Assembly (NCBI GenBank): GCA_001797335.1
Contig: MGPE01000001.1
Coordinates: forward strand, 101,775 to 165,774
DNA length: 64,000 nucleotides
Direction: 5' to 3'
DNA from: Deltaproteobacteria bacterium GWA2_38_16
GTDB taxonomy: Bacteria; Bdellovibrionota; JACOXK01; 2-02-FULL-40-11
Both the position numbers and the translations under genes were made by a program. This document shows, one piece after another, positions 1 to 64,000 of this stretch (the stretch's first letter is position 1; every line of letters starts with the position of its first letter). The notes below the pieces were generated by a model that did no database searches, was not told where the DNA came from, and saw nothing but the letters and a program-made list of their open reading frames with translations.

Positions 1-1154
1 TTTCTCGAATTGAAGAGTCCGATATGCTTCTTTATCCAGATCCCGCCACCTTTCGTGTTTTCCCTTGGGTGGAAAGAGGGGGAAAAATCGCTCGAATTAT
101 TTGCGATGTCTATAATCCAGATTACACCCCTTTTGAAGGCTGCCCAAGGCTTGCACTTAAAAAAGTAGTGGAAGAAGCAAAGGGCTTAGGATTTACAATG
201 GCAGTGGGGCCTGAAGCAGAATTTTTTCTCTTTCAAAAAAATTCCGAAGGAGAAGTCCTCACTTCTACGCACGATAAAGGCGGTTATTTTGATTTAACCC
301 CTATTGACCGCGGAGAAGATGCTAGGCGTGATATTGTAAATTCCTTAGAAGCCATGGGGTTTGAAGTCGAAGCCGCTCACCATGAGGTAGCCCCTGGCCA
401 ACATGAGATTGATTTTAAATATGCTGATCCCATTACGACAGCGGATAATGTTAGCACCTTTCGTTTTATCGTTCGAAAAGTAGCCAAAGATCATGGATTG
501 CATGCGACTTTTATGCCAAAACCCGTGCATGGCATTAATGGCTCTGGAATGCATTGTCACCAATCCTTATTTAAAGACGGGAAGAATGCTTTTTATGACG
601 CCAAGGCCCCCTATCAATTATCTAAAACCGCTCTTTATTATATGGGAGGACTTTTAGCTCACGCCAAAGGATTTACGGCGATTACCAATCCCTTGGTCAA
701 TTCTTATAAAAGACTAGTTCCGGGCTATGAAGCGCCTACACATATTGCATGGTCTTTACGAAATCGAAGCCCTTTGATTCGTGTTCCCGCTAAAAGAGGA
801 GAAAGCACTCGCTGTGAGCTTCGCATGCCAGATCCGGCGTGTAATCCCTATTTAGCATTTGCGGTTATGTTAAAATCCGGCCTCGATGGAATTAAAAAGA
901 AATTGGATCCAGGAGCACCAGTCAATCAGAATGTTTATAAAATGAGTAGCAGAGAAAGAGCCCGATTAAAAATTGATAGTCTCCCAGGAGATTTAAATGA
1001 AGCCATTCGAACCCTCTTAAAAGATGAAGTGGTTCAGAGTGCCCTAGGACCTCATATTTTTGATCGTTTCACCGAATCAAAAAAAGAAACGTGGCATGAA
1101 TATAGTGCCGTTGTTCATTCTTGGGAAATCGACAATTATTTGACAGTCTATTAA
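1..1154 (+). CDS. glnA: Glutamine synthetase type I, 5'-truncated by the window edge
   Basis: Cytoplasmic ATP-dependent ligation of ammonia to glutamate. The frame is open from the first bases and reads ...ESDMLLYPDP, an internal part of the beta-grasp domain, so the true start lies upstream and roughly 60-70 residues are missing. The catalytic domain is intact: GPEAEFFLF (metal-binding glutamates), PGQHEIDFKY, NGSGMHCHQS, the NSYKRLVPGYEAP loop, NRSPLIRVP and RCELRMPDPACNPYLAF. The C-terminus (NVYKMSSRER...WHEYSAVVHSWEIDNYL) resembles the GSI-alpha type rather than the adenylylated GSI-beta type, so control is probably by feedback; this is inference. A poly-T stretch follows the stop, then the promoter of the next gene. 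The family is certain. Confidence 0.96.
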   Translation, partial: SRIEESDMLLYPDPATFRVFPWVERGGKIARIICDVYNPDYTPFEGCPRLALKKVVEEAKGLGFTMAVGPEAEFFLFQKNSEGEVLTSTHDKGGYFDLTPIDRGEDARRDIVNSLEAMGFEVEAAHHEVAPGQHEIDFKYADPITTADNVSTFRFIVRKVAKDHGLHATFMPKPVHGINGSGMHCHQSLFKDGKNAFYDAKAPYQLSKTALYYMGGLLAHAKGFTAITNPLVNSYKRLVPGYEAPTHIAWSLRNRSPLIRVPAKRGESTRCELRMPDPACNPYLAFAVMLKSGLDGIKKKLDPGAPVNQNVYKMSSRERARLKIDSLPGDLNEAIRTLLKDEVVQSALGPHIFDRFTESKKETWHEYSAVVHSWEIDNYLTVY

Positions 1155-1172
1155 GTAAAAAAGTTTTTTTTA

Positions 1173-1201
1173 TTGACATGGTTTTTTCATTTTGTCATAC
1201 T
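1173..1201 (+). promoter_or_regulatory. Sigma-70-type promoter of the barrel gene at 1338
   Basis: TTGACA at 1173-1178, a 17-base spacer, then CATACT at 1196-1201 preceded by TG at 1193-1194 (extended -10). It lies between the glnA stop and the barrel gene and would give a leader of about 130 bases. Confidence 0.6.
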
Positions 1202-1337
1202 CGCTTTCAGTATTGCAGATTGTATCTTTAATAAACGAAGTACAGATTTTGTCGAAAACGAAGTAAAAATAAGATTTCGATAAATTAACGTAATGAATGA
1301 AGGAAAAACAAACGATGAAAAAGGGAGGAATAAAGAA

Positions 1338-3083
1338 ATGAAAAAAGACATGAAGAAATTTATCTTTTTATTTGCAGCTTTCATGCTGGTCATGTGGGGA
1401 GTTAAAGCCCAGGCTGCTTTTAAATGGAACGCGGATGCTAGCCAGACATTTACGGCTAGGGCTCATTACGATTTAAGTAATGACCACAATAACCCAACCG
1501 CAACCCGAGGAGATATACTGGCTTCGGTTGGACAGGGATCTGGAGAGTGGGAACACTTTTTTTCAACCCTTTTAGGAATTAATGGGACGTGGGAATTGGT
1601 AAAAGATACGTCCTTTAATTTCCGTGTGGCATCTCAATTTGATTGGTTAGGAGCCAATACCTCAGGACCCTTACAAAGTTCTACCCCGGGGGATAGTAAT
1701 GGGGCTAACAATCCTTTTGGAGGCACCAATCCTTTTAGTTTATGGATTAACCAAATTCATTTAGATTTTATGGATTTTGCGGGATTCCCTGTTAATTTTA
1801 AATTGGGGCGGCAAAATATTTGGTTAGGAAAAGGCTTTGTCTTGGGTAATCGGCTGTTTGGAGCAGGGCCTACGATTTATGCAGGAGGAATGGCACCCAC
1901 AGGATCTTTTAATCTTAGTCCTAATGGACAAGCAGGCGCTGCTAATTATGGAAATTTACCGCTAAATTCTATTGCAGGGGGATCTCTGAATGCTCCAGAA
2001 ACCTCTGACTATACGGGGTTTGATGCCGCTGTAGCCAATGTGCACCTCTTAAATAATAAATTAAACTTTGATTTTGGATATGTCTTGGTGTCTAGCGCTC
2101 TAACAGAAAGTGCTGCGGGTGCTAATAATGGTGGAGCTGGTACTACTAACAACAGGCGGGATATTGGAGCCAATGATAATGAGACGTTATGGTTTTTAAA
2201 TGCAGGGTATAAAGAAAAAACATGGAATACGGAAGCCTATGTACTCTTTAATCATGATAAAGAACCCTTGGGAAATAGGAATGTGAATACTACTGCCCAT
2301 ATCTCTTCAGATCAAATTATCACCTATGGAACTAGAGGAGATTTTGATTGGGGACAAGATTTGTGGTGGTTTAAACATGTCAATACCTTTGCTGAATTTG
2401 CTCTTCAAATGGGACGCCTGGGTTCACAAGAAACTGTTGCTCAAGTGGGTCGTAAGCGAAACGCCATGGCGTTTAACATGGGGAGTGATTTTCATTTTTC
2501 TACAAGTTATTCACCCTCTTTTGGTTTAGAAGGGGTTTATTTTAGTGGGCAAGATCCTACCAGCATTCAAAGGACAAACGCAAATGGTGCGGGGAGTGCT
2601 CCTGCGACTTTAGTTGCGCCGAATAATCGATGGACAGCGTGGGATCCACAATTTAGAGGACGCTTCTTTACTAAAATTATGGATTTCATCGATGATGTAT
2701 ATCTCTCCGATACTACAAATAAAACTGGTTCTGCAACAAGTACTGACACTACGGGTCGGGTAGATGCGGGATTTACGAATAGGCTTATGATTTTGGCCAG
2801 AACTGGATTTGAGCCTATGAAGAAAACATCATTTGGCTTAACCTATGCCTATGCTATAGCTGCCAAAGCTCCTCAAGCAGGAGCTCAGAAGGCCATGGGG
2901 CAAGAAATAGACTGGGATTTAGGGTATCAGCTTTCTAATGTGACAAGCTGGTTTTTCGATGGTGGATTTTTCTTGCCAGGAAGTTATTATACAATGCTTT
3001 CATCCATTGCTGGTGGAAGTGATGCCAAAGGAAAATCGAATGCCATGCTCTTTAGAACTGGCTTTAAGCTAAATTTAGGATAA
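1338..3083 (+). CDS. Outer-membrane beta-barrel protein, porin or alginate-export-like
   Basis: Exported outer-membrane protein of 581 residues. I place the start at ATG 1338 because GGAGG lies 9 bases upstream and the signal peptide MKKDMKKFIFLFAAFMLV...AQA follows at once. An upstream in-frame ATG at 1293 has no ribosome-binding site. The mature part is Gly/Asn/Thr-rich with alternating strands and aromatic girdles. A segment around GRQNIWLGKGFVLGNRLFG is typical of alginate-export or porin-like barrels, and the protein ends in a strand-like GFKLNLG. A second barrel of similar type lies at 12168. Substrate unknown. The gene is monocistronic, bounded by its own promoter and a strong terminator. 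The barrel call is firm; the subfamily is tentative. Confidence 0.8.
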   Translation: MKKDMKKFIFLFAAFMLVMWGVKAQAAFKWNADASQTFTARAHYDLSNDHNNPTATRGDILASVGQGSGEWEHFFSTLLGINGTWELVKDTSFNFRVASQFDWLGANTSGPLQSSTPGDSNGANNPFGGTNPFSLWINQIHLDFMDFAGFPVNFKLGRQNIWLGKGFVLGNRLFGAGPTIYAGGMAPTGSFNLSPNGQAGAANYGNLPLNSIAGGSLNAPETSDYTGFDAAVANVHLLNNKLNFDFGYVLVSSALTESAAGANNGGAGTTNNRRDIGANDNETLWFLNAGYKEKTWNTEAYVLFNHDKEPLGNRNVNTTAHISSDQIITYGTRGDFDWGQDLWWFKHVNTFAEFALQMGRLGSQETVAQVGRKRNAMAFNMGSDFHFSTSYSPSFGLEGVYFSGQDPTSIQRTNANGAGSAPATLVAPNNRWTAWDPQFRGRFFTKIMDFIDDVYLSDTTNKTGSATSTDTTGRVDAGFTNRLMILARTGFEPMKKTSFGLTYAYAIAAKAPQAGAQKAMGQEIDWDLGYQLSNVTSWFFDGGFFLPGSYYTMLSSIAGGSDAKGKSNAMLFRTGFKLNLG

Positions 3084-3095
3084 TTTAAAATAGGA

Positions 3096-3122
3096 GATCC
3101 CGGATCAAGTCCGGGATGACAG
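3096..3122 (+). repeat. Palindromic repeat type B, copy 1
   Basis: GATCCCGGATCAAGTCCGGG followed by ATGACAG. Arms CCCGGA and TCCGGG form a hairpin. The same design (GATCCC, arm, TCAAG, arm, GGGATGACAG) recurs at 15069-15097 and 50410-50438. Here it is intergenic, between the barrel gene and its terminator. Confidence 0.85.
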
Positions 3123-3130
3123 ATGTGAAA

Positions 3131-3164
3131 AGGGCTAGCTCATAACTGAGTTAGCCCTTTTTTT
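3131..3164 (+). terminator. Rho-independent terminator after the barrel gene
   Basis: Eleven-base stem GGGCTAGCTCA (3132-3142) / TGAGTTAGCCC (3147-3157) with one G-T pair, a 4-base loop TAAC, and a run of seven T at 3158-3164. Confidence 0.92.
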
Positions 3165-3173
3165 ATTATTTAG

Positions 3174-3203
3174 TTGATATTGTTGGATTTTTTCTTCTAT
3201 ACT
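3174..3203 (+). promoter_or_regulatory. Promoter of lspA, predicted leaderless
   Basis: TTGATA at 3174-3179, an 18-base spacer, TATACT at 3198-3203. The expected transcription start is about 3210, exactly the GTG chosen as the lspA start. Confidence 0.6.
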
Positions 3204-3209
3204 GGAAGA

Positions 3210-3695
3210 GTGAAAAGTAAATATATTATATTGGTTTGTCTAGCAGGCCTGGTGATTGCGCTCGATCAAATATCTAAGCTTTATATTGAGCATCATTTTA
3301 ATCTGCATGAATCTATTACGGTAATTCCTAATTTCTTTAATTTGACCTATATCAGAAACACAGGAGCGGCTTTTGGGCTTTTATCCAGGGCTCCAGAGAG
3401 CTTTCGAATTCCTTTTTTTATTATTATTCCTTTGATAGCCTTAACTATTATTGTTTTAATCTTTAAAAAAACCAAAGAAACGCAAGTCTTGATGATTTCT
3501 TCTTTATCGTTGATTTTAGGAGGAGCGATTGGGAATTTTATAGATCGTGTGCGGTTTAACTATGTCATTGATTTTTTAGATTTCCACTGGTTTAACTATC
3601 ACTGGCCTGCATTTAATGTGGCAGATATGACCATTGTAGTGGGTGTTATCCTTCTTATCTTCTATACTTTAGAGCATGATAGAAAATCTACTTAA
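3210..3695 (+). CDS. lspA: Lipoprotein signal peptidase II
   Basis: Inner-membrane aspartyl protease that removes signal peptides from prolipoproteins; several lipoproteins are encoded nearby (6550, 29084, 35338, 63244). Protein of 161 residues with four membrane segments. Conserved boxes are DQISK near the N-terminus, RNTGAAFGLL, GAIGNFIDR, VIDFLDF and FNVADM; the catalytic aspartates are D121 and D139. I choose GTG 3210 because translation then begins KSKYIILVCLAGLVIALDQ, as in other LspA proteins, and a promoter places the transcription start there. The upstream in-frame TTG at 3174 coincides with the -35 box. Transcribed alone, converging on ileS. Confidence 0.93.
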   Translation: MKSKYIILVCLAGLVIALDQISKLYIEHHFNLHESITVIPNFFNLTYIRNTGAAFGLLSRAPESFRIPFFIIIPLIALTIIVLIFKKTKETQVLMISSLSLILGGAIGNFIDRVRFNYVIDFLDFHWFNYHWPAFNVADMTIVVGVILLIFYTLEHDRKST

Positions 3696-3699
3696 TTAA

Positions 3700-3789
3700 G
3701 CGGGTGGCGCCAAAGGAGAGGCTCCATCGACGCGCCCGGAACGAAGTGAGGACGAACGATGGAGAGCGTCCTTTGGTGACAGGACCCGG
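3700..3789. repeat. Palindromic repeat type A, copy 1
   Basis: About 90-base imperfect palindrome. The left arm begins GGGTGGCGCCAAAGGAGAGG, the centre contains CCGGAACGAAGTGAGGAC, and the right arm ends CTTTGGTGACAGGACCC. Here it is intergenic between convergent lspA and ileS. Further copies lie at 7041-7131, 22031-22122 and, rearranged, at 30334-30403. Confidence 0.9.
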
Positions 3790-3804
3790 AAGATTAGGTA
3801 GAAG

Positions 3805-6534
3805 TTAAATTTGTTTCTTGCACTTATCGCAGATGGATTGCTGTGTTGTTACGCTTTCAGACCAGATCCAGCAGCGCTCACACTTTTGCCCAGATGCCTT
3901 AGTGACTTCTATTTTAAAGGGGGGATTCTTCACTTCGTTCAGGATGACTTGAGAGACAATAAAGAAAGTGCTTAAGTCACATGATTGAATAGACCACCAT
4001 TCCGGTGTTACATGAAGAATCACCTTGGCTTCCAGAGCGTTTCCAATGAGCTTTTTCTGACGGGCTTCTTCCAAAGCTTTAGAAACCAGCGCGCGAAGCT
4101 CTAGAAGTTTTTCCCATCGTTTTTCCAGGTTAGAGTCCAGATATTTAGGATTTACTTTTGGGAAATCTGTTAAATAAATAGATTTTTCTTGTGGGTATAG
4201 GTAAGAAAAAATTTCTTCAGCTGTAAATGAAAGAATCGGAGCCATGAGCTTTGTGAGAGAGGAAAGAATTTCATAAAGAACCGTTTGAGCAGCCCTGCGT
4301 TCGACTCCCTTAGCAGAAAACGTATAAAGACGATCTTTTAAAATATCTAAATAAATACTACTCAATTCTACGACACAAAAATTATTCAATAATTGAAAAA
4401 CAGTATGAAATTCGTAGTGATCATAGGCTCTTGTGATTTTATCAATGAGTTGGTGAAGTTTTAACAGCGCCCATTGGTCAATGTCTAAGAGCTTGTCATA
4501 AGAGACATGATCTTTTTTAGGATCAAAGTCATCAAGATTCCCCAGCATGTGTTTACACGTATTTCTAATTTTTCGATAGCTTTCCGTAATTCGGTTAATC
4601 AAGGGTTCTGAACAATGAACATCGTCCCTATAATCTTCGGAGGCCACCCACAGTCTTAAAATTTCAGCTCCGTATTGAGAAATAATTTTTTCTGGCTCTA
4701 CAACATTGCCTAAGGATTTAGACATTTTGCGTCCTTCTTGATCAACCACAAATCCATGCGTAAGAACTGTTTTATAAGGAGCCATATTCCGAGTAGCCAT
4801 AGAAATAAGAAGCGAGGTGTGAAACCATCCCCGATGCTGATCACTTCCTTCTAAATAAAGATCGGCGGTATAAATATTTTTTCTTTTTCCTAAGACAGAA
4901 GAAAAAGAACATCCAGAATCAAACCACACATCTAAAATATCTGTTTCTTTTTCAAAATCCTGGCTCCCGCAACTTTGACAGGCAATGTGTTTAGGAAGAA
5001 TGGTTTTTAAATCAGTCTTAAACCAAAAATCACTCCCCTCTTTTTCAACATAATCTGCAATCATCCTCATAAATTTTTCATCGATAAAAACAGCTAAACA
5101 TTTTTTACAATGAAGTGCAGGAATGGGAACTCCCCACACCCGTTGTCTTGATAAACACCAATCAGGCCTGGTTTCCATCATGCTTCGAATGCGATTTTTT
5201 CCCCAAGAAGGGAGGAATTCAACTTTATCAATCCAAGACAGTGCATTTTTTCTTAAGTTTTGTTTATCCATCGGAACAAACCACTGTTTGGTGGCCCTAA
5301 AGAGCACCGGTTTTTTACATCGCCAGCAGTGAGGGTAAGAATGCGTAATAGATGTACTTTTAAGCAGCAAGTCCGCCTTTTTCAGGCGTTCAATAATAAG
5401 GGGATTAGTATCAAACACAAATTGCCCTTCGTAGTCAGGCATTTCATGAGTAAATTGCCCACGGTGATTGACCGGTGAAAAAATAGGAAGATGATGTTTG
5501 AGGCCTAAAAAGTAATCTTCTTCCCCATGGCCGGGGGCGGTGTGCACGCAGCCTGTTCCTGAATCTTCGGTGACATGATGTCCTTCTAAAATGACTGATT
5601 TTTTAGGTAAAAAAGGATGATCGCATTGGAATCCTTTCAAATTTTGGGCTTTAAATCGGCAAAGAATTTTGCCAGAAGTGAGTCCGCACTCTTTTTTAAC
5701 AGAGTCTAGTAAAACTTCTGCCACAATATAAACTTCTGAGTTTTCCTCAAAGGCGACATACGAAAATTCCGGATGAAGTGCGATGGCCAAATTTGCAGGC
5801 AATGTCCAAGGGGTGGTTGTCCAAATTAAAACAAACACTTTTTTTAAAGAAAGTTTTGGAAATTTTTGGGATAAAGCTTTGTAAGAAATTTCATCCAGAG
5901 GGAATTTTACATAAATAGAAGGAGAGCTTTTTTCTTCGTATTCAATTTCTGCTTCTGCGAGAGCCGTACGGCAGTGAGCACACCAATGGATGACTTTTTT
6001 CCCTCGATATAAAAGATCTTTTCCAGCTAGAGTGGCCAGTTCTCGAACAATCGTGGCTTCATAATCATAGCTCATGGTAAGATATGGATGATGCCAGTCC
6101 CCTAAAACGCCCAGTCTTTTAAATTGGCTGCGTTGAATATCCATATATTTTTCAGCATGGGCCCGGCAGTGTGCCCGAATTTCTAGGGGGGTGGCCTCTT
6201 TATTTTTGATGTTTTTAGTGGCTTGAAGTTCAATGGGAAGTCCATGGCAATCCCATCCAGGAATAAATTCACACTGAAAGCCCGTCATGTTTTTATATTT
6301 AACAACAAAATCTTTTAAAATTTTATTAAGAGCGGTTCCAATATGAATGTTGGCATTGGCATAGGGAGGGCCATCGTGAAAAATGAAGGGAGGGCGGGTT
6401 TTATTTTTTTGGATTATTTTTTCATAAATTTTTTCATCTTCCCATTTTTTAAGAATTTCAGGCTCTTTTTGAGGCAAATTAGCCTTCATGGGAAAATCGG
6501 TTTTAGGAAGATTTAAAGTTTCTTTGTAGTCCAT
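3805..6534 (-). CDS. ileS: Isoleucyl-tRNA synthetase
   Basis: Charges tRNA-Ile; class Ia synthetase of 909 residues, full length. HIGT signature at residues 64-67, editing (CP1) domain in the first half, WFDSGCSFSSVL and EGSDQHRGWFH in the catalytic core, KMSKS at 603-607, an anticodon-binding helical domain, and a C-terminal zinc finger with C885, C888, C902 and C905. An AGGAAA ribosome site precedes ATG 6534. It lies 15 bases downstream of the TPR lipoprotein gene and probably shares its transcript. Odd feature: residues 863-871 (VILNEVKNP), just before the zinc module, are encoded by a palindromic-repeat half (see 3922-3948). Confidence 0.98.
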   Translation of the reverse strand: MDYKETLNLPKTDFPMKANLPQKEPEILKKWEDEKIYEKIIQKNKTRPPFIFHDGPPYANANIHIGTALNKILKDFVVKYKNMTGFQCEFIPGWDCHGLPIELQATKNIKNKEATPLEIRAHCRAHAEKYMDIQRSQFKRLGVLGDWHHPYLTMSYDYEATIVRELATLAGKDLLYRGKKVIHWCAHCRTALAEAEIEYEEKSSPSIYVKFPLDEISYKALSQKFPKLSLKKVFVLIWTTTPWTLPANLAIALHPEFSYVAFEENSEVYIVAEVLLDSVKKECGLTSGKILCRFKAQNLKGFQCDHPFLPKKSVILEGHHVTEDSGTGCVHTAPGHGEEDYFLGLKHHLPIFSPVNHRGQFTHEMPDYEGQFVFDTNPLIIERLKKADLLLKSTSITHSYPHCWRCKKPVLFRATKQWFVPMDKQNLRKNALSWIDKVEFLPSWGKNRIRSMMETRPDWCLSRQRVWGVPIPALHCKKCLAVFIDEKFMRMIADYVEKEGSDFWFKTDLKTILPKHIACQSCGSQDFEKETDILDVWFDSGCSFSSVLGKRKNIYTADLYLEGSDQHRGWFHTSLLISMATRNMAPYKTVLTHGFVVDQEGRKMSKSLGNVVEPEKIISQYGAEILRLWVASEDYRDDVHCSEPLINRITESYRKIRNTCKHMLGNLDDFDPKKDHVSYDKLLDIDQWALLKLHQLIDKITRAYDHYEFHTVFQLLNNFCVVELSSIYLDILKDRLYTFSAKGVERRAAQTVLYEILSSLTKLMAPILSFTAEEIFSYLYPQEKSIYLTDFPKVNPKYLDSNLEKRWEKLLELRALVSKALEEARQKKLIGNALEAKVILHVTPEWWSIQSCDLSTFFIVSQVILNEVKNPPFKIEVTKASGQKCERCWIWSESVTTQQSICDKCKKQI
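3922..3948 (-). repeat. Repeat type C inside ileS
   Basis: Read on the minus strand: GTCATCCTGAACGAAGTGAA then GAATCCC. This is a common bacterial interspersed palindromic-repeat half whose in-frame translation is VILNEVKNP. It lies between the anticodon-binding region and the zinc finger of IleS and keeps the frame open. Its core GAACGAAGTGA is shared with the centre of repeat type A. Confidence 0.75.
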
Positions 6535-6549
6535 TTCGTATTTCCTATA

Positions 6550-7188
6550 TCATAAATTAGGGTAAATTTCTTTGGCTTTTTTAAGTTGTGCATGGGCTCT
6601 TTTTTTATCTCCCAGCTTTTCCCAATTCAAAGAGGAAAGTTCATAACTTTTAGCTTTCCAAAAGGGGAAAGGGGAAAAAAGTTGTTTTGCTTTTTCTAAA
6701 AAGCCATTGGATTTTTTATAGTCATCTTTTTCATAATAAATCCAGGCTAAAAAATAATAGGCAAAGGGATTTTGAGGATCTATCGTTAAGGCTTTATTTA
6801 AGGTATCAATGGCGGTGGTATAGGTTGTGGGGGAAATTTGGGTTCTGGCTTTTTCTGTGAGCCGCAAAGAAGCTCTTGTATGGGCAGCCGGTTCAGTGGA
6901 ATAGAAATCAAGAAGTGGATCATCTGTGGTGGGTCTGGGTTTGAGAAAAGAACAGCTTGTAGATGCGAGGCAAAAGATAATAATAAAGCTATTTATCGTT
7001 ATAGAAGACCATCGTATAGGATAAATAAATGTGTTATTGGGTTGGGTGGCGCCGAAAGAGAGGCTCCACCCGCCGCGCCCGGAACGAAGTGAGGACGGAC
7101 GGTGGAGATTGTCTTTCGGTGACAGGACCCAAGGACTTATGTAGAATAATTTGGCGATGTTTTTTAAATAACGATAAATAGTGTACAT
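6550..7188 (-). CDS. TPR lipoprotein with a palindromic repeat inserted near its N-terminus
   Basis: Likely outer-membrane or periplasmic lipoprotein with tetratricopeptide repeats. ATG 7188 overlaps the stop of the upstream penicillin-binding protein by one base (TAATG), so translation is probably coupled. Residues 1-18 come from the original start, about 19-51 are translated repeat A, and only then comes the hydrophobic segment ITINSFIIIFCLASTSC with a plausible lipobox cysteine. Residues about 115-205 form two to three TPR-like helix pairs (AIDTLNKALTIDPQNPFAYY, DKKRAHAQLKKAKEIYP). No ATG, GTG or TTG lies in frame between the repeat and the lipobox. Either the whole frame is used, with an atypically long signal sequence, or export of the protein has been disturbed. 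Confidence 0.72.
   Translation of the reverse strand: MYTIYRYLKNIAKLFYISPWVLSPKDNLHRPSSLRSGRGGWSLSFGATQPNNTFIYPIRWSSITINSFIIIFCLASTSCSFLKPRPTTDDPLLDFYSTEPAAHTRASLRLTEKARTQISPTTYTTAIDTLNKALTIDPQNPFAYYFLAWIYYEKDDYKKSNGFLEKAKQLFSPFPFWKAKSYELSSLNWEKLGDKKRAHAQLKKAKEIYPNL
6989..7181. repeat. Fourteen-base inverted repeats flanking repeat A copy 2
   Basis: CTATTTATCGTTAT at 6989-7002 and its exact reverse complement at 7168-7181 enclose repeat A copy 2. The whole 193-base segment is therefore a nested imperfect palindrome at the 5' end of the TPR lipoprotein gene. Confidence 0.7.
7041..7131. repeat. Palindromic repeat type A, copy 2, inside a coding region
   Basis: Closely matches the copy at 3700-3789 (GGGTGGCGCCGAAAGAGAGG ... 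GGAACGAAGTGAGGACGG ... CGGTGACAGGACCC), with compensating arm changes (GCCGAAAGAG / CTTTCGGT). It lies in frame within the TPR lipoprotein and encodes about residues 20-50. Confidence 0.88.
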
Positions 7189-9473
7189 TATTTTTTTTTC
7201 TTCTTCTTTTTTGGATTGTGCAGTTCACACACCCTCTTTGGCTCTGTCCCCTTCATAAAGGCTTCTTTAAAAGAGCCGGGGCATTTTTTTGAAGCTAACT
7301 CTCCACTTTCTGGATCTATGGTGGCAAATACAATATCTTCGGGCACTAAAAAATCATGCTCTGGTTTATATTCCGTAGCTTTAAGCATAAAGCGAGTCCA
7401 AATGGGAAGTGCCGCCTGAGCCCCGGTTAACCCCACTTTTTTCTCTTTGTCATACCCTACCCACGCCACCCCCACCAAATCTGGCGTGTATCCACTAAAC
7501 CAGGCATCCATATATTCATTGGTGGTTCCTGTTTTTCCAGCCGCTGGCTTTGTAAAACCAAAGAGCTTGACTCCTCGCCCTGTTCCAGAATTTAAAACCC
7601 CTTCCAAAGCATAGGTGATAAGATAAGTAGCTTCTTCGGAAGCTACTTTTTCAACTTCAATCGAGCGCCTTTCTAAGACATTTCCTTCGGGGTCTACCAC
7701 TTGTTTAATAGAAATAGGAGTGGCCCTAATCCCTCCGTTGGCAAGCACAGAATAAGCGGTGGCTATTTCAAGGGGAGTAACTTCTTTAGAACCCAACGCT
7801 AATGAAGGAATAGCGGGCATAGGGCTTTGAATTCCTAATTTTTTAATCATCTGGGCTACTTTTTTAAAACCAATTTCTGAAGCAAGTCTCGCCGTTGGAA
7901 TATTTATTGATTGTTCCAGCGTTTCCCTTAAAGTTACGGTTTCTTTTTCTTCTTCTTTTTCATCTGGATGAAGTGGAACATAGTTTGTAGGTTCCCAAAC
8001 TTGTTTATCATACGTTAAAGTAAAAGGTTCGTTGCTCAAAATATCGGTCAATTTATATTTTTTCCCATGGTCAATGGAAAAAGCCGTTAAAAAAACAAAG
8101 GGTTTAAAAAGCGAACCGGGTTGTCGATGTGCTTGAGTAATACGATTAAATTGACTTTCTGTGTAATTTCTTCCTCCAATGAGGGCTCTTATAAATCCTG
8201 TTTGAGGTTGGATAGCCATAAAAGCACCTTGAAGGATGTCTTCGGATGAATCTTTTAAATGAGGGAAGTTGGCTTCCAAGTGTTTTAAAGAAACGGCCAT
8301 GGCTTGATTTGCAAATATTTGAAGTAGTGGGTCAAGCGTTGTAAAAATTTTAAGCCCTTGAGTATTTAACACTTTTTCAGAATAACTTTCTAAAAGTTCC
8401 ATTTTAACAAAATCTACAAAATAAGGAGCAATATTAGGGGGGGATAGAAATTTTTTAACTTTTAGAGGGTCTTTTAAGGCTTCTTCATATTCACTTTGTA
8501 TAAGGGTATTAGTTTCAAGCATTTTTCGAAGCACTACATTTCTTCTTTTGGTGGCCAAGGATTTATTTTTAAAGGGGGAAAAAACGCCAGGCCCCCGAAT
8601 AATTCCAGCCAGCAAGGCGCACTCTGAGAGAGAGAGTTTTTCTAAAGATTTAGAAAAATAAAATTTAGAGGCTTCTGCAATCCCATAAATACCAGTAGAG
8701 CCTCGTTGCCCCATATACACTTCATTGACATACGCTTCTAAAATAGCATCTTTGGAATATCGGCTTTCAACAATTAAAGCCATCAAGGCTTCATTTAATT
8801 TTCGGATGTAACTTCTTTTTTGAGTTAGAAAAAAGTTTTTAACCAATTGTTGAGTAATGGTAGATCCTCCTTGGACAATCGATAAATTTTTAAGATTTGT
8901 AAAAAATGCTCTAAAAATCCCCTTAGGATCTACCCCCGAGTGTTCTAAAAACCGCGCATCTTCGACAGAAATAATAGCATTTAAAAGGTTTGGAGGAACT
9001 TCTTCTAGTTTGACAAGTTGCCTGTCTTCCCGAGATGATCCAAAAAATTCTGTAATCAGTTCAGGTTCAAGCTCGGCCAGCGGTATCTCTTCGTCCTTTT
9101 TTTGGTAGAGCTTGGTGATGACGCTATCTTCAATATCTAAAAACAGAGGAAATCCTGTAAATTTTTTTAAAGGGTATGAAAAATCATTTAAATAAATGGC
9201 CCACTGTTCTCCTTCAACATGATATTCACTGGGGCGACTGACGGGATCAGAAACTTCTTGATATCCTAGGCGGTCTAATTTTTCTTTGAGATGAACGGAC
9301 CGAATGTCTAATCCTGGATATAATTGAAGTGCATCCGAATAGACTTTAGAAGGAAGATCCCACTTGGGTCCTGAAAATTTTTCAGTTACAATATGGCTTA
9401 AATATTGGGTATAAAAAAAGAGGATAGTTCCTAAAATAAGTGATAAAACAATAAAAATTTTTAAAAATTTCAC
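7188..9473 (-). CDS. Bifunctional class A penicillin-binding protein (PBP1b-like)
   Basis: Inner-membrane enzyme that polymerises and cross-links peptidoglycan; 761 residues from GTG 9473. That start has AAGGA five bases upstream and opens directly into the transmembrane anchor; a longer frame from ATG 9539 would overlap the divergent DUF507 gene. Order: anchor 3-25, a UB2H-like region about 35-120 (KVYSDALQLYPG...), glycosyltransferase domain with E171 in SVEDARF and GGSTITQQLVKN, then transpeptidase with S454-L-F-K457, an SIN box (QSINIPTA) and KTGTTNEYMDAWFSG. The UB2H-like part suggests PBP1b rather than PBP1a type. The C-terminus is a short lysine run. First gene of an operon with the TPR lipoprotein and ileS. 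Confidence 0.95.
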   Translation of the reverse strand: MKFLKIFIVLSLILGTILFFYTQYLSHIVTEKFSGPKWDLPSKVYSDALQLYPGLDIRSVHLKEKLDRLGYQEVSDPVSRPSEYHVEGEQWAIYLNDFSYPLKKFTGFPLFLDIEDSVITKLYQKKDEEIPLAELEPELITEFFGSSREDRQLVKLEEVPPNLLNAIISVEDARFLEHSGVDPKGIFRAFFTNLKNLSIVQGGSTITQQLVKNFFLTQKRSYIRKLNEALMALIVESRYSKDAILEAYVNEVYMGQRGSTGIYGIAEASKFYFSKSLEKLSLSECALLAGIIRGPGVFSPFKNKSLATKRRNVVLRKMLETNTLIQSEYEEALKDPLKVKKFLSPPNIAPYFVDFVKMELLESYSEKVLNTQGLKIFTTLDPLLQIFANQAMAVSLKHLEANFPHLKDSSEDILQGAFMAIQPQTGFIRALIGGRNYTESQFNRITQAHRQPGSLFKPFVFLTAFSIDHGKKYKLTDILSNEPFTLTYDKQVWEPTNYVPLHPDEKEEEKETVTLRETLEQSINIPTARLASEIGFKKVAQMIKKLGIQSPMPAIPSLALGSKEVTPLEIATAYSVLANGGIRATPISIKQVVDPEGNVLERRSIEVEKVASEEATYLITYALEGVLNSGTGRGVKLFGFTKPAAGKTGTTNEYMDAWFSGYTPDLVGVAWVGYDKEKKVGLTGAQAALPIWTRFMLKATEYKPEHDFLVPEDIVFATIDPESGELASKKCPGSFKEAFMKGTEPKRVCELHNPKKKKKKK

Positions 9474-9481
9474 AGAAGTCC

Positions 9482-9509
9482 TTGACCTCACACTGATTTT
9501 GACTATTGT
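9482..9509 (+). promoter_or_regulatory. Possible promoter of the DUF507 genes
   Basis: TTGACC at 9482-9487, a 16-base spacer, TATTGT at 9504-9509. The predicted start is about 9516, three bases before ATG 9519, so the mRNA would be almost leaderless. The -10 box is weak. Confidence 0.4.
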
Positions 9510-9518
9510 AGAAGAAAT

Positions 9519-9794
9519 ATGAAGATTAAACAAGAACAAGTAGAAAGTGTCTGTCGGCTGATTTTGGGAACTCTAAAAGAGAAAAAAATGATTACCTTTA
9601 AGGTTCCCGAACCTAAAGTATACCAAAAGCTAGTAGAAACTTTTGTTCACAATCTAAAACAAGAAGAGGTTATTGATGAACAAGCCAAAGAAATTTTAGA
9701 GAAAAATCTAGAAGCTCACCCAGACCTAGACCGCCAAAAAATGTTTTTAATGATTAAACGGAAATTGGCTAAAGACAAAGGATTTGTTTTATGA
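9519..9794 (+). CDS. DUF507 family protein, first of a tandem pair
   Basis: Small helical cytoplasmic protein of 91 residues, charged throughout (MKIKQEQVESVCRLILGTLK ... KRKLAKDKGFVL). The family is known as an uncharacterised one, often present as adjacent pairs in deltaproteobacteria and related lineages. The stop overlaps the next DUF507 start (ATGA, 9791-9794), so the two are translationally coupled and probably form a hetero-oligomer (inference). It is divergent from the penicillin-binding protein with only 45 bases between starts. Function unknown. Confidence 0.85.
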   Translation: MKIKQEQVESVCRLILGTLKEKKMITFKVPEPKVYQKLVETFVHNLKQEEVIDEQAKEILEKNLEAHPDLDRQKMFLMIKRKLAKDKGFVL

Positions 9795-10063
9795 TTTTAA
9801 GTGAAGATCGTATTTCTCATCTCTCTCACCTTCTTCAAGATAGTATTTGGAAAGATGATATGGTTGATTTTAGAGAGGATGAAGCGGCCCTTCGTGAGAT
9901 TAAGCGAGCGCTGCATAAATATTTTTCTACTACAGAAGAAATTGATGCTTTGGTACGTCAAAAACTCTATAGTCAAAGCAAAAAAATTGTAGAAGGTTCC
10001 CAGGAATGGGATGTGCTTTATAAAAAATATTTTGAAGAAGAGCTTTCTAAAAAGCGTTTTTAA
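9791..10063 (+). CDS. DUF507 family protein, second of a tandem pair
   Basis: Ninety-residue partner of the preceding gene, also helical and charged, with the same layout: a leading MILSEDRISHLSHLLQDSIW helix, then REDEAALREIKRALHKYF and a C-terminal WDVLYKKYFEEELSKKRF. The four-base overlap with its neighbour implies one transcript and equal expression. The groES promoter begins 6 bases after its stop, so this short operon ends without an obvious terminator and may read into groES-groEL. Function unknown. Confidence 0.85.
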   Translation: MILSEDRISHLSHLLQDSIWKDDMVDFREDEAALREIKRALHKYFSTTEEIDALVRQKLYSQSKKIVEGSQEWDVLYKKYFEEELSKKRF

Positions 10064-10069
10064 CCCCTC

Positions 10070-10107
10070 TTGACTTCTTGTTTTTTATCCTTATATTAGC
10101 AGCTGCT
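10070..10107 (+). promoter_or_regulatory. Promoter of groES-groEL with an adjacent 10-base palindrome
   Basis: TTGACT at 10070-10075, a 16-base spacer, TATATT at 10092-10097. The palindrome AGCAGCTGCT (10098-10107) covers the predicted transcription start. No CIRCE element (TTAGCACTC-N9-GAGTGCTAA) and no CCCCAT-type sigma-32 -10 box is visible, so heat control, if any, differs from HrcA or classical RpoH control. Confidence 0.55.
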
Positions 10108-10138
10108 TTTTTAAGCATTTTAAAAGGAGGAAATAAAT

Positions 10139-10429
10139 ATGAAAATTCGACCATTGTATGATCGTGTCTTAATTAAAAGAGTAGAAGAAGAAACAAAAAC
10201 CAAGGGAGGCATTATTATCCCTGATACAGCCAAGGAAAAGCCCCAAGAGGGAGAAGTCGTGGCTGTAGGAGAAGGAAGAATATTAGAAAATGGTAAGGTT
10301 TCTTCTTTAGATGTTAAAAAAGGAGATAGAATCTTATTTGGGAAATATTCTGGAACAGAAATTAAATTGGATGGCGTAGAACATCTGATTATTAAAGAAG
10401 AAGATATTTTAGGGGTCATTCAAAAATAA
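10139..10429 (+). CDS. groES: Co-chaperonin GroES
   Basis: Ten-kilodalton lid of the GroEL chamber; 96 residues, full length. [20 protein letters not shown], the mobile-loop region [27 protein letters not shown], and [28 protein letters not shown] are all typical. A strong AAAAGGAGG site lies 8 bases before the ATG. Co-transcribed with groEL 28 bases downstream, from the promoter at 10070. Confidence 0.98.
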
Positions 10430-10454
10430 TAGGCAAAAATAATAGGAGGAATAA

Positions 10455-12092
<1,638 letters not shown>

Positions 12093-12130
12093 AAGAGCTA
12101 AGTACGTAGTTTAATTTATTTTTTAATAAA

Positions 12131-12167
12131 AAGAGGTGTTCAAGTTTGTTGACGCCTCTTTTTTTTT
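12131..12167 (+). terminator. Rho-independent terminator of groES-groEL
   Basis: Stem AGAGGTGTT (12132-12140) / GACGCCTCT (12151-12159) with two G-T pairs, a ten-base loop, then nine T (12159-12167). The next gene's first possible ATG follows immediately. Confidence 0.88.
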
Positions 12168-13607
12168 ATGGTACCCCTAACCCTCATGTTTGCTTCAAAA
12201 AAATTTCTAGTAATATCTCTTGTCGTATCTATCTGGGTCTTTTTTATTTATGCTTCTCCCCTTTTGGCAGATTTTTCTCTTTATTGGCAAAATCAAAATT
12301 ATTTTTTGGTAGAAAGTAGATTTTTTAATACGCTGGATTTGGATAAACAAGGAGCTCCTGCCAGTAATAATGCGGGGAACCAACGTCTTTTTTCGACATT
12401 TAAACTACGAATGAAGCCTTCTTTAAGCATTACAGATCGGCTAACTCTTCATGCCATGTTTGATGCATTTATGAGTCCCTATACCACTAAATCTCAGGAA
12501 GAAGGGGCCCTCCTGGGACAACCTGCCACGGATACGAATGGTTATGGACCAAATACTACCAATTTACCCAGACAGCTTTTTGGAGATGGATCAGGTAGTA
12601 GTGGAACTTTTAGCCAAACTTCTTTAACTTCAGGAGATGGTAATTTTTTATTAAGGGCAGCGTATTTTGAATATATTGGAGATTGGGGAATTTTTAAAGT
12701 AGGCCGTCAACCTAGACACTGGGGATTAGGGATTCGATATAATTCTGGGGAAAAACCGTGGGATAAATTTGGGGATAGAACGGATACTCTTTCTTATGAA
12801 TTAGGATTAGGAAATTTTAAAGTATCTGCACTTTATACTAAAATTGCAGAAAATGCGATTGATTCAAAAAAAGACGATGTAACTCTCTACGAAAGTTATC
12901 TCCATTGGAACGATCCTGAAAAAGATTTTGATCTAGGATTTCTATACACATTTTTTAGAGAGAGCCGAGTGTTTATAGCCATGCATTATTTGGATGCTTA
13001 TTTCATGAAAAAAGCAAAACAATGGCAAGCAGGAATAGAAGCTGTTTTGGGTTCGGGATCTCCAGGAACTGTTTCAGGAAATATGGCTGCTCAAGTTGGG
13101 GTAGCTTCTGAATTTGAGTATGACTGGACGGCATCTTTAAGTAATTTTTTAAAATTGGGCTATGCTTCTGGGCCTGATATTGAACGAACAGGAAGATTAA
13201 CCAATTTTGCTTTTGATCGAAATTATGACATTGCTCTTTTAATGTTTAATCAACCGTTAGGGGCTATTTCTGGTAGTACGGGCATTGATGCCAACTCTGA
13301 TCCTGATGTGAATGCTATTTTTTCAGCTTATTATCTAAATATAGGGGGAAAATATCAGTTTAATGATCGCATTGGAACCAGTCTAGGTTGGACAACAGCT
13401 CAATCTCCCATGGCTTTAGCCAGTGGGGGAGATAAAGATTATGGGAATGAAATAGATGGGTCTCTTTGGTATCGATTTTTGGAAAATTTAAAGTTTAAGG
13501 CAGATACAGGTATTTTCTTCCCTGGTAAACTCTATAAAGGTGCAACTCTCAGTCGAGCTACGAATTTTGCCTATGGCGGAGAGCTTTCTGCCACTCTTAT
13601 TTTCTAA
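12168..13607 (+). CDS. Outer-membrane beta-barrel protein, alginate-export-like
   Basis: Exported barrel of about 479 residues. ATG 12168 abuts the groEL terminator. A second in-frame ATG at 12186 begins directly with the signal peptide MFASKKFLVISLVVSIWVFF...LLA and may be the true start; neither has a clear ribosome site. The mature part has alternating amphipathic strands and the segment FKVGRQPRHWGLGIRYNSG followed by DRTDTLSYELGLGNFKVSAL, like the alginate-export/porin superfamily and like the barrel at 1338 (GRQNIWLGKG). It ends in an aromatic beta-strand (GGELSATLIF), the usual outer-membrane insertion signal. Substrate unknown. Its 3' end overlaps the convergent small gene by four bases. 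Confidence 0.8.
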   Translation: MVPLTLMFASKKFLVISLVVSIWVFFIYASPLLADFSLYWQNQNYFLVESRFFNTLDLDKQGAPASNNAGNQRLFSTFKLRMKPSLSITDRLTLHAMFDAFMSPYTTKSQEEGALLGQPATDTNGYGPNTTNLPRQLFGDGSGSSGTFSQTSLTSGDGNFLLRAAYFEYIGDWGIFKVGRQPRHWGLGIRYNSGEKPWDKFGDRTDTLSYELGLGNFKVSALYTKIAENAIDSKKDDVTLYESYLHWNDPEKDFDLGFLYTFFRESRVFIAMHYLDAYFMKKAKQWQAGIEAVLGSGSPGTVSGNMAAQVGVASEFEYDWTASLSNFLKLGYASGPDIERTGRLTNFAFDRNYDIALLMFNQPLGAISGSTGIDANSDPDVNAIFSAYYLNIGGKYQFNDRIGTSLGWTTAQSPMALASGGDKDYGNEIDGSLWYRFLENLKFKADTGIFFPGKLYKGATLSRATNFAYGGELSATLIF

Positions 13608-13903
13608 TTGTGTCTTTCGTAAAGAATAATAAATTTATCGGTAAGCTTTAACCATCCAGGAACTCCGGCTTGAAGTTTAATCCCAAATCCCAGTTGATTA
13701 TCTAAAAGCTGATACAATGCAGTGGCAGCATTAAATTCTTTTAAAAACGTGTGATAACTATTAAACCCACTGGTCCATTGAACAAGATACGGCTGCTCAA
13801 TCATTTCTTGATAGTTAGAAGCCGTTACTAAGGACAATTGAATTTGGTCTGCAAAAACACTGACTGGAAATAAAAAGAAAATTACCAAAATCCATGTTTT
13901 CAT
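13604..13903 (-). CDS. Small exported protein of unknown function
   Basis: Ninety-nine residues with a clear signal peptide MKTWILVIFFLFPVSVFA-DQ and an excellent ribosome site (TAGGAGGTG, six bases upstream). The mature part is about 80 residues, has no cysteine, and is rich in aromatic residues (YLVQWTSGFNSYHTFLKEF). No family recognised. The 3' end overlaps the convergent barrel gene by four bases, and its promoter region is shared with divergent leucine dehydrogenase. Confidence 0.75.
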   Translation of the reverse strand: MKTWILVIFFLFPVSVFADQIQLSLVTASNYQEMIEQPYLVQWTSGFNSYHTFLKEFNAATALYQLLDNQLGFGIKLQAGVPGWLKLTDKFIILYERHN

Positions 13904-13940
13904 TGAACACCTCCTATTTTTTATTCACAACGTTCTTATT

Positions 13941-13969
13941 TTGTAACGTGTTGGATGGGTTAAGGTCAA
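13941..13969 (-). promoter_or_regulatory. Promoter of the small exported protein gene
   Basis: On the minus strand, TTGACC (13969-13964), a 17-base spacer, then TTACAA (13946-13941), giving a leader of about 30 bases that includes the TAGGAGG site. Confidence 0.45.
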
Positions 13970-14008
13970 ATACTTTTTTAATAGCTTTTTATAAAGTGCC
14001 TTGTTAGG

Positions 14009-15094
14009 ATGGCCGCGGCTTTCATGATTACAATCGAAAAGCTAAATAAAGATGACTTTGAACAAGTTGTCTTTTGTAATGATAAAACCGTTGGCTTAAA
14101 AGCCATTATTGCTATTCATGATACAACCCTAGGACCTGGAACGGGTGGGTGTCGTTTTTATCCCTATAAAACAGAAGAAGAAGCCTTAACCGATGTTCTT
14201 CGTTTAGCAAAAGGAATGACCTATAAATCAGCTATTAGTCGAATTCCTTTTGGCGGAGGAAAAGCAGTTATTATTGGGGATCCACATCAATTAAAAAATG
14301 AAAGGCTTTTAGAACGATTTGGTGAATTTGTGAATTATGTAGGGGGACGCTATATCACTGCTAAAGATGTTGGGGTCGATGGACACGATCTTCAAGTTAT
14401 TTCTAGGAAAACAAAGCATATTTTAGGAATTGAAGGAGCTAAAAATTCAAGTGGGGATCCCTCCCCTGCAACAGCCTTTGGAATTTTTCATGGCATTCGA
14501 GCTATTGCCAAAGAAATTTTTAAAAAAGAATCTTTAAAGGGGCTCCATTTTGCAATTCAAGGCGTGGGGTATGTGGGTTACCATTTGGCATTGGATTTAC
14601 ATAAGGAAGGGGCCACGATTACCATCTGTGATGTAGATAAAGAAGCGCTTCATCGCTGTCAGGAGAAATTACCTGTAACCGTGGTGGATCCCTCTAAAAT
14701 TTATGATGTGCCTTGTGATTTTTTTGTACCTTGTGCCATGGGAGCTATTTTAAACAGAGAAACTATTCCTAGACTCAAATGTCGAGTGGTAGCGGGTGCT
14801 GCCAATAATCAATTAGCAACGCTGCAAGATGGGTATGATTTAATTTCAAAAAATATTTTTTATGCGCCTGATTATGCTTTAAATGCAGGGGGCATTATTA
14901 ATATTGCAGAAGAATTGCAGGGATATGATCAAAAAAGAGCCTATGATAGAATTTCTCATATTTATGAAACGATGATTGAAATTATTCGTCGATCTGAAAA
15001 AGAAAAAAAACCAACCTTTCTTATTGCCAATCAAATGGCAGAAGAAATTATTGAAAGCGCTAAGAAGAGATCCCCCGGTCAAGCCGGGGGATGA
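14009..15094 (+). CDS. Leucine dehydrogenase-type amino acid dehydrogenase
   Basis: NAD-dependent oxidative deamination of branched-chain amino acids; Glu/Leu/Phe/Val dehydrogenase superfamily, 361 residues. N-terminal domain with GPGTGGCRFYPY, the substrate-binding lysine K73 (GMTYKSA) and catalytic K85 (PFGGGKAVI). KDVGVDGHDL and a Rossmann domain with QGVGYVGYHLA and ICDVD follow, then AGAANNQL and NAGGIINIAEE. Length and motifs fit leucine or valine dehydrogenase better than GDH. ATG 14009 has only a weak site; ATG 14024 is an alternative. The last eight residues (RSPGQAGG) and the stop codon come from a type B palindromic repeat. Confidence 0.9.
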   Translation: MAAAFMITIEKLNKDDFEQVVFCNDKTVGLKAIIAIHDTTLGPGTGGCRFYPYKTEEEALTDVLRLAKGMTYKSAISRIPFGGGKAVIIGDPHQLKNERLLERFGEFVNYVGGRYITAKDVGVDGHDLQVISRKTKHILGIEGAKNSSGDPSPATAFGIFHGIRAIAKEIFKKESLKGLHFAIQGVGYVGYHLALDLHKEGATITICDVDKEALHRCQEKLPVTVVDPSKIYDVPCDFFVPCAMGAILNRETIPRLKCRVVAGAANNQLATLQDGYDLISKNIFYAPDYALNAGGIINIAEELQGYDQKRAYDRISHIYETMIEIIRRSEKEKKPTFLIANQMAEEIIESAKKRSPGQAGG

Positions 15095-15097
15095 CAG
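15069..15097 (+). repeat. Palindromic repeat type B, copy 2, forming a gene's 3' end
   Basis: GATCCCCCGGTCAAGCCGGG then GGATGACAG. The TGA inside GATGACAG is the stop codon of the leucine dehydrogenase gene (15092-15094). Confidence 0.85.
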
Positions 15098-15100
15098 AAA

Positions 15101-16549
15101 TTATTTTTTTAGTTTTTCTATTGCTTTTTCTACATTCAACCTACCGCCTGCGACTACTTTTTCTGAAAGCGTAGAAATTTTATCTACGGTTTCCATGAGC
15201 ACTGTCTTAATTTCCTGAGGTGTGAGCGTAGGTTTTAAAGATAATAAAAGAGCTGCTGCGCCTGCCACATGGGGGGAAGCCATAGAGGTTCCATCCAAAT
15301 GGTCGTATTTGTTGCCAGGAACAGTACTATAAATTTCTGCTCCGGGTGCAGCCAGATGAACCGTTTTCTTCCCATAATTTGAAAAGAAAGCAAGCTTATC
15401 TGCTTTGGTTGTGGCTGCGACTGAGATCACAGAAGCGCTATTGGCGGGATACATTGCTTTTTTATCATTATTGTTGGTTTCATTGCCCGCAGCGCATACC
15501 ACAGTAACACCTTTTTTAGTGACTGCAGCCAAAATGTCTTCCAGGGCTTGAGAAAATTCAGAATCTCCCCAGCTATTATTAATAACTTTAGCTCCCTGGG
15601 CGGTGACGTATTCAATGGCTTTAATGGCCGTTTCTACTGCACCAGAACCTGAAGCATCAAACGCTTTGGCAGAAAGAAGAGTAACCACTTGATTGATACC
15701 AGAGACACCAATACCATTATTTCCGGTGGCTCCAATCGTTCCTGCGACATGGGTGCCATGCATATGATCATCATAGGGAAGATGATCATTATGAACAAAA
15801 TCCCATCCAATAACATCATCAATAAACCCATTGTTATCATCATCAATAGCGTTATCAGGAATTTCTTTAGGATTTCGGTAGACATTGGTAATTAAGTCTT
15901 CATGGTTATAATCAATCCCCGTGTCTACAATGCCCACAATGATGTCTTTAGATCCAACGGTGGTAGTCCAGGCGTTAACGGCGCCTGTTTTTCCAATGCC
16001 CCAGCTTGTATTTAAATCAGGATCTTCGCTGGGAGTCACTGGGTCAGGGGGCAATTGAGGAGCAGGATCATCTTTAGGAGTATCACCGCCACCATCTCCT
16101 GGAGGCCATGGCCAAGGAAATTCACCATCTCCTGGGGGCCAGGGAAAAGGAAACTCACCATCTCCTGGAGGGGGAAAAGGGAATGGCCAGGGAAAAGGAA
16201 ATTTTCCATTGTCATCATCGTCGTCGTCATCATCATCTCCATCGTCTTTTAAATAAAGAATAAAATTAGGTTCAGCGTATTCTACAGCTGGGTGTGATTG
16301 AAGAGTGGTTAAGACGGCATCGATAGATTTATTTTTAAAGGTGATCACCTTTAATTCTGGGAGAAGTTCGGAAGTATAAATTTCTGAAGCTCCCATCTGA
16401 GTTAATAAAAGATTAAAGGACTGAAGAGAAAGTGTACTAGGCCTAAATTTTACAATGACTTGGTTAGGTGCGTAGAGAGGTTTTGCCTCTGATGAATATC
16501 CTATAAACAAAAAGCACATCAAAAACCAGAACAGGAAACATCTTTTCAT
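15101..16549 (-). CDS. Secreted subtilisin-like serine protease with a repetitive linker
   Basis: S8 peptidase of 482 residues. Signal peptide 1-22; inhibitor I9-type propeptide about 25-100 (APNQVIVKFRP...VEYAEPNFIL). A linker 101-180 starts with a run of aspartates, then has three PGDG-type Pro/Trp/Phe units. The catalytic domain 180-480 carries D209 (VDTGID), H264 (HGTHVAG), the AAGN oxyanion region and S422 (GTSMASPH); DDDNNGFIDDVIGWDF is a typical calcium-site region. All catalytic residues are present, so it should be active after autoprocessing outside the inner membrane. An AAGGAGA site precedes the ATG. It converges on leucine dehydrogenase with a 6-base gap. Confidence 0.95.
   Translation of the reverse strand: MKRCFLFWFLMCFLFIGYSSEAKPLYAPNQVIVKFRPSTLSLQSFNLLLTQMGASEIYTSELLPELKVITFKNKSIDAVLTTLQSHPAVEYAEPNFILYLKDDGDDDDDDDDDNGKFPFPWPFPFPPPGDGEFPFPWPPGDGEFPWPWPPGDGGGDTPKDDPAPQLPPDPVTPSEDPDLNTSWGIGKTGAVNAWTTTVGSKDIIVGIVDTGIDYNHEDLITNVYRNPKEIPDNAIDDDNNGFIDDVIGWDFVHNDHLPYDDHMHGTHVAGTIGATGNNGIGVSGINQVVTLLSAKAFDASGSGAVETAIKAIEYVTAQGAKVINNSWGDSEFSQALEDILAAVTKKGVTVVCAAGNETNNNDKKAMYPANSASVISVAATTKADKLAFFSNYGKKTVHLAAPGAEIYSTVPGNKYDHLDGTSMASPHVAGAAALLLSLKPTLTPQEIKTVLMETVDKISTLSEKVVAGGRLNVEKAIEKLKK
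16090..16188. repeat. Tandem 33-base repeat in the subtilase linker
   Basis: CACCATCTCCTGG begins at 16090, 16123 and 16156 with exact 33-base spacing, encoding repeated PPGDGEFP[FW]PW units. A run of GAC/GAT codons encoding aspartates lies next to it (about 16210-16250). Confidence 0.85.
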
Positions 16550-16668
16550 AAAGTCTCCTTCTTGTTTGAACTACTGGTTTAACTGCTTTTGTATGTAAGT
16601 CTGGGGTAAGACAAATGTAAAAACACTAAAAGTATACCAATTCTATTTAGTGCCTGTAAACAGTTTAT

Positions 16669-18054
16669 TTAGGGGATGGATAAAATAACCAAATGTTGAG
16701 TTTGAGCAATCATCGTAAAATGATGAACATGGGGAAGAATTTCGGGCTTATTTGCCATAATATAAAGAGGAATATGATTAGATGTATTAAGAAGGGATAG
16801 ATGAAAAGGCAAAAATCTTTTTTCTTTAAAGGCATGGCTAAACCTAAAGTTTAAGAAAAAGTTTTGTCCTGGAAAATAGTATAAGACATTCTTTTCAGTA
16901 ATGGCACTTATCGCCCCTCCCAATTCATAATATTGTTTCCAGTAATGGACTTCCGACAAAAGTTTCTTTTTATGAAGTGAAAAAGGAGTAAAAGAAAATA
17001 CCAGAGCCATGAACAGAGTCGCAGTAAAAACACCGTAAGCAATCCATCGTTTGAGTTTTAGGGAAAGAAAAGATTCTATTCCAACTGCGCACAAAAGGGC
17101 CACTGCAGGATTTAAAGATAGGAGATAATACCCTTGGTTTTTAGAAGAAGTAAGGGATAAGGATCCAATTACAACCATGCACCAAAAGAAAAGTGTTAAG
17201 ATAATAGATTTTTGATGGGGCGTATTTAATTTTGTAAAGCGAATGAATGGAATAAAAGCAAATAGGGTAAGATACAGGTATCTGGTAAACATCGTTTTAA
17301 TATAAAAAGTAGGATCTTGAATAGTGCCATATCCGGTTGTTCTCCAAAATGACATGAATGAAATATCCGAATGATGTCTTGAGAGCAAAAAGGTATATCC
17401 TAAAATCAAAAAATAAGGAGTTAAAGTCCCTATCATAAAATAAGGAGAGAAAAGATCTTTCCATTTTTTTGAGATTAAAAGATAAAAAAGAATAATAGGA
17501 ATGGGTAATAAACCAAAAGATCCTTTGGTTAAGAGTGCACATCCTAAAGCAAAGCCAGAAATTAGGTAGAAACATTTATGCCTTTCAGAAAAAATAGCTG
17601 CTGTAATAGAAAGCGTACTAAAAAAGATAAGGGGGATATCTAAGAGACAAAGACTGGCATGCATCATAAACCGAGGGGAAATGAGCAAAAATAAACCTGC
17701 CAAAAATCCGACCCAAGGGGAGAAAAAAGTATTTCCAAACCCAAAAATAAGTAAAATCAGTAAACACCCCATCATCCCCACCAGTGCTTTTGAAGTAAAT
17801 TCTGAAATGCCAAAAATTTTAAAAAATCCAGCCTGAAGCCATTTAAATAAAAGGGGATGTTCAAAGAACATAAATTCGCTTTGAATATTTGGGTCTTCTG
17901 GAAAAAGTGTAGATTGAGCGGCTAAAAGGGCCGCCTGACTGCTATAGGTGTAGGGATCAACATGAACCGATCCCTGAACTCCCATTTTAGGGAAAATGAC
18001 AGTGATGGATAAAAGGAAAAGAAGTGCGCCTAAAAAAGGCTCAAAATTTTTCAT
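16669..18054 (-). CDS. Membrane glycosyltransferase, GT39/ArnT-like (PMT_2 type)
   Basis: GT-C fold integral membrane enzyme of 461 residues with about ten membrane segments. It probably transfers a sugar from a polyprenyl-phosphate donor at the periplasmic face. The first extracytoplasmic loop holds VDPYTYSSQAALL and EFMFFEHPLLFKWLQAGFFKIFG, matching the D/E and HPP-like signature of the PMT_2 family. SPRFMMHASLCLLDIPL and GFALGCALLTKGSFGLLPIP are also typical. It overlaps the upstream GT-C gene by four bases (18051-18054), so it is the third gene of a three-gene operon. Acceptor unknown (lipid A, a glycan or protein are all possible). Confidence 0.82.
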   Translation of the reverse strand: MKNFEPFLGALLFLLSITVIFPKMGVQGSVHVDPYTYSSQAALLAAQSTLFPEDPNIQSEFMFFEHPLLFKWLQAGFFKIFGISEFTSKALVGMMGCLLILLIFGFGNTFFSPWVGFLAGLFLLISPRFMMHASLCLLDIPLIFFSTLSITAAIFSERHKCFYLISGFALGCALLTKGSFGLLPIPIILFYLLISKKWKDLFSPYFMIGTLTPYFLILGYTFLLSRHHSDISFMSFWRTTGYGTIQDPTFYIKTMFTRYLYLTLFAFIPFIRFTKLNTPHQKSIILTLFFWCMVVIGSLSLTSSKNQGYYLLSLNPAVALLCAVGIESFLSLKLKRWIAYGVFTATLFMALVFSFTPFSLHKKKLLSEVHYWKQYYELGGAISAITEKNVLYYFPGQNFFLNFRFSHAFKEKRFLPFHLSLLNTSNHIPLYIMANKPEILPHVHHFTMIAQTQHLVILSIP

Positions 18055-19520
18055 AAAGATACCTTAACCGTTTTTCTAAAGATAATATGCTCCTTCATTT
18101 CTTTAAAAATTTCCCAATGTTCATTTAAAATATCTTTTAAGTCTTGAGTAGTAATAGGATCTTTTTCATTTTTCTTATAGACAATATAATTTAAATTTAG
18201 ATGTATATTGATAAGAGTTTTTATTGTTTGCTTTTCAGATCCACCTGTATAAATGGGGATATTTTTGTTGAGATAAAAATATCCTGTGTCGTCACGGTTA
18301 ATGTACATGACTCCTGTTGAATCTTGTTGTTTTCCAACAATATAGGTTGCTTTTACAAGTTCTGAATTTTTTGTCCAATGAGGATATTGATACGGGTAAT
18401 TAAGAAAAGGGGATAAAAAAGGAGGTATGTACTGTGGAATAAGAGCAATAAAAAATAAACTATACGTCAATTTTTTTAATCTTATCTGTGCTGTTTCTGA
18501 AAGAAGAGTGTTTTTAAAAAAATAAAAATATCCGATGGGAATCAAAATAAAAAAGAAAGGAGTAATGGGGCTGATATATCGTAAAAGCTTGTGTCCTACC
18601 AAAGAATGGATGATGAAATATAGGACTAAAGAAAAATGAATAAGATTAAGTTTTTTAAAAGAATGATAAAAATAAAAAAGAATACAGGGAAATAAGATGG
18701 GAGATAAAATTTTAACAGTATAACCTATATAGGTATAAAAGGGTTTTGCAGTATCTTCTCCTGTGACATCATGATAATAATTAAAAAAAGAGGCTAAAAA
18801 TTTATGCCAGGTAAAATAATCTACTATTCCTTGAATAAGAATAACCATCATTACTCCTATGCAAAACATGAAAGCAGAAACATATTTCTTTTTAAAAAGG
18901 AGATAGCCTAATAGTGTAAAACCAAAAACAGCCACATGATATTTAGCGACAAAGACAAATCCAAGACTGATGCCACTCATCATACCCAGATATAGTTGTT
19001 TTAATCGGGGATGATCTGGATAAGAAGAAGCTTTAAGACAGAAAAGATGAGCCAGTAAAACAAAAGCAATAGCAATCATTTCACCATGAAGTTGAAGATT
19101 AAAGAAAGCAAAAAACCCCCACACGGCAGCATATAATGCGGCAAGATAAGCTGTGCGTTCATTATCAAGAATTTTAGTAATATGAAAAATGCTATAAATG
19201 CTGACTAAAGATAAAAGAGCTAAAAAGAATCGTAGAGTATAAATCCACAAAAATGGGTCATCAATTTTTAAAAAAAGGAAACATTTTAGTAAAATATAGA
19301 TACAACCTGGAATAATCCAAGATCGAGCCCCTCCAAACTGAGAATTAAATTCCCAGGGTAAGGCTCCAAATCCCTTTGCATATTTAAAAGCAGGTTCTAA
19401 ATATTGCCACTGAGCGTCTGGATGTAAATATCCTCCTCCCATAACAAAAATCATGATACTTCTTAAAAAGAGAGATAATAAAAGAATATTTCTTAAAGTT
19501 AAATATTTGCTATCGATCAT
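18051..19520 (-). CDS. Membrane glycosyltransferase, GT22-like (PIG-B/Alg9 type)
   Basis: Polytopic GT-C enzyme of 489 residues. The first loop, GGGYLHPDAQWQYLEPAFKYAKG followed by PWEFNSQFGGARSWIIPG, matches the HPDE...E and G..TWE....RS motifs of mannosyltransferases of the GT22 family. Twelve or so hydrophobic segments follow, and a soluble C-terminal tail carries NRDDTGYFYLNKNIPIYTGG. The start overlaps the GT2 gene by 11 bases and the stop overlaps the next GT-C gene by four, which implies one transcript. The likely role is transfer of a lipid-phosphate-linked sugar made by the GT2 enzyme; this is inference. Confidence 0.8.
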   Translation of the reverse strand: MIDSKYLTLRNILLLSLFLRSIMIFVMGGGYLHPDAQWQYLEPAFKYAKGFGALPWEFNSQFGGARSWIIPGCIYILLKCFLFLKIDDPFLWIYTLRFFLALLSLVSIYSIFHITKILDNERTAYLAALYAAVWGFFAFFNLQLHGEMIAIAFVLLAHLFCLKASSYPDHPRLKQLYLGMMSGISLGFVFVAKYHVAVFGFTLLGYLLFKKKYVSAFMFCIGVMMVILIQGIVDYFTWHKFLASFFNYYHDVTGEDTAKPFYTYIGYTVKILSPILFPCILFYFYHSFKKLNLIHFSLVLYFIIHSLVGHKLLRYISPITPFFFILIPIGYFYFFKNTLLSETAQIRLKKLTYSLFFIALIPQYIPPFLSPFLNYPYQYPHWTKNSELVKATYIVGKQQDSTGVMYINRDDTGYFYLNKNIPIYTGGSEKQTIKTLINIHLNLNYIVYKKNEKDPITTQDLKDILNEHWEIFKEMKEHIIFRKTVKVSL

Positions 19521-20367
19521 GAATTTCTGAATGTATTTGTCGTAAGATATCTGCTAAGAGACCAAAGAAAAAACAAAAAATTCCAGCAATAATAATAAGG
19601 CCTCCTCCTACAGGGATGCCCAGACCCACAATGGCTGCTTTCCAAAGACTATAGATGAAGCCTATGGCAATGAATATTCCTGAAAGAGGCAGAAAAAAAT
19701 GAAGAGGTTTAAAAAGAATAGTTAGTCGAAGAATAAGCATCATCATTTTTAGCCCATCTGAAAGAGGGCTTACAGTACTACGCCCTTTTCTTTTAACAAC
19801 GGTTATGGGGTGATATTGTACGTCATAGTGGTTTGCAAAAGCATATAGAGTTAAGGTAGTTGTAGCTGAAAAACCATTTGGCAAAAAAGAAAAACTTTTT
19901 TGAAAAAGATCTCTATCGATAATTCTTAAGCCGGAGTTTAAATCTGGGATTTTTTGTTTCATTAAAAAATTTGCAAAGCTATTCAATATTTTTTTTCCAA
20001 AGGCTCTGCGATAATCTCTTAAGAAATTTTTATCGCGTTCCCCCACAATCATGTGGCAATTTTTACACTGTGCATAGAGTTTCTCGATATCCTCAACATG
20101 ATGCTGCCCATCCGCATCAAAGAGGCAAATATATTTCCTGGTTGCTTTTCTAAAGCCAGACTTAAGAGAGGCGCCGTATCCCATATTGGTAAGGTGTTTA
20201 ACAATAATAATTCCAGATACAGTTTCTATTTTAGAGTAGGAAGCGTCTGTCGAAGCATCATCAATAACGATTATTTCGGCTTGAGGATATTTCTCTTTCA
20301 GGGCACACAGAATTTCTCCAATACTTTGTGCTTCATTATAACAAGGAATAATAATGGATAAGTCCAT
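19510..20367 (-). CDS. GT2 glycosyltransferase, dolichyl-phosphate mannose synthase-like
   Basis: Cytoplasmic GT-A domain (1-210) followed by two membrane segments (225-275); 285 residues. MDLSIIIPCYNEAQSIGEIL, VIDDASTDAS, the NMGYGASLKSGFR loop and the metal-binding FDADGQHH are the standard family motifs. Such enzymes move a sugar from a nucleotide donor to polyprenyl phosphate, supplying the two GT-C transferases encoded downstream. First gene of the operon. The 71-base gap to the divergent D-aminoacylase holds the promoters of both; a TTGATA...TATTAT pair with short spacing lies on the minus strand. Confidence 0.9.
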   Translation of the reverse strand: MDLSIIIPCYNEAQSIGEILCALKEKYPQAEIIVIDDASTDASYSKIETVSGIIIVKHLTNMGYGASLKSGFRKATRKYICLFDADGQHHVEDIEKLYAQCKNCHMIVGERDKNFLRDYRRAFGKKILNSFANFLMKQKIPDLNSGLRIIDRDLFQKSFSFLPNGFSATTTLTLYAFANHYDVQYHPITVVKRKGRSTVSPLSDGLKMMMLILRLTILFKPLHFFLPLSGIFIAIGFIYSLWKAAIVGLGIPVGGGLIIIAGIFCFFFGLLADILRQIHSEIHDR

Positions 20368-20438
20368 AGTGTTAAAAGGTACTTTAATTTACAAGATAAT
20401 ATTTGTAAAATGGTATTATCAAATGATAACTTTAAAAT

Positions 20439-22028
20439 ATGCTTGATATGTTGATTAAAGAGGCGACAATTTATGATGGGACGGGAAAAATTTCTTTTGT
20501 GGCTGACGTAGGGATTAGGGGAGATAAAATTGTTTCCGTCCAAAAAGATATTCAAGAAAAAGCTAAAAACATTATTCAGGCCAAAGGGTTTATTTTAAGT
20601 CCTGGGTTTATCGATATCCATTCCCACTCAGATTATTTTTTACTGATTAATCCCACGGCCGATAGCAAGATTACTCAAGGTGTGACCACAGAAGTGGGAG
20701 GAAATTGTGGATATTCTGCAGCTCCTATTTGGGGAGAAGCTCAAAAACGCAGGGAAGAAGAATACCAAAAATATTATAACCTAAAATTAGGGTGGAGTAG
20801 TCTTTCCGAATATTTTAAACGGCTAGAAGATACTACCATAGCGTTAAATTATGCCCATTTGATTGGGCACAATACTCTTCGACAATCGGCCATGGGATCT
20901 AGTAATCGAGCTCCCACGACTCAAGAACTTTCTCAGATGAAAAAAGGTGTTGAAGAAGGGATGAAAGAAGGGGCGGTGGGAATTTCAACAGGGCTGATTT
21001 ATCCTCCTGCTTGCTATTCTAAAACCGAAGAAGTTGTGGCCTTGGCCAATGTGTGTAAAAAATCGGGAGGAATTTTTACGTTTCACATGAGAAGTGAAAG
21101 CGATCGAGTTGTGGAAGCTATTCAAGAGGTATTGACTATTGCACGAGGAGCTAAAATTCCTGTTCAAATTTCTCATGTAAAAACTTCAGGGCAAAGAAAT
21201 TGGCATAAAATTAAAGAAATTTTTGGTCTCATCGAAAAGGCCCAGCAAGAAGGGCTAGATGTAGAATGTGATCGTTATCCTTATGCGGCTTCTCAAACAG
21301 GGTTAATGCAAGTTTTGCCGGACTGGACATTTGAAGGAGGAGCTAAGGGATTGGTGCAAACGCTTAAAGATTCTAAAAACAGGAAAAAAATTAAAGAAGA
21401 AGTAATGACGCTACACCCTCCTTCGGAAGAATATTTAGACAAAGTTTTAATTATGGAAGTCATGAGTGAAAAAAATAAGCAATTTGAGGGGCTTACGGTT
21501 CAAAAGGCAGCCAAAAAAGCCAAAAAAGAAGAGTTTGAATTTTTATTTGATCTTTTAATTGAAGAAGAGGCAGCGGTATCGGCAATTTACTTTACGATGT
21601 CGGAAGAAAATTTAAAGAATTTTTTAAAGAAAGACTATATTTTTGTAGCCTCAGATAGTGGAGCAAGGGCCACTCATGGGCCCTTGGCGAAGGGAAAACC
21701 ACATCCCCGGATTTTTGGAACTTTCCCAAGAGTGATTCGAAAATATGTAAGGGAAGAAAAATTTTTAGATCTGGCTACAGCGATTTATAAGATGACGTAT
21801 CAGCCAGCTAGGCGTTTTGGTTTAGAAAAGCGTGGGAAAATTAAAGTGGGATATTTTGCAGATGTGGTGTTGTTTGATTTTAATAAAATCGCGGACAAAG
21901 CAGACTTTTTAGATCCCTTTCACTATTGTGAGGGGATTGAATATGTTTTTGTGAATGGGGAGATAGCCCTGGAAAAAGGAAAGCAAACTAAAACCAGAGC
22001 AGGTAGGGTCCTAAGAAGACATAGTTAG
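20439..22028 (+). CDS. N-acyl-D-amino-acid deacylase (D-aminoacylase)
   Basis: Amidohydrolase of 529 residues that removes the acyl group from N-acyl-D-amino acids. The N-terminal beta-sandwich (MLIKEATIYDGTGK, VGIRGDKI) is followed by the metal motif PGFIDIHSHSDY, a bridging cysteine in GNCGYS, FHMRSES, QISHVKTSGQ, and SDSGARATHGPLAKGKPHPR near the active-site aspartate. The C-terminal sandwich ends VFVNGEIALEKG. D-amino acids come mainly from the cell wall, and the genes downstream are peptidoglycan-recycling genes, so D-amino-acid salvage is plausible. Start ATG 20439, with ATG 20448 possible. A type A repeat begins 3 bases after the stop. Confidence 0.92.
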   Translation: MLDMLIKEATIYDGTGKISFVADVGIRGDKIVSVQKDIQEKAKNIIQAKGFILSPGFIDIHSHSDYFLLINPTADSKITQGVTTEVGGNCGYSAAPIWGEAQKRREEEYQKYYNLKLGWSSLSEYFKRLEDTTIALNYAHLIGHNTLRQSAMGSSNRAPTTQELSQMKKGVEEGMKEGAVGISTGLIYPPACYSKTEEVVALANVCKKSGGIFTFHMRSESDRVVEAIQEVLTIARGAKIPVQISHVKTSGQRNWHKIKEIFGLIEKAQQEGLDVECDRYPYAASQTGLMQVLPDWTFEGGAKGLVQTLKDSKNRKKIKEEVMTLHPPSEEYLDKVLIMEVMSEKNKQFEGLTVQKAAKKAKKEEFEFLFDLLIEEEAAVSAIYFTMSEENLKNFLKKDYIFVASDSGARATHGPLAKGKPHPRIFGTFPRVIRKYVREEKFLDLATAIYKMTYQPARRFGLEKRGKIKVGYFADVVLFDFNKIADKADFLDPFHYCEGIEYVFVNGEIALEKGKQTKTRAGRVLRRHS

Positions 22029-22030
22029 TG

Positions 22031-22122
22031 GGTTGGGTGGCATTGAAGGAGAGGCTCCATCGACGCGACCGGAACGAAGTGAGGACGAACGATGGAGAGC
22101 GTCCTTCAATGACAGGACCCAA
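22031..22122. repeat. Palindromic repeat type A, copy 3
   Basis: GGTTGGGTGGCATTGAAGGA ... GGAACGAAGTGAGGACGA ... TTCAATGACAGGACCC. The arms differ from copies 1 and 2 but keep pairing (ATTGAAGGA / TCCTTCAAT), so the hairpin is maintained by compensating change. It is intergenic between convergent genes. Confidence 0.9.
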
Positions 22123-22133
22123 AGAATATGTTT

Positions 22134-23210
22134 TTAAGTTAAGAGTTGTTTGGCTAAGGTTTGGTGAGCTTCGCATCCCACTACTTCTGAAATCTTTGCA
22201 GGATCTACTGGTTGATAGGGCATGATATAGCGATTTCTAACTTTAGTAATTCTTTCTGAGCTATCTTCAATTCTTTTTAGAGGAATTTTTAAATCTAACA
22301 CACGTCTTAATAAACTTTCTATTGCAGTAATTTGTTTTTCTAGCGTCTTACAAATTAAGATAAAATCTGCTCCAGCATCAATGGCTTTATTGGAGGCTTC
22401 TTCAATGGTATAATGATCAGAAATAGCTTTCATTTCTAAATCATCAGTAATAATAACACGGCTAAATCGAAGCTGAGTTCTTAAAAATTCCATCGTGATT
22501 TTAGAAAGAGTGGCAGGATATTTGGGATCCAAATTGGGATTTAAAATGTGAGCCGTCATCACTGTTTCAACTCCTCCCTTAATAACCCGTTCAAAAGGGA
22601 TCCATTCAACCGTTTTTAATCTTTCTATGGAATGTTCTACTTTGGGAAGCTCCAAGTGAGAATCCAGCATTGTATCTCCATGTCCTGGAAAATGTTTTGC
22701 ACAAGCCACAACGCCCCCCCGCTGAAGCCCCCGAATAAAACCAGAAGCAATTCTTGAAACAATTTCTGGATCTGAGCTAAATGCACGATCTCCGATAATA
22801 GGATTTTGAGGGTTTGTATTGACATCTACCACAGGAGCAAAGTTATAGTTAATACCGACGGCTCTCAGTTCTTGAGCCATCGCAAAACCTACATCAAAAC
22901 AAAGTTTGGGAGAATCTAGTTTTGTTAATAATTCTGGTTTTCCAAAATCTGTAAAGGGTTCATGAAGGCGCTTTACCCTCCCCCCTTCTTGATCAACCGC
23001 AATAAATAAAGGTGTTTTTGGATTTAAGGCTTGAATATCATTGGTGAGCGCAGCAATTTGTTCAGGGCTTTCAATGTTTCGTTCAAAAAGAACAACGCCC
23101 CCTACGTAATAATCACTGATCATTTTTTTTAGATCATCAGAGACAGATTTTCCTTCAAAGCCAATTATAAACATTTGGCCAACCCGTCTTCTAATTTGAT
23201 CTAGTTTCAT
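22134..23210 (-). CDS. nagZ: Beta-N-acetylhexosaminidase, GH3
   Basis: Cytoplasmic GH3 enzyme of 358 residues that removes GlcNAc from GlcNAc-anhydroMurNAc muropeptides. IAVDQEGGRVKRL, the KHFPGHGDTMLDSH loop with the His-Asp acid/base pair, and the nucleophile region ITDDLEMKAI are intact. A single domain, without the C-terminal sandwich of larger GH3 enzymes, fits NagZ. Its product GlcNAc plus anhydroMurNAc would feed AnmK (26176), AmgK and MurU nearby. It has its own extended -10 promoter and hardly any leader. Confidence 0.94.
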   Translation of the reverse strand: MKLDQIRRRVGQMFIIGFEGKSVSDDLKKMISDYYVGGVVLFERNIESPEQIAALTNDIQALNPKTPLFIAVDQEGGRVKRLHEPFTDFGKPELLTKLDSPKLCFDVGFAMAQELRAVGINYNFAPVVDVNTNPQNPIIGDRAFSSDPEIVSRIASGFIRGLQRGGVVACAKHFPGHGDTMLDSHLELPKVEHSIERLKTVEWIPFERVIKGGVETVMTAHILNPNLDPKYPATLSKITMEFLRTQLRFSRVIITDDLEMKAISDHYTIEEASNKAIDAGADFILICKTLEKQITAIESLLRRVLDLKIPLKRIEDSSERITKVRNRYIMPYQPVDPAKISEVVGCEAHQTLAKQLLT

Positions 23211-23219
23211 AACAAGGTG

Positions 23220-23228
23220 ATCATAGCA
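23220..23228 (-). promoter_or_regulatory. Extended -10 promoter of nagZ, near-leaderless
   Basis: On the minus strand, TGC (23228-23226) then TATGAT (23225-23220). The predicted start is about 23213, three bases before ATG 23210, and no ribosome site is visible. Confidence 0.5.
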
Positions 23229-23248
23229 AATTTAAATTTTAGAAACGA

Positions 23249-24043
23249 CTATTTTTTTAACTTGGGATCCCATAGATCTCTCAACCCATCTCCAATAAAA
23301 TTAAATCCCAAAACCGTTAGCATGATGGCAATTCCAGGGAAAATAGCAATGAATCCCGGCTGAAAGGAAGACTGTTTTGCTAAAGACAACATATTTCCCC
23401 AGCTGGGAATGTCAGGCGGTACACCCACCCCTAAAAAGCTTAGAGAAGATTCTCCAATAATAATTCCTCCCATGACAAAAGAAGCCTGAACAATAAGAGG
23501 GGATAAAATATTGGGCCAAATGTGTCTGATAAGAATTCGAGAATGGTTAGCTCCCAGAGATCGAACCGCTTGAACAAATTCTTTTTCTTTTTCAGATAAC
23601 ACCTGAGCTCTGGTAACTCTGGCAAATCCTGTCCATCCTACTATAGAAAAAAGCATAATTACGTTGAGTAAGGAAGGACTTAAAAAAGCCGCCAAGGCAA
23701 AAATAAGTAAAAGTCCTGGGAAAGCTAAAAGAATATCTACAAGACGCATTAAACACTCATCCCACCATCCTCCGTAATAGCCCGCGAGCGATCCTAATAA
23801 AAGACCAATAAAAAATGATAAAAGAGTAGAAACAATGGCTACCGTTAAAGAAATTCTGGCTCCGTAAATAATTTTACTGTAAATATCTCCTCCCAATTTA
23901 TCTTGCCCTAGCCAGTGAGTGTGAGAAGGAGGAGAAAATCGATGGCTAATGTCAGTACTTTTAGGATCATGGGTTATTAAGAAAGGAGCAAAGAGCCCCG
24001 CTAAAATAAAAAGTGTAACCAAGATGAGGCCTATCTTTGTCAT
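23249..24043 (-). CDS. Peptide ABC transporter permease, DppC/OppC type
   Basis: Inner-membrane permease of 264 residues, six membrane segments. HWLGQDKLGGDIYSKIIYGARISL is the family's N-terminal signature, and the EAA loop reads FVQAVRSLGANHSRILIRHIWPN. It ends NFIGDGLRDLWDPKLK. It overlaps the DppB-type partner by four bases. No ATPase or solute-binding protein gene adjoins the pair, so those parts must be elsewhere. Between NagZ and an M20 peptidase, the natural guess is murein-peptide uptake; that is inference. Confidence 0.93.
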   Translation of the reverse strand: MTKIGLILVTLFILAGLFAPFLITHDPKSTDISHRFSPPSHTHWLGQDKLGGDIYSKIIYGARISLTVAIVSTLLSFFIGLLLGSLAGYYGGWWDECLMRLVDILLAFPGLLLIFALAAFLSPSLLNVIMLFSIVGWTGFARVTRAQVLSEKEKEFVQAVRSLGANHSRILIRHIWPNILSPLIVQASFVMGGIIIGESSLSFLGVGVPPDIPSWGNMLSLAKQSSFQPGFIAIFPGIAIMLTVLGFNFIGDGLRDLWDPKLKK

Positions 24044-24957
24044 TGGAGCCGAATCCTTGGATCAGCCCAGGCATATAAAATATCAGTTAAAAGATTAATA
24101 ACGACATAAAGAGTAGCAATAAGAATAACGCATCCTTGAACTAAAGGATAATTTCTGGATTGAATGGCTTCTACCAGAAGGCTTCCAATTCCTGGCCAGT
24201 CAAAAACAGTTTCTGTAATAATCGAGCCAGATAAAAGTGCCCCCATTTGTATGCCAGCAATGGTAATAACCGGGACCAGTGTATTTTTAAGGACGTGTTT
24301 AAAAAGAATTGTTGTTTCAGAAAGTCCTTTGGCTCTGGCCGTTCTAATATAATCTTCTCGAATAATTTCTAAGGTAGAAGTTCTGGTGAGCCTTGAAAGC
24401 AGAGCCATCATGGCTGTTCCTAAGGTAATGGCAGGCAGCACAATACTTAAAAAACCACTTCGTTCTGAAATGGGGAAAATGGGAAGCGTATAGGCAAAAA
24501 GAATAATTAAAAGAGGGCCTAACCAAAAATGAGGGATAGAGATTCCTAAAAGAGAAATAAGCATGGATATGCCATCCAGATAGGTTTTGTGTTTTACCGC
24601 AGCCAACATCCCTAGAGGGATAGAAATAACAATGGCAAACACCATGGCCCAGATGGCTAATTCGGCTGTAGCGGGAAAACGCTCAGAAATTTTTGCCCAC
24701 ACATTTTCTTCAGAAGGAATAGATTTTAAATTTCCTGTAAAAACATCTTTTAAAAACAAAATATATTGCAGGGGGATGGGTTTGTCTTGGTGAAGAAGTT
24801 TTCTAAAATGATCTTTGGAGACAGCTTGGGCCGTTTCTCCAAGCATAATATCAATGGGATCTCCTGGGATGATGTGCATGAAGGAAAAAACAATAAGTGT
24901 AATGCCAAAAAGAATGGGGACCAACAGTAAACATCGCCGTAAAATATAGGCTTTCAT
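24040..24957 (-). CDS. Peptide ABC transporter permease, DppB/OppB type
   Basis: Permease of 305 residues, six membrane segments. MKAYILRRCLLLVPILFGIT, HIIPGDPIDIMLGE, the EAA loop IRTARAKGLSETTILFKHVLKN and the C-terminal LLTDILYAWADPRIRL are standard for the family. It forms a heterodimeric channel with the DppC-type protein encoded by the overlapping next gene. It is divergent from the M20 peptidase with 58 bases between starts, where two extended -10 promoters face away from each other. Confidence 0.94.
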   Translation of the reverse strand: MKAYILRRCLLLVPILFGITLIVFSFMHIIPGDPIDIMLGETAQAVSKDHFRKLLHQDKPIPLQYILFLKDVFTGNLKSIPSEENVWAKISERFPATAELAIWAMVFAIVISIPLGMLAAVKHKTYLDGISMLISLLGISIPHFWLGPLLIILFAYTLPIFPISERSGFLSIVLPAITLGTAMMALLSRLTRTSTLEIIREDYIRTARAKGLSETTILFKHVLKNTLVPVITIAGIQMGALLSGSIITETVFDWPGIGSLLVEAIQSRNYPLVQGCVILIATLYVVINLLTDILYAWADPRIRLQ

Positions 24958-24973
24958 GAACGAACGTGTACAA

Positions 24974-24982
24974 AGTATAGCA
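24974..24982 (-). promoter_or_regulatory. Extended -10 promoter of the dppB-like gene
   Basis: Minus strand TGC (24982-24980) then TATACT (24979-24974). The predicted start is near 24967, so the leader is about 10 bases with no ribosome site. Confidence 0.5.
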
Positions 24983-24998
24983 TCTCTGACCCACTTTA

Positions 24999-25007
24999 TG
25001 CTAATAT
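24999..25007 (+). promoter_or_regulatory. Extended -10 promoter of the M20 peptidase gene, leaderless
   Basis: TGC (24999-25001) then TAATAT (25002-25007). The predicted start is about 25014-25016, at ATG 25016. It has the same TGCTA core as the promoters at 23220, 24974 and 47458. Confidence 0.45.
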
Positions 25008-25015
25008 TTTAGCTT

Positions 25016-26179
25016 ATGAGTAGCAAAGAAGTGATTCTTAAAGAAGTGGATAAATTATCTTTAGAGATGAAGTCTGTGGCCAAATTTATTGGTCAATATC
25101 CAGAACTGGCATTTTCGGAATTTAAAGCTCAAGAAAAACTCACCTGGTTTCTTAAAAAATATGGATTTAACGTTAAAAAAGGTGTTGGTGGAATAAAAAC
25201 GGCATTTATTGCCACGAAAAGTAATAGATTTAAAAAAACACCCAATCTTGGTTTTTTGGCTGAATATGATGCTCTTCCTGGCATTGGGCATGCTTGTGGA
25301 CATAATCTCATTGGAACCGCAAGTTCTGGTGCAGCCATTGCTTTATCATCCATTTTAAAACAAGTTTCAGGAACCATTACGGTTATTGGTTGCCCAGCAG
25401 AAGAAGGAGGTGGGGGAAAAGTTTTACTCGCCAAAAAAGGAATTTTTGACCCTCTTTCTGTTGCGATGATGGCACATCCTGATAATAAAACAGAAGTGGT
25501 TAAATACATGTTGGCTCTTATTGAAGTAGATATTGAGTTTTTAGGCCGAGCTAGTCATGCTGCTGCAGAACCTGAAAAAGGCATTCATGCTTTAAATGCA
25601 GCTGTAGCAACCTACTCAGCTATTTTAAAAATGAGTAAAACGCTAACCAAAGATGCCAGAGTACATGGAATTTTTACGTCTGGGGGCCAAAAACCCAATA
25701 TTATTCCTGCCCATGCCGCTTTAAGTTACTACGTGCGAGCGTTGGATATGAAATATGCGTACCAAATTATTCAAAAAATAAAAAAAATTGCTTTTCAAGA
25801 AGCAAAAAAAATTAAAGCCAAAGTTATTTTTAAAGTTAATCCCATTGTATATGAACCTTTTCATCCCAATCGGACCCTAGCGCATGTTTTTGAAAAACAA
25901 TTGGCATTTTTAAAAATAAAAAATGAACAATCAGATCCAAAATCCAAAATTGGTTCTTCTGATATTGGCAATGTGGGAAATATAGTTCCTACCATTCACC
26001 CTTCTATTAAAATTTGTAATCATTTTTCATGCCATACCCCTGATTTTTCTAAAGCGGCTTTATCTCAGGGTGGATTTCAAGGGATGATGGTAGCAGCAAA
26101 AGCCTTGGCACTTACAGGGCATGAACTTTTTTTAAATTCAACAGTGCTTACAAAAATTAAAGAGGAATTTCATCGGTGA
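25016..26179 (+). CDS. M20 family amidohydrolase/dipeptidase (ACY1L2-like)
   Basis: Zinc-dependent amidohydrolase of 387 residues. FLAEYDALPGIGHACGHNLIG carries the first metal ligands, CPAEEGGGG the catalytic and bridging glutamates, and MMAHPDNKTEV the next. GRASHAAAEPEKGIHALNA marks the lid domain, and ICNHFSCHTPDF comes near the end. The sequence resembles the ACY1L2/AbgB-like branch, which cleaves small aminoacyl-amides or dipeptides. The stop overlaps the anmK start by four bases (GTGA), so the two genes are coupled. The position suggests processing of peptides entering through the divergent permeases; the exact substrate is unknown. Confidence 0.9.
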   Translation: MSSKEVILKEVDKLSLEMKSVAKFIGQYPELAFSEFKAQEKLTWFLKKYGFNVKKGVGGIKTAFIATKSNRFKKTPNLGFLAEYDALPGIGHACGHNLIGTASSGAAIALSSILKQVSGTITVIGCPAEEGGGGKVLLAKKGIFDPLSVAMMAHPDNKTEVVKYMLALIEVDIEFLGRASHAAAEPEKGIHALNAAVATYSAILKMSKTLTKDARVHGIFTSGGQKPNIIPAHAALSYYVRALDMKYAYQIIQKIKKIAFQEAKKIKAKVIFKVNPIVYEPFHPNRTLAHVFEKQLAFLKIKNEQSDPKSKIGSSDIGNVGNIVPTIHPSIKICNHFSCHTPDFSKAALSQGGFQGMMVAAKALALTGHELFLNSTVLTKIKEEFHR

Positions 26180-27351
26180 AAGTGATTGGCCTTATGTCTG
26201 GAACTTCTGCAGATGGGATTGGTGTAGCCTTAGTAGATATTCATGGCAAAACCCAAATTTCTCTTTTGGCATTCAAAACCTATCCTTTTTCTACAGAACT
26301 TAAGAAAATGATTTTATTGGCCAGTTCTCATGAAAAATTAGCGGTCGATGAAATTTGCAGACTTAATTTTTTATTGGGAGAAGAATTTTCTAAGGCTACC
26401 CTTCGTTTATGTAAAGAAGCCAAGGTTTCTTTAAAGGACATTGCCTTAATTGGTTCTCATGGGCAAACCATTAAACATCTTCCCCCAAAAAGTACCAAAC
26501 CCATTCAGTTTGGTTCTACCCTTCAAATTGGGGAGCCTTCTTTAATTTCTGAAAGAACAGGCATTACCACCATTGCAGATTTTAGACCTAGAGATATGGC
26601 AGCGGGAGGTCATGGTGCTCCCTTAGCACCGTATCTTCATTATCATTTATTTCATTCTTTGGGATATGGGGTAGCGGTTCAAAATATTGGAGGAATTAGT
26701 AATCTTACGTTTATTCCTAAGAATGGAAAGCTAAACCAAGTGATTGCTTTTGATACAGGGCCTGGAAATATGTTAATTGATGCGATTGTCTTTGAACTAA
26801 CACATAAAAAAAGTAGTTATGACGATGAAGGGCGATGGGCAGCCCGTGGAAAAGTTAATAAAAGACTTTTAGGACGTCTCATGCAGCATCCTTTTTTAAA
26901 AAGAAAACCTCCTAAATCAACGGGTAGAGAAGAATTTGGAATATTTTTTGCTCATCAACTGATGAGAGAAAATAAAAATATGAAAAAAGAAGATCTCATT
27001 GCAACCATTACCGCTTTTACGGCGCACTCTATTGCTGAAAGCTATGGACGCTTTATTATGCCCAAATTTTCCCTAAAAGAAATTATTGTGGGTGGAGGTG
27101 GAGTTAAAAATAAAACTTTATTTTCTATGGTTCAAAGACTTTTACCATCGATCCAGCTCAAGCGATTTGAAGATTTTTCTTTAAACAGTGATGCCATTGA
27201 AGCTATGGCTTTTGCGCTCTTAGCTCATGAGACCATGAAAAATGTGCCGAGCAATATTCCCAATGTAACGGGAGCCCGTCATGCGGTACTTTTAGGAAAG
27301 ATAATTCCTGGAAACAATTTTAAAAAACTTCTTTTAAGCTTTAAATCTTGA
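26176..27351 (+). CDS. anmK: Anhydro-N-acetylmuramic acid kinase
   Basis: Opens the anhydro ring of anhydroMurNAc and phosphorylates it to MurNAc-6-phosphate; 391 residues, GTG start. Family blocks: GLMSGTSADGIGVALVD (the usual D after G[IV] is G here), GSHGQTIKHLPP, ADFRPRDMAAGGHGAPLAPYLHY, NIGGISNL and FDTGPGNMLID with the catalytic aspartate. VGGGGVKN and a C-terminal NVTGARHAVLLGKIIPG follow. Its 3' 73 bases are overlapped antisense by the murU-like gene. In this window MurNAc-6-P would need a MupP-type phosphatase before AmgK; none is visible. Confidence 0.95.
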   Translation: MKVIGLMSGTSADGIGVALVDIHGKTQISLLAFKTYPFSTELKKMILLASSHEKLAVDEICRLNFLLGEEFSKATLRLCKEAKVSLKDIALIGSHGQTIKHLPPKSTKPIQFGSTLQIGEPSLISERTGITTIADFRPRDMAAGGHGAPLAPYLHYHLFHSLGYGVAVQNIGGISNLTFIPKNGKLNQVIAFDTGPGNMLIDAIVFELTHKKSSYDDEGRWAARGKVNKRLLGRLMQHPFLKRKPPKSTGREEFGIFFAHQLMRENKNMKKEDLIATITAFTAHSIAESYGRFIMPKFSLKEIIVGGGGVKNKTLFSMVQRLLPSIQLKRFEDFSLNSDAIEAMAFALLAHETMKNVPSNIPNVTGARHAVLLGKIIPGNNFKKLLLSFKS

Positions 27352-28034
27352 TTATATTTTAAATATAAATCCAAAGATCCAATGTCGTACCAAGGACCTT
27401 GATGTATATAACCAAAAACGTTCATCTTTTTTTTAATTAAATGAGCATAAACATCATTATTAATACAAAAAAACTTTTTATTTTTTGGAAAATAGTTAAA
27501 AATTTCAGGCTCAAAAATATGAATTCCCGTAAACATGGCCTTTAAAAGAGGAGGTTTTATGGTTTTAGATTTAAATTGAATGATGCGCCCCGTTTTAGGG
27601 TGAATTCCCAAGGATTCATAGGTTTCAGTAGGCTTTAAGGGCCTTGTGACCATGGTTGCCAGGGATTTGTGTTGGACATGAAACTTAAGAACTTTTTTAA
27701 GGTCAAGGCGCATGATAATGTCGCTATTAATAACGATAAAAGGCTCATTTTTAAAAAAATTTTTTACTTTTAAAATTCCACCTCCCGTTCCTAAAATTTC
27801 AGGTTCAAAAGAATAAGAAATATTAAAATCTTTTTGCGTATTTAAATACTGTTTTAAAGGCTTAGGAAGGTAGTGAAGATTTACCATGACATCTTGAATG
27901 TGGGCCGTTTTTAATACTTCTAGAACATAGCGAATAAGAGGAACTTGAAAAATAGGAACTAAGGGCTTTGGAATTTGATAAGTAATGGGACGTAGTCTTG
28001 TGCCAAGGCCTGCAGCTAAAATCATCGCTCTCAT
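27279..28034 (-). CDS. murU: Sugar-1-phosphate nucleotidylyltransferase, MurU-like
   Basis: Converts MurNAc-1-phosphate and UTP to UDP-MurNAc in the AmgK/MurU bypass of fosfomycin-sensitive synthesis. It has 251 residues from ATG 28034, which opens at MRAMILAAGLGTRLRPIT; ATG 28055 is an upstream alternative. The nucleotide signature is followed by PKPLVPIFQVPLIRY, EPEILGTGGGI, VINSDIIMRLD and GPWYDIGSLDLYL. Pairing with an AmgK-type kinase gene 40 bases upstream is the strongest sign of MurU rather than a mannose- or glucose-1-P enzyme. The last 24 codons run antisense through the end of anmK. Confidence 0.82.
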   Translation of the reverse strand: MRAMILAAGLGTRLRPITYQIPKPLVPIFQVPLIRYVLEVLKTAHIQDVMVNLHYLPKPLKQYLNTQKDFNISYSFEPEILGTGGGILKVKNFFKNEPFIVINSDIIMRLDLKKVLKFHVQHKSLATMVTRPLKPTETYESLGIHPKTGRIIQFKSKTIKPPLLKAMFTGIHIFEPEIFNYFPKNKKFFCINNDVYAHLIKKKMNVFGYIHQGPWYDIGSLDLYLKYNQDLKLKRSFLKLFPGIIFPKSTA

Positions 28035-28074
28035 TTTAAGCATCCACCCATCCAATTAAGAAGATAGTGTTCAT

Positions 28075-29091
28075 TTATAAATTCTTACAACATCCGGATA
28101 AAATTTTATAAAATTCCTTAAATTCTTCAAATTTTTCTAAATTCTCTCTCACATAATTCCAAGTGGGTTTTAGGTATTGTAAGTAATTAGATTTCCCCTT
28201 CTCTATGTGTAAATATGCAAATGTTCCCATCGCCTTTAAGTTTCGCTGAATGGCCATCCAGTCGAATGTTTTTTGAAAATGTTTTTCATCAACCTCCTTT
28301 CCTTCGCGTGCTTTTTTTTCAAAAAGGTAATATTTTAAAAGTTCCTGAACTAATTCTTGAGGAAGCGCCACATAAGAATCTTTTAGAAGTGAGGCCAGAT
28401 CATATTGACAGGGTCCCATCCGGGCATCTTGAAAATCCAAGACCCCTATTTTCTCTTTATAAATAATTAAATTTCGACTGTGGTAATCGCGATGTGTAAA
28501 ATATCTAGGTTCTGCATCTAAATACCGGCATAATTTTAAAAAAGTCTGATTGATGGTTTCTTCTTCTTCTTTAGAAAAAGTACTATTTAGATATTTTTCA
28601 AAAAGGTATTTTTTTGTGTGATTGAGTTCCCAGAGCAGTTTTTCTGTATCAAAATACAGAGTAAAAGAAACACAAGGTGTTGTTTTTTGGCTGGCGTCAA
28701 AATGGATTTTAAAAAGTTCATCAATCGCTAAAAAATAATATTTTGCATATTGTTTTGGGGTAAGATTGTGAACAACTTTTTCTAGAAGATTATCCCCAAA
28801 ATCTTCAATCAGTAAAATCCCCTCTTGAGGGTGTAGGGCATAAATTTGAGGGGCATAAATTCCATGGCTTATAAGATGCCGCTGGACATTTATATAGGGG
28901 AAAGAATGTTCATCTAAAAATGGGTCTGTTTGCAATAAAATCCATGTTTTATGTTGGTGCTGTAATCGAAAATAAGATCGTGTGGAGGCATCTCCCGCTA
29001 ATTTAGTCAGAATGAGCTTTTGAAAAGAAGTGTTTGTCTCTTTTTCAACAAACTGGATGATGGCGTTAGACCATTGAAAGGGATTACTCAT
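28075..29091 (-). CDS. amgK: N-acetylmuramate/N-acetylglucosamine anomeric kinase, AmgK-like
   Basis: Aminoglycoside-phosphotransferase-fold kinase of 338 residues. ATP-binding N-lobe with GDASTRSYFRL, LIEDFGDNLL hinge, catalytic loop YFTHRDYHSRNLII and metal loop GVLDFQDARMGPCQYDLASLL. GDASTR-Y-R and the QDAR.GP.-YDL.SLL sequence are characteristic of the AmgK/YchF-adjacent phosphotransferase group. AmgK phosphorylates MurNAc at the anomeric carbon, supplying MurU. The start overlaps the M48 gene's end by eight bases, so M48-amgK-murU form one operon. Confidence 0.88.
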   Translation of the reverse strand: MSNPFQWSNAIIQFVEKETNTSFQKLILTKLAGDASTRSYFRLQHQHKTWILLQTDPFLDEHSFPYINVQRHLISHGIYAPQIYALHPQEGILLIEDFGDNLLEKVVHNLTPKQYAKYYFLAIDELFKIHFDASQKTTPCVSFTLYFDTEKLLWELNHTKKYLFEKYLNSTFSKEEEETINQTFLKLCRYLDAEPRYFTHRDYHSRNLIIYKEKIGVLDFQDARMGPCQYDLASLLKDSYVALPQELVQELLKYYLFEKKAREGKEVDEKHFQKTFDWMAIQRNLKAMGTFAYLHIEKGKSNYLQYLKPTWNYVRENLEKFEEFKEFYKILSGCCKNL

Positions 29092-29965
29092 TCATTTCAT
29101 GGCGTGCAAGATAAGCCCGATATTGTTTTTTTAATTCAGAAACTTTATATTTATTTGGATATTTTTCTAAGATTTTTTTCATTTCCTGAAATGAGGGAGT
29201 AGATTTAACAGGATTTGGTTTTTGAGTATATTTTTTAGTTTCTGCAATGGCCTGGGCAATTCTATCTTTGGTAGGAGGGTGAGTAGACAAAAGTTTTTCC
29301 ATGAGTGTCGGTTGTCTTTTTTCAATTTTTAAGAGCTTTTCAAAAAACGTGTGGGCAAAGGAAAAGTCATAGTTAGCGTTATAGAGAGCTTCCACGCCAA
29401 ATCGATCCGCTTCAAGCTCTGCTTTTCGTCCATAAAATAAAAGGCCTGTTTCTCCAAAGAGATTAATCACATCTACCTCTGTTTGTCCGAGCCCTACGGC
29501 GGCTGCGCCAATGGCGAGACAGCATGAAAATCCCTGAGCTTTGGTTAATTGCTCTGTCCCATGGCGAAATACCACATGCCCAGATTCATGACCTAGGACC
29601 ATGGCAAGTTCTGCTTCTTCATCGACCACCTGCAAAAGCCCCAGATTTACAAAAATATATCCGCCAGGCAAAGCAAAAGCATTTATTTGAGGATCTTTAA
29701 CGATTTTAAAATGATAATCAAACATTCGATCTGGAAAGGTTGTGATCAACTTTTGGCCTATACCATTGACATAGTCCATTAGTTTTTCATCAAAAAGTAT
29801 GGGCATCATTTGTTGAACTTGGGCTGCCCAATGAGCGCCTAGTTTTGCATCTTGATTGACAGAGTAAATATTAACATCGCCTTTATTTCTTCCCTCTCCT
29901 CCACATCCAAAAATAAATATACTTAAAAATAAAAATCCAAAGAAAGAAAGGAATTGTTTTTTCAT
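29084..29965 (-). CDS. M48 family metalloprotease lipoprotein
   Basis: Periplasmic, membrane-tethered zinc protease of 293 residues. The signal peptide ends in lipobox IFGC with C21. The zinc site is H126-E-S-G-H130, with the third ligand in AELEADRFG; FALPGGYIFVNLGLL is the typical approach strand. It resembles LoiP/YggG or the protease part of BepA, which degrade misassembled outer-membrane proteins. The C-terminal 80 residues are helical and charged, without clear TPRs. Its stop overlaps amgK by eight bases. The promoter region lies in the 119-base divergent gap to 30085. Confidence 0.92.
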   Translation of the reverse strand: MKKQFLSFFGFLFLSIFIFGCGGEGRNKGDVNIYSVNQDAKLGAHWAAQVQQMMPILFDEKLMDYVNGIGQKLITTFPDRMFDYHFKIVKDPQINAFALPGGYIFVNLGLLQVVDEEAELAMVLGHESGHVVFRHGTEQLTKAQGFSCCLAIGAAAVGLGQTEVDVINLFGETGLLFYGRKAELEADRFGVEALYNANYDFSFAHTFFEKLLKIEKRQPTLMEKLLSTHPPTKDRIAQAIAETKKYTQKPNPVKSTPSFQEMKKILEKYPNKYKVSELKKQYRAYLARHEMNE

Positions 29966-30025
29966 AAACGTATTTATTAACTTAACAAAACTAATTGTGA
30001 AATAAAAGAAATAATCTCAAAAGTA

Positions 30026-30055
30026 TTGACGAAGATTTTAAATTTATTCTATACT
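30026..30055 (+). promoter_or_regulatory. Promoter of the membrane-anchored protein gene at 30085
   Basis: TTGACG at 30026-30031, an 18-base spacer, TATACT at 30050-30055; predicted start about 30062. Confidence 0.6.
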
Positions 30056-30067
30056 CATGATTAGATA

Positions 30068-30079
30068 GAGGATATCCTC
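30068..30079. promoter_or_regulatory. Perfect 12-base palindrome over the ribosome site
   Basis: GAGGATATCCTC lies five bases before ATG 30085 and contains the only Shine-Dalgarno-like bases (AGAGGA). It could be an operator or simply hide the ribosome site. Confidence 0.35.
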
Positions 30080-30084
30080 AATAT

Positions 30085-31575
30085 ATGTTGACTACTCAAA
30101 GGCGATTAGCCACTCTTTTTGTTGTAACCCCATTATTTTTTCCATTCATCATAACAGCTGTATATTTAAGCTATATAAACGTGAAATTATTTAAGTTTTC
30201 ATTGAGTACTCAAGTTGAGTACTCATCTTTAGAAGAAACAATTCAGATTAGAATTGGAGAAAAACTAGCCTTCCAGAAAATAGAGCCGCGAGAGTGGATC
30301 TTTAATATGGATGGAGATCAACCACGTGATTCTTCTCCATTATCCGTCCTCGCAAAAGCTCCGGGCGCGGCGATGGAGAGAGTCCTTCGGCGACAGGACC
30401 CAGGAATTCAGGTAGCAAATACGATGACTCAAACAGTAAATTTAGAAGAAGATCCTTTTCTAGAAGAATGGAAACAGAAAAATCAGAAAAAACCAGAAAA
30501 AATCATTGGCTATGTTGCTTTGAATAAATCCGTACCTCTTCCTTCTTCTTCTTCTAAAATATCTTATATTATTGATGATGGGCGCAACCGATCGGCTTCA
30601 ACCTTAAATATAAATTTTGCTGAAGATCGGTATTTAAATTATGAAACTTTAGAAGGACGTATTGAGTGGCCAGATCTTTCTCCCGATCAATATTTTTCTG
30701 AGGTTTCTTTCTATGATCAGATGGGTCCCCAAGGCCTAGATGATGATTCTTCTACTGCTCTTGCGTCTCAAGAAATGAGAGATGAAAATCATTCTTTTTC
30801 TTTAAGAGTGCCTATTGAAAGCAGAGGATTTTTAATCGCAAAAATTTATTCTATTCAAGATACTCAGAAGGAAAATCCTTTGTATATTGGAGCCTATGGG
30901 AAAAATCCCATTGTTATTACTAAAAATGGTATTCCAGGGCTTTTATTATCTCTTGTTTCTAAAACAAAATATCTTGAAAAATACGAAACTGTTTTTGAGG
31001 GAAAATTAGTAAATGAATACAACAACAATGAAGGAGAAGAAACTTTCATGGGTGCCCATGTGTGGGTGGCAGAAACAGGACAACATGTGGTGTCTGATGA
31101 AAAAGGAGTTTTTGAAATAAAGGGACTTTTGCAAGCAGAGTCTTATCAATTGATTTTTGAAAAAGAAGGATTCATGACCACGCAGATTCCCATTACCATG
31201 GATCAAAAGCGAAAAACACAAACATTTTTAATGGCGCCATTATCGAAATTTACAAACGGATATGATGTATTATTAGGAGGGCGGGATGCTTCCAAATCTA
31301 TTGTATTTGCAACGCTTCTTAAAAAGGGAATGCCTCTCTCCAGGGCTATTGTGAAAGCTCCACAAACTCAAAAAATTCTTTATGAAAGAACGACCGATTT
31401 AATTTCTCTGCCAGATTCCACCCTTTTTTCATCAACTGAAAATGGAAAAGTGCTTCTTTGGAATGTTACCCCCGGGAAAAATAAAATTGATATTTATCAA
31501 AATGGAGAATGGGTAGCGAGTCGGGTGGTTAAACTTTCTCCCGGTGTGGCCCATTATTTGGCGCTAGAATTTTAG
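30085..31575 (+). CDS. Membrane-anchored protein with a carboxypeptidase-regulatory-like domain
   Basis: Protein of 496 residues with one N-terminal hydrophobic segment (8-30) and a large extracytoplasmic part. Residues about 325-400 (ETFMGAHVWVAETGQHVVSD...GVFEIKGL...YQLIFEKEGF) match a CarboxypepD_reg-like beta-sandwich, a carbohydrate- or surface-associated fold. The rest, including ASTLNINFAEDRYLNYETLEG, is beta-rich with no recognised family. Residues 84-107 (PLSVLAKAPGAAMERVLRRQ region) are encoded by a rearranged type A palindromic repeat, so the protein tolerates an insert. The stop overlaps the convergent lytic transglycosylase by four bases. Confidence 0.75.
   Translation: MLTTQRRLATLFVVTPLFFPFIITAVYLSYINVKLFKFSLSTQVEYSSLEETIQIRIGEKLAFQKIEPREWIFNMDGDQPRDSSPLSVLAKAPGAAMERVLRRQDPGIQVANTMTQTVNLEEDPFLEEWKQKNQKKPEKIIGYVALNKSVPLPSSSSKISYIIDDGRNRSASTLNINFAEDRYLNYETLEGRIEWPDLSPDQYFSEVSFYDQMGPQGLDDDSSTALASQEMRDENHSFSLRVPIESRGFLIAKIYSIQDTQKENPLYIGAYGKNPIVITKNGIPGLLLSLVSKTKYLEKYETVFEGKLVNEYNNNEGEETFMGAHVWVAETGQHVVSDEKGVFEIKGLLQAESYQLIFEKEGFMTTQIPITMDQKRKTQTFLMAPLSKFTNGYDVLLGGRDASKSIVFATLLKKGMPLSRAIVKAPQTQKILYERTTDLISLPDSTLFSSTENGKVLLWNVTPGKNKIDIYQNGEWVASRVVKLSPGVAHYLALEF
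30334..30403. repeat. Palindromic repeat type A, rearranged copy 4, inside a coding region
   Basis: CGTCCTCGCAAAAGCTCCGG then GCGCGGCGATGGAGAGAGTC and CTTCGGCGACAGGACCC. The left part matches the reverse complement of the canonical centre, and the right end matches the canonical right arm. It is in frame within the gene at 30085. Confidence 0.8.
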
Positions 31576-33044
31576 CTTTCTTTTTCTTGCCCAAGCATTT
31601 GATCTAAAATTTTATTAGTTTCTTCCACTTCTCTATAAAAATCTAAGAGGGGCTTTCGTTTTCCTCTGGGGAGTTTTAAATAATATCCTTCGGGCAAATA
31701 AGAACGGGAATCTAAAGCTTTTTGTCTTAAATCTGGATTATAGGTTTTAATTTGTGCTTTGGTTAGCCCGCAGAGCTCCATAATATATTTTACGCGCATA
31801 GAATATTTAATCTCAATATCTTCGTGTTCCAATTGTTCATCCTTAGGCACATATCCAAAGATTTTGTCTTGGTATCGTTCCGCATAGGTGACGGCTAAAA
31901 AACAGCTATAAAAATTCTTAGAGGCAAAAGCAAAGTAAGGATCTTTATAATTTTCAATTAAGTCGTTTAAATTTCGGCTTCCCACCCTTTTGGCTCCTTT
32001 TAAAAGTCCACCCGGACCATGGTTATAGGCAGTTACCGCTAATGGCCAATCTTTTAAAGCTTGGTAGTTTTGTTTTAAAAGGCGAGCGGCAGCTTCAGTG
32101 GCTTTTAGGGGATGATTTCTTTCATCAATCCCTTGAGCATAGGAAACGGTTAAGAAAATTTTCCCAGTTTTAGACATAAATTGCCAAATTCCTGAAGCGC
32201 CATCTTTTGAATAGGCATCTAAATTAAAAGAAGATTCTAGGAAGGGAATTCTGGTAAGTTCTATGGGCAATTTTTCTCGTTCAAAAATAGCTTCCATGTT
32301 CTTTAAATATCGGCCAGACTTTTTAATGGCATATAAAACAGAATCTCTTTGACCCAGCTGTACACGGATAGAGTTTTTAGCTTTTAAAAAAATTGTTTTT
32401 CTAGAGCCTGGAATGTCTTTAAAAAGCGCATATACTTTTTGTTCGTCTTTAGAGAGGAATAAGTAGTTTGATCGGTTAGCCAGTTTTTCTAAAATATTTT
32501 TATATGTATACCGTGCATTTCGAATCATTTGTGATTTTGCAGCATTTCTTTGATCAGCCAGGCGGTATTTGCTGTAAACAGAATTTAAATTAATAACATC
32601 GTACACAATCCATGGGTGTTCATTGTCGTGAAGCACAGCATGAGAAATGGTGTAGAGGGTATAAATTTTAAACCAAAATTCTATACGTTTTCTTAAATCA
32701 TTGGGGATATTAAATTCATCTGAAATTCTACTACCCCGATCATTTAAAACATAATCAATAAGACCCTGGGAAAGTGTGGGAATATCTCCATTGTCTTCAT
32801 CTTGTTCTTGAGCAGCAATGTCATTTTCAGAAATAGAAGAAGCCGCCAATGTTTTAATGACATTATTTTTAACTTTGTGTTGGGTAACCTTCGTTTTAAT
32901 AAAGTGTTGAAGAAAATTCACTACAGGATCTTTATCGGGTGAAAGAGATAAGCGATATCCACTATACCCCACCATAAAAAGGCACAAAAGTCCCAAAAAA
33001 ATATTTTTAAAGCTATTGATGACTTTTAAAGAATCTATAAGCAC
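31572..33044 (-). CDS. Lytic transglycosylase (SLT domain, MltD/Slt-like)
   Basis: Cleaves the glycan backbone to yield 1,6-anhydro muropeptides, the substrates of the nagZ-anmK route encoded upstream. It has 490 residues: N-terminal hydrophobic anchor 15-30, about 200 residues of helical spacer, then an SLT domain about 245-400. The catalytic E270 is in RIPFLESSFN, followed by SGIWQFMSKTGK and AVTAYNHGPGGL. The C-terminus has a LysM-like or related segment (YNPDLRQKALDSRSYLPEGYYLKLP). The start is GTG 33044 with AAGGAG ten bases upstream. Promoter at 33131-33158. Confidence 0.93.
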   Translation of the reverse strand: MLIDSLKVINSFKNIFLGLLCLFMVGYSGYRLSLSPDKDPVVNFLQHFIKTKVTQHKVKNNVIKTLAASSISENDIAAQEQDEDNGDIPTLSQGLIDYVLNDRGSRISDEFNIPNDLRKRIEFWFKIYTLYTISHAVLHDNEHPWIVYDVINLNSVYSKYRLADQRNAAKSQMIRNARYTYKNILEKLANRSNYLFLSKDEQKVYALFKDIPGSRKTIFLKAKNSIRVQLGQRDSVLYAIKKSGRYLKNMEAIFEREKLPIELTRIPFLESSFNLDAYSKDGASGIWQFMSKTGKIFLTVSYAQGIDERNHPLKATEAAARLLKQNYQALKDWPLAVTAYNHGPGGLLKGAKRVGSRNLNDLIENYKDPYFAFASKNFYSCFLAVTYAERYQDKIFGYVPKDEQLEHEDIEIKYSMRVKYIMELCGLTKAQIKTYNPDLRQKALDSRSYLPEGYYLKLPRGKRKPLLDFYREVEETNKILDQMLGQEKES

Positions 33045-33130
33045 AGTGCGAGCTCTCCTTCTGATTGCTTTCTATGCAATTAAGATGCCGAAAATCTATT
33101 TATTAACTAGCTGAAATTACTTGTGTTTTA

Positions 33131-33158
33131 TTTATATCTGAAGAGGGAATAGGCTCAA
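33131..33158 (-). promoter_or_regulatory. Promoter of the lytic transglycosylase gene
   Basis: Minus strand TTGAGC (33158-33153), a 16-base spacer, TATAAA (33136-33131). The leader is about 80 bases. Confidence 0.55.
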
Positions 33159-33194
33159 AAAGGCATTATCTTTTTAACACCCTGCCGTAAAACG

Positions 33195-33725
33195 TCACTT
33201 TTTGAAATTCTTCGTAAGAATAACTTTCCCTTGCCCGGGGACAAAGTCACCTTCTTTATTTTTATAATGAACTGTAATTTCAATAATAGGAGGGCCATCG
33301 CTTAGAATGAACCACCAATCGCTCCGTGCAAAGCCGTTTTTTTCTAAAAATTGAATATGAAATGGTTCTGAAAGATATCCTTTATTATAATCAATTAAAA
33401 GAGTGTTATCCAATAAATCAAAAGTTTTCTTGAAAACATTATTAGTATTAATAGAAGAAATGGAAAAAATACTATAAGTTGGTTTTATGATACATTCTCC
33501 TTTATGTGAATGAGTGGCTTTTATGAGTTCAACGCCTTGATCTTCAGATATTTTCTCAAAAGTTGTTATATGTGCGTGATTTAATGAAGGATCTATCCAT
33601 TGAGTTGTCCATTCACCAGGTAAGAGGGACATCAATTGATAAGCTGTTAAATCCTCACCATGAACTTCAAAAGAAAGTCCTATAAAAGAGAGGGATATTA
33701 GAAAAGTGTAGAAAATTTTTTTCAT
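33195..33725 (-). CDS. Exported protein of unknown function
   Basis: Protein of 176 residues with a signal peptide MKKIFYTFLISLSFIGLSFEVHG-ED. The mature part begins AYQLMSLLPGEWTTQWIDPS and then has a series of short beta-strands (GVELIKATHSHKGECI, TFDLLDNTLLIDYNKG, ARSDWWFILSDGPPIIEIT). A short lead helix, a GxW motif and strands suggest a lipocalin- or DUF-like beta-barrel, but I cannot name a family. One cysteine. It is transcribed alone, upstream of the lytic transglycosylase and separated from it by 150 bases. Confidence 0.7.
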   Translation of the reverse strand: MKKIFYTFLISLSFIGLSFEVHGEDLTAYQLMSLLPGEWTTQWIDPSLNHAHITTFEKISEDQGVELIKATHSHKGECIIKPTYSIFSISSINTNNVFKKTFDLLDNTLLIDYNKGYLSEPFHIQFLEKNGFARSDWWFILSDGPPIIEITVHYKNKEGDFVPGQGKVILTKNFKK

Positions 33726-34054
33726 ATCAAGTACTTAAAACAGCAAAATTCATGCCACTTCTTTTAAGCTTAGAATAGGTAAGTTTATAATGATAAATCC
33801 CAAAAAACGTCACCAGGCTTGCATGATTTAGCGATATTTTGGGAGGATATCAAATACTCTAATTCATGCTGGTATTGACACCGTGTCATCCCGGGTGAGC
33901 ATAGCGAGACCCGGAATCCAGAAACTTTTAGTCAGGATAACTTTTGCTCTGTCATGCCAAGCATGAGATTTGAACTTCATGCATCGCTTACACCTAGTAT
34001 CTTCATTAGAATTTCTTGTTTTTCTAAGGGGATCATTTATAGTATTTTAAAAAT
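33726..34054. other. Divergent intergenic region with repeat remnants
   Basis: Holds no gene. It contains a GTCATCCCGGGTGAGCATAG then CGAGACCCGGAATCCAG hairpin repeat at 33885-33921 (arms CCGGGT / ACCCGG), a second GTCATGCCAAGCATGAGA fragment about 33951, and a probable phhB promoter (TTGTTT 34016-34021, 16 bases, TATAGT 34038-34043) that leaves a five-base leader. Confidence 0.6.
33885..33921. repeat. Hairpin repeat related to type B
   Basis: GTCATCCCGGGT, loop GAGCATAGCGAG, ACCCGGAATCCAG. The ends match the GTCATCCC...GGATCCAG boundaries of common interspersed bacterial palindromes, read in the opposite orientation to the GGGATGACAG copies. Confidence 0.75.
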
Positions 34055-34393
34055 ATGACAGATTTAGTGAATAAAATGTGTGTCCCCTGTAGGGGAGGAG
34101 TCCCTCCTTTAAAAGGGGAAGCCATTAAGAAGTTTCAAAAAGAATTGGGAGATGGGTGGAATGTTATCGATGAACATCACCTCGAAAAAGAATATGTATT
34201 TAAAAATTTTAAAGAGGCTTTATCTTTTACAAATAAAATAGGGGATGTTTCAGAACATGAAGGCCATCATCCTGATATTTATTTGTCCTGGGGAAAAGTG
34301 AAGCTTGTTATTTGGACACATAAAATTGATGGTTTAACCGAGAGTGATTTTATTTTAGCAGCCAAAGCAGATAGGATATTTTTATCTTCGTGA
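34055..34393 (+). CDS. phhB: 4a-hydroxytetrahydrobiopterin (pterin-4a-carbinolamine) dehydratase
   Basis: Recycles the pterin cofactor of aromatic amino acid hydroxylases; 112 residues, single domain. VPPLKGEAIKKFQKEL, GWNVIDEHHLEKEYVFKNF, the active-site histidine cluster SEHEGHHPDIYL and VKLVIWTHKIDGLTESDFILAAKAD are canonical. No phenylalanine hydroxylase is in the window, so it may act on other pterins. The C-terminus overlaps the convergent tonB-like gene by 12 bases. Confidence 0.94.
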   Translation: MTDLVNKMCVPCRGGVPPLKGEAIKKFQKELGDGWNVIDEHHLEKEYVFKNFKEALSFTNKIGDVSEHEGHHPDIYLSWGKVKLVIWTHKIDGLTESDFILAAKADRIFLSS

Positions 34394-35203
34394 GAGGAAG
34401 ACAAAGATGTTGGAAAGGCCTTGGGTTTGGACGATAAAGCTCCAAGTTAAGTAGACATTGCCGTCTTGATCCACCATGCCTGAAGGAGGATTGGGAAAAG
34501 GGGCTGCCAGTTCAAAGGCTTTGACTGCAGCGCTGTCGACATCTTCTACTCCAGAATTTCGAATAATTTTGATTTTTGAAAGCTCCCCTTTTTTATTTAA
34601 AACAATAGTGAGTTTTGTAATGAGATCTTGATCTCCAATATCTTTTCCTTGAGCGTAAATCCTTTGTACGCGTTGAGTGAGTTCTGGTTCCCAATACATG
34701 CGAAGGCGATCTTTAATGCGTTCAAAATAAGAATAAAATTTAAATTCTCTCGTATTAAGAGCCGTTTCTGGGCCTTCTTTTATATTGGGTAAATAATCAT
34801 CGGTGGAAGAAGGAGGACGATAATGAGAAGGTTTCCTGGAGGGCTGTGGTATGGGTTTTAAGCCCAAATCAGCCATCGTGAGAGTTTTCTTTTTGGGTGT
34901 AGAAGGAGTAGAATTTTTAGGTTTTGCAACTTGAATAGCCTTGGTTTCTTCTTTTACCGTTTGATTTTCTTTACTTAAATACTGAGAATCTTTTGGCGGT
35001 GTTACATCCTGAGAAGGAGCAGTTTGGCTGACTACCTGTTTTTTTTCTTGCTCTGGAGGTAAGGTAATTCTTTCTACAATCATAGGGGCCTTTGGAGGAG
35101 GCGCAAATGTAGGTAGATTAACTCTAAAAAAGGCAATGTGCAGTAACAGGGATAACAGTATGAAAATAATGAACTTTTTTTGTTTTTTAAGTGACTTTTT
35201 CAT
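34382..35203 (-). CDS. TonB/TolA-like energy transducer
   Basis: Periplasm-spanning protein of 273 residues. One N-terminal membrane anchor (12-27), a Pro/Lys-rich spacer about 30-150 (FAPPPKAPMIVE...KPKNSTPSTPKKKTLTM), and a C-terminal TonB/TolA-type domain about 160-265 with DQDLITKLTIVLNKKGELSKIKIIRNSGVEDVDSAAVKAF followed by PFPNPPSG. The VDSAA..AF and PFP..P boxes are diagnostic for the superfamily. ExbB/ExbD or TolQ/R partners are not in the window. It could serve the two barrels encoded here, but neither has a TonB box I can see. Confidence 0.87.
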   Translation of the reverse strand: MKKSLKKQKKFIIFILLSLLLHIAFFRVNLPTFAPPPKAPMIVERITLPPEQEKKQVVSQTAPSQDVTPPKDSQYLSKENQTVKEETKAIQVAKPKNSTPSTPKKKTLTMADLGLKPIPQPSRKPSHYRPPSSTDDYLPNIKEGPETALNTREFKFYSYFERIKDRLRMYWEPELTQRVQRIYAQGKDIGDQDLITKLTIVLNKKGELSKIKIIRNSGVEDVDSAAVKAFELAAPFPNPPSGMVDQDGNVYLTWSFIVQTQGLSNIFVFLSRR

Positions 35204-35232
35204 AACACAACAAACGCCCTAATATACCTTTT

Positions 35233-35260
35233 ATTATACCTCTAAACTCCGTATAGTCTA
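35233..35260 (-). promoter_or_regulatory. Promoter of the tonB-like gene
   Basis: Minus strand TAGACT (35260-35255), a 16-base spacer, perfect TATAAT (35238-35233). A leader of about 23 bases includes an AGGGCG site. Confidence 0.55.
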
Positions 35261-35337
35261 TATCGGCTAAATGAGCGCCCTTCTAAAGGTATAGACGGGA
35301 TCATGTTTCGGAAAGTTTAGGGAGATAAACAAGAAGC

Positions 35338-36177
35338 TTAATCTTTCTCTTGTAAATTTAAGATCTTTCTAATTTCAGGGATCATTTTTTTAGTGGCGTC
35401 ATACCCTGCTAGCATGGCTTCTCGTTTTCGCGAAAAATCAAAAAAATCAATTTTAGAAACCTCTGGTTGGATTACCAAATGTGCCTGAGTTAATTGTTTT
35501 TTAGTTAAGGCGGAAGAGGTAATTTTATAAGATTGAAGGGTAATGTCTTTTTCTCTTCTAAAGGCATAACTTTCAATGCCTTGCATCAGATCTACTGCAA
35601 TAATGAGATCTGCTCCTCTGTGGATGGCTACATCGACCGGTAATCCATTGCTGATTTCTCCTGAAACAAGCGTTTTATCTCCATAAGAAATGGGCTCAAA
35701 AAATCCTGGAATGACCAGGCTTGCTTGAACAGCTTTGGAAATAGGTCCTTTATCAATCAAAAAAGGAGTCCCTGTTTTTAAATCGGTCGTAACAATAACA
35801 AGAGGGATAGGACCATCTTCAATCTTTGAATGTACTAAGCGCTGAGTTAAAAAGCGATCAATCTTAAAATTCATATACGTTTCTTTTTTAAAATTCATGG
35901 CATGCCATTCAAGATCGTTGGCACTTTTTTTATTGGCATAGAGAGCTGCCATGAGGGCACCGGTTCCACTTCCAACTACTAAATGAAGGGGAATTTCTTC
36001 TTCTTCCAGTGCTTTTATCACTCCCACATGTGCATAACTTCTGGCGATCCCTTCTCCTAAGACCAGTGCAATGATCGAAGAATCTGGATCAATAGAATAA
36101 ATGTTGGGATTAGGGCGAGGCACGCTACATCCCGCAAGAAAAATAAGTGATAGAGTAATATTAAAGAGTAATTTCAT
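35338..36177 (-). CDS. Patatin-fold lipoprotein with a lost catalytic dyad
   Basis: RssA-like patatin fold of 279 residues. The ATG 36177 start is supported by GGGAGGA eight bases upstream and by a signal peptide with lipobox LAGC (C17). The fold is recognisable from LVLGEGIARSYAHVGVIKAL (oxyanion region), LVVGSGTGALMAALYA (nucleophile elbow), TDLKTGTPFLIDKGPISKAVQAS, IPGFFEPI and LVSGEISNGLPVDVAI. The GxSxG serine is Gly71 and the DG[AG] aspartate is Ser172, so both catalytic residues are gone. I predict a non-enzymatic lipid-binding or scaffold lipoprotein. The start overlaps the end of yhaN by 17 bases. Confidence 0.85.
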   Translation of the reverse strand: MKLLFNITLSLIFLAGCSVPRPNPNIYSIDPDSSIIALVLGEGIARSYAHVGVIKALEEEEIPLHLVVGSGTGALMAALYANKKSANDLEWHAMNFKKETYMNFKIDRFLTQRLVHSKIEDGPIPLVIVTTDLKTGTPFLIDKGPISKAVQASLVIPGFFEPISYGDKTLVSGEISNGLPVDVAIHRGADLIIAVDLMQGIESYAFRREKDITLQSYKITSSALTKKQLTQAHLVIQPEVSKIDFFDFSRKREAMLAGYDATKKMIPEIRKILNLQEKD

Positions 36178-37981
36178 GGATATTGTTCCTCCCAAGTTTT
36201 TCACTGTACCATGAATCATACGTAAATAAAAAGAGTTGATGCTCTTTGGCATAGTGTTTTAGAAGGTCTAACACTTTTAATCTTCGTTCGTGATCGAAAT
36301 TTACAAAAGGGTCATCTAAAAATAAAGGGAGATGACGGTCTGATCCTAAATGTTTTAGTAAAGAAAGTTTCATGGAAAAATACAGCTGATCTTGAGTTCC
36401 ACAGCTTAAAGAGGTGATGGAGATAGGTGTTTTTTGCCATTCTAAAGAAGGAGTTAAGGTTTCTTTTTCAAAGGCAATATTTTGATAGGAGTCTTTAGCA
36501 ATGATTTGAAAAGTTTTTTCCATATCTTTAGCAAAAAGTTTCAAATGCTCTTTTCTAAATTCAATAATCATCGTTTCTAGTGTTTCTTTGGCAAGCCAAA
36601 GTACTCGAGATTTTGTGCGAAGAATTTTTTCTTTTTCTTTTAAATCAAAAAGATCTTCTTCTAAAGTAAAAGGACTTTGTAGGCCTTTAGCAAAATAAAT
36701 ATAATTTTGTTTTTCAATGGTATGGGTTTCTCGCAATTGATGTAGGGTTTGAGTTAGGGATTCTTTTTCTGCTTTGTTCCCATCGGTAACTTTTTGTTTA
36801 AACTCTATTTTTTGAGCTTCTATTTCAAAAAGTGATTTTTGATGTTGTTCAATGGTTTGATCTAATTTATGTGGATCTGGGAGAACTTCAAGTTGGCTTT
36901 TAACACGCATTTCTTGGAGCTGAAAGTGCGACTGAGCCTTTTTTTGAGTATAAAAATGTTGTCCAAAAAGCACAGAAAAGGCAATAAATAATAAAATCAG
37001 CCAAAAAATACTAATATTGGCAGAAAAAAAGATCATGGGAAGAGCAAACAAGGAGACAATAAAAAGTCCAATAGAAAGGCGATTAACTTGAGGTTTACTT
37101 TTTTGAATTTGAGTAAGCTGTTCTGTGAGCCGTTCAATAATAGCTTTTCTTTTTTTAAGATCATTTAAAGAATCTTTAATCTCAGTTTCTTTTTTAGAAA
37201 ATTTAGCGAGTTGCTCAATGGCAATAAGACTTTCTGTTACGGCTTTTAACCGGATTTCTTTAGTAGTAATGGTTTCCTTAAGATTTGTAATTTTTTCAGA
37301 GAGTTTTTTTAAAGATTCTTGGTTTTCGCGAGTTTTTTTTATTTTTTCTTCAAGATCTAAAATTTGTTTTTGAAGATCTTCTAAAATTCGATCATTTCGT
37401 TTGTCTAGGCCGCTTGGATTTTTTTTGGTAATTTCAAAATATCGTTCTTCTAGCCTGGAACAAATTTCATCATATTTAAGTTCGGAAATATGAGAAATCA
37501 TTTGTTTTACGTCTGTGGCGGTTTGGTTTTGAGGAGGAAGATGTAAAGAGCGTTGTTCAATAAATAAAGAGTGTTTAAAAATTTCAGGTTCACAAAATCC
37601 AAAAAGATCTTGAATTTTATTTAAATAAATTTCTCTTTCGGCGCTTCTACCCAAAGGGGAAGCTTTGTATTGAAAAGAAGACATGTGATTATTTTCTTTT
37701 TGGATAAAGGAGACTGTATCTTCTAAAAAATCTCTTTCCAGATAAATTTCGGTACAATTGTCGTCTAATGCAAGCCGAGCTTTATAAGAAGTGGGATTTT
37801 GCCAGGGAAGATATCGTTTAGAATCTTGCTTAAATCCAAAAAGAATGCCCAAAAAAGCTTGAAAAAGGGTTGATTTTCCAGATTCATTTTCTCCAACAAT
37901 AATATTAAGCCCTTTTTTAAAGGTCAGTGTTTTATTTTGAAATTTACCAAAATTAGCTAAATGAAGTTCTTTAAAAATCAT
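36161..37981 (-). CDS. AAA ATPase with coiled coil, SbcC/YhaN-like
   Basis: DNA-repair type ABC ATPase of 606 residues. Walker A GENESGKST at 30-38. A long coiled coil about 180-300 leads to two membrane segments about 300-345 (LSIGLFIVSLFALPMIFF, ISIFWLILLFIAFSVLF), then a second coiled coil, the signature region SLSCGTQDQLYFSMKLSLL and Walker B PLFLDDPFVNFDHERR. A membrane hairpin in place of the zinc hook is a feature of YhaN-type proteins. It overlaps the nuclease gene by four bases. Together they form an Mre11/Rad50-like complex, perhaps held at the membrane. Confidence 0.9.
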   Translation of the reverse strand: MIFKELHLANFGKFQNKTLTFKKGLNIIVGENESGKSTLFQAFLGILFGFKQDSKRYLPWQNPTSYKARLALDDNCTEIYLERDFLEDTVSFIQKENNHMSSFQYKASPLGRSAEREIYLNKIQDLFGFCEPEIFKHSLFIEQRSLHLPPQNQTATDVKQMISHISELKYDEICSRLEERYFEITKKNPSGLDKRNDRILEDLQKQILDLEEKIKKTRENQESLKKLSEKITNLKETITTKEIRLKAVTESLIAIEQLAKFSKKETEIKDSLNDLKKRKAIIERLTEQLTQIQKSKPQVNRLSIGLFIVSLFALPMIFFSANISIFWLILLFIAFSVLFGQHFYTQKKAQSHFQLQEMRVKSQLEVLPDPHKLDQTIEQHQKSLFEIEAQKIEFKQKVTDGNKAEKESLTQTLHQLRETHTIEKQNYIYFAKGLQSPFTLEEDLFDLKEKEKILRTKSRVLWLAKETLETMIIEFRKEHLKLFAKDMEKTFQIIAKDSYQNIAFEKETLTPSLEWQKTPISITSLSCGTQDQLYFSMKLSLLKHLGSDRHLPLFLDDPFVNFDHERRLKVLDLLKHYAKEHQLFLFTYDSWYSEKLGRNNIHEITL

Positions 37982-39120
37982 GAAAGCTCAGCCTTTTTTT
38001 GAAACTCAAATAAAATTTCTTTAAATGAGGCCACCTGCAATTCTTTTTCCAGTGGGTCTTTTACTTCATCCATTTTTTCTTTCATGCGGCGTACAAAAAA
38101 ACCACGAATGCTATTTTCTTTTTCAAGATGACTCATCCATTGACTATTCATGACGGATGTTTCATCTAGAATTTCCACATGAGGAAAATAGGGTGCAATT
38201 TCTGAGTATATTTTTTCGATGTCTAAAATATTTTCAGTTACCCCTTTTAAAATAATTCGAAGTAAGGTTTTTTCTTTTTGAGGAGAGAGTTTTAATATTT
38301 CTTTAGCTAAAGAAGTTTGAGTAGGAAATGTAAATAAGTCTATTTCTTTTTCTAGAAGCGTTTTGGTGTTAATAGGTACAGGAGTGAGCTCAAGGGGAGA
38401 ACCCTCTTTAAACTCTAAAAGATGAACATATCTTTGGCCAGATTCTTTAAACCGTTTTCCTTCTGGGGTGCCCGTGTAGCTGGCAATGATTTTACCCTCG
38501 TGGGAATAGACCATGCGATTATGGTAATGTCCCAAGGCAATATAATCTAAGTTGAGGGATGCCAGTTCATCAATAGAAACAGGAAAATCTTTTGCATAGA
38601 TTTTCCAATCTGGAGATCCCTGGATAGAACCATGAAGAAGTCCCAGATGAATTCCTGGCATGTCTCTTCGTTTTAGATTTTTTAAATATTCTCCTGGGAC
38701 ATCTGGATGATAAGCCATTCCATAGAGATAAATAGGATGTTCTTTAAGATCTAAAAATTTAGGTTCTTTTAAAATAGGTTCTTTAAATAAAATGGTTTGT
38801 TCAAAAAAGGGATGTCGATAGATATGATCTGAAGCCATGATATTGTCATGCGTGCCTGGGATAAGAGCAATGGGGATATTGGCATCTATTAATTTTTCAA
38901 GTTCTGCTTTGACCGTTCCAAAAAGATTTAAAGAAGGATGAGGGGAATCAAAAAGATCTCCAGCGATTAATACCAAATCTACTTTTTGGTCTAAAGAAAG
39001 TTTAATAATGGAGGAAAAAGTAGTGAGGAAATCTTTTTCCCGCTCTGGTCCATAATTTCCTAAAGAAGGAAAATGGGTGCCTAGGTGAAGATCCGCGGTG
39101 TGAAGGACTTTTAAGGGCAT
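37978..39120 (-). CDS. DNA repair exonuclease, SbcD/YhaO-like metallophosphoesterase
   Basis: Calcineurin-like nuclease of 380 residues, partner of the overlapping yhaN-like ATPase. The metal motifs are HTADLHLGTHF, LIAGDLFDSPHP, LIPGTHDNI, LLHGSIQGS and IALGHYHNRM. The third motif reads GTHD instead of GNHD, replacing a usual metal-ligand asparagine with threonine. The C-terminal 130 residues are mixed alpha/beta and probably bind the ATPase. It is ten bases downstream of dxs, so probably in the same transcript as xseB-ispA-dxs. Confidence 0.9.
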   Translation of the reverse strand: MPLKVLHTADLHLGTHFPSLGNYGPEREKDFLTTFSSIIKLSLDQKVDLVLIAGDLFDSPHPSLNLFGTVKAELEKLIDANIPIALIPGTHDNIMASDHIYRHPFFEQTILFKEPILKEPKFLDLKEHPIYLYGMAYHPDVPGEYLKNLKRRDMPGIHLGLLHGSIQGSPDWKIYAKDFPVSIDELASLNLDYIALGHYHNRMVYSHEGKIIASYTGTPEGKRFKESGQRYVHLLEFKEGSPLELTPVPINTKTLLEKEIDLFTFPTQTSLAKEILKLSPQKEKTLLRIILKGVTENILDIEKIYSEIAPYFPHVEILDETSVMNSQWMSHLEKENSIRGFFVRRMKEKMDEVKDPLEKELQVASFKEILFEFQKKAELS

Positions 39121-39129
39121 AGGCCCTCT

Positions 39130-41073
39130 TTATCTTTGAATAAGTTTAATATTAGATTTTTTTTGTTGAGTAGAAATTCTAAATTTTTCTTGAACAGCGC
39201 GAAGAATCCCCGCAGCATCCAATCCACATTGGCTTTTAAGTTCTTCTGGTGTTGCATGATCAAAAAATTCATCTGGGATCCCAATATTTAAAACCGTTTT
39301 TGATATTCCCTTTTTAGATAACCATTCTAAAATAGCACTCCCAAATCCTCCTGCCAAGACATTTTCTTCGACGGTGACAAAATAAGGGATGGCTTCAGCC
39401 AATTTAAGAAGGAGTTCTTCATCCAAGGGCTTAATAAATCTGGCATTGACGACGATAGACGATACGCCTTGTTCCGCTAAAAGGAGAGCCGCTTTCATTG
39501 ATGGATACACCATGGAACCAATGGCAATAAACGCAATGTCTGATTCTAAAACAGTTTGAGGTGTGGCACTTTCTGGGTACACGATTTGGGCTTTCCCAAT
39601 TTCTAAAGAATGGAGTTCTTCATCCATTTTAACCCCATAGCCATTGCCTCTGGGATAACGAACTGCTGTGGGAAGTTTCACATCAAAAGATGTTTTAACC
39701 ATGTGTTGAAGTTCATTTTCATCTTTAGGGGACATGATGACCATATTGGGAATGCATCTTAAGTAGCTAATATCAAAAGTTCCATGATGAGTCGCCCCAT
39801 CAGATCCTACAAATCCAGCCCGGTCTAAGAAAAAGCGAACGGGAAGCTTTTGCAGCGCAATGTCGTGAATAATAGGATCATAAGCTCGTTGCAAAAAGGT
39901 AGAATAAATAGCACAAGCAGGTTCAAGCCCTTCGGTAGCAAGGCCTGCAGCAAAAACGGCAGCATGTTGTTCAGCAATGCCCACATCAAAATAACGATTG
40001 GGAAATTCTTTGGCAAAAAGGTCTAGTCCTGTTCCTTCAGGCATGGCAGCGGTAATTCCAATAATTTTTTTATTCTTTTGGGCCAATTTTATAAGGCTTT
40101 TGGCAAAAACAGTTGTGTAACTAGGAGGAGCTGGTCTTTTAGGTAAACTTTTTCCTGTAGTGGGATCAAAAGGAGATACCCCATGATAGGTAACCGGATT
40201 ATTTTCAGCAGGAGTATATCCCTTCCCTTTTTGGGTAATGACATGAACCAATAAAGGATGAGAATGAAGCTGAGGGACATTTTTGAAAACTTTAATGAGT
40301 TCTTCAATATTGTGGCCATCAAAAGGGCCTAAATAGCGAAGGCCTAAGGATTCAAAAAAGATTCCAGAGGGGAAAAAAGATTTTACAAAAGCCCTTATTT
40401 TTTCAGCCGGGGAAAGAAGGGGTATTCCATGCTGGGAAAGAAGAGTGAGAAGATGTTTTAACTCTTCTCGTACTTTAAGATAGGTATCAGAAGAAGCACG
40501 CTTTGTTAAAAATTGAGTAATGGCACCCACATTTTGGGAAATCGACATGCCGTTATCATTTAAAACGACAATAAGATTTTTCTTTAGATGGCCACAATGA
40601 TTGAGCCCTTCATAAGCCATTCCACCCGTAAGCCCCCCATCGCCTACCACCACAATGACAGAATTATTTTCTTGTTTTAGGTCTTTAGCGGTTTTAATGC
40701 CCAGTGCAGCAGAGATGCCAGTAGAAGCATGAGCAGTGCCAAAAGTATCATAGGGACTTTCGGAACGTTTGGGAAATCCGCTTAAACCACCTGTGGAACG
40801 AATGGTATTTAATTTATCTTTTCTGCCCGTTAAAGCTTTGTGAGCATAGGCTTGATGTCCCACATCCCATACAATTTTATCTTTGGGCATATTGAAGCAA
40901 TAATGAAGAGCAACAATTAGGTCGACGGCTCCTAGGCTCCCTCCCAAATGACCGCCGTTTTTAGCACATGCTTCAATAATACTTTGACGAAGTTCTTGAG
41001 CAACCAAAGGGAGATCTTCTTGTCTAATTTTTTTAAGATCTTCTGGAGAATTAATACCGTGTAGAAAACTCAT
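39130..41073 (-). CDS. dxs: 1-deoxy-D-xylulose-5-phosphate synthase
   Basis: First enzyme of the MEP isoprenoid pathway; thiamine-diphosphate enzyme of 647 residues, full length. GHQAYAHKALTGRKD, DTFGTAHASTGISAALG, VVVGDGGLTGGMAYEGLNH (cofactor-binding GDG...N), VTQKGKGY, DVGIAEQHAAVFAAGLA with the catalytic glutamate, LDRAGFVGSDGATHHG and AVRYPRGNGYG are all present. The start overlaps the end of ispA by four bases. This gene and ispA supply the polyprenyl chains used by the glycosyltransferases and by peptidoglycan synthesis. Confidence 0.98.
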   Translation of the reverse strand: MSFLHGINSPEDLKKIRQEDLPLVAQELRQSIIEACAKNGGHLGGSLGAVDLIVALHYCFNMPKDKIVWDVGHQAYAHKALTGRKDKLNTIRSTGGLSGFPKRSESPYDTFGTAHASTGISAALGIKTAKDLKQENNSVIVVVGDGGLTGGMAYEGLNHCGHLKKNLIVVLNDNGMSISQNVGAITQFLTKRASSDTYLKVREELKHLLTLLSQHGIPLLSPAEKIRAFVKSFFPSGIFFESLGLRYLGPFDGHNIEELIKVFKNVPQLHSHPLLVHVITQKGKGYTPAENNPVTYHGVSPFDPTTGKSLPKRPAPPSYTTVFAKSLIKLAQKNKKIIGITAAMPEGTGLDLFAKEFPNRYFDVGIAEQHAAVFAAGLATEGLEPACAIYSTFLQRAYDPIIHDIALQKLPVRFFLDRAGFVGSDGATHHGTFDISYLRCIPNMVIMSPKDENELQHMVKTSFDVKLPTAVRYPRGNGYGVKMDEELHSLEIGKAQIVYPESATPQTVLESDIAFIAIGSMVYPSMKAALLLAEQGVSSIVVNARFIKPLDEELLLKLAEAIPYFVTVEENVLAGGFGSAILEWLSKKGISKTVLNIGIPDEFFDHATPEELKSQCGLDAAGILRAVQEKFRISTQQKKSNIKLIQR

Positions 41074-41963
41074 TCTCTTCTTTCAACCACATAATGGGCA
41101 ATTTCGCGCAAAGGATCTGCTTTTTGATCAAATTCTTTCAAAGCTTCAACGGCGCGGCTAGCCAATTCCCAGCTTCGTTGTTTGGTTTCATCAAGGCTTA
41201 AAATAGTGGGGAAAGCGGGCTTTTTTCCACCATCCGGACCGCGGTAATTATCATGCATGTCTAAGATGTCATCGACCACCTGGAAAGCGAGCCCTAAATT
41301 AATTCCATATTGTGTTAGAGCCTTAATTTGTTTTTCAGAAGCTTTGAGAGCTTTGGCACCACTAGTGATGGCCGCTAAAATTAAATTTCCTGTTTTTCGG
41401 ATGTAGAGAAATTCTAGCTCCGGATAATTAATTTCATCTTCTGATTTTTCCTGAATCTGAATATCTAAAAGTTGTCCGCCAATCATGCCGCTGGCACCAC
41501 ACGCTAAAGCTAAATCTTCAATAATTTCTAACAATGTGTCAGAGGGAATATTGAGTTTTTTTCTGGCCTGGGCAATAAGTCCAAATGCTTCTGTAACTAA
41601 AGCATCTCCCGCTAAAATAGCGGTGGCTTCACCATATTTAATGTGGTTTGTGGGTTTTCCTCGCCGATAATCATCATCATCCATAGCGGGCAGATCGTCA
41701 TGGATCAAAGAATATGTGTGAACCATTTCAATAGCACACGCAATATCCAGGACATCTTCTGTTTTTCCCCCAATAGCTTCTGCAGCAGCACAGGTTAAAA
41801 TAGGTCTTAATCTTTTTCCACTGGGAAAAAGACTATAGTGCATGGCTTCATATAAAAGAGAAAAAGGGCTTTCTTTTTTATTGCTTTTTCGTTCGGCAAA
41901 AAAAGTTTCTAAAGCGTTATCAATGAGTGATTTTTTGGTCTCAAGATAGATATTAAGCTTCAT
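41070..41963 (-). CDS. ispA: Polyprenyl (farnesyl/geranylgeranyl) diphosphate synthase
   Basis: Trans-isoprenyl diphosphate synthase of 297 residues. SGKRLRPILTCAAAEA, first aspartate-rich motif DDLPAMDDDD at 89-98, GEATAILAGDALVTEAF, the KTGNLILAAI lysine, and the second motif FQVVDDILD are intact. The length and short chain-length region fit a C15/C20 synthase. It is 12 bases downstream of xseB and overlaps dxs by four bases, the classical xseB-ispA-dxs order. Confidence 0.95.
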   Translation of the reverse strand: MKLNIYLETKKSLIDNALETFFAERKSNKKESPFSLLYEAMHYSLFPSGKRLRPILTCAAAEAIGGKTEDVLDIACAIEMVHTYSLIHDDLPAMDDDDYRRGKPTNHIKYGEATAILAGDALVTEAFGLIAQARKKLNIPSDTLLEIIEDLALACGASGMIGGQLLDIQIQEKSEDEINYPELEFLYIRKTGNLILAAITSGAKALKASEKQIKALTQYGINLGLAFQVVDDILDMHDNYRGPDGGKKPAFPTILSLDETKQRSWELASRAVEALKEFDQKADPLREIAHYVVERRE

Positions 41964-41975
41964 GATATGATTTAA

Positions 41976-42212
41976 CTATGAGTTAAAAGGTTCTTTAGTC
42001 AACGAACCATCTTTGGAAAGTAAAATTTCAACTTTCTTTTCAGCTTCATCCAATTTTTTGCTGCAAGAAGAGGCAAGTTGAACCCCTTCTTCAAAGGCTT
42101 TAACAGAATCTTCTAAAGAAAGTTCTCCACTTTCCAGTTTTTTAACAATAGTATCTAGTTTTTCTAATGATTTTTCAAAGGGGAGAGTTTCACCCGGTTT
42201 TGCTGTTTTCAT
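41976..42212 (-). CDS. xseB: Exodeoxyribonuclease VII small subunit
   Basis: Small helical subunit of 78 residues that binds the C-terminal helix of XseA. LPFEKSLEKLDTIVKKLESGELSLEDSVKAFEEG is the diagnostic core. The C-terminal part ends KKVEILLSKDGSLTKEPF. The large subunit gene is not in the window. There is no ribosome site upstream of ATG 42212, and a promoter places the transcription start within two bases of it. Confidence 0.95.
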   Translation of the reverse strand: MKTAKPGETLPFEKSLEKLDTIVKKLESGELSLEDSVKAFEEGVQLASSCSKKLDEAEKKVEILLSKDGSLTKEPFNS

Positions 42213-42220
42213 AAAGAATT

Positions 42221-42250
42221 TGAATACACTGAATAACTGGGGGAGGTCAA
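42221..42250 (-). promoter_or_regulatory. Promoter of xseB-ispA-dxs, predicted leaderless
   Basis: Minus strand TTGACC (42250-42245), an 18-base spacer, TATTCA (42226-42221); predicted start about 42214, ATG at 42212. Confidence 0.5.
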
Positions 42251-42313
42251 GCTAAAAGACTTGATTTTAGGCAATTATTTCAGTTACGATCTTAAAATAA
42301 GGGGGGTATCACC

Positions 42314-42739
42314 ATGCCACATATGATGAGAAAACAATATTTTATTAAAGGGCCCATTCAAAGTCGGTATTTAATTTTAACCGTCTTTTCGATGATTGTT
42401 CCCACCCTTCTTGTATCCGGTTGTCTTTATTATCTCATCGCAACGCTCATGGCTCATGAATTAGCACTTCCAGAATCTATTTATGGCCATTTAATTCCTG
42501 TTTTAAAGAAAATTAATGTGTATCTGGCCATTGGTTTGCCTATTATTTTTGCAATTATCTTTTTTTATGCTGTTATTATTTCTCACAGGCTTGCCGGTCC
42601 TATTTTTCGGCTGGAAAAAGATTTGGATCGCATTATTGCAGGTGATCATTCTGTTCGAATTAAGTTTCGGACCAAAGATCGGCTGGACAATATTGCTGAT
42701 AAATTGAATCAAGTCTTAAATAGACTTCCTAAAACTTAA
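42314..42739 (+). CDS. Two-helix membrane protein with a terminal HAMP domain
   Basis: Protein of 141 residues. Two membrane segments (about 22-46 and 68-92) flank a short outer loop, followed by a HAMP domain about 90-141 (HRLAGPIFRLEKDLDRIIAGDHSVRIKFRTKDRLDNIADKLNQVL). It lacks any kinase, cyclase or chemoreceptor output module. HAMP-only proteins of this type are common in deltaproteobacteria and are thought to be partners of separate signalling proteins; the partner is unknown here. A GGGGGG stretch nine bases before the ATG serves as ribosome site. The stop overlaps the convergent HEAT gene by four bases. Confidence 0.88.
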   Translation: MPHMMRKQYFIKGPIQSRYLILTVFSMIVPTLLVSGCLYYLIATLMAHELALPESIYGHLIPVLKKINVYLAIGLPIIFAIIFFYAVIISHRLAGPIFRLEKDLDRIIAGDHSVRIKFRTKDRLDNIADKLNQVLNRLPKT

Positions 42740-44700
42740 TCTTCAGTAAGGATACCAAAAAGGGCAGAATTTTTTTCTTGAGAACACTCTTGAGCCAGAG
42801 GAATCAGTGCAAGTCCTCCCAGGGGATTTGTATAGCCAGAAGAGGAAGGATACAGTTCTTCTCCTTGTGCTTCAAAAAGGCCATTTTTTTGAATTAAACT
42901 TAAAAGGCCCGTTTTAAGTTCTTGTTTTACTGTATTTAATTTTTCTTTTTCTTCATCTGATAATTCTTCTTTTTCAAAGAGAAACTCTATTGCAGAAGTA
43001 GCATAGGGAACGGTTGAGAAAAAATAATAAGGAGCCAATGAATCTTCTCCCAAATGCGTGTCATCTCGTTTAATTTGGGCCATAAGCGAAGGGAGATATT
43101 TCTTATAATTTTCTAAAGCTTTTATTAAATAATTTTTATAGGTCGTTTTTTGTTCTGGATCTTTTTCATTTCGATATAAAGCTAGGTATATGGGTACGGC
43201 TCTGGCTGCACTGCCTCGAACGGTATTTTTAATAAAACCCCCTGCACTGTAAGCAATTTGAAAGGGATTATCGGGATCGGGAGATTGTTTTAAAATATTG
43301 AATCCTTTTTCTTCAGGATGAACCAAAAGAGAGGTGGCCAGGGCATAGCTTGTAAATAAACTTCCTCGATTGGGTGTAGAAATAGCTTCTTTTGAAATTT
43401 GAATATTGCGTTCTAAATGAAGATGGGTAGTGGTAAGCTCTTTTTTTAATTTTTCTCTTTGTGAATCGGTTAAAGAATCTTTTTTAAGAATTTCTTGAAG
43501 AAGAAGGGCATAAAATTGTTTTCCATACACAGCGGGGGAATCTACAGGGATGCCGGTAGCAGATAAAACATCCGAAGCAAATATGTGGAGTTTTGAAAAT
43601 GGAGACGAAGGAAGTTCGCACCGACTGGGATCTGATTCTTGGGTAAGATCATGGGCAATAAGAGTAGAAATGTCTTTTATTTCTTTGCAAAAAGGGGCCG
43701 CTTTCACCATAAATAATGCGCCCAAAGATTGCAGAGCAAATCCCCAGGAAGTTTCTGTGGAATGGGTTTCTGGGTTATTAAAATTTTCTTCAATCCACCT
43801 CTGAGAATTTTGAGCCAAAGAACAAAGCGTAGAACAAAGGTCAGGAAGTTCGGGTTTTAGAAACGCTTTTTTAAGTTCTGAATCTAAAACCTCTCGATCT
43901 TCTTTAGAAAGATGAGGCCTAATTTCTTCAAGCACTTTGGCTGCCCGAGTTCGGGTATTGGAATTATCAGGATATTTTAAAAGTTCTATAAGGTTTGGAA
44001 AAACGTTTTTATTTTTTTCTTTTAACGCAATTAAAATATGAGAAACGACCATTCGATTATTGCTATCTTCATCTTTTAGAGCCTCAACAAGGTCTGGTGC
44101 AATGATGGCAGCATAATCATTTGTTTTTTTAATAACTTGTAGAATATTCCATCGAACATGAGGATCTTCATCTTTTAGAGCTTTTGCGAGTTGGGGAAGG
44201 ACTTCATGGGCATCTGGCTCTGCCTGGGCTAAAATTTGAGCTGCTTTTAAACGAATATCCGTTTCGGAATGATTTAATAGTTTTGTAAAATTAGGGAGAG
44301 CAGGCTTAAGGTGATCTTTCATGTTTCGCAGGGCTCCAGAGGCAACAGAACGAACATAAATATCTTCATCTGCTAAGGTATCTACCAAAGCAGGAGCAGC
44401 ATCTTTGGCTTTTTCTCCCCATTGTTCTAAAATATTGCCTGTATTCCATCGCATAGATTGATTGGGATCTTTTAAATTTTTAATAAGCTCAGGCATCAGA
44501 TCTTCGATGGCAATTTCAAACTCCTGGGCTCTGCGGCTAATAGTTCTAGCAGCAGCAAGGCGAGTTTCAGGATCTGAACTTTTAAACTCCTCTACGACTT
44601 GTTCCACTGTCTTTTCTTGGAGTATGCCCTGCTGTGACCAAAATGAAAAAAGTAGCAGAGCACCTATAAAAACAACCCTTTTTTTCATTTCTTTTCCCAT
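42736..44700 (-). CDS. Exported HEAT-repeat protein
   Basis: Protein of 654 residues with a signal peptide (MKKRVVFIGALLLFSFWSQQ, from ATG 44688; ATG 44700 is also possible). Residues about 35-270 hold six to seven HEAT/PBS-lyase-type repeats with the pattern LxxALKDEDPxVRWxxxxxL (DPNQSMRWNTGNIL, DEDIYVRSVASGAL, SETDIRLKAAQIL, DEDPHVRWNILQVI, DEDSNNRMVVSHIL). The C-terminal 380 residues are helical, with cysteines in pairs (CSTLCSLAQ), and match no family I recognise; their length and helical content recall alpha/alpha-toroid enzymes. It is divergent from the cysteine-rich exported gene with only 19 bases between starts. Confidence 0.82.
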   Translation of the reverse strand: MGKEMKKRVVFIGALLLFSFWSQQGILQEKTVEQVVEEFKSSDPETRLAAARTISRRAQEFEIAIEDLMPELIKNLKDPNQSMRWNTGNILEQWGEKAKDAAPALVDTLADEDIYVRSVASGALRNMKDHLKPALPNFTKLLNHSETDIRLKAAQILAQAEPDAHEVLPQLAKALKDEDPHVRWNILQVIKKTNDYAAIIAPDLVEALKDEDSNNRMVVSHILIALKEKNKNVFPNLIELLKYPDNSNTRTRAAKVLEEIRPHLSKEDREVLDSELKKAFLKPELPDLCSTLCSLAQNSQRWIEENFNNPETHSTETSWGFALQSLGALFMVKAAPFCKEIKDISTLIAHDLTQESDPSRCELPSSPFSKLHIFASDVLSATGIPVDSPAVYGKQFYALLLQEILKKDSLTDSQREKLKKELTTTHLHLERNIQISKEAISTPNRGSLFTSYALATSLLVHPEEKGFNILKQSPDPDNPFQIAYSAGGFIKNTVRGSAARAVPIYLALYRNEKDPEQKTTYKNYLIKALENYKKYLPSLMAQIKRDDTHLGEDSLAPYYFFSTVPYATSAIEFLFEKEELSDEEKEKLNTVKQELKTGLLSLIQKNGLFEAQGEELYPSSSGYTNPLGGLALIPLAQECSQEKNSALFGILTED

Positions 44701-44719
44701 TACTCTCTTATCGGAAGAA

Positions 44720-46075
44720 ATGAAAAAAAATTTACTTTATAAAAATCGTCAAAATGCCGATAAACGTATTGTGAAACAATACTTTAAAATATCACTCTTG
44801 GTGATCGCTTTTCTGATGGGCATACCATATCTGTGGGCAGAAATTTATACTCCCAAAGACATTCCGGGCTGTTATATGGAAGGAAGCAGTTTAGATCAAT
44901 CCCTCCTAGATGAGATGATCTGGCAATTTTCTCTTGAATTTCAAAAGCCACCTCATGAAAGAAATCATGAGAGATTAAAGGAGTTTTTGGAAAGTAAATT
45001 GGGGCTAGCGGAATCAAGAACACTTCAAGCACTCATCATGAGAACTTGGGGGCCGCGAGGGGGGTTGGTATCATTTTTGAATATTGCCCCTAATCTAGAG
45101 CACTTGAATCGAGAAAACCAATTAAGGAGATTAAAGGAAGCCTGTGATAAAATAAAAATGTTGTCGCAAGATCGCACCAATGCCATCCAAAATATTACCT
45201 ATCTCTTAGACCTCGATGGAAAATGGAATCCTCTTCAATTTGAATATACTTTAAATGCGCTCAAGGATATTCGTGCTTCTTTGCCAGTACCTGAAAGTTC
45301 TTTTTTGGTATGTAGTGATAATCTATTACAGATGGATGATTATGCATACAAATGGGCACGGGAAATGAAAGACGCCCTCCAGAAAATTCAATTAGCACTT
45401 CCAGAGAGAGGACAAACCTGTTGTGTTTGCCAAACAGATATTAGTCCTGAATGGCAAAAACCATTTTTTAGAAAAGGATGTAGAGATTGGCTAAGCCATC
45501 AAGAGGGGTGTGCGTTTGAAGAGGTGAGAGAGGAAATTCCTGTTTATATGACGGATAAAGATGCCATTCAGCTTCCTCATATATGCGATAGCGGTACGCT
45601 CAAGCTTGGTTATGTTGGTCATTGGCATGGAGGTTTAACGAATTTTTTTGTAAAAAATGCGCTTGTTCCTACCGCACGATTACATAATGTAACTATTCAG
45701 TACGACAATACAGCCTGTGAAGCCTTGAAATCTCCCCATGGTGTTCAAGACGAACTTTCACATGTAATACTTCCCAAAAATGTCGATATCTCCATAACGG
45801 GCAATCAATGTATTAGCTGGGGAGCTTGGGAGTACTATTTAGGAAAGGGCCCAAATGTTTCATGCAAGGTCGGAACCCAGTGTTCCGCGCCAGAATTTCC
45901 TTCGTGTGCACCTCATCTTAATCAAATGTGTTTGGATGAAGGAGCTATCGTGACATGCCTTAATGAACAAAACCAAAGAACCCCTCTTACCTGTTGTGAG
46001 CGTCGATTTCGAAGTCTAAGCGGTATTGGTGAATCCAGAGAATGGGTTTTTATTCCTGGAGCGGGTTGTCGATAA
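44720..46075 (+). CDS. Cysteine-rich exported protein of unknown function
   Basis: Protein of 451 residues from ATG 44720 (GGAAG just upstream); the frame stays open far upstream, but that part is the antisense of the HEAT gene. Hydrophobic signal about 20-40 (YFKISLLVIAFLMGIPYLWA-E). The mature part has about 20 cysteines, clustered in TCCVCQTDIS, FFRKGCRDW, KVGTQCSAPEFPSCAPHLNQ and TCCERR, suggesting several disulfides or metal sites. IPGCYMEGS starts the mature chain. No catalytic signature or family recognised. Its start lies 19 bases from the divergent HEAT gene, so the two are probably co-regulated. Confidence 0.72.
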   Translation: MKKNLLYKNRQNADKRIVKQYFKISLLVIAFLMGIPYLWAEIYTPKDIPGCYMEGSSLDQSLLDEMIWQFSLEFQKPPHERNHERLKEFLESKLGLAESRTLQALIMRTWGPRGGLVSFLNIAPNLEHLNRENQLRRLKEACDKIKMLSQDRTNAIQNITYLLDLDGKWNPLQFEYTLNALKDIRASLPVPESSFLVCSDNLLQMDDYAYKWAREMKDALQKIQLALPERGQTCCVCQTDISPEWQKPFFRKGCRDWLSHQEGCAFEEVREEIPVYMTDKDAIQLPHICDSGTLKLGYVGHWHGGLTNFFVKNALVPTARLHNVTIQYDNTACEALKSPHGVQDELSHVILPKNVDISITGNQCISWGAWEYYLGKGPNVSCKVGTQCSAPEFPSCAPHLNQMCLDEGAIVTCLNEQNQRTPLTCCERRFRSLSGIGESREWVFIPGAGCR

Positions 46076-46080
46076 AGATT

Positions 46081-46653
46081 CTATTTCCCAGTTACAATAG
46101 AAATAACTTTAGAATGCCAGGTTTTGCCTTTGAGAGTGTGTAAGGTAGATACGCCTTTTAAATAATTTCCTTCGTTAAGTTCATACACATTCCAAAGATA
46201 AGGAGTGCATATAATGACTCCATGGGTGGGAGGGCGGCCAGAGACGTTAATCGTATCAGGAAGTTTAGTATCCATGGGAAGTTTTTTGTAATCCAACCAA
46301 TAAGCGGTTCTTACTTCAGCTCTCATTTTTAGCCATATCTCCTGTAGTAAGGGATGATTTTTATGGATGAGAGTGGTTTTAGATTCCCATCTAAACTGAA
46401 TTTGGCGAAATTCATCTAAATAGCATCCTGAAAGAATAGGATTTTTTTTGAGATGCTGCCATTTAGCAGATTTTGTATGAGTATTTATGGCCAAAGCCTT
46501 GAGTTCGGCAATGTAATGAACATGAACCGTTCTTAGTTGTGGGTGATTTTTCAAATCGACAGTTCCCACCTGGCAATAAGCCGGATGTTCTTCATCCGAA
46601 AATGCTTTGGCAATGAGATTAAAACAAAAATCTGGGGAAAGGAAATTAGACAT
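46081..46653 (-). CDS. Pyridoxamine-5'-phosphate-oxidase-like FMN-binding protein
   Basis: Split-barrel flavoprotein of 190 residues, of the Alr4036/PNPOx-like group. PQLRTVHVHYIAELKALAINTHTKSAKWQHLKKNP is the FMN-phosphate-binding stretch. CYLDEFRQIQFRWES and a C-terminal WNVYELNEGNYLKGVSTLH follow. It lacks the C-terminal RLSDR-type substrate motif of true PdxH, so the substrate is uncertain. The start overlaps the end of tatD by eight bases, placing both on one transcript. Confidence 0.85.
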   Translation of the reverse strand: MSNFLSPDFCFNLIAKAFSDEEHPAYCQVGTVDLKNHPQLRTVHVHYIAELKALAINTHTKSAKWQHLKKNPILSGCYLDEFRQIQFRWESKTTLIHKNHPLLQEIWLKMRAEVRTAYWLDYKKLPMDTKLPDTINVSGRPPTHGVIICTPYLWNVYELNEGNYLKGVSTLHTLKGKTWHSKVISIVTGK

Positions 46654-47419
46654 ATGAAGACAGTAATCCGAATAATTTTTTTGTATTTTGAGTTGTGACT
46701 TTGGCGACTTCTTCTAAGGGAATATGTTTAAGTTCCGCAATTTTTTTAGCTGTTTGTACCACAAAGGCAGGTTCATTGCGTTTCCCTCGGTTAGGCTCAG
46801 GAGCTAAAAAAGGGGCATCCGTTTCAATGAGCATTTTTTCTAAAGGGAGTTCTTTTACTACTTCTTGAAGTACAGTGGATTTTTTAAAAGTGACAATCCC
46901 AGAAATAGAAATATAAAATCCCATGTCTAATGCCTTTTTAGCTTCCGCTAAAGATCCTGTAAAACAATGAAATACCCCTTTAAAATATTGGGACCTATTT
47001 AAAATATCAATGATATTTTGAAACGCTTCTCTGCAATGAATACTGATGGGCAGGTTGAGCTCTTTGGCTAGACAAACTTGTTCTTCAAATCTTTGTTTTT
47101 GAATATCGGGGGTTGAGTGCTTATAAAAATAATCAAGGCCAATCTCTCCAATAGCCACGACTTTAGGCTTTCTGGCTAATTCTTTTAAAATATCTAAATA
47201 ATGATCGGGAGTATCTTTGCCATCATGGGGGTGGATGCCAATAGCTGCAAAAATATGAGGATATTGAGAAGCCAGGGCTACTGTTTTTTTAGAATGTTCT
47301 ACAGAAGTTCCGATGTTTAAAATGGCTTCAACCTGAGCAGACTTAGCCCTTTCTAACACCTGAGGAAAATCAGCTGCATATTCATCAAACTCTAAATGAG
47401 CATGGCTATCAATAAACAT
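46646..47419 (-). CDS. tatD: TatD-family metal-dependent DNase
   Basis: TIM-barrel metallo-hydrolase of 257 residues. FIDSHAHLEFDEY, IGIHPHDG, AIGEIGLDYFYK, LPISIHCREAF, GVFHCFTGS and IETDAPFLAPEPNRGKRNEP carry all metal ligands. tatD usually follows metG; here the two are separated by an oppositely oriented small pair (47474-48156). It has its own promoter with no leader. Confidence 0.96.
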   Translation of the reverse strand: MFIDSHAHLEFDEYAADFPQVLERAKSAQVEAILNIGTSVEHSKKTVALASQYPHIFAAIGIHPHDGKDTPDHYLDILKELARKPKVVAIGEIGLDYFYKHSTPDIQKQRFEEQVCLAKELNLPISIHCREAFQNIIDILNRSQYFKGVFHCFTGSLAEAKKALDMGFYISISGIVTFKKSTVLQEVVKELPLEKMLIETDAPFLAPEPNRGKRNEPAFVVQTAKKIAELKHIPLEEVAKVTTQNTKKLFGLLSSYV

Positions 47420-47426
47420 AGGGGGC

Positions 47427-47455
47427 TTTATAACTCATTTCCCAATTGTCTTCAA
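47427..47455 (-). promoter_or_regulatory. Promoter of tatD, predicted leaderless
   Basis: Minus strand TTGAAG (47455-47450), a 17-base spacer, TATAAA (47432-47427); predicted start about 47420, ATG 47419. Confidence 0.6.
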
Positions 47456-47457
47456 TG

Positions 47458-47466
47458 TGCTATAAT
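47458..47466 (+). promoter_or_regulatory. Extended -10 promoter of the small nucleotidyltransferase operon, leaderless
   Basis: TGC (47458-47460) then TATAAT (47461-47466), seven bases before ATG 47474. No ribosome site. It overlaps the divergent tatD promoter region. Confidence 0.6.
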
Positions 47467-47473
47467 TACCCTC

Positions 47474-47650
47474 ATGAAACAGCATCATCTTACTCAAAAA
47501 ATGGCACTGACTCGGTTAAAACAATGGGAAGCCATTACAAATCTTTGTCTTCAAATGAAAGCTTTAATCTATAAGGATAAAAAATTAAATAACCTTGATT
47601 TGCTCCAAAAAGTTCTATCCACTTTAACCAAAGAAAAAACACTCAAGTGA
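47474..47650 (+). CDS. Small helical protein paired with a nucleotidyltransferase (possible antitoxin)
   Basis: Fifty-eight residues, basic and helical: MKQHHLTQKMALTRLKQWEA, TNLCLQMKALIYKDKKLNNLDLLQKVLSTL. ATG 47474 is chosen because a perfect extended -10 box ends seven bases before it; a longer frame from 47396 would run into the divergent tatD start. It overlaps the next gene by four bases (GTGA). Small helical protein followed by an AbiEii-like nucleotidyltransferase is a recurrent two-gene layout in bacteria, which suggests a toxin-antitoxin-like pair. No family recognised. Confidence 0.65.
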   Translation: MKQHHLTQKMALTRLKQWEAITNLCLQMKALIYKDKKLNNLDLLQKVLSTLTKEKTLK

Positions 47651-48156
47651 AGCACCTTCCCCCAGAGTCCTTTGTAGATGATTTACTGACGGTTTGTTCA
47701 GCTTTAAATCAATTAGAGATTCCTTATATGATTATTGGAGGTATAGCGGTTGCTCTTTGGGCAAACCCTCGTGCGACCATTGATTTAGATTTTGTTATTG
47801 CGCTTCATTTTTTTGAATTGAAAAAAATAAAAATCATTCGTTTTTCTCTGTGTAAAGACACGCATGATCTTTTGACCATTGATCTTATTCTCGCAATAGA
47901 TAGTTTTTTAAAAGCAGCGCTTGATCGACGTGTATCGTTTACCCTTTCAAATCAAAAGCTTTATGCAATAACTCCAGAAGACTTAATTTTATTGAAACTT
48001 AGCAGTGCTCGTCCTCAAGATATTGTTGATGTTACAAATGTTATCGCTGCTCAAAAAGGATTAGATCTTCCTTATCTGACAAAGTGGGCGAAGCAACTTA
48101 AACTTACGAGTCAACTTAAAAAACTTCTAAAACCAAACGCCTCAAAACTCTCTTAG
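47647..48156 (+). CDS. AbiEii/DUF6036-like nucleotidyltransferase, shortened
   Basis: Protein of 169 residues with a GTG start. ALNQLEIPYMIIGGIAVALWANPRATIDLDFVI has the GG, R-x-T-x-D and D-L-D elements of the nucleotidyltransferase fold, and KLYAITPEDLILLKLSSARPQDIVDV is the typical downstream block with the K-L...R-x-x-D-x-x-D pattern. The stretch between them (HFFELKKIKIIRF) is shorter than in relatives, so an internal deletion is possible and activity is uncertain. Translationally coupled to the preceding small gene. The pair lies between metG and tatD in the opposite orientation, like an insertion. Confidence 0.75.
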   Translation: MKHLPPESFVDDLLTVCSALNQLEIPYMIIGGIAVALWANPRATIDLDFVIALHFFELKKIKIIRFSLCKDTHDLLTIDLILAIDSFLKAALDRRVSFTLSNQKLYAITPEDLILLKLSSARPQDIVDVTNVIAAQKGLDLPYLTKWAKQLKLTSQLKKLLKPNASKLS

Positions 48157-48166
48157 AATCCTTAGC

Positions 48167-49720
48167 TTAAGAAGTTTGGATGCGGGGGAAGAGAGGGGGA
48201 ATAATGTGTGTGAGCTGCCCTTCTTGAATGTGTCCCCACGTTGAACTTTCTAGAAGAGTGTGTTCTTCGATTTTATCTTGAATCCCCAATGCCGACCAAA
48301 TCTTTTGACTGCTTTCGGGCATAAAAGCATAGGTTAAAAGAGCAGAGATTCTTAAAACTTCTAAACACAGATACAGTGTTTTTTCGAGTTCTTGAGTTTT
48401 TCCTTCTTTGGCCAGTTTCCACGGAGCCATGGTTTCCAAATAACGATTGGTAGCGCCAATCAATGTCCAAATTGCAATCAATGCTTTTGAAAAAGAAATT
48501 GCCTGAAGATGATCTTTGGTTTCTTGAACTACTTTTTGAGAAAGATTTATGAGTAGTTGATCTTGAGAGGTTAGGTTTTTAGGTTTTTGGGGAACTACAC
48601 CTTTACAATATTTTTGAACCATCGTTAAGGTTCTGGAGAGTAAATTTCCATAGTCATTGGCCAAGTCACTGTTTACTCGGTGAATGAAGGCTTCCCTGGA
48701 ATATTCTCCATCGAGTCCAAAAGGAATTTCTCGAAATAAAAAGTAACGCAACGGATCTAATCCAAACTCTTGGGTTACAGCATAAGGATCAATGGCATTG
48801 CCTTTTGATTTTGAAATTTTTTCTCCACTTTTTCCTGTAATCCACCCGTGGGCAAAGATTTTTTTAGGAAGAGGCAGCCCTATAGACAGGAGCATGGTAG
48901 GCCAATAGACTGCATGAAAACGCAAAATATCTTTTCCAATGAGATGAATGGCTGTGGACCAGTAATGGTTAAATTGAGAAGAATTTTCTAGATAGCCAAT
49001 GCCACTTAAATAGTTAATGAGCGCATCAAACCAAACATATAAGATGTGTTTTTTATTGGTTTTTTCTATTTCTGGGACCGGTATTCCCCAAGAAATTGTG
49101 GTGCGGCTAATACTTAAATCTCGAAGGCCAGTTTTAATAAAACTCACAACTTCATTTCTTCTGGATTCGGGCTGAATGAAATCAGGATTTTTTTCAATAT
49201 GCGCTAATAACTCTTTTTCATATTTTGACATCCTAAAAAAATAACTTTCTTCTTTAAGTTTTTCGACTTTTCTTGAGCATGTGGGGCAATTACCATCGGT
49301 AATTTGGGTTTCTGTCCAGAAGGCTTCGCAGGGGATACAATACCAATCTTCATATTGGCCTAAATAAATATCCCCTTTTTTAATTACTTTTTGAATAATG
49401 TCTAAAACAACTTTTTTATGACGATCTTCTGTGGTTCGAATAAAATCATCGTTTGAAATTTGAAGATGCTTCCAAAGCTTTCGATAGTTTTCCACTACCC
49501 GGTCGGCTAATTCTAAAGGAGTAGTTTTATTTTTTTCAGCTGCTTTTTCAGTTTTTTGACCATGCTCATCCGTGCCGGTAAGGAAAAAAACATCGTATCC
49601 ATCTAATCGATGAAATCTGGCTAAAATATCTGCTGCCAGAGTGGTGTAGGCATTCCCAATATGGGGGACATCATTGACATAATAAATGGGGGTAGTGATG
49701 TAGTAAGGTTTTTTATTCAT
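48167..49720 (-). CDS. metG: Methionyl-tRNA synthetase
   Basis: Class Ia synthetase of 517 residues. HIGN at 20-23, TGTDEHGQKTEKAA, a zinc knob with the cysteines of YCIPCEAFW and GNCPTCSRK, YVWFDALINY, IGKDILRFHAVYWP and KISKSKGN. The anticodon-binding helices follow (WTLIGATNRYLETMAPWKLAK). It ends after about 515 residues without the C-terminal tRNA-binding EMAP domain of longer forms. The start overlaps the end of holB by eight bases; order nrdJ-tmk-holB-metG. Confidence 0.97.
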   Translation of the reverse strand: MNKKPYYITTPIYYVNDVPHIGNAYTTLAADILARFHRLDGYDVFFLTGTDEHGQKTEKAAEKNKTTPLELADRVVENYRKLWKHLQISNDDFIRTTEDRHKKVVLDIIQKVIKKGDIYLGQYEDWYCIPCEAFWTETQITDGNCPTCSRKVEKLKEESYFFRMSKYEKELLAHIEKNPDFIQPESRRNEVVSFIKTGLRDLSISRTTISWGIPVPEIEKTNKKHILYVWFDALINYLSGIGYLENSSQFNHYWSTAIHLIGKDILRFHAVYWPTMLLSIGLPLPKKIFAHGWITGKSGEKISKSKGNAIDPYAVTQEFGLDPLRYFLFREIPFGLDGEYSREAFIHRVNSDLANDYGNLLSRTLTMVQKYCKGVVPQKPKNLTSQDQLLINLSQKVVQETKDHLQAISFSKALIAIWTLIGATNRYLETMAPWKLAKEGKTQELEKTLYLCLEVLRISALLTYAFMPESSQKIWSALGIQDKIEEHTLLESSTWGHIQEGQLTHIIPPLFPRIQTS

Positions 49721-50549
49721 TGGGCCCGGTGAGTTGGGATAACCGCAAGAGTAAAGTTTCAGAAAGGAGTTCTCTGTTCACTTGAAAGGAGAGATTTTTT
49801 TTGGCTTCTAGGATGATGTGTAATTTGTCATAAATAGCTTGGGAAGTGAGCTGATGACACATGTTTTTTGCCAGAGTTTCTTTTTCTTTTAAAGGAGAGG
49901 AAATAGGGGTTAATCCTTGTTTAAAACACAAAAGGTCATGGTACCAAGTTAAAAAAACTTCCAAACAGTTTTTAAGGGTTGCCTCATCTTTAGAGATTTT
50001 TTTAGCCAATTCAAAACGGCCTTCGGCATTTTGAGGAAGAGACAGAAGGTCATTTAAAAACTCTATAGGAGGAAATGTTATTTGAGAAGCGCATGTGAGT
50101 CGAATAATATGACATCGAGAGATAATCGTTGGCAGTAAATTTTCTATATAAGGCGTAAGAAGAATAAATACGGAATGTTTGGGAGGTTCTTCTAAGATTT
50201 TAAGAAGGGAGTTACTAGAGGCAGGATTTAAATGATGGGCGCCATTAATAATGGCAACTTTCCATTTTCCCTCGTAAGGTCTTAAATGAAGTTCACGCTG
50301 AAGCTCTCTTAAGGTATCAATCTTAATGGTTTCATCATTGCTTTCAATCCATTTAACATCGGGATGAACAAGGCGATCTATTTTTTTACAAGAAAGACAA
50401 GTACACATGGATCCCTCGGTCAAGCCGAGGGATGACAGGCAATTTAATTTTTTGGCAAATAAAAGAGCCTCTTCTTTAAGAGAGAGACTATCCGTTCCTG
50501 TAAAAATATAAGCAGAGTGTACTCGTTGAATGTTAAGTAGTGGGTTCAT
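49713..50549 (-). CDS. holB: DNA polymerase III delta-prime subunit
   Basis: Clamp-loader AAA+ subunit of 278 residues. The degenerate nucleotide site (FTGTDSLSLKEE) and absent Walker B catalysis fit delta-prime. The zinc module has C37, C49, C51 and C54; then VKWIESNDETIKIDTLRELQ, KVAIINGAHHLNPASSNSLLKILEEPP, and SRCHIIRL (SRC motif). Odd feature: residues 38-47 (LSSLGLTEGS), inside the zinc loop, are encoded by a type B palindromic repeat. It overlaps tmk by four bases and metG by eight. Confidence 0.94.
   Translation of the reverse strand: MNPLLNIQRVHSAYIFTGTDSLSLKEEALLFAKKLNCLSSLGLTEGSMCTCLSCKKIDRLVHPDVKWIESNDETIKIDTLRELQRELHLRPYEGKWKVAIINGAHHLNPASSNSLLKILEEPPKHSVFILLTPYIENLLPTIISRCHIIRLTCASQITFPPIEFLNDLLSLPQNAEGRFELAKKISKDEATLKNCLEVFLTWYHDLLCFKQGLTPISSPLKEKETLAKNMCHQLTSQAIYDKLHIILEAKKNLSFQVNRELLSETLLLRLSQLTGPNE
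50410..50438 (+). repeat. Palindromic repeat type B, copy 3, inside holB
   Basis: GATCCCTCGGTCAAGCCGAG then GGATGACAG, arms CCCTCGG / CCGAGGG. Read on the minus strand it encodes LSSLGLTEGS of HolB, between the first and second zinc-site cysteines. Confidence 0.85.
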
Positions 50550-51163
50550 ATTTTTTTAAATACAAGTTTTAAAATCTGTTCATGAATTTCTTTTTTGGAT
50601 CCCAAGGCATTGACAATTTTTACTCTGCGCGGTTCTGATTTAGCAAGCTTTAAATATCCTTTACGAATAGCGTCATGAAAAGATTTTTTTTCTTTTTCAA
50701 TTCGATCAAAACGATGTCTGCTCTCTTTGACTCTTTTTAAGCCATCTTTAGGAGGGCAATCTAAAATAATGGTTAAGTCGGGTTTTAAATCGCTAGTGGC
50801 AATGGCATTTAACTTAGAGACTAAATTTGAGGAAAGTTTTCGGGCATATCCTTGATACACGGTCGAAGCATCAGCATAGCGGTCAGAAATAACGACAATA
50901 TTTTTTTTTAAAGCAGCAAGGATTTTTTCTTGAACATGCTGAGAGCGGCCAGCTTCATAGAGCAAAAGTTCTGTGAGAGGAACCATTTTTTTATTTTTTG
51001 GATCTAAAAGAATATGCCGGATTTGATCCCCTATGGTTGTTCCCCCAGGCTCTCGGGTAATCAAGACATGATGGTCCTTTTTCTGAAGCACTTTTTTAAG
51101 AAGGTTAATTTGAGTGGTTTTTCCACTCCCCTCCCCTCCTTCGAAAGTAATAAATAAGCTCAT
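50546..51163 (-). CDS. tmk: Thymidylate kinase
   Basis: Phosphorylates dTMP to dTDP; 205 residues from ATG 51163. The ATG overlaps the stop of nrdJ and starts [18 protein letters not shown] with the P-loop. [19 protein letters not shown] (DR/E-x-GG lid-side motif), [28 protein letters not shown] and [16 protein letters not shown] follow. Longer frames upstream would run into nrdJ and lack a reason to be used. Together with nrdJ it serves DNA precursor supply. Confidence 0.96.
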
Positions 51164-53136
51164 GAGCATTTCATATAACCACAAGCCCGACAGAAGGTGC
51201 AACCCTCTTCATGCTCAAATGGAGTGTGGCATTCAGGACAAGTAAACTCTGAATCTTGAGAGGTTGCGGGTGTGGACTGAGATTTCCCTACATTGAGAGT
51301 AATTTGAATATTGCCCTGCTGATCTGGTTTTACAGTAAAGGTGGTTTCTTTGGCAGAAGTTAAAACCTGTGTTTCTGTTGAACGATCCCTAAAAACCGTA
51401 ATCCCTTTACATCTCAGTTCATAGGCCAAAAGATACGCTTTTCGAATATCATTAATCGTGGCTTCGTGTTTTAAGTTTACGGTTTTGGATACGGCACTAT
51501 CACTATATTTTTGAAAGAGTGCTTGCATTCGAATGTGCCACTCTGGGGAAATTTCATGGGCGGTGACACAGGATTCGGGATAAGTTTCAGGCAACTTTTC
51601 TCCTTCTAATACATGTCTTATAAATGATTTTGCAAAAATGGGTTCAATCCCACTGGAGCATCCTGCAATAATGCTTAAAGTTCCCGTGGGAGCAATGCTA
51701 GTGACCGTTGCATTTCTTAAAGGAGCCTTACCCTCTTTAAAATACGTAGACTCTTTAAAATTAGGGAAAGCCCCCCGCTCTTTGGCCAGTTCTTCAGAAG
51801 CTTCATGGGCTTTTTTATAGATAAAAGACATGAGCTCTTCTGAAAATTTTAAGGCTGCTTCACTATTGTAGGGGATATTCTTTTTAATAAGGACGTCGGC
51901 TAGCCCCATAATACCCAATCCAATTTTTCGATTGGCTCGGCTAATATCTTCAATTTTTTGTAATGGATAGTGATTAACCTCAATGACATTATCCAAGAAC
52001 CGCACCCCTAGTTTGGTAATTTCTTCAAGTCGATCCCAATCTACTTCCCCTCCCTTTAAAAATTTGTTGAGGTTAATGGATCCCAAATTACACGACTCAA
52101 AAGGTAAAAGAGGTTGCTCTCCACAGGGGTTTGTACTTTCGATAGGACCTAGGTGAGGAGTGGGATTATCTGAATTTACTCGGTCAATAAAAATAAGACC
52201 GGGATCTCCGGTTTTCCAAGCAGCTTTTACAATTTGATCAAAAAGAGATGTGGCTTTGAGCTCACCCCGCTTTACTGCTTCCATAAATTTTTCAGTAACG
52301 GCAACAGAAATATTAAAGTTAGTTAAACTTCCCGGAGTTTCTTTAGAGTGAATAAATTCGGAAATATCTGGGTGGTCGATATTTAAAATGGCCATGTTAG
52401 CACCGCGACGCGTGCCACCTTGTTTAATGGTATCGGTTATAGCATTAAAAATAGAAATAAAAGATAAAGGGCCACTAGAAACTCCTTGGGTGGATTGAAT
52501 AGGACTATGTTTGGGACGTAGTTTTGAGAAATTAAATCCTGTTCCTCCCCCAGACTTTTGAATAAGGGCCGTATTTTTTAATGTGTCAAAAATCGACTCC
52601 ATGGAATCTTCTATGGGAAGCACAAAACAAGCAGAGAGTTGCCCCAACTCTGTTCCTGCGTTCATGAGGGTTGGAGAATTGGGAAGAAATTCAAGTTGCG
52701 AGAGCATGTGATAAAACTTTTCTTCGATTTCATGATTGTCGGCAATGGCCCTAGCCACGCGTTCAAAAAGTTGCTCAGGAGTTTCAATAACCTCCCCTTT
52801 TTCATTTTTTTTAAGATAACGTTTTTCTAAAACAATCCTAGCGTTTTCGGTGAGCGTGACTTTGGGTTTAGAAGGAGCTTTTTTAATTTGGAAGTGATCA
52901 ATTTTAGAAGAAAGGAGGCGCTCTAAAAATTCCATTTGATTGGGACCTTTAAAGTGATCGAGTTCTTCTTCAAGTTGTTCGTAAAGGGCGTGCGCTTCAT
53001 TTAAATCAATTTCAATGCTTTTAATCAGATATTGAATAAATTTATCCCGATTCAGAGAGAACTTTGGACTGCGCTCTTTCGTGGATTCCCTATTCTTCTC
53101 TACAAAAGGTAAGGAGGTTTGAAATCCATACTTCAT
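51160..53136 (-). CDS. nrdJ: Vitamin B12-dependent (class II) ribonucleotide reductase
   Basis: Adenosylcobalamin-dependent reduction of ribonucleotides, independent of oxygen; 658 residues. [104 protein letters not shown] (NPCGE active site) and [20 protein letters not shown] are in order. The C-terminal domain ends in a [26 protein letters not shown] zinc/thiol region that re-reduces the active site. First gene of nrdJ-tmk-holB-metG. No B12 riboswitch fits: the leader is only about 14 bases. Confidence 0.96.
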
Positions 53137-53156
53137 ATAATACGCCTCTAAGCCTA

Positions 53157-53184
53157 ACTATAGTCCTCCTGAAAAAAACGTCAA
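53157..53184 (-). promoter_or_regulatory. Promoter of the nrdJ operon
   Basis: Minus strand TTGACG (53184-53179), a 16-base spacer, TATAGT (53162-53157); start about 53150. AGAGG follows before ATG 53136. Confidence 0.65.
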
Positions 53185-53208
53185 CCCCTTAATAACAAAG
53201 GGGTTTTT
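53183..53208 (+). terminator. Small hairpin with T-run facing the plus strand
   Basis: AACCCCTT (53183-53190) / AAGGGGTT (53198-53205) with a 7-base loop, then T to 53208. It is oriented to stop plus-strand transcripts. As no plus-strand gene lies just upstream, it may insulate the sigma-54 region from antisense reads of nrdJ. Confidence 0.5.
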
Positions 53209-53412
53209 ATGTGTTGTATAAAAAATAGTCAAATATCGAAGGTTTTTGGTTTTAAGGCTTAACCCATTGATTTTTAAGGCTATTTTAGGTGTGCATCTCA
53301 AGGTGAATTTGAGCTATGTCCAGATCCTGATCATTTGGGCAGATTAAAAAGAAAAAGAATGAATGCTCACAACCCGGTGATTTTATTACAAGAATAAAGT
53401 TTTTATTCCTCA
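53209..53412. other. Intergenic stretch upstream of the sigma-54 promoter
   Basis: No gene with a start. An open stretch of 39 codons at 53278-53397 (YFRCASQGEFELCPDPDHLG ... ending in TAA) has no ATG near its beginning and looks like a fragment. A sigma-54 promoter would need activator sites here; I see only a weak CTCAA-N7-TTGAG inverted repeat (about 53298-53314). Confidence 0.4.
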
Positions 53413-53428
53413 TGGCATGGCCCTTGCT
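53413..53428 (+). promoter_or_regulatory. Sigma-54-type promoter of the 53.5-59.9 kb cluster
   Basis: TGGCATGGCCCTTGCT matches the -24/-12 consensus TGGCACG-N4-TTGCW at all but one base, with GG (53414-53415) and GC (53426-53427) ten bases apart as required. The predicted start is about 53438-53440, which gives a leader of about 100 bases before ATG 53541. Confidence 0.75.
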
Positions 53429-53540
53429 TTATTTAAGAGTAAAGGTGTTGGGACGATTAGAAAACGATTAAAATAATTAGGTATCGAAAGCTCGAGTTAA
53501 AAGTTTATTTTAAATTTTGGTTTAGATTTTGGAGGTAGTT

Positions 53541-54884
53541 ATGTTGATGAAACTGAAGCTCACGTTCAATCCGGTAGTGATTAAAAAAATAATTATAATT
53601 TTATTGGCCATATTGATTGCATCAATTACGACCAGTTTTTCTTTTAATCTCAAGAAAGCATATGGTGGAACTCCTGAGGATATTTTGGTGAAAGAGTTAA
53701 TGGACAAAAAAGCTGAATTAGAAAAACTAAGTGCAAAACTTTCTGAATTTATTGAAAGAAGTAAAACAGCTACCCCTTCTGCAGACGATATGAGTGTTTT
53801 AGTAGCTGAGCTTAAAAGATTTCAATCTTTGTATCCTTCTAGAGCATTAGATGGACTTATTGAAGTTCTATCAGATAGAAAAGATACTTTTGATAGTGCA
53901 CTAAAAAGTGTTTTAGTAAATTATTTAGGTACTTTAATTGAAGATACTACAGAGCTTGATAAAAAAATTAAGTCCTATGGTGGAAATACGGCTAAAAAGC
54001 CTTGTGATCCCACAGATCCTAATTCCCCTTGTGCATTAAAGTCAGACCTTCTTGAACAAATTGCTGCGTTACAAAAAGTATTAGAAGCTAAGAATCAAGA
54101 AACCACTTCTTTAAAAGAAGCAGTGAGTGAGCTTAAAAAAGGCAATAAAGACTTGACAGAAAAAATGGGGAAAATAGAAAAAGACATGTTTGAAACTATT
54201 GTTCAGCTTCAAACTCAAATTACCCTTTCTTCGAGCTCTCCAGAGCAGATTGTAACTCAGTATCACGAACTTTCTAAAAAGTTCATGGGGCTCTTTCAAC
54301 TGGTTCGATCCATTAAAGTTTCTATTGGTCAGATGGATGAAAGAATTGAAGACATTAAAGAAGAGCTTACTAAAACAGACTTGTCTTCAGAAAAACGAGA
54401 AAAGCTAGAAAAAGAATTAAAATCACTGACAGCAGATCGAGATAAAGCTCAAAAAACATTTGATCAACTTGAAAAATCTTTTGCCATGCAAAAGTCAATG
54501 ATTACCGCGTTTAGAGCTCATATGGAACAAAACCAAATTGACCCTCAACTTTCGGGTCAGGGCAGAGGCGTTAGAGTAATAGGGCCTGATGGACAAGTTG
54601 TCATGCAACAACCTCCTGTGGCCACACAGCCTCAAGGCCAGAATCAAGGTCAAATGACCCAAGATGAATTCATTCGAAATATTGTCATGCAACAAGTGTT
54701 TGGAATTCAGCGATCTGTGAATAACTTTAACCAAGGGATTTCTGCCAATATGCCTCCTGCCCAAGTGCAACCCGCACCGGGAGCTAATCCTAATCGGCAG
54801 GCAGGCAATCGAGGCAGTAGCTCAATTTCAGCCGGTTCTAATGTACCCAGAGGCAATAGCCTGATGGATTTAATCCAATTTTAA
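53541..54884 (+). CDS. Exported coiled-coil protein, first gene of a sigma-54-driven cluster
   Basis: Protein of 447 residues from ATG 53541 (GGAGG five bases upstream). Signal segment 14-37 (KKIIIILLAILIASITTSFSF) ends in K-A-Y-G at 39-42. Then come a helical region, a short hinge with two cysteines (CDPTDPNSPC), coiled coils about 170-350 (LLEQIAALQKVLEAKNQETT; REKLEKELKSLTADRDKAQK), and a disordered Gln/Pro/Asn/Gly tail with MTQDEFIRNIVMQQVFGIQR. It ends NSLMDLIQF. No family recognised. The stop is 46 bases before the next start, and the layout resembles that protein. Probably periplasmic or surface structural protein; inference. Confidence 0.75.
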   Translation: MLMKLKLTFNPVVIKKIIIILLAILIASITTSFSFNLKKAYGGTPEDILVKELMDKKAELEKLSAKLSEFIERSKTATPSADDMSVLVAELKRFQSLYPSRALDGLIEVLSDRKDTFDSALKSVLVNYLGTLIEDTTELDKKIKSYGGNTAKKPCDPTDPNSPCALKSDLLEQIAALQKVLEAKNQETTSLKEAVSELKKGNKDLTEKMGKIEKDMFETIVQLQTQITLSSSSPEQIVTQYHELSKKFMGLFQLVRSIKVSIGQMDERIEDIKEELTKTDLSSEKREKLEKELKSLTADRDKAQKTFDQLEKSFAMQKSMITAFRAHMEQNQIDPQLSGQGRGVRVIGPDGQVVMQQPPVATQPQGQNQGQMTQDEFIRNIVMQQVFGIQRSVNNFNQGISANMPPAQVQPAPGANPNRQAGNRGSSSISAGSNVPRGNSLMDLIQF

Positions 54885-54930
54885 TGTGGAGATGGAAATG
54901 ACAGATGAGAAAATGGAAAGGGAGAAGACA

Positions 54931-56238
54931 ATGAAAACGATGGTTATAAAAATGGTAGTGGTGATGGTAATTTTTGGTGGGGCATTTACCCTCAAGAATT
55001 TCACAAATTTTGTCGATAAGGCATATGGTGATGGAGAAGCTCCTACAATCGATAGAGCGGCACTTGTAGATGAAGCTGTTCAGTTGATTGGGAAGGTACA
55101 AGAGTATGAGAGACAACGAGGTGCTTTAGATGCCATTATTGCTCGCACCAATATTTCTCATAGTACAAGAGGATTAACGATGAAAGAAAAACATGAGCTT
55201 ATTAAAAGTAATGCTCAAGTACTTTTAGATAAAATTGAAGCTTTTATGAGGAAAGTTCATGATGCTCATATGGTAGAAATAGAAGCAACGTTGCGTTCAA
55301 AAAAGGAGAGCTTAACAGGGGATCTCCGAGGGCAAGATGAACTTATTGAAAAAGCATTAAAAGAATTATTAACAGAATGGGCCAGTGCTGCCGATGAAAG
55401 TACATGCCCGGATCCAGGTGCGGTAACTCCAGAGCCTAAGAAACCCGTGGTTACTGAAGCAGATGATGCGGATAAATATATTGAAGCTGCTCTGTGGGAA
55501 GAGGTTTTAGAAAACTTAGAACCCGATTTTTCTGCCGAACTGAGCCGAGAAGAACTTAAAGAATTAAAAACAGATATCACTAAAGCTGTGGCTGAGTTTG
55601 TGGAAACCTATGTTGCTCAATATCAAGCACGCATTGATAGTCCCTTTGCGTTTATTGATAGCCGCGATGAGAAAGATCAAAGGCTTTACTATAATCCAGA
55701 TAGACAGCTTCGAAAAGTTGCTCGAAAAATTAAAGAGTTAGAAGCCGCTCTTAAAGTCGAAGGGTTAAGTACAACCGATGCCAATAAATTACGACTTGAA
55801 CTCTTTACAGCTAAGCAACTCAAATCTTACTTTGAAAAATATATTCGAGGAGTCAATACCCATACTTCGGGAGAAGAAGATGCTTCTGTTCCTTCCGGCG
55901 GTGGGATTGACCAAGAAACCATGGCCATGCTCATGCTCTTAAATAGCCAAGGGATGTTATCTCAAGAAGAAATGCAGATGCTTCTTATGGGCGGTGGAGC
56001 AGGAAGTTCTTCTAAACCTAAAACAGGGTTTGGAATTAAACTGGGGAGCACCCCCTGGGGTGGAGTAGACGTTGGGTTTGATTATAATAATCAAGATTAT
56101 GGAATGAGTATGGGCGGAACTTTTGGAAATGAATATCGTGGATTTCCAGGAATGCCTGGTGGAATGCCCGGAATGATGGGGCCTGGATTTAATCCAGCAG
56201 ATCCCTACTCAGATCCAAGTATGTGGTTTAGACGGTAA
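54931..56238 (+). CDS. Exported helical protein with a Met/Gly-rich tail, second gene of the cluster
   Basis: Protein of 435 residues from ATG 54931 (AGGGAG six bases upstream; an earlier ATG at 54898 has GGAG and is possible). Signal MKTMVIKMVVVMVIFGGAFT..., ending in K-A-Y-G at 30-33 as in the preceding protein. Helical segments, a C-P-D-P...PEPKKP hinge about 160, a second helical region (LSREELKELKTDITKAVAEF; LRKVARKIKELEAALK), a Met-rich amphipathic stretch (METMAMLMLL-like, MLSQEEMQMLLMGGG), then a Gly/Met/Pro tail (FPGMPGGMPGMMGPGF) ending SMWFRR. No known family. It shares the plan of the first protein. Confidence 0.75.
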   Translation: MKTMVIKMVVVMVIFGGAFTLKNFTNFVDKAYGDGEAPTIDRAALVDEAVQLIGKVQEYERQRGALDAIIARTNISHSTRGLTMKEKHELIKSNAQVLLDKIEAFMRKVHDAHMVEIEATLRSKKESLTGDLRGQDELIEKALKELLTEWASAADESTCPDPGAVTPEPKKPVVTEADDADKYIEAALWEEVLENLEPDFSAELSREELKELKTDITKAVAEFVETYVAQYQARIDSPFAFIDSRDEKDQRLYYNPDRQLRKVARKIKELEAALKVEGLSTTDANKLRLELFTAKQLKSYFEKYIRGVNTHTSGEEDASVPSGGGIDQETMAMLMLLNSQGMLSQEEMQMLLMGGGAGSSSKPKTGFGIKLGSTPWGGVDVGFDYNNQDYGMSMGGTFGNEYRGFPGMPGGMPGMMGPGFNPADPYSDPSMWFRR

Positions 56239-56253
56239 GTAAAGATTTAGAGT

Positions 56254-56296
56254 GTTTGGGGCCTTTTCGCTCTGGCCTTCGGAAAAGGTCTCAAAC
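56254..56296 (+). promoter_or_regulatory. Strong hairpin between the second and third cluster genes
   Basis: Fifteen-base stem GTTTGGGGCCTTTTC (56254-56268) / GAAAAGGTCTCAAAC (56282-56296), two G-T pairs, 13-base loop, no T-run. It may be an mRNA processing or stability element, or a weak attenuator lowering expression of the third gene. Confidence 0.55.
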
Positions 56297-56417
56297 ATTC
56301 TAGTAGTAGTTCAAGCTCAAGTTCACGTTGGAAGTGCGTTTTTGGTAGTAACTTGAATCTCGTGCCGAAGACTGTAATTTAGAAAAAGTATGGTATAATT
56401 AAAGGAGTTATATCCTT

Positions 56418-59400
56418 ATGAAGAACGTATTATGTAAGTCTGCCTGGGTGTATGTTTTTGTATTTACTCTGTGTATTAGCTTATCTTCTGTTAAAGGAGA
56501 GGAGCCAACAGCTCCTCCCAGGCCTGGCGATCCTACCTTCATAGGACCAACTCAGACAGATCCAGCGCCTGCAACACCTGCTCCTGCACCTGCTGGTGCG
56601 ACAATAAATCTACCACCCGGATCGACAGTTACAGTGACTGTTCCTGGGGGACAACCAGCTCAGCCACCAACTCAACCACCCGTTCAAACACCTGCACCCG
56701 AACCCCCTGCTCCTGCAGCAACTCCAGCGCCCACACCACCTGAAGTTACTCACTATCAGGTCCCTCGCTCAGGGTTTAATTCAGCTACCGAAGGCACACT
56801 CCTTCACCAACAGAATGCTTCGAGAAGACGTATTTATGATTTAAGAATAACCTTAGGGACATTACAACAAGAACTGATGAAACGAAGACATGATGCTCAA
56901 CGTCTTCCCAAAGGAAGTTCTGCACAAAAAGCCGCAGAAATTGCAGCCCAAAAAGCACAAGAACAAGTTGCCTTGACCAAAAAGGAATTACAACAAACTC
57001 AACAAAATTTTTCTAACCAACGCCAACAGCTTGCTCAATTAGGAAAAAGAGCTCCGGCCATTGCACAAGATGCAGAAAGAATAAATGTCATTAATCGAGA
57101 TCAAGTCGTGGGAAATATGATTGCCCGCATTCCACCAGGAAGTAATGGTGTGGGTGCCTTAAAAGCCGGTGAGTTACCCCAGGATATAAGTGAAGTACAA
57201 GAAGCATTTAATGAAGATCAGGCAGATATAACTGCCCTTCGAGATGCTTCTGGAACCCTAGCCTATCTTTCTCAATTAGATCCCAGTCAGTTAGAAAATA
57301 ATATAGATCTCATTAATAACGCCTTACGGGGAGTTCCTGAATTTGATACGGAGTTAAGGGCTTCTTTAACCTCTCTTAAAAATATTGCTGAACAAAGAAA
57401 AGAATCTAATCAGAGAGAAAGGCGAGAGGTTAAACCCTTGGAACATTTTGTAGAGATGGATACGCGCTCTATTTTAAGATTGAGCAAAGAAGATTTAGCT
57501 AAATATTTAAGAAGGGCTGGCAAAGATGATACTTCTATTGAAGTAACTTTGTCAGAATTGGAGAGTGGAGGTTTTTGGTCAGATGTATCAGGAGATTATA
57601 GTCGTCGTACAAAAGCTGCAGAGCAATTAAGACAAGATGTGGGCGGAGAATTAAATCAACGAAAACGAAGAATGAGAGAGGAAAAAGCAGCACAGGATTC
57701 CCAGTTTAATCGCAATTTAGGAGAAAGTTTTACAATGGCCAATGCAGAGACAGAAGCTATTCAAGCGAATATCTCCCAAAGCTTAAATGAAATACGACAA
57801 GAAATCGCTAATCAACAACAAATCCTAAATAATACTAAAGATGACGAGGTAGCTACTGCAGCCAGTCATCAATTGGAAATATTAAGAGGAAGAGAAGGGC
57901 CATTGATGGTGGCGCTACAGGCGGCATCCGATCGGCCAGATGAAAGACTTTTAGCAAATAATGGATATGTAGAGGGAGAACCGCCGGTGAATAATCGTAT
58001 TGCTCAAGTGGATGCCGAAGAAGATATTTTAGCAGGAACCCAAAAAATGAAAGCAGCGGGAGAATCCCAAGAAGCCATTGAACGATGGCAAGAGGGGATG
58101 CGTATTGCCACAGCCCCGGAGGCGGAGGATGCGGGAAGTTGTTTTTGGAGCAATCTTGGAGGGGGTGTTGCAAATGTATTATGGCGTCATGAATGGAGTG
58201 TAACTGGTATTCTTGGAAAGGGTGTTGGGTTATTTGGAAAAGGAGTTGGGTTGATAGGAGATGTGTTTGGAGGAATTGGAAGTTTCTTTACCACACCGGT
58301 AAAACAAGGACTTTTTGCCACATTTTCAGCATTGGCCCAATATCAATATACCCAAAAAGGAAGCCAAAACGAAAACACCCAAATTTATCGAGGGTTGGCC
58401 ACGGCCTTAGGACTCAATATGGCGGTTCAAGGTGAAATGCCTGCCGGTATGGAAAAATTTGTAGATCCCCTAGAGCCTTTTAAAAGAGATCCCCTGGCCA
58501 TGCAAGATATGATTGCGGGACAAGATCGCATTTTGTCTGAAGTCTTAACGATTGGTGGAAATCCATCCGCTCCGGGAGGATATCCTTATGGAACCAGCGA
58601 CAGACTTCAATCTGTTCTTCAAGGAGCCGGTCCTGGCTCTCCGAGATTTCCAGCATCGGCGAGTTCTGGTTTTCCAGGAGTGTTTGATCCCAATTTTCAA
58701 AATTTTTCTGGCCAAGCTTATAATGGATTTCCTCCTCAAGCCAATATTCCTGTCGGAGGGGCTTATTTAAATCCACAAGCCGGTTCTCAAAGTCCCTTTT
58801 ATTCAGGCAGTGGCCTTGCGTCGGTTACGCGGACTACGGCTAAGCCTTCTTTAGCTAAGCAAGGACTAGCAGGATTGGTGGCAGCAACGGCGGTTGAAAG
58901 AAGTGGTGTCCAAAATTATCGTCAGCAATTAGAAGATGTGAATCCTCCTGATAATTCCATGGTGAGTATCGTCGGAGAAGTGGATCGACTGGCCGCGCGT
59001 AATCGAGAATTAAGAAATCGAGGACTCACTCTTTCTCAAATAGAAGAACAACAAAATGCAAGTTACATTAATAACACAATTGTTCGTCAGCAAGCCAGAA
59101 TTGCAGAACAGATTCAAAAGCTATCAAATATTAATATGCGCATTTGGGAAAAATCCCAGGAATTTAGAAAGCATGATATTCAAATTCAAAGAGATGACGA
59201 TGGGCTCATGATTGGTTCAAGGCGAGACTGGTCTCAAAATATGGAAGCCAGAAATGCATCTTTGATTGAACTCACCAAACTTCGGGATGAAAGAGCAGCA
59301 GCCTTAGAAGCCATTGCCTTTATTCGAGCTAATCCCATGCTTTTTGAACGGATGCTGGCCCAGCAACCCCAAGTTCCACAGCCTAAAAATAATCCTCAGC

Positions 59401-59945
59401 AACCTCAAGAACTAACCCCTTTTGGTTTTCTGATGATTCGACCCCTCTGGGCGGCTGAAGAACTAAACGTAACACTGGCCTTAGATCCAAATTGGAAAGC
59501 CATGGTTCAAGAAGAAAAACAGTTGGTTCAAAAAGAATTGGCTGAGAATCAGAAAAAATTAGAAGCCTTAAAGCCAGAGCTTAAAAAATTAGTAGAGCTC
59601 GATCCCAGAGGCGTTCATGAAATTAATGTGCCGATTCTCCAGAATGAAGAACTCAATATGAAAGCCATTGCCCTTCAGGCGCATCAAAATTTAGAAAAAC
59701 TTAAAAAAGCTGAAGGTAAGATAAAAGACGATACAACAATCAGCGTTCAAGAAAAAGAAGAAACATTGGCGCATATTAAAGAGTATCGTTTTATATTGAC
59801 AGATCTTCTAAAAGAGTCCAAACAATGTGCGAATGAATTGGCTCAAGTTGAAAGATTGCAACGACAAAAACGAGAACAATTTGAAATATTTCATCATTTT
59901 AGAGAAATTGGACAAAAACGGTTAGAAGAATTTTCCTCTTTATGA
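56418..59945 (+). CDS. Very large exported Pro-rich and coiled-coil protein, third gene of the cluster
   Basis: Protein of 1175 residues, ATG with AGGAG ten bases upstream. Signal peptide 1-27; Pro/Ala/Gln-rich low-complexity segment about 29-112 (PAPATPAPAPAG); helical, Gln/Arg-rich coiled coils about 125-555. A Gly-rich hydrophobic stretch about 571-640 follows (WSVTGILGKGVGLFGKGVGL, IGDVFGGIGSFFTTPVKQGL), then a Gly/Pro/Ser-rich region about 700-800, more helices, a second hydrophobic patch near 1002 (FGFLMIRPLWAAEELNV), and a C-terminal coiled coil. No catalytic motif or family recognised. The end overlaps ilvA by four bases, which ties that gene to the same transcript. A surface or envelope-spanning structural role is a guess. 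Confidence 0.78.
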   Translation: MKNVLCKSAWVYVFVFTLCISLSSVKGEEPTAPPRPGDPTFIGPTQTDPAPATPAPAPAGATINLPPGSTVTVTVPGGQPAQPPTQPPVQTPAPEPPAPAATPAPTPPEVTHYQVPRSGFNSATEGTLLHQQNASRRRIYDLRITLGTLQQELMKRRHDAQRLPKGSSAQKAAEIAAQKAQEQVALTKKELQQTQQNFSNQRQQLAQLGKRAPAIAQDAERINVINRDQVVGNMIARIPPGSNGVGALKAGELPQDISEVQEAFNEDQADITALRDASGTLAYLSQLDPSQLENNIDLINNALRGVPEFDTELRASLTSLKNIAEQRKESNQRERREVKPLEHFVEMDTRSILRLSKEDLAKYLRRAGKDDTSIEVTLSELESGGFWSDVSGDYSRRTKAAEQLRQDVGGELNQRKRRMREEKAAQDSQFNRNLGESFTMANAETEAIQANISQSLNEIRQEIANQQQILNNTKDDEVATAASHQLEILRGREGPLMVALQAASDRPDERLLANNGYVEGEPPVNNRIAQVDAEEDILAGTQKMKAAGESQEAIERWQEGMRIATAPEAEDAGSCFWSNLGGGVANVLWRHEWSVTGILGKGVGLFGKGVGLIGDVFGGIGSFFTTPVKQGLFATFSALAQYQYTQKGSQNENTQIYRGLATALGLNMAVQGEMPAGMEKFVDPLEPFKRDPLAMQDMIAGQDRILSEVLTIGGNPSAPGGYPYGTSDRLQSVLQGAGPGSPRFPASASSGFPGVFDPNFQNFSGQAYNGFPPQANIPVGGAYLNPQAGSQSPFYSGSGLASVTRTTAKPSLAKQGLAGLVAATAVERSGVQNYRQQLEDVNPPDNSMVSIVGEVDRLAARNRELRNRGLTLSQIEEQQNASYINNTIVRQQARIAEQIQKLSNINMRIWEKSQEFRKHDIQIQRDDDGLMIGSRRDWSQNMEARNASLIELTKLRDERAAALEAIAFIRANPMLFERMLAQQPQVPQPKNNPQQPQELTPFGFLMIRPLWAAEELNVTLALDPNWKAMVQEEKQLVQKELAENQKKLEALKPELKKLVELDPRGVHEINVPILQNEELNMKAIALQAHQNLEKLKKAEGKIKDDTTISVQEKEETLAHIKEYRFILTDLLKESKQCANELAQVERLQRQKREQFEIFHHFREIGQKRLEEFSSL

Positions 59946-61156
59946 AATCACCCACCCTTGAAGATATTCAAAAAGCCCAAAAAGTTATCAAAGACGCTAT
60001 TCTTCACACACCGCTTAAACGATCTAATTATTTTTCTGAACTTTTTTTAAAAAATATCTATTTTAAAATGGAAAATCTTCAGCACACCGGTGCTTTTAAA
60101 GTCCGAGGGGCTAGAAATAAACTTCTTTCTTTAACCGATGCAGAAAAAAAACAAGGCGTTATTACCGCTTCCGCCGGAAATCATGCGCAAGGAGTGGCCT
60201 ACCAGGCTAAGCTTTTGGGGACACCTTCTACGATTGTCATGCCTGAAAGTACGCCCATGGGAAAAGTTCAAGCTACAAAATCCTACGGAGCCAAAGTAAT
60301 TTTAAAAGGGCTAAATTATGACGAAGCCTATGAAGAAGCCCTTCGTCTTCAAGAAGAAATGGGAGCCATTTTTATTCATGCGTATGAAGATCCTTTTATT
60401 ATTGCAGGGCAAGGAACGATTGGGCTTGAAATTTTAGAAGAAGAACCCAAGACAGAAGTTATTATTGTCCCCATTGGCGGAGGAGGACTTATTTCAGGGA
60501 TTGCTATTGCGGCAAAATCGTTAAATCCAAAAATTAAAATTATTGGAGTTCAGGCGGATGGCGCAGCCACCATGGCAGAATCTTTAAAAAAAGGAAAAGC
60601 CTGCGTTCTTGCTTCGATGAGTACCATGGCCGAAGGGATTGCAGTAAAAAAAGCAAGTCCTTATACGTTTGGTTTTATTCAACAATATGTAGATGAAGTG
60701 GTCACAGTTTCCGATGAAGACATTGCTGTATCTATTTTGCAACTTTTAGAAAAAACAAAAATGATTGTAGAGGGAGCTGGGGCAGTAACACTGGCTTCAC
60801 TTTTATCTAAAAAATTACATCTCAAAGAAAAAAATATTGTATGTCTTTTAAGTGGGGGAAATTTAGATGTAACAACCTTAGCACATATTATTGAACGAGG
60901 ATTGGTACAAGAAGGAAGAATGGTTAGGCTCAGTGTTACCGTCGATGATATACCAGGATCTCTTCAAAAGCTCACAAAAATCATTGCAGATTTAAAAGCC
61001 AATATTATGCAGGTCAATCATGAGCGACAGTTTTTAAATGTATCTTTTGGAAAAACAAAAATTCTTTTGACTCTAGAGACTAAAGGTCCAGAGCATATCA
61101 AAGAAATTCTTCACAAGCTTGAAAGTTCGGGCTATAGTCCAAAACAAGATGAGTAA
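59942..61156 (+). CDS. ilvA: Threonine ammonia-lyase with ACT domain
   Basis: PLP enzyme of 404 residues that converts threonine to 2-oxobutyrate, the first step of isoleucine synthesis. PLP lysine K53 in HTGAFKVRGA; SAGNHAQGVAYQA; phosphate loop PIGGGGLISG; LLSGGNLDVT. A C-terminal ACT domain about 330-400 (RLSVTVDDIPGSLQKLTKII) suggests amino-acid feedback. One ACT domain rather than two resembles the shorter biosynthetic/TdcB-like form. Overlaps the end of the cluster's large gene by four bases and the thiolase by eight. Confidence 0.95.
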   Translation: MKSPTLEDIQKAQKVIKDAILHTPLKRSNYFSELFLKNIYFKMENLQHTGAFKVRGARNKLLSLTDAEKKQGVITASAGNHAQGVAYQAKLLGTPSTIVMPESTPMGKVQATKSYGAKVILKGLNYDEAYEEALRLQEEMGAIFIHAYEDPFIIAGQGTIGLEILEEEPKTEVIIVPIGGGGLISGIAIAAKSLNPKIKIIGVQADGAATMAESLKKGKACVLASMSTMAEGIAVKKASPYTFGFIQQYVDEVVTVSDEDIAVSILQLLEKTKMIVEGAGAVTLASLLSKKLHLKEKNIVCLLSGGNLDVTTLAHIIERGLVQEGRMVRLSVTVDDIPGSLQKLTKIIADLKANIMQVNHERQFLNVSFGKTKILLTLETKGPEHIKEILHKLESSGYSPKQDE

Positions 61157-62342
61157 AGAGATCGTGATTTTGCCAGGGAAAAGAACTCCTTTTGGCGCCT
61201 TTGGCGGAACTTTAAAAGATTTTACAGCCAATGACTTAGGCGTTTTTGCTGCCAAAGCGGCCTTGGAAGCTTCTCACGTTAAACCAGAATCTATTGATCA
61301 TGTTATTTTTGGAAATGTGGCTCAGACCTCTCAAGATGCTGCTTATTTAGCGCGTCATGTGGGATTAAGAGCAGGCGTTCCAATCGCAACCCCTGCCTAT
61401 ACGGTGAATCGTCTGTGTGGGTCTGGGTTTCAAGCGGTTGTGAATGCGGCAGAAGAAATTTTATTGGATGAAGCCTCTTTGGTATTAGCCGGGGGGACAG
61501 AAAGCATGAGTCAAGCTCCCTATGTCGTAAAAGGTGCTAGGTGGGGCATTCGGATGGGATCAACAGAACTTCAAGATTATTTATGGGCGGCGCTTACCGA
61601 CACCTATACAGGGCTTTCCATGGCCGTCAGTACTGAAAATTTGGCCAAGAAAAAAGATATTTCAAGGCAAGCCTGTGATGAATATTCTTTAAGAAGCCAG
61701 ATGAATTATAAAAAAGCATATGAAGCAGGACTTTTTAAAGAGGAAATTGTTTCTATCGAAGTAAAAGATCGAAAGGGAACTAAAACATCATTTCATAACG
61801 ACGAACACCCAAAACCAGATACGACGCTAGAGGGGTTATCCAAACTTAAAGCTTTTTTTGTGGAGAATGGGGTTGTAACCGCGGGAAGCGCCAGTGGAAT
61901 TACCGACGGTGCATCAGCCATGGTGGTGACCAGCAGTGAAGCTGCAAAAAAACAGGGATTAAAACCCATTGGAAAGCTTTTAGGATGGGCAGTTTCTGGA
62001 TGTGATCCCAAAGAAATGGGAATTGGGCCATCTCTTGCTATTCCCAAAGCACTTCAAAAGGTAGGGCTTTCGTTAAAAGAAATTGATTTAATTGAAGTGA
62101 ATGAAGCTTTTGCTGCACAATATTTAGCGGTTGAAAAAGATTTAAATCTTCCTAGAGAAATTACCAATGTCAATGGGGGCGCTATTGCTATAGGCCATCC
62201 CCTGGGAGCTTCTGGAGCACGTATTACCAATCACCTTCTTTACGAACTTAAACGCCGGAAGAAAAAATATGGTGTCGGCTCTGCCTGTATTGGCGGCGGC
62301 CAAGGCATTGCACTTGTTTTTGAATCCATAATTAGGAGTTGA
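61149..62342 (+). CDS. Acetyl-CoA acetyltransferase (thiolase)
   Basis: Thiolase of 397 residues from ATG 61149, which overlaps the end of ilvA. Nucleophile C90 in NRLCGSGFQAV; GGTESMSQAPYV; NEAFAAQYLAVEK; NVNGGAIAIGHPLGASGAR with the catalytic histidine; GSACIGGGQGIALVFE with the second cysteine. The form fits acetoacetyl-CoA thiolase of the biosynthetic type (PhaA/AtoB); a role in fatty acid breakdown is possible. The C-terminus is complete. Confidence 0.95.
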   Translation: MSKEIVILPGKRTPFGAFGGTLKDFTANDLGVFAAKAALEASHVKPESIDHVIFGNVAQTSQDAAYLARHVGLRAGVPIATPAYTVNRLCGSGFQAVVNAAEEILLDEASLVLAGGTESMSQAPYVVKGARWGIRMGSTELQDYLWAALTDTYTGLSMAVSTENLAKKKDISRQACDEYSLRSQMNYKKAYEAGLFKEEIVSIEVKDRKGTKTSFHNDEHPKPDTTLEGLSKLKAFFVENGVVTAGSASGITDGASAMVVTSSEAAKKQGLKPIGKLLGWAVSGCDPKEMGIGPSLAIPKALQKVGLSLKEIDLIEVNEAFAAQYLAVEKDLNLPREITNVNGGAIAIGHPLGASGARITNHLLYELKRRKKKYGVGSACIGGGQGIALVFESIIRS

Positions 62343-62396
62343 AATGGTCTATCGGATCAATGCTCATTGCTTTCCTTTAACAATTACAAAAATAAA

Positions 62397-62425
62397 TTGA
62401 CAGTGTATATCCAATTGGATATATT
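62397..62425 (+). promoter_or_regulatory. Promoter of the higBA pair, leaderless
   Basis: Perfect TTGACA (62397-62402), a 17-base spacer, TATATT (62420-62425). The start is predicted at 62432, the first base of the GTG start codon. Confidence 0.7.
62406..62423. promoter_or_regulatory. Perfect 18-base palindromic operator of higBA
   Basis: TATATCCAATTGGATATA lies between and over the promoter boxes. It is the expected HigA binding site for autorepression. Confidence 0.75.
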
Positions 62426-62431
62426 ATACAA

Positions 62432-62767
62432 GTGATAGTAAATTTTTATGAGACTCCTTCTGGAAGATCACCCGTAGAAGATTTTATTACTTCTCGCTCC
62501 AAAGCTGATCAAGCGCGATTTGCTGAAGTTGTGGTTGGGCTTGAGGAATTCGGACTATCGTATAGTAGAGTCCAATTTAAACCATTAAGAGGAAAACTCT
62601 GGGAAATAAAATTTAGAGCTCCAGATGGAGGATATCGAATGCTTTATATTTTATTAAAATCAGAGGAGATGGTTATTTTACATGCGTTTAGAAAAACGAC
62701 CCCAAAAACACCACTTCATGAATTAGAGGTGGCAGAAAAACGAATGAAGGAGGTATTAGGCCTATGA
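62432..62767 (+). CDS. higB: HigB/RelE-like toxin (phage Gp49-like)
   Basis: Ribosome-dependent mRNA interferase family; 111 residues, GTG start at the predicted transcription start. FYETPSGRSPVEDFI, FKPLRGKLWEIKF, YRMLYILLKSEEMVILHAFRKTTPKTP, then AEKRMKEVL. The LWEIRF/YR..Y and HAF.KK..KTP blocks are typical of the DUF891/Gp49 branch. The stop overlaps the antitoxin gene by four bases. Toxin-first order fits HigBA. Confidence 0.9.
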   Translation: MIVNFYETPSGRSPVEDFITSRSKADQARFAEVVVGLEEFGLSYSRVQFKPLRGKLWEIKFRAPDGGYRMLYILLKSEEMVILHAFRKTTPKTPLHELEVAEKRMKEVLGL

Positions 62768-63072
62768 AAAAAGCATATCGATCCACGCGTCCTTTTATAA
62801 ATAAACTTCTTAAGGATTCTGAGATTAAAGTCTTGTTTCAAGAAGAGCGAATTAAAACTCGAATAGCAGAAACGGTTCGTTCTGCAAGGATTCGAGCTGG
62901 GCTTACCCAAGTTGAACTTGCAAGGCTTGCCGATACCACACAAGCCGTCATTAGCAGAATTGAATCGGGAATGGATTCAAGAACCCCCTCTCTTTCTCTG
63001 TTGGCTCGAATAGCAGGTGCCTGTAAAGCCAACTTGGCATTTAGTTTTCTTTTTGAGAAAAAAGCAGCTTAA
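62764..63072 (+). CDS. higA: HigA-type antitoxin, XRE family
   Basis: Antitoxin and autorepressor of 102 residues. Helix-turn-helix about 40-90: RIRAGLTQVELARLADTTQAVISRIESG, followed by SLSLLARIAGACKANL. The N-terminal 30 residues probably contact the toxin. The palindrome at 62406-62423 is its likely operator. No strong terminator follows; the next 171 bases to the stop of the convergent lipoprotein gene hold only a weak hairpin (about 63073-63100). Confidence 0.92.
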   Translation: MKKAYRSTRPFINKLLKDSEIKVLFQEERIKTRIAETVRSARIRAGLTQVELARLADTTQAVISRIESGMDSRTPSLSLLARIAGACKANLAFSFLFEKKAA

Positions 63073-63243
63073 TAACACCATTTCTGAGGTTGTTATATGC
63101 ACGGCAGATAATACCAGTTACCCACATTTAAGAATTGCTTAAATTTTATCTAAATCGAATAAGCATCCCCAATGATTCGATTATCTTACAGGGGAGATAC
63201 TCTTTTGGAATCTTATGATCAAAGATGTTGGGCTAGTCTCTCT

Positions 63244-63747
63244 TTAGTGTTCGTATTTACGAGAGACTTCTTCTGCTATGGCACGTATGCGTGAAAATTG
63301 AGTTGGAGAGAAAAATCTCCCACAGGTATCTAAAGAAGAAAACTTTTTAAAGATTTTTACATCAGATCCAAATTCATCTCGAATTTCTACATAACACAAG
63401 CAATCGGTGTCTAATTTAAGGATGGTTGTGTCGAAGTCGTTTCCAAATTGATCTTGTTTTAAGGTGAATTCTTGAGGAGCGCAGTTTCCAAATTCTTCTT
63501 TAACGGCTTGAGCAACCAAGAGGGGAATGCAATATTCGATGGGAAGTTCTTCTACATTAATTTTGGTATCAGATCCAAATTCGTCTGTGGTTTCTCGAAT
63601 ACAGGCAGCGCCTTGTAATCGGACTTGAGTAACGTCCGTGTCATTTCCAAAAGAATCAGATTTATAAAAAGTCATATCCTCATAGTAATATCCACCAAAA
63701 CATCCCATTCCTAGTATCAAGACTAAAAGGCCTGTGTATTTTTTCAT
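63244..63747 (-). CDS. Lipoprotein with four FG[SN]D repeats, unknown function
   Basis: Protein of 167 residues from ATG 63747 (GGGAGGA four bases upstream). Signal with lipobox LGMGC. Four copies of a short motif, D-[SEQ]-F-G-[SN]-D, each followed by a beta-strand: SDSFGNDTDVTQVRL, TDEFGSDTKINVEEL, QDQFGNDFDTTILKL, RDEFGSDVKIFKKF. Six further cysteines in the mature part may form disulfides. The repeat may be a calcium-binding turn, but no known family was recognised. Transcribed alone from a strong promoter. Confidence 0.75.
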   Translation of the reverse strand: MKKYTGLLVLILGMGCFGGYYYEDMTFYKSDSFGNDTDVTQVRLQGAACIRETTDEFGSDTKINVEELPIEYCIPLLVAQAVKEEFGNCAPQEFTLKQDQFGNDFDTTILKLDTDCLCYVEIRDEFGSDVKIFKKFSSLDTCGRFFSPTQFSRIRAIAEEVSRKYEH

Positions 63748-63777
63748 ATTTTCCTCCCTTTTAAAAAAAGTGGCTTC

Positions 63778-63805
63778 TTTATAAAACAAATTAAGGCTGT
63801 GTCAA
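63778..63805 (-). promoter_or_regulatory. Promoter of the FG[SN]D lipoprotein gene
   Basis: Minus strand perfect TTGACA (63805-63800), a 16-base spacer, TATAAA (63783-63778); leader about 25 bases with GGGAGGA. Confidence 0.72.
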
Positions 63806-63859
63806 TTTCTCATTTTCTCATTGAATTTTAAGGGTGGTCACGATACGCCTTAGACACTT

Positions 63860-64000
63860 ATGGCAAATAGTCTTAAAGGCAAAACACTTTTTATAACCGG
63901 GGCAAGCCGTGGTATAGGAAAAGCCATTGGGATAAGAGCGGGTGAAGAAGGTGCCAATGTAGTGATTGTGTCTAAAACTACCTCTCCTCACCCAAAACTT
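63860..64000 (+). CDS. HSDL2-like short-chain dehydrogenase, truncated by the window edge
   Basis: The first 47 codons are seen: MANSLKGKTLFITGASRGIG, then KAIGIRAGEEGANVVIVSKT and TSPHPKL. TGASRGIG is the NAD(P)-binding glycine motif. K-T-x-x-P-H-P-K-L after the second beta-strand is typical of the hydroxysteroid-dehydrogenase-like-2 branch of SDR enzymes, linked to lipid metabolism. The rest lies beyond the window. No clear ribosome site precedes ATG 63860. Confidence 0.85.
   Translation, partial: MANSLKGKTLFITGASRGIGKAIGIRAGEEGANVVIVSKTTSPHPKL

Follow-up and report, generated by a model that had tools for sequence, protein, structure and literature searches.

A predicted sigma-54 operon of orphan exported proteins and threonine ammonia-lyase in one class of uncultured bacteria

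What might three large exported proteins of no recognised family do when their genes stand in a row behind a sigma-54 promoter, and what does it mean that an enzyme of amino-acid breakdown follows them directly? These questions are raised by one locus in the window analysed here, that is, the whole 64-kb stretch of DNA from Deltaproteobacteria bacterium GWA2_38_16. The source genome (G000; 2.0 Mb in 19 contigs, estimated to be 100% complete) was compared with related genomes, which carry the designations G001 to G007. A preliminary description had read the locus as a sigma-54-driven cluster of three exported proteins, here called P1, P2 and P3, and had proposed that it could be an undescribed envelope or appendage system.

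Promoter and extent of the operon

The promoter, TGGCATGGCCCTTGCT, occupies positions 53413–53428 of the plus strand, upstream of the first gene of the operon, and agrees with TGGCAYRN4TTGCW at all 12 specified positions, with the correct GG–GC spacing of a -24/-12 promoter; what had been described as near-perfect is a perfect match. It is the only perfect site on the plus strand of the window, and the second one in the window is found on the minus strand at 33742–33757. From the GC at 53426–53427 a transcription start near 53439 is predicted, which would give a leader of about 100 nt before the ATG of P1 at 53541. The lack of an RpoN gene would have overturned the earlier reading, but RpoN is encoded (E value of 1.8e-65), as are enhancer-binding proteins. 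Across the genome, 60 perfect sites were counted against 1 for the reversed control pattern, which indicates that nearly every perfect site is a real signal. Upstream of P1, a 12/12 site was found in all six genomes that have this DNA (G000, G001, G003, G004, G006 and G007, from two families of the class), at a distance of 66–113 nt from the P1 start. Judged from these three lines of sequence evidence, the promoter is not a chance match. Further upstream, at 53183–53205, a bidirectional terminator-like hairpin, with no Rfam match at the gathering score, lies in the leader of a divergent class II ribonucleotide reductase gene on the minus strand.

The unit runs on beyond P3. The start of the next gene (59942–61156, plus strand) overlaps the P3 stop by 4 nt, and its product is a threonine ammonia-lyase by the equivalog model TIGR01127, with 511.5 bits against a cut-off of 378.75; this gene is in turn overlapped by one for an acetyl-CoA C-acyltransferase (thiolase; 61149–62342, plus strand). 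The junction between P3 and threonine ammonia-lyase is an overlap in G000, G003, G004, G005 and G007 and an abutment in G006, that is, it is tight in 6/6 genomes covering it. In the family of the source genome the thiolase gene is directly next (G000, G003 and G004); it lies 548 nt away in G006 and is not adjacent in G007. Because the block is translationally coupled to threonine ammonia-lyase in all six junction genomes, it is not purely an envelope cluster; the three genes described earlier stand, and the boundary at 59945 gives way to a unit that continues into threonine ammonia-lyase and thiolase. From sequence and its conservation, P1, P2, P3 and threonine ammonia-lyase, with or without the thiolase, can be regarded as established as one sigma-54 operon. 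An ORF of the RelE/HigB-like toxin type was seen just past the thiolase gene, at 62432–62767, near the contig end.

Two elements before P3 were also considered. An extended -10-like TATAAT just before this gene was not counted as a promoter, because the start would fall within the ribosome-binding site. Between P2 and P3, a 22-bp hairpin (56247–56303, plus strand; -30.4 kcal/mol, z of -4.3) has no T-run and belongs to no Rfam family at the gathering score; it was rejected as a repeat element, being present as a single copy in the genome, and the weak Rfam matches to microRNA precursors were dismissed. It may, as a guess, set different amounts of P1/P2 and of P3.

Three orphan exported proteins

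The three genes are consecutive on the plus strand, and their products have the sizes given beforehand: P1 of 447 residues (53541–54884), P2 of 435 (54931–56238) and P3 of 1175 (56418–59945). P2 has in-frame alternative starts at 54898 and 54886; the ATG at 54931 is preceded by a GGGAG ribosome-binding site, and its MK(T/S) start is kept in relatives. An N-terminal hydrophobic stretch is present in each protein and cleavage-like sites are kept in relatives, in keeping with the earlier claim of export, and Sec export is predicted for all three. The coiled coils and low-complexity regions were likewise recovered. P1 combines its N-terminal hydrophobic segment or signal peptide with a coiled coil, a Q/P-rich tail and a conserved extreme C-terminus; P2 has a signal peptide, a helical body, a short beta-like GSTPWGGV block and a G/M/P-rich tail; and in P3 the signal peptide is followed by a Pro-rich N-terminus, helical arms, a conserved G/N/P-rich centre and a conserved helical C-terminal region, P1 and P3 being largely helical or coiled coil. 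Counted from alignments, the identity of P1 between G000 and G004 is about 86% in the N-terminal segment and about 33% in the mature protein, and the synonymous DNA changes in that segment point to constraint on the protein. As a separate observation, a hydrophobic stretch is conserved within P3 at residues ~1000–1014, and directly behind it comes an AxA/AAE-like site (for example FFFVRPVWAAE or FFFFKTAFA); the whole resembles an internal signal peptide and is perhaps the trace of a gene fusion or a second processing site.

No credible relative of P1–P3 was found in Pfam, NCBIfam, PHROGs, PADLOC, PDB or Foldseek; the earlier statement that no family could be recognised was thereby borne out, and clear homology to a known system, which would have overturned it, did not emerge. 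The sole database matches concern the coiled coil of P1; they are generic and, where a curated cut-off exists, fall short of it. The best E value of the PDB profile search was 0.09, and no Foldseek match to the P3 model had one lower than 0.08. Through its coiled coil P1 weakly matches SMC/Rad50-like and other long coiled-coil proteins, but with ~20 bits against cut-offs of 567–1087 and no ATPase heads it was rejected as an SMC/Rad50 ATPase; unlike those proteins it is predicted to be exported, and the similarity is compositional. A PADLOC defence protein was also rejected, with no match to P2 or P3 and weak matches of P1 to many coiled-coil models, as was a type IV pilin or pseudopilin, for which inspection of the N-termini did not reveal the short, charged leader that ends in G and precedes a hydrophobic helix with Glu at position 5, and Pfam gave no pilin match. 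AlphaFold, run on alignments of 5 sequences for P3 and 7 for P2, gave for P3 a pLDDT of 52.7 and a pTM of 0.28, all helical with disordered linkers, and for P2 a pLDDT of 42.5, the strands being few, short and confined to the C-terminus. These poor models support a description as helical and partly disordered, and no more.

P3 was found in 6/8 of the compared genomes of the class and in 0/360 other genomes of the phylum. That G001 and G002 have no P3 probably stems from gaps in their assemblies, since the G001 assembly ends inside P1 and neither genome yields the threonine ammonia-lyase of the block; a distant paralogue of the enzyme is all that both have. P1 homologues occupy the same place in G001, G003 and G004, and positional equivalents are present in G006 and G007. 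Both families of the class have the block near tmk/holB, most genomes retain nrdJ, tmk and holB to its left, and the order P1-P2-P3-enzyme is common to both families, with one insertion in G007. The inserted DNA, between P2 and P3, holds a PIN-domain-like gene and an unassigned 591-aa ORF in the opposite orientation (L055:12557-14332). A scan of genome contigs with a single protein returned no relatives; a scan with an alignment returned two, both Deltaproteobacteria metagenome-assembled genomes of this class that were already among those compared, one of them from groundwater.

Between the two families, P3 is homologous (hhalign probability of 99.7, E value of 3.4e-27, 479 columns), whereas the homology of P1 is undetectable by hhalign (probability of 6.5) and that of P2 is undetectable as well; both diverge much faster than P3, and in place and architecture each corresponds to its counterpart in the other family. 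Since the promoter is conserved in both families and P1 has diverged beyond detection, the promoter is more conserved than the gene that it drives. The block is a genuine operon of orphan exported proteins, well conserved and confined to one lineage.

A short motif is common to P1 and P3. It reads PRGNSLMDLI at the C-terminal end of P1 (54846–54875, plus strand; residues 436–445) and PPDNSMVSIV at the start of a predicted helix of P3 (58944–58973, plus strand; residues 843–852), and in three genomes the versions are PRGNSLMDLI, PRGNSVMDLV and PEDNSLRALI for P1 and PPDNSMVSIV, PPNNSLKSLI and PPGNSLKDLI for P3. When ungapped ten-column profiles of conserved columns, built from three genomes each, were scored with column shuffles as control, the best P1–P3 window reached 27.8, whereas the shuffles averaged 15.7 (sd of 1.6) and 0/300 of them attained the observed score, and the result was repeated; by the same scoring, the pairs P1–P2 and P2–P3 gave no comparable motif. 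A degenerate DNA pattern of the motif has 6 matches in the genome, of which only the P1 and P3 copies fit after translation. In the second family no significant P1–P3 equivalent was found. The simplest use of the motif would be docking, either of the P1 tail at the P3 helix start or of both proteins on a third partner; it could also be a generic helix start, a local structural solution and not a docking site.

The sigma-54 sites of the genome and a candidate activator

The genes downstream of all 60 perfect sites were read for the content of the regulon. By a crude signal-peptide predictor, 34/53 genes behind perfect sigma-54 sites look exported, in comparison with 24/66 in a background sample of 66 genes (one-sided Fisher p = 0.002). 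Read by eye, and named from their sequences without family searches, the products include lipoproteins, beta-barrel-like proteins, subtilase-like proteases (two such exported proteins), Tad-like pilus genes, LpxC and a FliA-like sigma factor. The set of 60 sites as a whole looks like a sigma-54 secretome regulon, with which an envelope role of P1–P3 fits. The view that sigma-54 controls the exterior of bacteria has been put forward in the literature (Francke et al., 2011; PMC3162934), and the enrichment of exported products in this genome agrees with it. With the operons of that theme the present one has in common the perfect -24/-12 promoter, rpoN and the exported products; it differs from them in that its products belong to no described family and in the translational coupling to threonine ammonia-lyase. 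Two further groups were observed behind perfect sites: three paralogues of a 110-aa protein (M.S..TLEWRD.....I..W) at L023, L025 and L102, whose starts lie 37–41 nt after the site, and three short coiled-coil proteins of simple repeats (for example ATKDDLKNF or VKVLKED) at L020, L030 and L074.

To serve these promoters the genome has seven strong matches to enhancer-binding genes, with one intermediate and two weak ones, and for this operon only a candidate can be named among them. In G003 and G004, genes for methylmalonyl-CoA mutase, propionyl-CoA carboxylase and a PilZ-like protein lie further along the contig of the block, together with two for enhancer-binding proteins. The first of these two carries a PocR sensor domain, as seen in its G004 copy. 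Because of its location beside the propionyl-CoA carboxylase and methylmalonyl-CoA mutase genes, this PocR-type protein is a candidate activator of the P1–P3 operon. In G000 the corresponding cluster is found towards the end of contig C6, and the window reaches to the end of contig C1; with both loci at contig ends, they are probably near neighbours split by the assembly. The second enhancer-binding protein, at L113:10587-11675 on contig C6, is degenerate: by inspection it is without GAFTGA, it follows the complete PocR-type one and in G000 it has its own perfect sigma-54 site. It is also present in G003 and G004, and is possibly a partner or an anti-activator.

The arrangement recalls the PrpR-type sigma-54 control of propionate catabolism, in which an enhancer-binding protein likewise stands beside propionyl-CoA genes, and threonine ammonia-lyase feeds the same pathway. 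The candidate activator was nevertheless rejected as PrpR, with 289 bits against a cut-off of 499, and carries a PocR-type sensor; the genes here belong to the methylmalonyl-CoA route and not to the methylcitrate cycle, and three exported proteins precede the enzyme.

Possible roles of the three proteins

The best explanation, to which we give a probability of about one half, is that P1–P3 form a sigma-54-switched, class-specific envelope assembly that is co-expressed with the catabolism of threonine to propionyl-CoA. An enhancer-binding protein, the PocR-type one being the candidate, would activate RpoN-polymerase at 53413–53428, and three Sec-exported, coiled-coil-rich proteins would then be made and would assemble in the envelope, in the periplasm or at the surface. 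P3 would serve as the large scaffold, and P1 would dock by its C-terminal motif, either to P3 directly or to another protein that P3 binds as well; through translational coupling, these proteins would be made together with the first enzyme of the threonine-to-propionyl-CoA route. RpoN, the 60 sites against 1, the conservation of promoter and synteny, the P3–enzyme coupling and the P1–P3 motif all argue for this explanation, as do the exported products enriched behind sigma-54 sites, the PocR-type activator and propionyl-CoA genes on the contig of the block in G003 and G004, and the published theme of sigma-54 and the exterior (PMC3162934). The formation of a complex, its location, the choice of activator and the purpose of P1–P3 are inferred. 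Against it were counted the poor AlphaFold models, the best Foldseek E value of 0.08, the motif unseen in the second family and its fit to a generic helix start, the seven strong enhancer-binding genes and weaker ones from which an activator has to be chosen, and the crudeness of the signal-peptide predictor.

The same coupling in six genomes, together with the PocR-type activator and the propionyl-CoA carboxylase and mutase genes on one contig in G003 and G004, would also suit envelope proteins that take up or process peptides or amino acids from outside the cell; these would be accessories of catabolism instead of parts of a structure, with threonine breakdown co-expressed as sigma-54 turns on the use of amino acids as a nitrogen and carbon source; the two subtilase-like exported proteins behind sigma-54 sites point the same way. 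We consider this unlikely, although it is the strongest of the alternatives: Pfam and NCBIfam reveal no transporter, peptidase or binding-protein domain in P1–P3, and with their long coiled coils and low-complexity tails the three look more like structural proteins than like enzymes or proteins that bind a substrate.

Slightly less probable again is that each of the three has its own, unrelated task in the envelope and that only their transcription is common to them, the P1–P3 motif being a generic solution for starting a helix. The fast divergence of P1 and P2 relative to P3, the second family without the motif and its compatibility with a helix N-cap speak for this, but both families retain the order P1-P2-P3-enzyme, interrupted by the single insertion of G007, and the motif is the top P1–P3 match, reached by no shuffle. 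An extracellular appendage, sheath or fibre is the least probable of all, for although one promoter serves three exported proteins that have coiled coils and tails rich in G, M, P or Q, and surface structures are commonly under sigma-54 control (PMC3162934), inspection found no type IV prepilin leader, no gene for an usher, a secretin or an assembly ATPase adjoins the block, Foldseek gave no structural match and no repeated subunit-like domain is present. The earlier proposal of an envelope or appendage system is retained in its first half, which fits the exported-rich regulon, and left without specific support in its second, with no pilin-type leader and no fold match.

Returning to the envelope assembly, its most specific form would have P1–P3 as an undescribed, class-specific envelope machine or scaffold, switched by sigma-54, with P1 and P3 docked through the motif and made in step with the breakdown of amino acids, the purpose being to remodel the cell surface whenever threonine is consumed; in this form we hold it to be rather doubtful. 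The locus nonetheless presents a conserved operon restricted to one class of uncultured bacteria, with P3 as a new large protein family and a promoter good enough to predict the operon's regulator and start site, and with its 60 perfect sites this small genome lends itself well to a clean test of the published idea of sigma-54 and the bacterial exterior. If confirmed, the envelope assembly would represent a direct transcriptional and translational tie between the building of the envelope and the catabolism of threonine.
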